Assembly (NCBI GenBank): GCA_016186855.1
Contig: JACPKT010000059.1
Span: 1-11,299 of the forward strand
Direction of reading: 5' to 3'
Length of the DNA stretch: 11,299 nucleotides
From: Candidatus Iainarchaeum sp.
GTDB lineage: Archaea; Iainarchaeota; Iainarchaeia; Iainarchaeales; GW2011-AR10
Shown: in pieces, positions 1 through 11,299 of the stretch
Numbering within the stretch: position 1 is the stretch's first letter
Layout: every line of letters starts with the position of its first letter
Notes under the pieces: generated by a model
The model's input: only the letters and a program-made list of their open reading frames with translations
The model's database searches: none
What the model was told of the DNA's origin: nothing
Made by a program: the position numbers and the translations under genes

Positions 1-1
1 T

Positions 2-2521
2 ATGCCAAGCTATATGGACGACATGATAAGCGAAATAAAGAAAAAAAAACAAGAGACACTCAATGAGTCTGTCAAAGCAGACAATGCTGTTAAAAAGCAG
101 CCTTCTTTAGCGGATAAGATTCCTGAAAACGTTGAAAAAACCGGCATAGAGCTCGAGCTTGAAAAAATAAAAAACGAGCTGAAAGAAAGCGTCAAAGCCC
201 CTTTAGAACCACAAAAAAAAAAGAAAATTGTTTTTGACGAACCGGTCAAAAAAGCACCATTGCAAAAAAAAGAAACAGGATTTGAGTTAAAAGAGGCAAA
301 AGAAAAGCCAGTGGAAAAAGAGGAAGAACAAGAGTTTGCCGCTGAAAGAAAAATTGTCGGCGAAGGCACTGACACGGAAATGATGTCTTCAGAGCAAAAA
401 GAAATCGAAACAGCGGAAAAAGCGCTCATAGACTCTTATGGTGACGTGAAAATTTTCAAAGTAAAGGGAAAATCGCTTTTGCACTACACTGTTCCTGTCC
501 AGCGCCCGACCACAACAGAAAAAACAATCATCAACACAATAAAAGAAGCCGCCACCAGGCTCATTACGATTTCCCCGTACAAAATCAGGGACAACCAGCA
601 AAAAAGAAGCATTTACTACCAAAAGGTACTCGAAATACTGCAAAACTCGCCACAGCTAAACATTCAAAAAAGAAGGTGGTCATTTTACGCAGAGGCCGTA
701 GTGCGCGAAATGGTCGGATACGGAATAATTGACTCGCTTGTAAATGACGACAACCTGGAAGAAATAATGGTGATTGGCCCAAGAATACCTGTGTACATTT
801 TTCACAGAGAATACGAAATGATGACGACAAACATTGAATTCTTTGTAGACCAAGAAATAGTTGACCTAATCAACAGGGTTGCAAGACAGGTTGGAAGAAG
901 AGTTGACATCAGTGCCCCACTCCTTGACGCAAGGCTTCCTGACGGAAGCAGGGTAAACGCAACAATTCCGCCTGCCTCAGTGAGCGGCTCGACAATCACC
1001 ATCAGAAAATTTAGAAAAGACCCTCTGACAATTGTTGATTTGATTAAAAACAACACGCTTGACATTGATTTGGCCGCATTCCTGTGGGTATGCGTTGAAG
1101 GGCTCGGTGTAAAGCCGGCAAACATCCTGATTTCCGGCGGCACAGGCTCTGGAAAAACAACGCTCTTGAATTCACTTGGAGCATTCATTGAACCACAGGA
1201 AAGAATAATAAGCATTGAAGACACTGCAGAACTGAACCTGCCCTTAAAGCACTGGATAAGGTTTGAGGGAAGGCCACCCGGCCTTGAAGGCTCAGGAGAA
1301 CTCACAATAGACATTCTGACAAAAAACTCGCTTCGAATGAGGCCTGACAGAGTAATGGTCGGAGAAATACGCCACGCAGAAGCATTCAGCCTATTCACGG
1401 CCATGAACACGGGACACGATGGCAGATTGAGTAATGATGCATTAATTCAACTTTCAAATGGAAATTTAGTTGAAATAGAAGAATTTGTTAACAAAGTATT
1501 TGAAGAAAAAACTTCCGTAAAAGAGGGGGAATTTGAGTTTGCAGAAGTTAGTGAAAAAATATTTGTGCCAAGCCTCAATAAACAAACGTTAAAAATTGAA
1601 GACAAAGAAGTAACGCATGTTTGGAGAAAAAAATCTGAAAGTGAAATAATAAAAATAAAATTACAGTCTGGAAAAACAATTTCACTTACACCTGACCACC
1701 CGATTTACAGAATCAACAACGGAATAGAAGAAATAAATGCCGGCAACGCAAAAGAAGGAGATTACATTTGCGTTCTACAAAAATTTAAAAGCAATGCAAC
1801 GAAAAAATTGGAAAACCACACTTTTGCCAATAATGCATCAAACAAGTACGGCAAAACACTGCTGCAAATTTTGGAAAAAAACATAAAAACAATGAATTCA
1901 AATGACCTAAAAATATTAAATGAATGCGGATTGCAAGCGGAAGAAATTGTTTTAATCACCACTGTAACAGAAAATGAACCAGGCTATGATTTGACAGTAA
2001 AAGGCAACCACAGCTATATAGCAAACGGCGTCATTGTGTCAAACTGCATGGGAACAGTGCACGCAAACTCTGCAAAAGAAACCGTCATCCGGGTGACTTC
2101 TCCTCCAATGAATGTGCCAGAGGTAATGCTGAGCGGGCTGGACATTATTGTTGTTGAGCAGAGGCTTCACGACAAAAAAATGGGAACCATTAGGAGAATA
2201 ACGGACATTTCAGAAGTAAGCGGGGTATTAGAGGGAAAAACCGCTACAAAACTCATTTACGAGTACGACCACGTGGCAGACAAGTTAAAGCGCACAAAAA
2301 ACGAAATAACTTTTTTGAAAATACTCCAAAGGTTCACGGGCTGGTCAAGCGAAAAAATGAACCAAGAGCTTGAAAAAAGAAAAAAATTTTTGAAATACAT
2401 TGTGGACAAAAAAATAAGGAAAATGCAGGACGTTTACGACGCCTGCCAGAAATTTGTTTACGAGCAAAGCATGGAAGTAGAAAAAAATGCCAATACTGGA
2501 CGACTTAAGAAAAAAAATTGA
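2..2521 (+). CDS. Type II/IV secretion ATPase (TadA/VirB11-like, KlbA type) with in-frame intein
   Basis: Hexameric cytoplasmic ATPase expected to drive assembly of the pilins encoded downstream. The precursor is 839 aa; removing the intein leaves 632 aa. Residues 1-150 are Lys/Glu-rich and low in complexity, followed by the N-terminal domain of the family and the RecA-like core: Walker A GGTGSGKTT at 379-387 (Lys385), Asp box ISIEDTAEL at 403-411, Walker B region MRPDRVMVGEIR with Glu455, and a His box MGTVHANS with His687. The intein (475-681) separates the Walker B region from the His box, so an unspliced protein should be inactive. The 3' end overlaps the first TadC-like gene by 35 nt, indicating one operon. 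The ATG lies at the window edge, so its ribosome binding site is unseen and the gene could start further upstream; a second ATG four codons on is possible. The family call is firm; assignment to pili rather than secretion is inferred from the neighbours. Confidence 0.93.
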   Translation: MPSYMDDMISEIKKKKQETLNESVKADNAVKKQPSLADKIPENVEKTGIELELEKIKNELKESVKAPLEPQKKKKIVFDEPVKKAPLQKKETGFELKEAKEKPVEKEEEQEFAAERKIVGEGTDTEMMSSEQKEIETAEKALIDSYGDVKIFKVKGKSLLHYTVPVQRPTTTEKTIINTIKEAATRLITISPYKIRDNQQKRSIYYQKVLEILQNSPQLNIQKRRWSFYAEAVVREMVGYGIIDSLVNDDNLEEIMVIGPRIPVYIFHREYEMMTTNIEFFVDQEIVDLINRVARQVGRRVDISAPLLDARLPDGSRVNATIPPASVSGSTITIRKFRKDPLTIVDLIKNNTLDIDLAAFLWVCVEGLGVKPANILISGGTGSGKTTLLNSLGAFIEPQERIISIEDTAELNLPLKHWIRFEGRPPGLEGSGELTIDILTKNSLRMRPDRVMVGEIRHAEAFSLFTAMNTGHDGRLSNDALIQLSNGNLVEIEEFVNKVFEEKTSVKEGEFEFAEVSEKIFVPSLNKQTLKIEDKEVTHVWRKKSESEIIKIKLQSGKTISLTPDHPIYRINNGIEEINAGNAKEGDYICVLQKFKSNATKKLENHTFANNASNKYGKTLLQILEKNIKTMNSNDLKILNECGLQAEEIVLITTVTENEPGYDLTVKGNHSYIANGVIVSNCMGTVHANSAKETVIRVTSPPMNVPEVMLSGLDIIVVEQRLHDKKMGTIRRITDISEVSGVLEGKTATKLIYEYDHVADKLKRTKNEITFLKILQRFTGWSSEKMNQELEKRKKFLKYIVDKKIRKMQDVYDACQKFVYEQSMEVEKNANTGRLKKKN
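1424..2044 (+). other. KlbA-type mini-intein (207 aa) with non-canonical Arg1
   Basis: Self-splicing insertion of ATPase codons 475-681 between GHDG and CMGTVHANS, an extein sequence that reads continuously once it is removed. Block A is RLSNDALIQLSNG, block B is SLTPDHPIYRI (Thr563, His566), block F is GYDLTVKGNHSYIANG (Asp663, His670), and the end is VSN followed by Cys682. The Ser-Asn end and +1 Cys match what I remember of the Methanocaldococcus jannaschii KlbA intein, which has this insertion site. That intein is class 2: it starts with Ala, and the +1 Cys attacks the N-terminal junction directly. Here residue 1 is Arg (aga). There is no homing endonuclease motif, but the stretch between blocks B and F is longer than in the 168-residue M. 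jannaschii version. Four 60-nt samples show base composition far below the host gene: 20-33% G+C inside against 48% outside. Whether it splices cannot be read from sequence. Confidence 0.9.
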
Positions 2522-3644
2522 GGAAAAAAAGGAAAAAAAGCTCTCAGTGTCAGCGCAGGGAGAGTACAGCGAAAGCTCAGTGGATGTAGGCGAAGTGGAA
2601 AAAATAGTCAAAAAAATGAAGCAAAAATACAAAGAACAGGGAATTGCATTCGAAGAAGCAGGAGAAGAACTGAGCGCGCTCCGCAGCGTTGTAACAGGAA
2701 CAGCTGCACCACAGGTGACGACACAGACAGTTAACGAGCTCGTGGACTACCAGTCACCGCTAATAAGCGCGCTTGGAAGATATTTTCTCGCGTTTGAAAT
2801 AATGCTAAAACCAGCTGTAAGGGCGCTAAAGGTTTTCCCAGTTTCAAAAGAACTCTCCTATTACCTTTACAGCGCAAACATGAATTATTCAGTGCAACAA
2901 TACATTGCCCTCACCATTGCCACTTCCTCCCTGTTATTCATAATAACGCTGTTTTTCAGCGCAATAGGAAGCGTAATATTCGGTTACCAGATACTGCTTT
3001 CACTAATGCTTGCGTTCGGCGTGTTCATTTTTTCAACAATGATTTTATTGATTATTCCAAAAAGCATTGCGCAAAAAAGAGGAGACGAAATAAGCACTGA
3101 ACTGCCATTTGCTCTAAGACACCTTTCCACAGAGCTTCGCGCAGGAATAGGGTTGTACAAAACGCTTCAGACAATTGCGGCAGCAGATTATGGGCTGCTT
3201 TCAGAAGAATTTTCACGCACAATTATAGAAATAGAAGAAGGAACTGACACCCAGCAGGCGCTCCGCCACTTTGCACTGCGCACACAGTCAAGAGCGCTGA
3301 GAAGCGCCTTGCTCCACATCATAAGGGCACTTAAAACCGGCGGAAACCTTTCAGTGATGATGAGCGAAATTGCCGAGGACGTATCGTTTGAGCTGCGCTT
3401 GCGGATATCTGATTTTGCGGAAAGAATGAATTTTTTCGGGGTAATATTCATTTTCGGGGCAATAGTCGTGCCCGTATTCATTGCAATTTTGGGCTCGATT
3501 GCAAACGCGCCGCTTGGAAGCATTTCATTCACGTCCTCCCTCAATTTTCCCCCAAGAGTCATACTGATTTTTTACACGCTGGTAATGCCAATGATGCTGG
3601 CGTTTTTGGTATTTTACCTGATAATAAACCAGCCGAGAGTGTAA
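2487..3644 (+). CDS. TadC-like inner-membrane platform protein 1 (T2SSF family)
   Basis: Polytopic membrane protein (385 aa) of the PilC/GspF/TadC group, which forms the platform on which the ATPase acts. Residues 1-135 are mostly charged and cytoplasmic. Hydrophobic helices lie at about 139-161 and 166-192, then comes a cytoplasmic T2SSF domain at about 205-305 (LPFALRHLSTELRAGIGLYK, ALKTGGNLSVMM), then helices at about 316-338 and 357-380. The chosen ATG gives MPILDDLRKK and overlaps the ATPase gene by 35 nt. No strong ribosome binding site is visible, but this N-terminus resembles that of the ATPase (MPSYMDDMIS), which supports it; a later in-frame ATG near 2617 would remove 43 residues. 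The next gene starts 3 nt after the stop. The family is clear; the partner ATPase is inferred from adjacency. Confidence 0.9.
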   Translation: MPILDDLRKKIEEKKEKKLSVSAQGEYSESSVDVGEVEKIVKKMKQKYKEQGIAFEEAGEELSALRSVVTGTAAPQVTTQTVNELVDYQSPLISALGRYFLAFEIMLKPAVRALKVFPVSKELSYYLYSANMNYSVQQYIALTIATSSLLFIITLFFSAIGSVIFGYQILLSLMLAFGVFIFSTMILLIIPKSIAQKRGDEISTELPFALRHLSTELRAGIGLYKTLQTIAAADYGLLSEEFSRTIIEIEEGTDTQQALRHFALRTQSRALRSALLHIIRALKTGGNLSVMMSEIAEDVSFELRLRISDFAERMNFFGVIFIFGAIVVPVFIAILGSIANAPLGSISFTSSLNFPPRVILIFYTLVMPMMLAFLVFYLIINQPRV

Positions 3645-3647
3645 CAG

Positions 3648-4586
3648 ATGGAACAAGAACAGGAAAAAACAGGAGTAATGGAAAAAATAAGTTTTCTGCG
3701 CTCTTATGGCAGGATATTGCGCCAGATAAATTTCCAGGTAAACCCGGTTTTCTGGATAGTGCTCTCAACACTCGTTTCCCTCGTTGTTGCAATAATAATA
3801 ATCTACGCCCTGCCAGACTATTACCAGTTTGGAATAATTATTTTCATTGTAATAATCGATTTAATGCTTGGATACCCTTATTTGAAAGCGCTTCAAAGAA
3901 TTGACGAAATTGAAAGAAACCTTCCAGACTCGCTGAAACAAATGGCAGACACTTTGAGGGCGGGCGGAACCTACGAGTACGCGCTGCGCGAAATTGCAGC
4001 AACAGAGTACGGGCCACTAAAAAAAGAACTCAACGATGTTTTAAGAAAACTCGAGGAAGGCGAAAACTTTGAAACATCCTTTTCAACCCTTGCAACCAAC
4101 GTGGACTCAAAACTCATAAAACGCACAGTAACAATAGTAATTGACTCCGTGCGGTCCGGTGCTGGCCTCGCGGACATTTTGGACGAAATCAGCGAGGATG
4201 TGCGGGAAGCGCACAGAATCGGAAAGGAAAGAAAAACAAAAACCATCCTCCAAACCATTTTCATAGTGGCTGCAGGCGCGGTGATTGCGCCAATGATTTT
4301 TGGGTTCGTTTCAACCATAAGCACAGTTCTAATTAATGCTGCTGCGAGAATTGTTTCTGACGCAGAAAGAATAGAGGCAGAACAGGCAGCTGACACCATA
4401 CAGATAGGGATACAAATCTACCTTTTTGCAGAAATTTTAGCCGCAAGCGCAATGATTGCGCTCATGCGAGAGGGACGACTCACCAAAACAATTATATACA
4501 TGCCAATACTATTATTCTTTGCATACATTTGCTACACAATATCAATAGTCTTTTCAGGCGGAATTGTTGGCGGGGTAACCATATGA
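3648..4586 (+). CDS. TadC-like inner-membrane platform protein 2 (T2SSF family)
   Basis: Second platform protein (312 aa), a diverged paralogue of the preceding gene. Helices are predicted at about 33-53 and 60-78. The cytoplasmic T2SSF domain spans about 90-190 (LPDSLKQMADTLRAGGTYEY, DSVRSGAGLADILDEISEDV). Three more hydrophobic segments lie at about 201-223, 252-272 and 281-305, so it has one more than its neighbour. Two adjacent TadC-like genes after a TadA-like ATPase is a common archaeal arrangement; in Methanococcus the Epd pilus has the same parts, where the two probably form a heteromeric platform. The stop codon overlaps the start of the mini-pilin gene (ATGA), which suggests coupled translation and links pilin supply to the machine. 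The ATG lies 3 nt after the previous stop. Confidence 0.9.
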   Translation: MEQEQEKTGVMEKISFLRSYGRILRQINFQVNPVFWIVLSTLVSLVVAIIIIYALPDYYQFGIIIFIVIIDLMLGYPYLKALQRIDEIERNLPDSLKQMADTLRAGGTYEYALREIAATEYGPLKKELNDVLRKLEEGENFETSFSTLATNVDSKLIKRTVTIVIDSVRSGAGLADILDEISEDVREAHRIGKERKTKTILQTIFIVAAGAVIAPMIFGFVSTISTVLINAAARIVSDAERIEAEQAADTIQIGIQIYLFAEILAASAMIALMREGRLTKTIIYMPILLFFAYICYTISIVFSGGIVGGVTI

Positions 4587-4711
4587 GAAAACTTTTAACC
4601 GAACAAAAAGCACAGGTATCGGTTGAAATGCTGGTGCTTTTAGGCGCAGTAGTGTTTGTGGCAATGGTCGTGGGCTTTACGGTAAAAAGCATCGTAAAAG
4701 ACGTCCAATAA
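4583..4711 (+). CDS. Mini-pilin, 42 aa, class III signal peptide
   Basis: Short pilin-like protein: a basic leader, the class III cleavage motif KAQVSVE, then about 20 hydrophobic residues and a short polar tail ending KSIVKDVQ. Cleavage by the prepilin peptidase between Ala10 and Gln11 would leave a 32-residue mature helix with almost no head domain. It may be a minor subunit, an assembly primer or a plug in the platform. The start at 4583 overlaps the TGA of the second TadC-like gene as ATGA. An in-frame ATG at 4529 would add 18 residues lying wholly inside the TadC gene and placed before the charged leader, so 4583 is preferred. No separate promoter is seen, so it should be expressed with the ATPase/TadC operon. 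Pilin class is well supported; exact role unknown. Confidence 0.85.
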   Translation: MRKLLTEQKAQVSVEMLVLLGAVVFVAMVVGFTVKSIVKDVQ

Positions 4712-4763
4712 GTTTAAATAATAGAATTGCAATTATTGTTAGTAATAATTTATTTTTAAACTT
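4710..4763. repeat. Nested inverted repeats around the pilin promoter
   Basis: A 9-bp perfect inverted repeat has arms AAGTTTAAA (4710-4718) and TTTAAACTT (4755-4763). The left arm overlaps the TATA box and the right arm lies just before the ribosome binding site. Inside it, AATTATT (4731-4737) and AATAATT (4744-4750) form a second 7-bp perfect inverted repeat with a 6-nt spacer. This could be an operator for a dimeric repressor or an mRNA structure in the leader. Such A+T-rich DNA makes chance repeats likelier, so function is only suggested. Confidence 0.4.
4713..4720 (+). promoter_or_regulatory. Archaeal TATA box for the six-cysteine pilin gene
   Basis: TTTAAATA matches the archaeal TATA consensus. 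It starts just after the stop of the mini-pilin gene and lies 62 nt before the preferred ATG. Transcription would be expected to begin about 25 nt downstream, near 4745, giving a leader of roughly 35-40 nt that contains the strong ribosome binding site. It would give the major pilin its own transcript, separate from the machine operon. Assigned by position and sequence only; no clear BRE is claimed. Confidence 0.6.
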
Positions 4764-4768
4764 GAAAT

Positions 4769-4774
4769 GGAGGT
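4769..4774 (+). promoter_or_regulatory. Strong Shine-Dalgarno site that decides the pilin start
   Basis: GGAGGT lies 7 nt before the ATG at 4782 and pairs well with the archaeal 16S 3' end. It overlaps an earlier in-frame ATG at 4767, so that codon is unlikely to be the start. It is the strongest such site in the window and fits a highly expressed structural subunit. Confidence 0.8.
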
Positions 4775-4781
4775 AAAGGAA

Positions 4782-5138
4782 ATGAAAGGAAAAGGACAAG
4801 GAGCACTCGAATACTTGCTACTTATCGGCGGGGCAATACTTGTTGCGGTGATAGTAATAAGCATAATAGTAGGGCTTGGTAGTGGAAGTGCAGGAGTAGA
4901 AACCATAAGGGCAGCTGCAAACGCACAGTGCGCAAAATACTCAAAAGATGCTTCATGTGACTCAATCCCTGGTACTGGCAACACTTTAACAACCACCGGA
5001 GCTGATGACAACGTCACATCTGCAAGTTGTCAGTATATGTGCAATTGGGCTGATGCAGTTAATAGATGTATAGCATTGACCGGTGCAACGCCTACAGGCG
5101 GCACATATGGCTATTCAACCGTAGGCGCAAGTTGCTAA
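4782..5138 (+). CDS. Probable major pilin, 118 aa, class III signal, six cysteines
   Basis: Pilin subunit of the type IV pilus-like system. The N-terminus reads MKGKG then QGALEYLLLIGGAILVAV: a short basic leader cleaved before Gln6, Ala instead of the usual Ser at the third mature position, Glu at +5 and a long hydrophobic helix. The mature chain would be 113 residues. The head domain is rich in Gly, Thr and Ala, holds six Cys (an even number, allowing three disulfides outside the cell) and one N-glycosylation sequon (NVT). The start is set by GGAGGT at 4769; an ATG 15 nt earlier overlaps that site. It has its own TATA box upstream and a hairpin terminator 25 nt after the stop, so it forms a single-gene transcript, as expected for the most abundant subunit. 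Major-pilin status is inferred from these signals. Confidence 0.87.
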   Translation: MKGKGQGALEYLLLIGGAILVAVIVISIIVGLGSGSAGVETIRAAANAQCAKYSKDASCDSIPGTGNTLTTTGADDNVTSASCQYMCNWADAVNRCIALTGATPTGGTYGYSTVGASC

Positions 5139-5163
5139 TAGCATTTTTTAAAGTGAAATAGTC

Positions 5164-5199
5164 AAAGGCACGGTCTTTCCGTGCCTTTCAGGTTTTTTT
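5164..5199 (+). terminator. Hairpin plus T-tract terminator after the major pilin gene
   Basis: A perfect 10-bp stem (AAAGGCACGG, 5164-5173, with CCGTGCCTTT, 5179-5188) closes a 5-nt loop and is followed by seven T residues (5193-5199). Archaeal RNA polymerase terminates mainly at T-tracts, and the hairpin may help or protect the 3' end of the mRNA. The T-tract ends directly at the ATG of the next gene, so read-through would be needed to express the genes beyond unless a promoter lies here. Confidence 0.8.
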
Positions 5200-5370
5200 A
5201 TGAACCAGCGCGCCCAGATTTCTTTTGAATACCTTATCACTGTTGCGCTTGCAATCGGACTAGTGACCGCTGTCACCATAATCGCTTTGCAGGTGATTTC
5301 TGTTTCTGAAACAACCAAAACAAGGGTTCTTGAAACGCGCGCTGCAACGATTGAATCAATAGTGGGCTGA
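5200..5370 (+). CDS. Small pilin-like protein, 56 aa, class III signal peptide
   Basis: Begins MNQRAQISFEYLITVALAIG: leader MNQRA cleaved before Gln6, then the QISFE motif and a hydrophobic helix to about residue 33, followed by a polar amphipathic tail rich in Thr, Glu and Arg (to IESIVG). The mature protein would be 51 residues. The length and Flp-like plan resemble small Tad-type pilins, and similar short proteins are often minor subunits. The ATG follows the T-tract of the terminator with no gap and there is only a weak AGG (5190-5192) before it, so translation may rely on another signal. The peptidase gene starts 6 nt after its stop. The pilin class is supported by the motif; whether it forms filaments is unknown. 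Confidence 0.83.
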   Translation: MNQRAQISFEYLITVALAIGLVTAVTIIALQVISVSETTKTRVLETRAATIESIVG

Positions 5371-5376
5371 AAGCGA

Positions 5377-6436
5377 GTGCAGGAAGCCGTATTTTTTTTA
5401 ATATCACTCGGTTCTTTAATCATTGCAACATACACTGATTTAAAAGAAAGAATTTGCAGTTGCAAAAAATTCTTTAAACAATTTTTTTGCTGTCGCAATT
5501 GCAACAATTGGAGCATTCATTGGAGCGTATTTGCTTTGGAAAGTGGGCGTATGGGCAGGCGGAGACGTGAAACTGTTCACAGCGCTTGCAGCGCTCAACC
5601 CTGTTAATTACGCTTTCATTGGAGATTTTTTCGGATTGGATAAAAGCAGTTTTGGAACAATTGATTTGCCAGTTTACCCGCTAACCCTTTTTGTTTTCAG
5701 CATTTTCTCAATGTTTCCAGTGGCAATACTTGTCACCATAAAAGGCATTGCAAAAAGAAAAGAACTGCAGAAAAAAATTGCAGGTGAAATAAAAGCAAAA
5801 ACGGCGGCAATTTTTTTTTCAGCATTGCTGGTTTCAGGAGTTTTAACAATAGCCGCAGTGTTTAATTTAAATAGTGCAATTGCAGTTGTTGCGCTAATTT
5901 TGGCTGGTTTTTTTGGAAAAAAAATAACCGGAATAATTGGAACAGTTGCTTTTGTGGGAGGAGCTTATTTTAGCGGGACAATAATAATCCAGCAATTTGC
6001 AATAGTGTTTTTTTTCCTTTTTTTCCTCTTTGTTTTGATAAAACTTTACCTGCTTGCAAAAAGCGATTTACTGGTTGAAAAAATTCCCGTAGCTGAATTA
6101 AAAGAAGGAATGATTTGCGCAGAAACAATTTTAGTGGAAAACGGGAAAGCAAAAAAAATCAAGCCGCTTTCAATGAAAACCGTTATTAACCACTTGCAAA
6201 ACAATAATGTGGAGGCACTGATCTCAAACTTGAAGCCCAAAGGAAAAGTCCTTGCAGACCAAAACGCAGGCGGGCTGACAAACGAACAAATAAAGGGATT
6301 AAAAGAAGCCGCAAAAACAGGAGAAATTGAAGGGGTTTTATTGGTGAAAAAAAGCGTTGCATTTGTTCCAGCAGTGCTGATGGCTTATCTTATCACACAA
6401 ACAATTGGGGATGCTCTATGGCTTTTAATTTTCTGA
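5377..6436 (+). pseudogene. Prepilin peptidase (A24 family, EppA-like), frameshifted
   Basis: Membrane aspartic protease that should cleave class III signals such as those of the neighbouring pilins. Frame one starts at GTG 5377 and carries a first helix and the first catalytic motif YTDLKERI (Asp21), then runs into non-family sequence to 5607. The rest is in another frame, open from 5444 to 6436: it continues NSLNNFFAVAIATIGAF, holds the second catalytic motif AGGDVKLF (Asp codon 5564-5566), several membrane helices, and a C-terminal soluble domain of the archaeal A24 type (ELKEGMICAE, GLTNEQIKGLKEA), ending in one more helix. A +1 shift between about 5452 and 5470 joins them; the A6 run at 5464-5469 is the likeliest site. 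Joined, it would be about 353 aa with both Asp residues present. The first Gly of the usual GxGD is Ala. It may be a true mutation, sequence error, or expression through slippage. Its 3' end overlaps the next gene by 19 nt. Confidence 0.82.
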
Positions 6437-6981
6437 ACAGCAAGGGCCAGTTGTCGGTTGAGTTCATTTTCATTTTGATAACGATGCTTTTGTTTGTGGA
6501 AACAATCATTCAGCCAAACATTTTGGAGGCGGAGAAAATTTCAAAAGAAATGTTTGGACTGGGCTACACTGCGCTGGCAGCAGAAAAAATAGTGAACGCG
6601 ATTGATTTGGTGCAGGCAAGCGGCGGGGAAACAAGGCAAACTATTAACATTTATGTGCCGGAAAATGCAAAAATAAAGTGCTACGAGTTTGGACCCCTAG
6701 TAACTCCTATTTCTGACCAAAATTCAATCAAATTCGAATATACCCTTCCAAGCGGAAACGTTAGTGACAAATGCCCAGACGGCACTGGCCTTCCAGGCAC
6801 GCTTTGCAAAAAACAATTGAGGCCGCTCACCAAAGCAGGAATTACCTGCGGGGCAGGGTTTACGTCTACAACTGAAATCGGCTCAATAGTGAAAATAATT
6901 GATGCAAAAGCACAGTTAAACATACAAGTTTCAAAAAACTCCATTAACCCTGCGGCGCCGGTGGAAATAAAGGTGGTGTGA
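6418..6981 (+). CDS. Pilin-like protein, 187 aa, class III signal peptide
   Basis: Larger pilin-like subunit. The leader MAFNFLNSKG is cleaved before Gln11, with the motif QLSVE and a hydrophobic helix to about residue 29, giving a 177-residue mature protein. The head region contains four Cys (KCYEF, KCPDG, LCKKQ, TCGAG), allowing two disulfides, and beta-rich polar sequence. I recognise no named domain in the head. The ATG overlaps the end of the peptidase frame by 19 nt; GGGG at 6407-6410 with 7-nt spacing is a plausible ribosome binding site. It is followed by another pilin-like gene after 1 nt. It may be a minor or tip subunit, inferred only from size and position. Confidence 0.83.
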   Translation: MAFNFLNSKGQLSVEFIFILITMLLFVETIIQPNILEAEKISKEMFGLGYTALAAEKIVNAIDLVQASGGETRQTINIYVPENAKIKCYEFGPLVTPISDQNSIKFEYTLPSGNVSDKCPDGTGLPGTLCKKQLRPLTKAGITCGAGFTSTTEIGSIVKIIDAKAQLNIQVSKNSINPAAPVEIKVV

Positions 6982-6982
6982 A

Positions 6983-7369
6983 ATGTTTGGCGCGCGCGCG
7001 CAGTCAAGCTTTGAAATGGCATTTCTCATGGGAATGGTGATTTTAATCACTGGAATCGTGTTCGCAAACTACATGCAGGTAAGCGACCCCACATTGGCGC
7101 TTGCGGTGGCAAAGCAAAGCATCACCGAAAAACTGCTAAAGCAACCAAAACCTTTCACTATAGAAAGCATTGAAAACTTGGCGTGCAAAAAAACCCTTTA
7201 CTTGAAAGTAAGCACTATTCCTTCAACGCTGACCTCTAAGCAATTTGCCGATGGCCCATATAATGATGTGAACAATATTGTTTTGGTGCAGGGGGACGTG
7301 AATTCCAATTCAGGCTATGACTTGATTGACTTGAAAGTTAATGAAGACCAAACAACAGTTTGCCCGTGA
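6983..7369 (+). CDS. Pilin-like protein, 128 aa, class III signal peptide
   Basis: Leader MFGARA is cleaved before Gln7, followed by QSSFE, then Met-rich hydrophobic sequence (MAFLMGMVILITGIVFA) and a 90-residue polar head with two Cys (NLACKK and the C-terminal VCP), which could form one disulfide. The mature length is 122. AGGTGG at 6971-6976, 6 nt ahead of the ATG, is a good ribosome binding site and lies in the end of the preceding gene; the two genes are 1 nt apart. The next gene follows within 7 nt. The head shows no domain I recognise. Probably a minor subunit co-expressed with the 187-aa protein. Confidence 0.83.
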   Translation: MFGARAQSSFEMAFLMGMVILITGIVFANYMQVSDPTLALAVAKQSITEKLLKQPKPFTIESIENLACKKTLYLKVSTIPSTLTSKQFADGPYNDVNNIVLVQGDVNSNSGYDLIDLKVNEDQTTVCP

Positions 7370-7376
7370 AAAAACA

Positions 7377-7922
7377 ATGCAGAAAAGCAAAAAAGTTTTT
7401 TTGGTTACAGTGCTGCAGGTAAGCCTTGTCTTGATGCTTGCAGCAATAGTGTTCCGGCCTTTTGCAGGAGAAATTGCATTTTATTTTCTTGAGGCAATTT
7501 TGAGCCTGATTTTTTTGAAAATCTTATTTGCGGATTTAAGGAAAGAAATAACGCAAGAGTACAAATTCGTGGTTTATTTTTTTGCGCCTCTTTTTGCGCT
7601 AATCCATTTGAGCTGGTTGGCGCAAAAATTTTTTGGCGGAACTTGGGGACCGCATTTTTTTCTCGCATTCATTTTATTGGTTTTGGCTTATCTGGTTTTT
7701 TTCAAGGCAGTTTTTGGAAGAAACTACACAATGGGAAAAGTGCTTTTAAGCAACGAAAAAATGGCAGTGGTTGAAACCGATTTTGACATAAGGGCATTTG
7801 TAACCGCAGGAAAACACATAGTCGAAACAAAAAAAAAGCTTTCAGAAGGAACAAATGCTAAAATCTCTGTAAAAATGGGCTTTTTGGGGCAAAAAACAAG
7901 CAAAGTTTATTACGATGATTGA
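7377..7922 (+). CDS. Unrecognised four-helix membrane protein, 181 aa
   Basis: Predicted membrane helices lie at about 7-27, 33-52, 65-83 and 93-112, followed by a soluble tail of about 65 residues (TMGKVLLSNEKMAVVETDFDIRA onward) with alternating hydrophobic residues that suggest a small beta domain. The plan is reminiscent of the archaeal DUF2101 membrane proteins, but I cannot confirm that by eye. The start at 7377 is chosen because GTGA (7366-7369) sits 7 nt ahead; an in-frame ATG at 7341 would add 12 polar residues and overlap the previous gene by 29 nt. It is the last gene of the tightly spaced pilin run, so a role in pilus assembly or anchoring is possible but not shown. Confidence 0.72.
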   Translation: MQKSKKVFLVTVLQVSLVLMLAAIVFRPFAGEIAFYFLEAILSLIFLKILFADLRKEITQEYKFVVYFFAPLFALIHLSWLAQKFFGGTWGPHFFLAFILLVLAYLVFFKAVFGRNYTMGKVLLSNEKMAVVETDFDIRAFVTAGKHIVETKKKLSEGTNAKISVKMGFLGQKTSKVYYDD

Positions 7923-7961
7923 CGAACTATTTTTTATTCTTTTTCGACTGCAGTTATTTGC

Positions 7962-8324
7962 ATGCAGTTAAACGATTTTGCGTTAAGGAAAATTTCGCTT
8001 GCAGTAAGCTGTGCAGGCATATTGGTGCTTTTTGCGCTTTCTAACTTTTTTGGGCCCAAAGAAACAGCAATTGAAAACATTTCCACGCAAATGCTGGAAA
8101 AAGAAGTGAGTGTAAAAGGGATTGCAAAAAACGTGAGGCTTTCAAAAAACACGCTTCTTTTTGAAATACTTGACCCGACAAAAATCAGTGCAGTAAAATT
8201 TTCCCCCACAAAACAGGAACTTGGACTCGTTAAAGAAAACGAGTTTTTGGAGTTTGTTGGAACGGTGAAAAAATACAACGGCAGACTCGAGGTTGTTGTA
8301 AAAAGTGTGAAAAAAATTGCTTGA
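7962..8324 (+). CDS. Membrane-anchored OB-fold-like protein, 120 aa
   Basis: One N-terminal hydrophobic segment (about 12-30) is followed by a soluble domain at about 48-119. Its pattern VSVKGIAKN...LLFEILD...ISAVKF...FLEFVGTVKKYNGRLEVVVKSVKKI fits a five-strand OB fold of the tRNA_anti-like type, which usually binds nucleic acid. An OB domain tethered to the membrane is unusual; orientation cannot be fixed here. The ATG lies 39 nt after the preceding gene, the widest gap between genes from 6418 to 11037 in this strand. No clear Shine-Dalgarno site is seen; TTTTTTAT at 7930-7937 is at the right distance (about 26-28 nt) for a leaderless start but is a weak TATA match. The next gene starts 1 nt after its stop. 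The fold assignment is by pattern, so moderately sure. Confidence 0.65.
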   Translation: MQLNDFALRKISLAVSCAGILVLFALSNFFGPKETAIENISTQMLEKEVSVKGIAKNVRLSKNTLLFEILDPTKISAVKFSPTKQELGLVKENEFLEFVGTVKKYNGRLEVVVKSVKKIA

Positions 8325-8325
8325 A

Positions 8326-9510
8326 ATGATTTTTTGGATACTTTTTGGCTGTGCTTTGGGGGTAATAACGGGACTTGCGCCAGGCATCCATTCAAACACT
8401 GTTTCAGTTATTGCACTCGCCTACTTTTCTGGCCACGACGCCAACTTGGCCGCAATGATTGTGGCAATGAGCATTGTGCACTCTTTTGTGGAATTTGTGC
8501 CAAGCATTCTGCTTGGATCGCCCGAATCTGACTCTTACCTTTCAGTTCTGCCAGGCCACTATTTTTTTCAGCAAGGAAAGGCGCTTTTTGCAATAAAGCT
8601 TGCAATAACAGGAGGGCTGTTAGCAGCAATTCTGGCAGTTGCATTGCTTCCTTTTTTCTTCATATTTGTAATTCGGCTGGATGTTTTCTTTAAAGAAATT
8701 ATTCCATGGTTTCTAACGCTTTCAATTTTTGCACTGGTTTTTTCTGAAAAAGACAAAAAATTTGCAGCAGCAACGGTTTTGCTTTCCGCAGCCCTTGGAA
8801 TGGCCAGCCTGCAGGGCGGCCTTTCAGGCAATTCCATTTTCCCACTCATAACAGGCTTTTTTGGAGGCTCAACCATGATTTATTCACTGCAAAAAAAAGA
8901 AGCAGTAGTAGAGCAAGAGAAGAAAACATTTTCTTTAAAAAAAATGAAAACACTCAAAGCAGTCTTTCTCTCCATCGCTTCTGCAATGGCGGTTGCAATT
9001 TTTCCAAGCATGGGTGCAAGCCAGGCGACTTTTTTGATTAAGCAGTTCACAGGAAAAATTTCAAAAGCACAATACCTTATAATAATCGGCGGCGCTGCAA
9101 CTGCAAACCACGTTTTTTCGCTTGCATTCCTTTTTTTGACCCAAAAAACGCGCACAGGCACCGCAGCGGCAGTGAAAGAACTTGTGGAACTAAAAGATTA
9201 TTCTTTTTTTTTAATAATTTTCACGGCCCTCATTGCCGCCGGAATAGGCGCAATCGCAACAGAAATAATTGCATTGAAAGCAATTGGAAACATTCATAGA
9301 ATAAATTATGGCTTGCTGAACAAAATGGTTTTTGCGGCTCTTGCAGGCCTTTCCTTTTTGTTTGGCGGAGCAATTGGAACAATTCAGTTCTTTTGCGCAA
9401 CCTCGATAGGGTTAATGGCAGTGACTTCGGGGGTTAAAAGAAGCGCATGCATGGCTTTTTTGATGGTGCCGACAATATTGTTTTATTTGAAAGCAAACCA
9501 AATAATTTGA
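8326..9510 (+). CDS. TctA-like membrane permease (archaeal DUF112/COG1784 type), 394 aa
   Basis: Integral membrane protein with about ten hydrophobic segments. The N-terminal motif GVITGLAPGIHSNT (12-25) is the family's G-x3-G-x2-PG signature, and a second half begins at about 205 with a weaker counterpart around AIFPSMGASQATF (224-236), in keeping with the two-fold repeat of TctA proteins. Bacterial TctA (about 500 aa) is the large permease of tripartite tricarboxylate transporters and works with TctB and a periplasmic TctC; neither is visible here. The shorter archaeal form of about 400 aa is usual and its substrate is unknown. The ATG at 8326 follows the previous stop by 1 nt; a TTG at 8317 in the same frame is less likely. 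The JAMM gene begins directly after the stop. The family is likely; transport of carboxylates is not shown. Confidence 0.78.
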   Translation: MIFWILFGCALGVITGLAPGIHSNTVSVIALAYFSGHDANLAAMIVAMSIVHSFVEFVPSILLGSPESDSYLSVLPGHYFFQQGKALFAIKLAITGGLLAAILAVALLPFFFIFVIRLDVFFKEIIPWFLTLSIFALVFSEKDKKFAAATVLLSAALGMASLQGGLSGNSIFPLITGFFGGSTMIYSLQKKEAVVEQEKKTFSLKKMKTLKAVFLSIASAMAVAIFPSMGASQATFLIKQFTGKISKAQYLIIIGGAATANHVFSLAFLFLTQKTRTGTAAAVKELVELKDYSFFLIIFTALIAAGIGAIATEIIALKAIGNIHRINYGLLNKMVFAALAGLSFLFGGAIGTIQFFCATSIGLMAVTSGVKRSACMAFLMVPTILFYLKANQII

Positions 9511-9879
9511 ATGTATTCAATAAAAAAAGAAGTTTTGGGCGCAATCATTGAGGCGTCAAAAAACACTTTTCCAGAAGAATTCATTGGAGTGCTTGGCGGG
9601 AACATAAAAAACAAAATCATTGACGAATTAATTGTTGTGCCGGCAACTTTTGGAACAGATTTTTCAGCAATCCACACGCACCTCTTGCCGATGGACCAAA
9701 AAATCATTGGAACAATCCATTCCCACCCAAGCACTTCAAGCAGGCCGTCCCAAGAGGACCTGAATGCTTTTGGAAAGCTCGGGCAAGTGCACATAATAAT
9801 TGCAAAGCCTTTTGAACCCAGTTCAATGAAATGCTTTGATTCAAAAGGAAACACAGTAAAGTTAAAAATAACTGGGTGA
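9511..9879 (+). CDS. JAMM (MPN+) zinc metalloprotease, 122 aa
   Basis: Single-domain JAB1/MPN protein with every residue of the JAMM site: Glu23 in FPEEFIGVLGG, then GTIHSHP (His70, His72) and SSRPSQEDLNAF (Ser80, Asp83). Length and sequence closely resemble the Archaeoglobus protein AF2198, the structurally solved archaeal JAMM, as I remember it. Family members hydrolyse isopeptide bonds; in Haloferax a JAMM protein removes ubiquitin-like SAMP modifiers. No SAMP, E1 or proteasome gene is visible here, so the substrate is unknown. The ATG follows directly on the TGA of the TctA-like gene with no spacer, so its expression is probably coupled to that gene. Catalytic competence is likely from the intact motif. 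Confidence 0.9.
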   Translation: MYSIKKEVLGAIIEASKNTFPEEFIGVLGGNIKNKIIDELIVVPATFGTDFSAIHTHLLPMDQKIIGTIHSHPSTSSRPSQEDLNAFGKLGQVHIIIAKPFEPSSMKCFDSKGNTVKLKITG

Positions 9880-9895
9880 CAAAAAATTCATTGCA

Positions 9896-10450
9896 ATGAA
9901 AACCGTTTTCATTATTTTGGACGGATTAGGCGATCGGCCCATAAAAGAATTTAAAGGAAAAACTCCGCTTGAAGCTGCAAAGCGGCCAAACCTGAACAGG
10001 CTTGCAAAAAACGGCAACACGGGAATGCTTTACGCACTCGGACCCGGCGTAAATACAGGAAGCGATACTGCACAGCTTTCAATTTTTGGCTACGAGCCGG
10101 AAAAATACTATTTTGGAAGGGGACCAATAGAGTGCCTTGGAATTGGAATGAAATTGCAGGAAAACGATGTGTGCTTTCGAGCAAACCTGTGCACTCTTGA
10201 CGAAAACGGAATAGTAGTGGATAGAAGGGCAGGAAGAATCGATTCAAGCAAAGAGTTTGTAGAAGAACTTGATGGATTGGAAATTGATGGGGTAAAATTT
10301 CTCGTGCAGCCCGCAACAGGATACAGGTCATGCATTGTCTTAAGGGGGGCCTGGTTATCTGAAAAAGTTTCTTCAAACGACCCAAAAAAAACAGGCACTG
10401 CGCCGCTGAAAATAGAGCATCTGGAAAACTCTTTGGAGGCATTGAATTGA
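9896..10450 (+). CDS. apgM: Phosphoglycerate mutase, cofactor-independent archaeal type, N-terminal part
   Basis: First 184 residues of ApgM, which interconverts 3- and 2-phosphoglycerate in glycolysis/gluconeogenesis. It carries the metal-binding start IILDGLGDRP (Asp9), the catalytic serine motif TGSDTAQLSIFGYEP (Ser56) and the conserved FRANL and RAGRI stretches (94-98, 112-115). It ends at TGA 10448-10450 right where the interdomain linker should begin (LEALN). The second part follows in the -1 frame and overlaps as TTGA. The ATG is 16 nt after the JAMM gene. Alone this part lacks most metal ligands and would not be active. See the next gene for the rest. Confidence 0.88.
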   Translation: MKTVFIILDGLGDRPIKEFKGKTPLEAAKRPNLNRLAKNGNTGMLYALGPGVNTGSDTAQLSIFGYEPEKYYFGRGPIECLGIGMKLQENDVCFRANLCTLDENGIVVDRRAGRIDSSKEFVEELDGLEIDGVKFLVQPATGYRSCIVLRGAWLSEKVSSNDPKKTGTAPLKIEHLENSLEALN

Positions 10451-11037
10451 AAAAGCAAAAAAAACCGCAGGCAAACTATCTACTATTGCGCGGGGCTGGA
10501 AAAATGCAGCACGTTCCATCTTTCCAGCAAAGGTACGGCTTGAAAGCAGCATGCATTGCAGGTGCCGGGCTGTACAAAGGAATTGGAAGAATGCTTGGGA
10601 TGAAAGTGATTGAAGTGAAGGGCGCAACAGGGCTTGCAGAAACAGACATTTCGGCAAAAATAAACGCGTGCATTGGCGCACTCAAAGAATTTGAATTTGT
10701 TTTCCTGCACTTAAAGGCACCAGACATTTTCGGAGAAGACGGGAACTTTCTGAAAAAAAAAGAAATAATTGAAAGGTTCGACAAAGAATTGGCGCCACTA
10801 ATGGGGCAAGACATTCTTTTAGTAGTGACCGGAGACCACTCCACGCCATGCTCGTTAAAAACGCACTCTGGTGACGCGGTGCCATTTTTAATGCACGGAA
10901 ACGGCATCAGAACAGACTTTGTAAAAGAATTCGGCGAACGCGCATGCGCTAACGGTGGGCTGGGCTTTTTCTGCGGAAAAGACACAATGAACATCGTGAC
11001 TACAACGCTTGGCATACAGAAAAAAACAGGCGAATAA
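10447..11037 (+). CDS. apgM: Phosphoglycerate mutase, cofactor-independent archaeal type, C-terminal part
   Basis: Second part of ApgM (196 aa if the TTG at 10447 is used). Family signatures are LLLRGAG (12-18), YGLKAACIAGAGLYKGIGR (30-48), the metal ligands in KAPD (Asp93) and GEDGN (Asp98), TGDHSTP (Asp130, His131) and KTHSGD (His140), then the conserved GGLGFFCG near the end. With the first part the total is 380 aa, against a usual 400-430, and the shortage lies at the junction: about 20-25 residues of linker before ANYLLLRGAG are missing. The TTG overlaps the stop of the first part (TTGA), so translation could be coupled and the two pieces might assemble; equally it could be a decaying gene or sequence error. 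No residue needed for catalysis appears lost. Confidence 0.85.
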   Translation: MKKQKKPQANYLLLRGAGKMQHVPSFQQRYGLKAACIAGAGLYKGIGRMLGMKVIEVKGATGLAETDISAKINACIGALKEFEFVFLHLKAPDIFGEDGNFLKKKEIIERFDKELAPLMGQDILLVVTGDHSTPCSLKTHSGDAVPFLMHGNGIRTDFVKEFGERACANGGLGFFCGKDTMNIVTTTLGIQKKTGE

Positions 11038-11138
11038 TTTGCAAAAGACCGTGCCATAAGAAGCGAAACACAGCATTGCACAAAAGCCAGCCGATTTAAC
11101 GGTTTTGCCAACCACTTGCCAAAAGGCTGATGAAAAGA

Positions 11139-11146
11139 TTTTATAA
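11139..11146 (+). promoter_or_regulatory. TATA box for the terminal pilin-like gene
   Basis: TTTTATAA lies 23-30 nt ahead of the ATG at 11170, the spacing at which archaeal transcription starts at or beside the start codon. No Shine-Dalgarno site is seen, so the mRNA is probably leaderless. The rest of 11038-11165 holds no gene I can support; a short CCG/CGG stem with a T4 (about 11091-11106) is too weak to call a terminator. Confidence 0.62.
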
Positions 11147-11169
11147 GACTAAACCATTAATTGTAATGG

Positions 11170-11299
11170 ATGACGGGCCAGATAAGCTTTGATTTTTTGC
11201 TTTCAATAGTTTTTGCACTCCTGCTATTGCAGTCGCTTTTGGCTTTCTCTGACACTTTTTTGCTAAACCAAGAAAAAATAGTTGCAAGAATGCAGGCAA
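11170..11299 (+). CDS. Pilin-like protein with class III signal, 3' end beyond the window
   Basis: Begins MTGQISFDFLLSIVFALLLL and stays open for 43 codons to the window edge. The QISFD motif is a class III cleavage site, with Asp in place of the usual Glu at +5, followed by a hydrophobic helix and a charged stretch (LLNQEKIVARMQA). An in-frame stop at 11164-11166 and no other usable start mean the leader is only MTG, without a basic residue. It has its own TATA box and no ribosome binding site. Thus it may head a second pilin transcript beyond the window. Only the first 43 residues are visible, so its head domain and length are unknown. Confidence 0.75.
   Translation, partial: MTGQISFDFLLSIVFALLLLQSLLAFSDTFLLNQEKIVARMQA

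Follow-up and report, generated by a model that had tools for sequence, protein, structure and literature searches.

An intein of class 2 type with arginine at its first position in an archaeal pilus ATPase

The pilus ATPase gene and its intein

The first gene of the window (the whole 11,299-nucleotide stretch of DNA analysed here) encodes an ATPase precursor that carries an intein. Its frame of 839 codons runs without a stop or a frameshift, and Pfam places T2SSE at precursor residues 241–475 and Intein_splicing at residues 486–681. Genes for T2SSF-type proteins, for proteins with class III signal peptides, and for a product with an archaeal peptidase A24 C-terminal domain (Pfam) follow downstream, which makes the ATPase of an archaeal type IV pilus locus the most likely identity of the host protein. 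The features of the precursor and its neighbors are given in Table 1.

Table 1. Features of the intein-bearing ATPase gene and neighboring pilus genes, with positions in the window.
Feature	Position	Strand	Basis or conservation
KlbA/TadA-type pilus ATPase precursor	2-2521	+	839 aa, first ORF of the window
N-extein, 474 aa, ending NTGHDG, with Walker A GGTGSGKTT	2..1423	+	Pfam T2SSE, E 2.5e-42
KlbA-site mini-intein, 207 aa (precursor residues 475-681)	1424..2044	+	Pfam Intein_splicing 1.1e-21; TIGR01445/TIGR01443
Arg1 of the intein, codon aga, Arg475 of the precursor	1424..1426	+	sequence reading
Thr89, block B position 7 (B:7)	1688..1690	+	Thr in 108/118 class-2-like rows, Ser in the other 10
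His92, block B position 10 (B:10)	1697..1699	+	invariant, 118/118 class-2-like rows
Gly187, block F position 2 (F:2), second oddity	1982..1984	+	Gly in 0/117 other class-2-like rows
Asp189, block F position 4 (F:4)	1988..1990	+	invariant, 118/118 class-2-like rows
Ser206-Asn207, block G penultimate Ser and terminal Asn (G:6, G:7)	2039..2044	+	Ser 114/118, Asn 118/118
C-extein starting with Cys+1 (CMGTVHAN), 158 aa plus stop	2045..2521	+	ORF reading
Two T2SSF-type pilus platform proteins	2487..4586	+	Pfam PF00482
Two small pilin-like proteins with class III signal peptides	4529..5138	+	Pfam PF04021

The N-extein ends in NTGHDG, the intein runs from RLSNDALIQLSNG to GVIVSN, and the C-extein opens with CMGTVHAN, so that splicing is predicted to yield an ATPase of 632 residues (839 − 207). 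An earlier note, made from the sequence alone, had read the first intein codon as aga, encoding Arg475, and had given the intein 207 residues, a VSN end before Cys, and a spliced product of 632 residues. The codon and all of these features were confirmed, the Cys being Cys682 of the precursor. No homing endonuclease domain was matched in the 207-residue intein by profile search.

A boundary mis-set by one residue is ruled out by intein-free homologs. In all nine such alleles, caught by pattern among the fetched loci, NTGHxG runs straight into [C/S]xGT[V/I]HAN with no residue between, so Arg1 must be the first residue of the intein. The 130 inteins collected for comparison were picked out by a search pattern that contains these two motifs, so they are no separate test of the boundary. 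In a 13-row alignment, no gap falls between residue 1 and the block A motif, and the spacing is the same as in 12 relatives. The intein has the Hint/intein splicing domain fold, and a structure model of this piece of the window (mean pLDDT 85.4) has Arg1 as model residue 11; the ranges aligned by VIA-align open with this residue opposite residue 1 of solved inteins, among them 2cw7, 2lqm, and 2in8.

The N-extein is matched in all 53 genomes searched, once in the source genome and one to eight times in each of the other 52. The source assembly is 817 kb long and 60% complete; no spare copy of the ATPase is known in it, and copies may be missing from it.

Two other genes of the window appear to be interrupted. 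The prepilin peptidase gene (5377-6436) has an apparent frameshift at about 5455-5530, where six consecutive A lie at 5464; by eye, the parts encoding TDLKERI and GGDVKLF lie in different frames, and its first part (ORF 5377-5607) has no Pfam peptidase match. The phosphoglycerate mutase gene (9896-11037) consists of two ORFs in different frames, with a run of eight A from 10457, and both halves have Pfam matches. A probable frameshift was also seen by eye in a Cdc48-like gene on another contig of the same genome (G000:C137). Frameshifts near runs of A mean that either the assembly has indels or the organism has broken genes.

Class 2 features and relatives of the intein

Inteins of class 2 have been defined as those whose residue 1 is other than Ser, Thr, or Cys (PMC3196547, 2011; PMC5222942), and their splicing route has been described (PMC4031507, PMC5222942, PMC10663303). 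In the accessible text of a 2014 review, Ala1 is given for all class 2 inteins, and the activation of the peptide bond for direct attack is said not to be fully determined (PMC4031507). A 2020 review adds the name Alanine-inteins (PMC7765530), so that both reviews, in the text available, take Ala1 as the signature of the class; a figure legend elsewhere marks the characteristic Ala (PMC7664689).

The intein in the window interrupts a KlbA-type ATPase at the GHDG/CxGT site and has the Cys+1, Thr B:7, His B:10, Asp F:4, Ser G:6, and Asn G:7 of class 2. Its residue 1 is not Cys, Ser, or Thr, which agrees with class 2 and sets it apart from class 1. Since Arg1 stands in place of Ala1, it is filed as a variant of class 2 type and not as a standard member. 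This is in line with the earlier note, which had reported the other motifs intact and had suggested a new class 2 variant; the catalytic residues other than residue 1 are of class 2 type and are followed by Cys+1. Assignment to class 3 was rejected: the WCT triplet of that class is Trp B:12, Cys F:4, and Thr G:5 in the accessible text of PMC3196547, and the corresponding residues here are Ile94, Asp189, and Val205.

The solved sequence nearest to it is the class 2 KlbA intein of Methanocaldococcus jannaschii (Mja; 2jmz/2jnq; E 6e-25), which also ranks first in identity (42%) among 50 listed structural matches. The two share the host protein type, the insertion site, blocks A, B, F, and G, and the residues Thr B:7, His B:10, Asp F:4, Ser G:6, Asn G:7, and Cys+1. 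They differ in residue 1 (Ala in Mja KlbA, Arg in the window), in length (168 versus 207 residues), and at F:2 (Ile versus Gly). The nearest relative is the intein of 191 residues in the 818-residue precursor P0002, which is 77% identical to the window protein in the N-extein, 62% in the intein, and 75% in the C-extein, and has the same VSN end before Cys; it differs from the window in having Ala1 and Val at F:2. In the other class-2-like inteins, F:2 is mostly Val, Ile, or Leu.

A further group of inteins (P0022, P0028, P0074, P0012, and others) begins with Met or Ile and thus, like the window intein, has neither a nucleophile nor Ala at residue 1. These inteins also keep Cys+1, His B:10, Asp F:4, Ser G:6, and Asn G:7. 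Unlike the window intein, they have a hydrophobic residue 1, are 437–536 residues long in 9 of 10 cases, and have Ser at B:7 in 8 of 10. Among the five of their records that name an organism, four name Diapherotrites or Micrarchaeota, and P0057 names Moranbacteria. Eight Cys1 inteins (P0098, P0100, and six others) share the insertion site and ATPase family with the window and differ from it in being of class 1 type, with Cys1, a GN end, and Ser+1.

Residue 1 across the KlbA insertion site

The earlier note had called for a count of residue 1 across KlbA-site inteins. The 130 distinct inteins collected at this site have Ala at residue 1 in 109 cases, Met in 9, Cys in 8, Ser in 2, Ile in 1, and Arg in 1; the arginine of the window is the single charged residue. 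The pool was drawn from 122 proteins and 157 loci and comprises the inteins in them whose two junctions could both be read, with records reached twice by different tools collapsed by counting distinct sequences. Inteins without both junction patterns were omitted, and the sample, which was seeded with KlbA-type sequences, is broad and not a complete census.

The proteins came from a search with 681 matches, of which the best 120 were used, and from two further searches that added two proteins. These best 120 of 681 have Ala in 98, Met in 10, Cys in 7, Ser in 2, Ile in 1, and Arg in 1, with one unread; the one unread by the first pattern, P0105, was later found to have Cys1 after GQDG. The genomes searched comprised 87 of the window's phylum and 301, 115, 371, and 36 of the phyla of four other carriers, with a cut-off of E 1e-20 or 1e-25, and part of the matches were fetched (two in the phylum of 36 genomes were left out). 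Scans of genome contigs gave 41 loci, and scans of viral contigs gave 18 weak loci, examined by junction patterns alone. Twelve rows of an earlier, smaller pool contain no complete intein: nine intein-free alleles, two intein fragments (L066 with Met1 and L103 with Ala1), and the second frame of L067.

The residue that follows the intein varies together with residue 1. All 8 Cys1 inteins are followed by Ser+1, and all 122 others by Cys+1. The nine empty alleles, all from the window's phylum, have Ser+1 in seven cases and Cys+1 in two. Because the empty site mostly has Ser, Cys+1 is not merely the default of the host protein; it tracks the state without Cys1, as expected of the class 2 route, under which that state needs it. 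Among the 122 inteins with Cys+1, 13 lack Ala1, the window included. The statement of the earlier note that class 2 inteins begin with Ala therefore holds for the majority and is not universal, since residue 1 is also Met (9), Ser (2), or Ile (1) in inteins with Cys+1. For the two Ser1 inteins with Cys+1, either route is conceivable.

The history of the position was followed on a tree of 126 splicing domains, built by a quick method with SH-aLRT support only and with the residue 1 column excluded. Residue 1 changes at least 8 times on this tree, and 6 changes between Ala and other residues are required even if only the starred branches are counted; Met1 needs three changes, or at least two on the starred branches. 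His B:10, Asp F:4, and Asn G:7 show no change at all. This difference indicates that Ala at residue 1 is a preference, without the strict need seen at the catalytic positions. Residue 1 is nevertheless the 25th most conserved of 158 columns when changes are counted by parsimony (8 versus 28 for the median column), which means that Ala is preferred for some reason. As judged from these counts, Ala1 is a strong habit and not a strict requirement, and the pattern suggests that a change at the first position is compatible with an otherwise conserved machinery.

The row nearest to the window on the tree is P0002 (support 74), and P0023 joins the two with support 98. Both neighbors have Ala1, so Arg1 is most simply derived from Ala1, through at least two base changes. 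The end branch of the window (0.325) is not longer than that of P0002 (0.386). In a comparison with 117 other class-2-like inteins, the window intein agrees with the common residue in all 7 columns conserved at 97%, in all 19 conserved at 90%, and in 31 of the 32 conserved at 80% or more, the sole departure being residue 1.

The Met1 inteins (L012, L013, L059, P0057, P0076, P0085, P0086, P0090, and P0121) form at least two, and probably three, separate lineages, the largest of which (7 rows) also has Ser B:7. An association between a residue 1 other than Ala and Ser B:7 (9 of 13, versus 1 of 105 with Ala1) was not accepted as covariation: it cannot be separated from shared descent, the 5 independent pairs being too few for a sign test. 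One Met1 mini-intein (P0028-P0030) was found on several contigs of differing sizes, so that this departure, at least, does not stem from one faulty contig. The Cys1/Ser+1 inteins (P0098, P0100, P0101, P0104, P0105, P0109, P0112, and P0119) form one clade with support 100 and represent a class 1 lineage in the same KlbA site.

Close carriers with named records (L007-L013) are labeled Diapherotrites in most cases, which points to a Diapherotrites-type archaeon as the source of the window. Archaeal-type KlbA inteins also occur in records named Falkowbacteria (L010) and Moranbacteria (P0057). The L010 contig belongs to a genome (G023) placed in the window's order, so the name Falkowbacteria looks like a labeling or binning error.

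Probable splicing with arginine at the first position

The intein probably splices by the class 2 route with Arg1 tolerated as a bystander; both splicing itself and the neutrality of Arg1 are what we infer from sequence comparison. Residue 1 would have changed, most simply from Ala to Arg, with the rest of the active site intact. Asp189 would activate the thiol of Cys+1, while Thr89 and His92 would hold the peptide bond between Gly(−1) and Arg1. Direct attack by Cys+1 on this bond would then give a branched intermediate, cyclization of Asn207 would release the intein, and an S-to-N acyl shift would ligate GHDG to CMGTVHAN, yielding the ATPase of predicted size. Arg1 would take no chemical part. 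Tolerance is expected because nothing in the direct-attack route needs the side chain of residue 1, and a nucleophile at this position should be dispensable where Cys+1 is present. Tolerance is the likeliest reading because Ala1 has been lost repeatedly within the family. Counting against it, Arg1 has been seen once, and the other departures (Met, Ser, Ile, and Cys) include no charged residue. Because the insertion splits the conserved GHDG/CMGTVHAN region, the unspliced precursor is probably inactive.

Alternatively, Arg1 may slow the direct attack, so that precursor builds up and pilus ATPase activity comes to depend on temperature, redox state, or pH. The conservation of residue 1 fits such an effect, a bulky cation beside the scissile bond could plausibly hinder attack, and conditional splicing has been described for other inteins in the accessible text of two papers (PMC5790916, PMC6195587). 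However, conservation, which is all that was examined for a signal of regulation in the sequence, gave none, and the bulky residues Met1 and Ile1 occur repeatedly in relatives that retain His B:10, Asp F:4, Ser G:6, and Asn G:7; slowed splicing, the second suggestion of the earlier note, thus found no support here and is unlikely. A dead or dying intein, with splicing lost and the ATPase not made, would account for two unique residues, Arg1 and Gly187, in a window where two other genes look frame-shifted. This is rather improbable given a frame that is open across all 839 codons, the retention of all other conserved columns, and an end branch that does not exceed the nearest row's in length. 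Gly187 could provide room for Arg1, or it could reflect loosened constraint. An active contribution of Arg1, with its guanidinium at the N-terminal junction stabilizing the oxyanion or lowering the pKa of Cys+1 and Gly187 making room, seems very doubtful.

The arginine might also be an artifact of sequencing or assembly, the true residue being Ser, Thr, Gly, or Ala. The allele has been observed once, with one sequence from one contig in its 90% cluster and one match at 100% in the genome, and the assembly has apparent frameshifts near the runs of A at about 5464 and 10457 of the window and in the Cdc48-like gene. A single base change would lead to AGA from Ser (AGY), Thr (ACA), Gly (GGA), Ile (ATA), or Lys (AAA), and from no codon of Ala (GCN) or Cys (TGY), which need two. 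The codon lies outside any homopolymer, the adjacent residues align unshifted, and five other inteins of the same genome (one with its N-terminal end cut) are by eye ordinary class 1 inteins, so an error here has little probability. AGA is the commonest arginine codon in nine reading frames of the window (37 of 87 Arg codons). Use of another nucleophile, as in class 3 or from another internal residue, would explain an intein without a nucleophile at residue 1, as class 3 inteins likewise have none there; with no WCT triplet in this intein, such a route can be given almost no weight.

With tolerance of Arg1 as the preferred reading, this is a singular residue in an otherwise standard intein of class 2 type, and thus a natural test of mechanism and not a new kind of element. 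The literature searched, as far as its accessible text extends, makes no mention of a class 2 intein without Ala1; key primary papers lie outside its coverage, and such an intein may already be in print. Nor were splicing data for KlbA inteins without Ala1 found in this text, the papers likeliest to treat residue 1 mutants being outside it as well. The KlbA site offers a natural series in which residue 1 is Ala, Met, Ile, Ser, or Arg in inteins followed by Cys+1 and Cys in inteins followed by Ser+1, and this series can serve as a panel for the question of class 2 activation. Arg1 is the hardest test in it: splicing of this intein would mean that the route depends little on the side chain at residue 1.

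Further inteins are present in the source genome at four loci (L158-L161, on G000 contigs C128, C80, C89, and C137) and are apparently of class 1. With genes named by eye, MCM carries two, and a Lon-type protease, RNA polymerase A′, and Cdc48 carry one each; a probable second Cdc48 intein lies in a shifted frame. EF-2-like inteins (gene likewise named by eye) begin with Cys in three loci that have the junction pattern.
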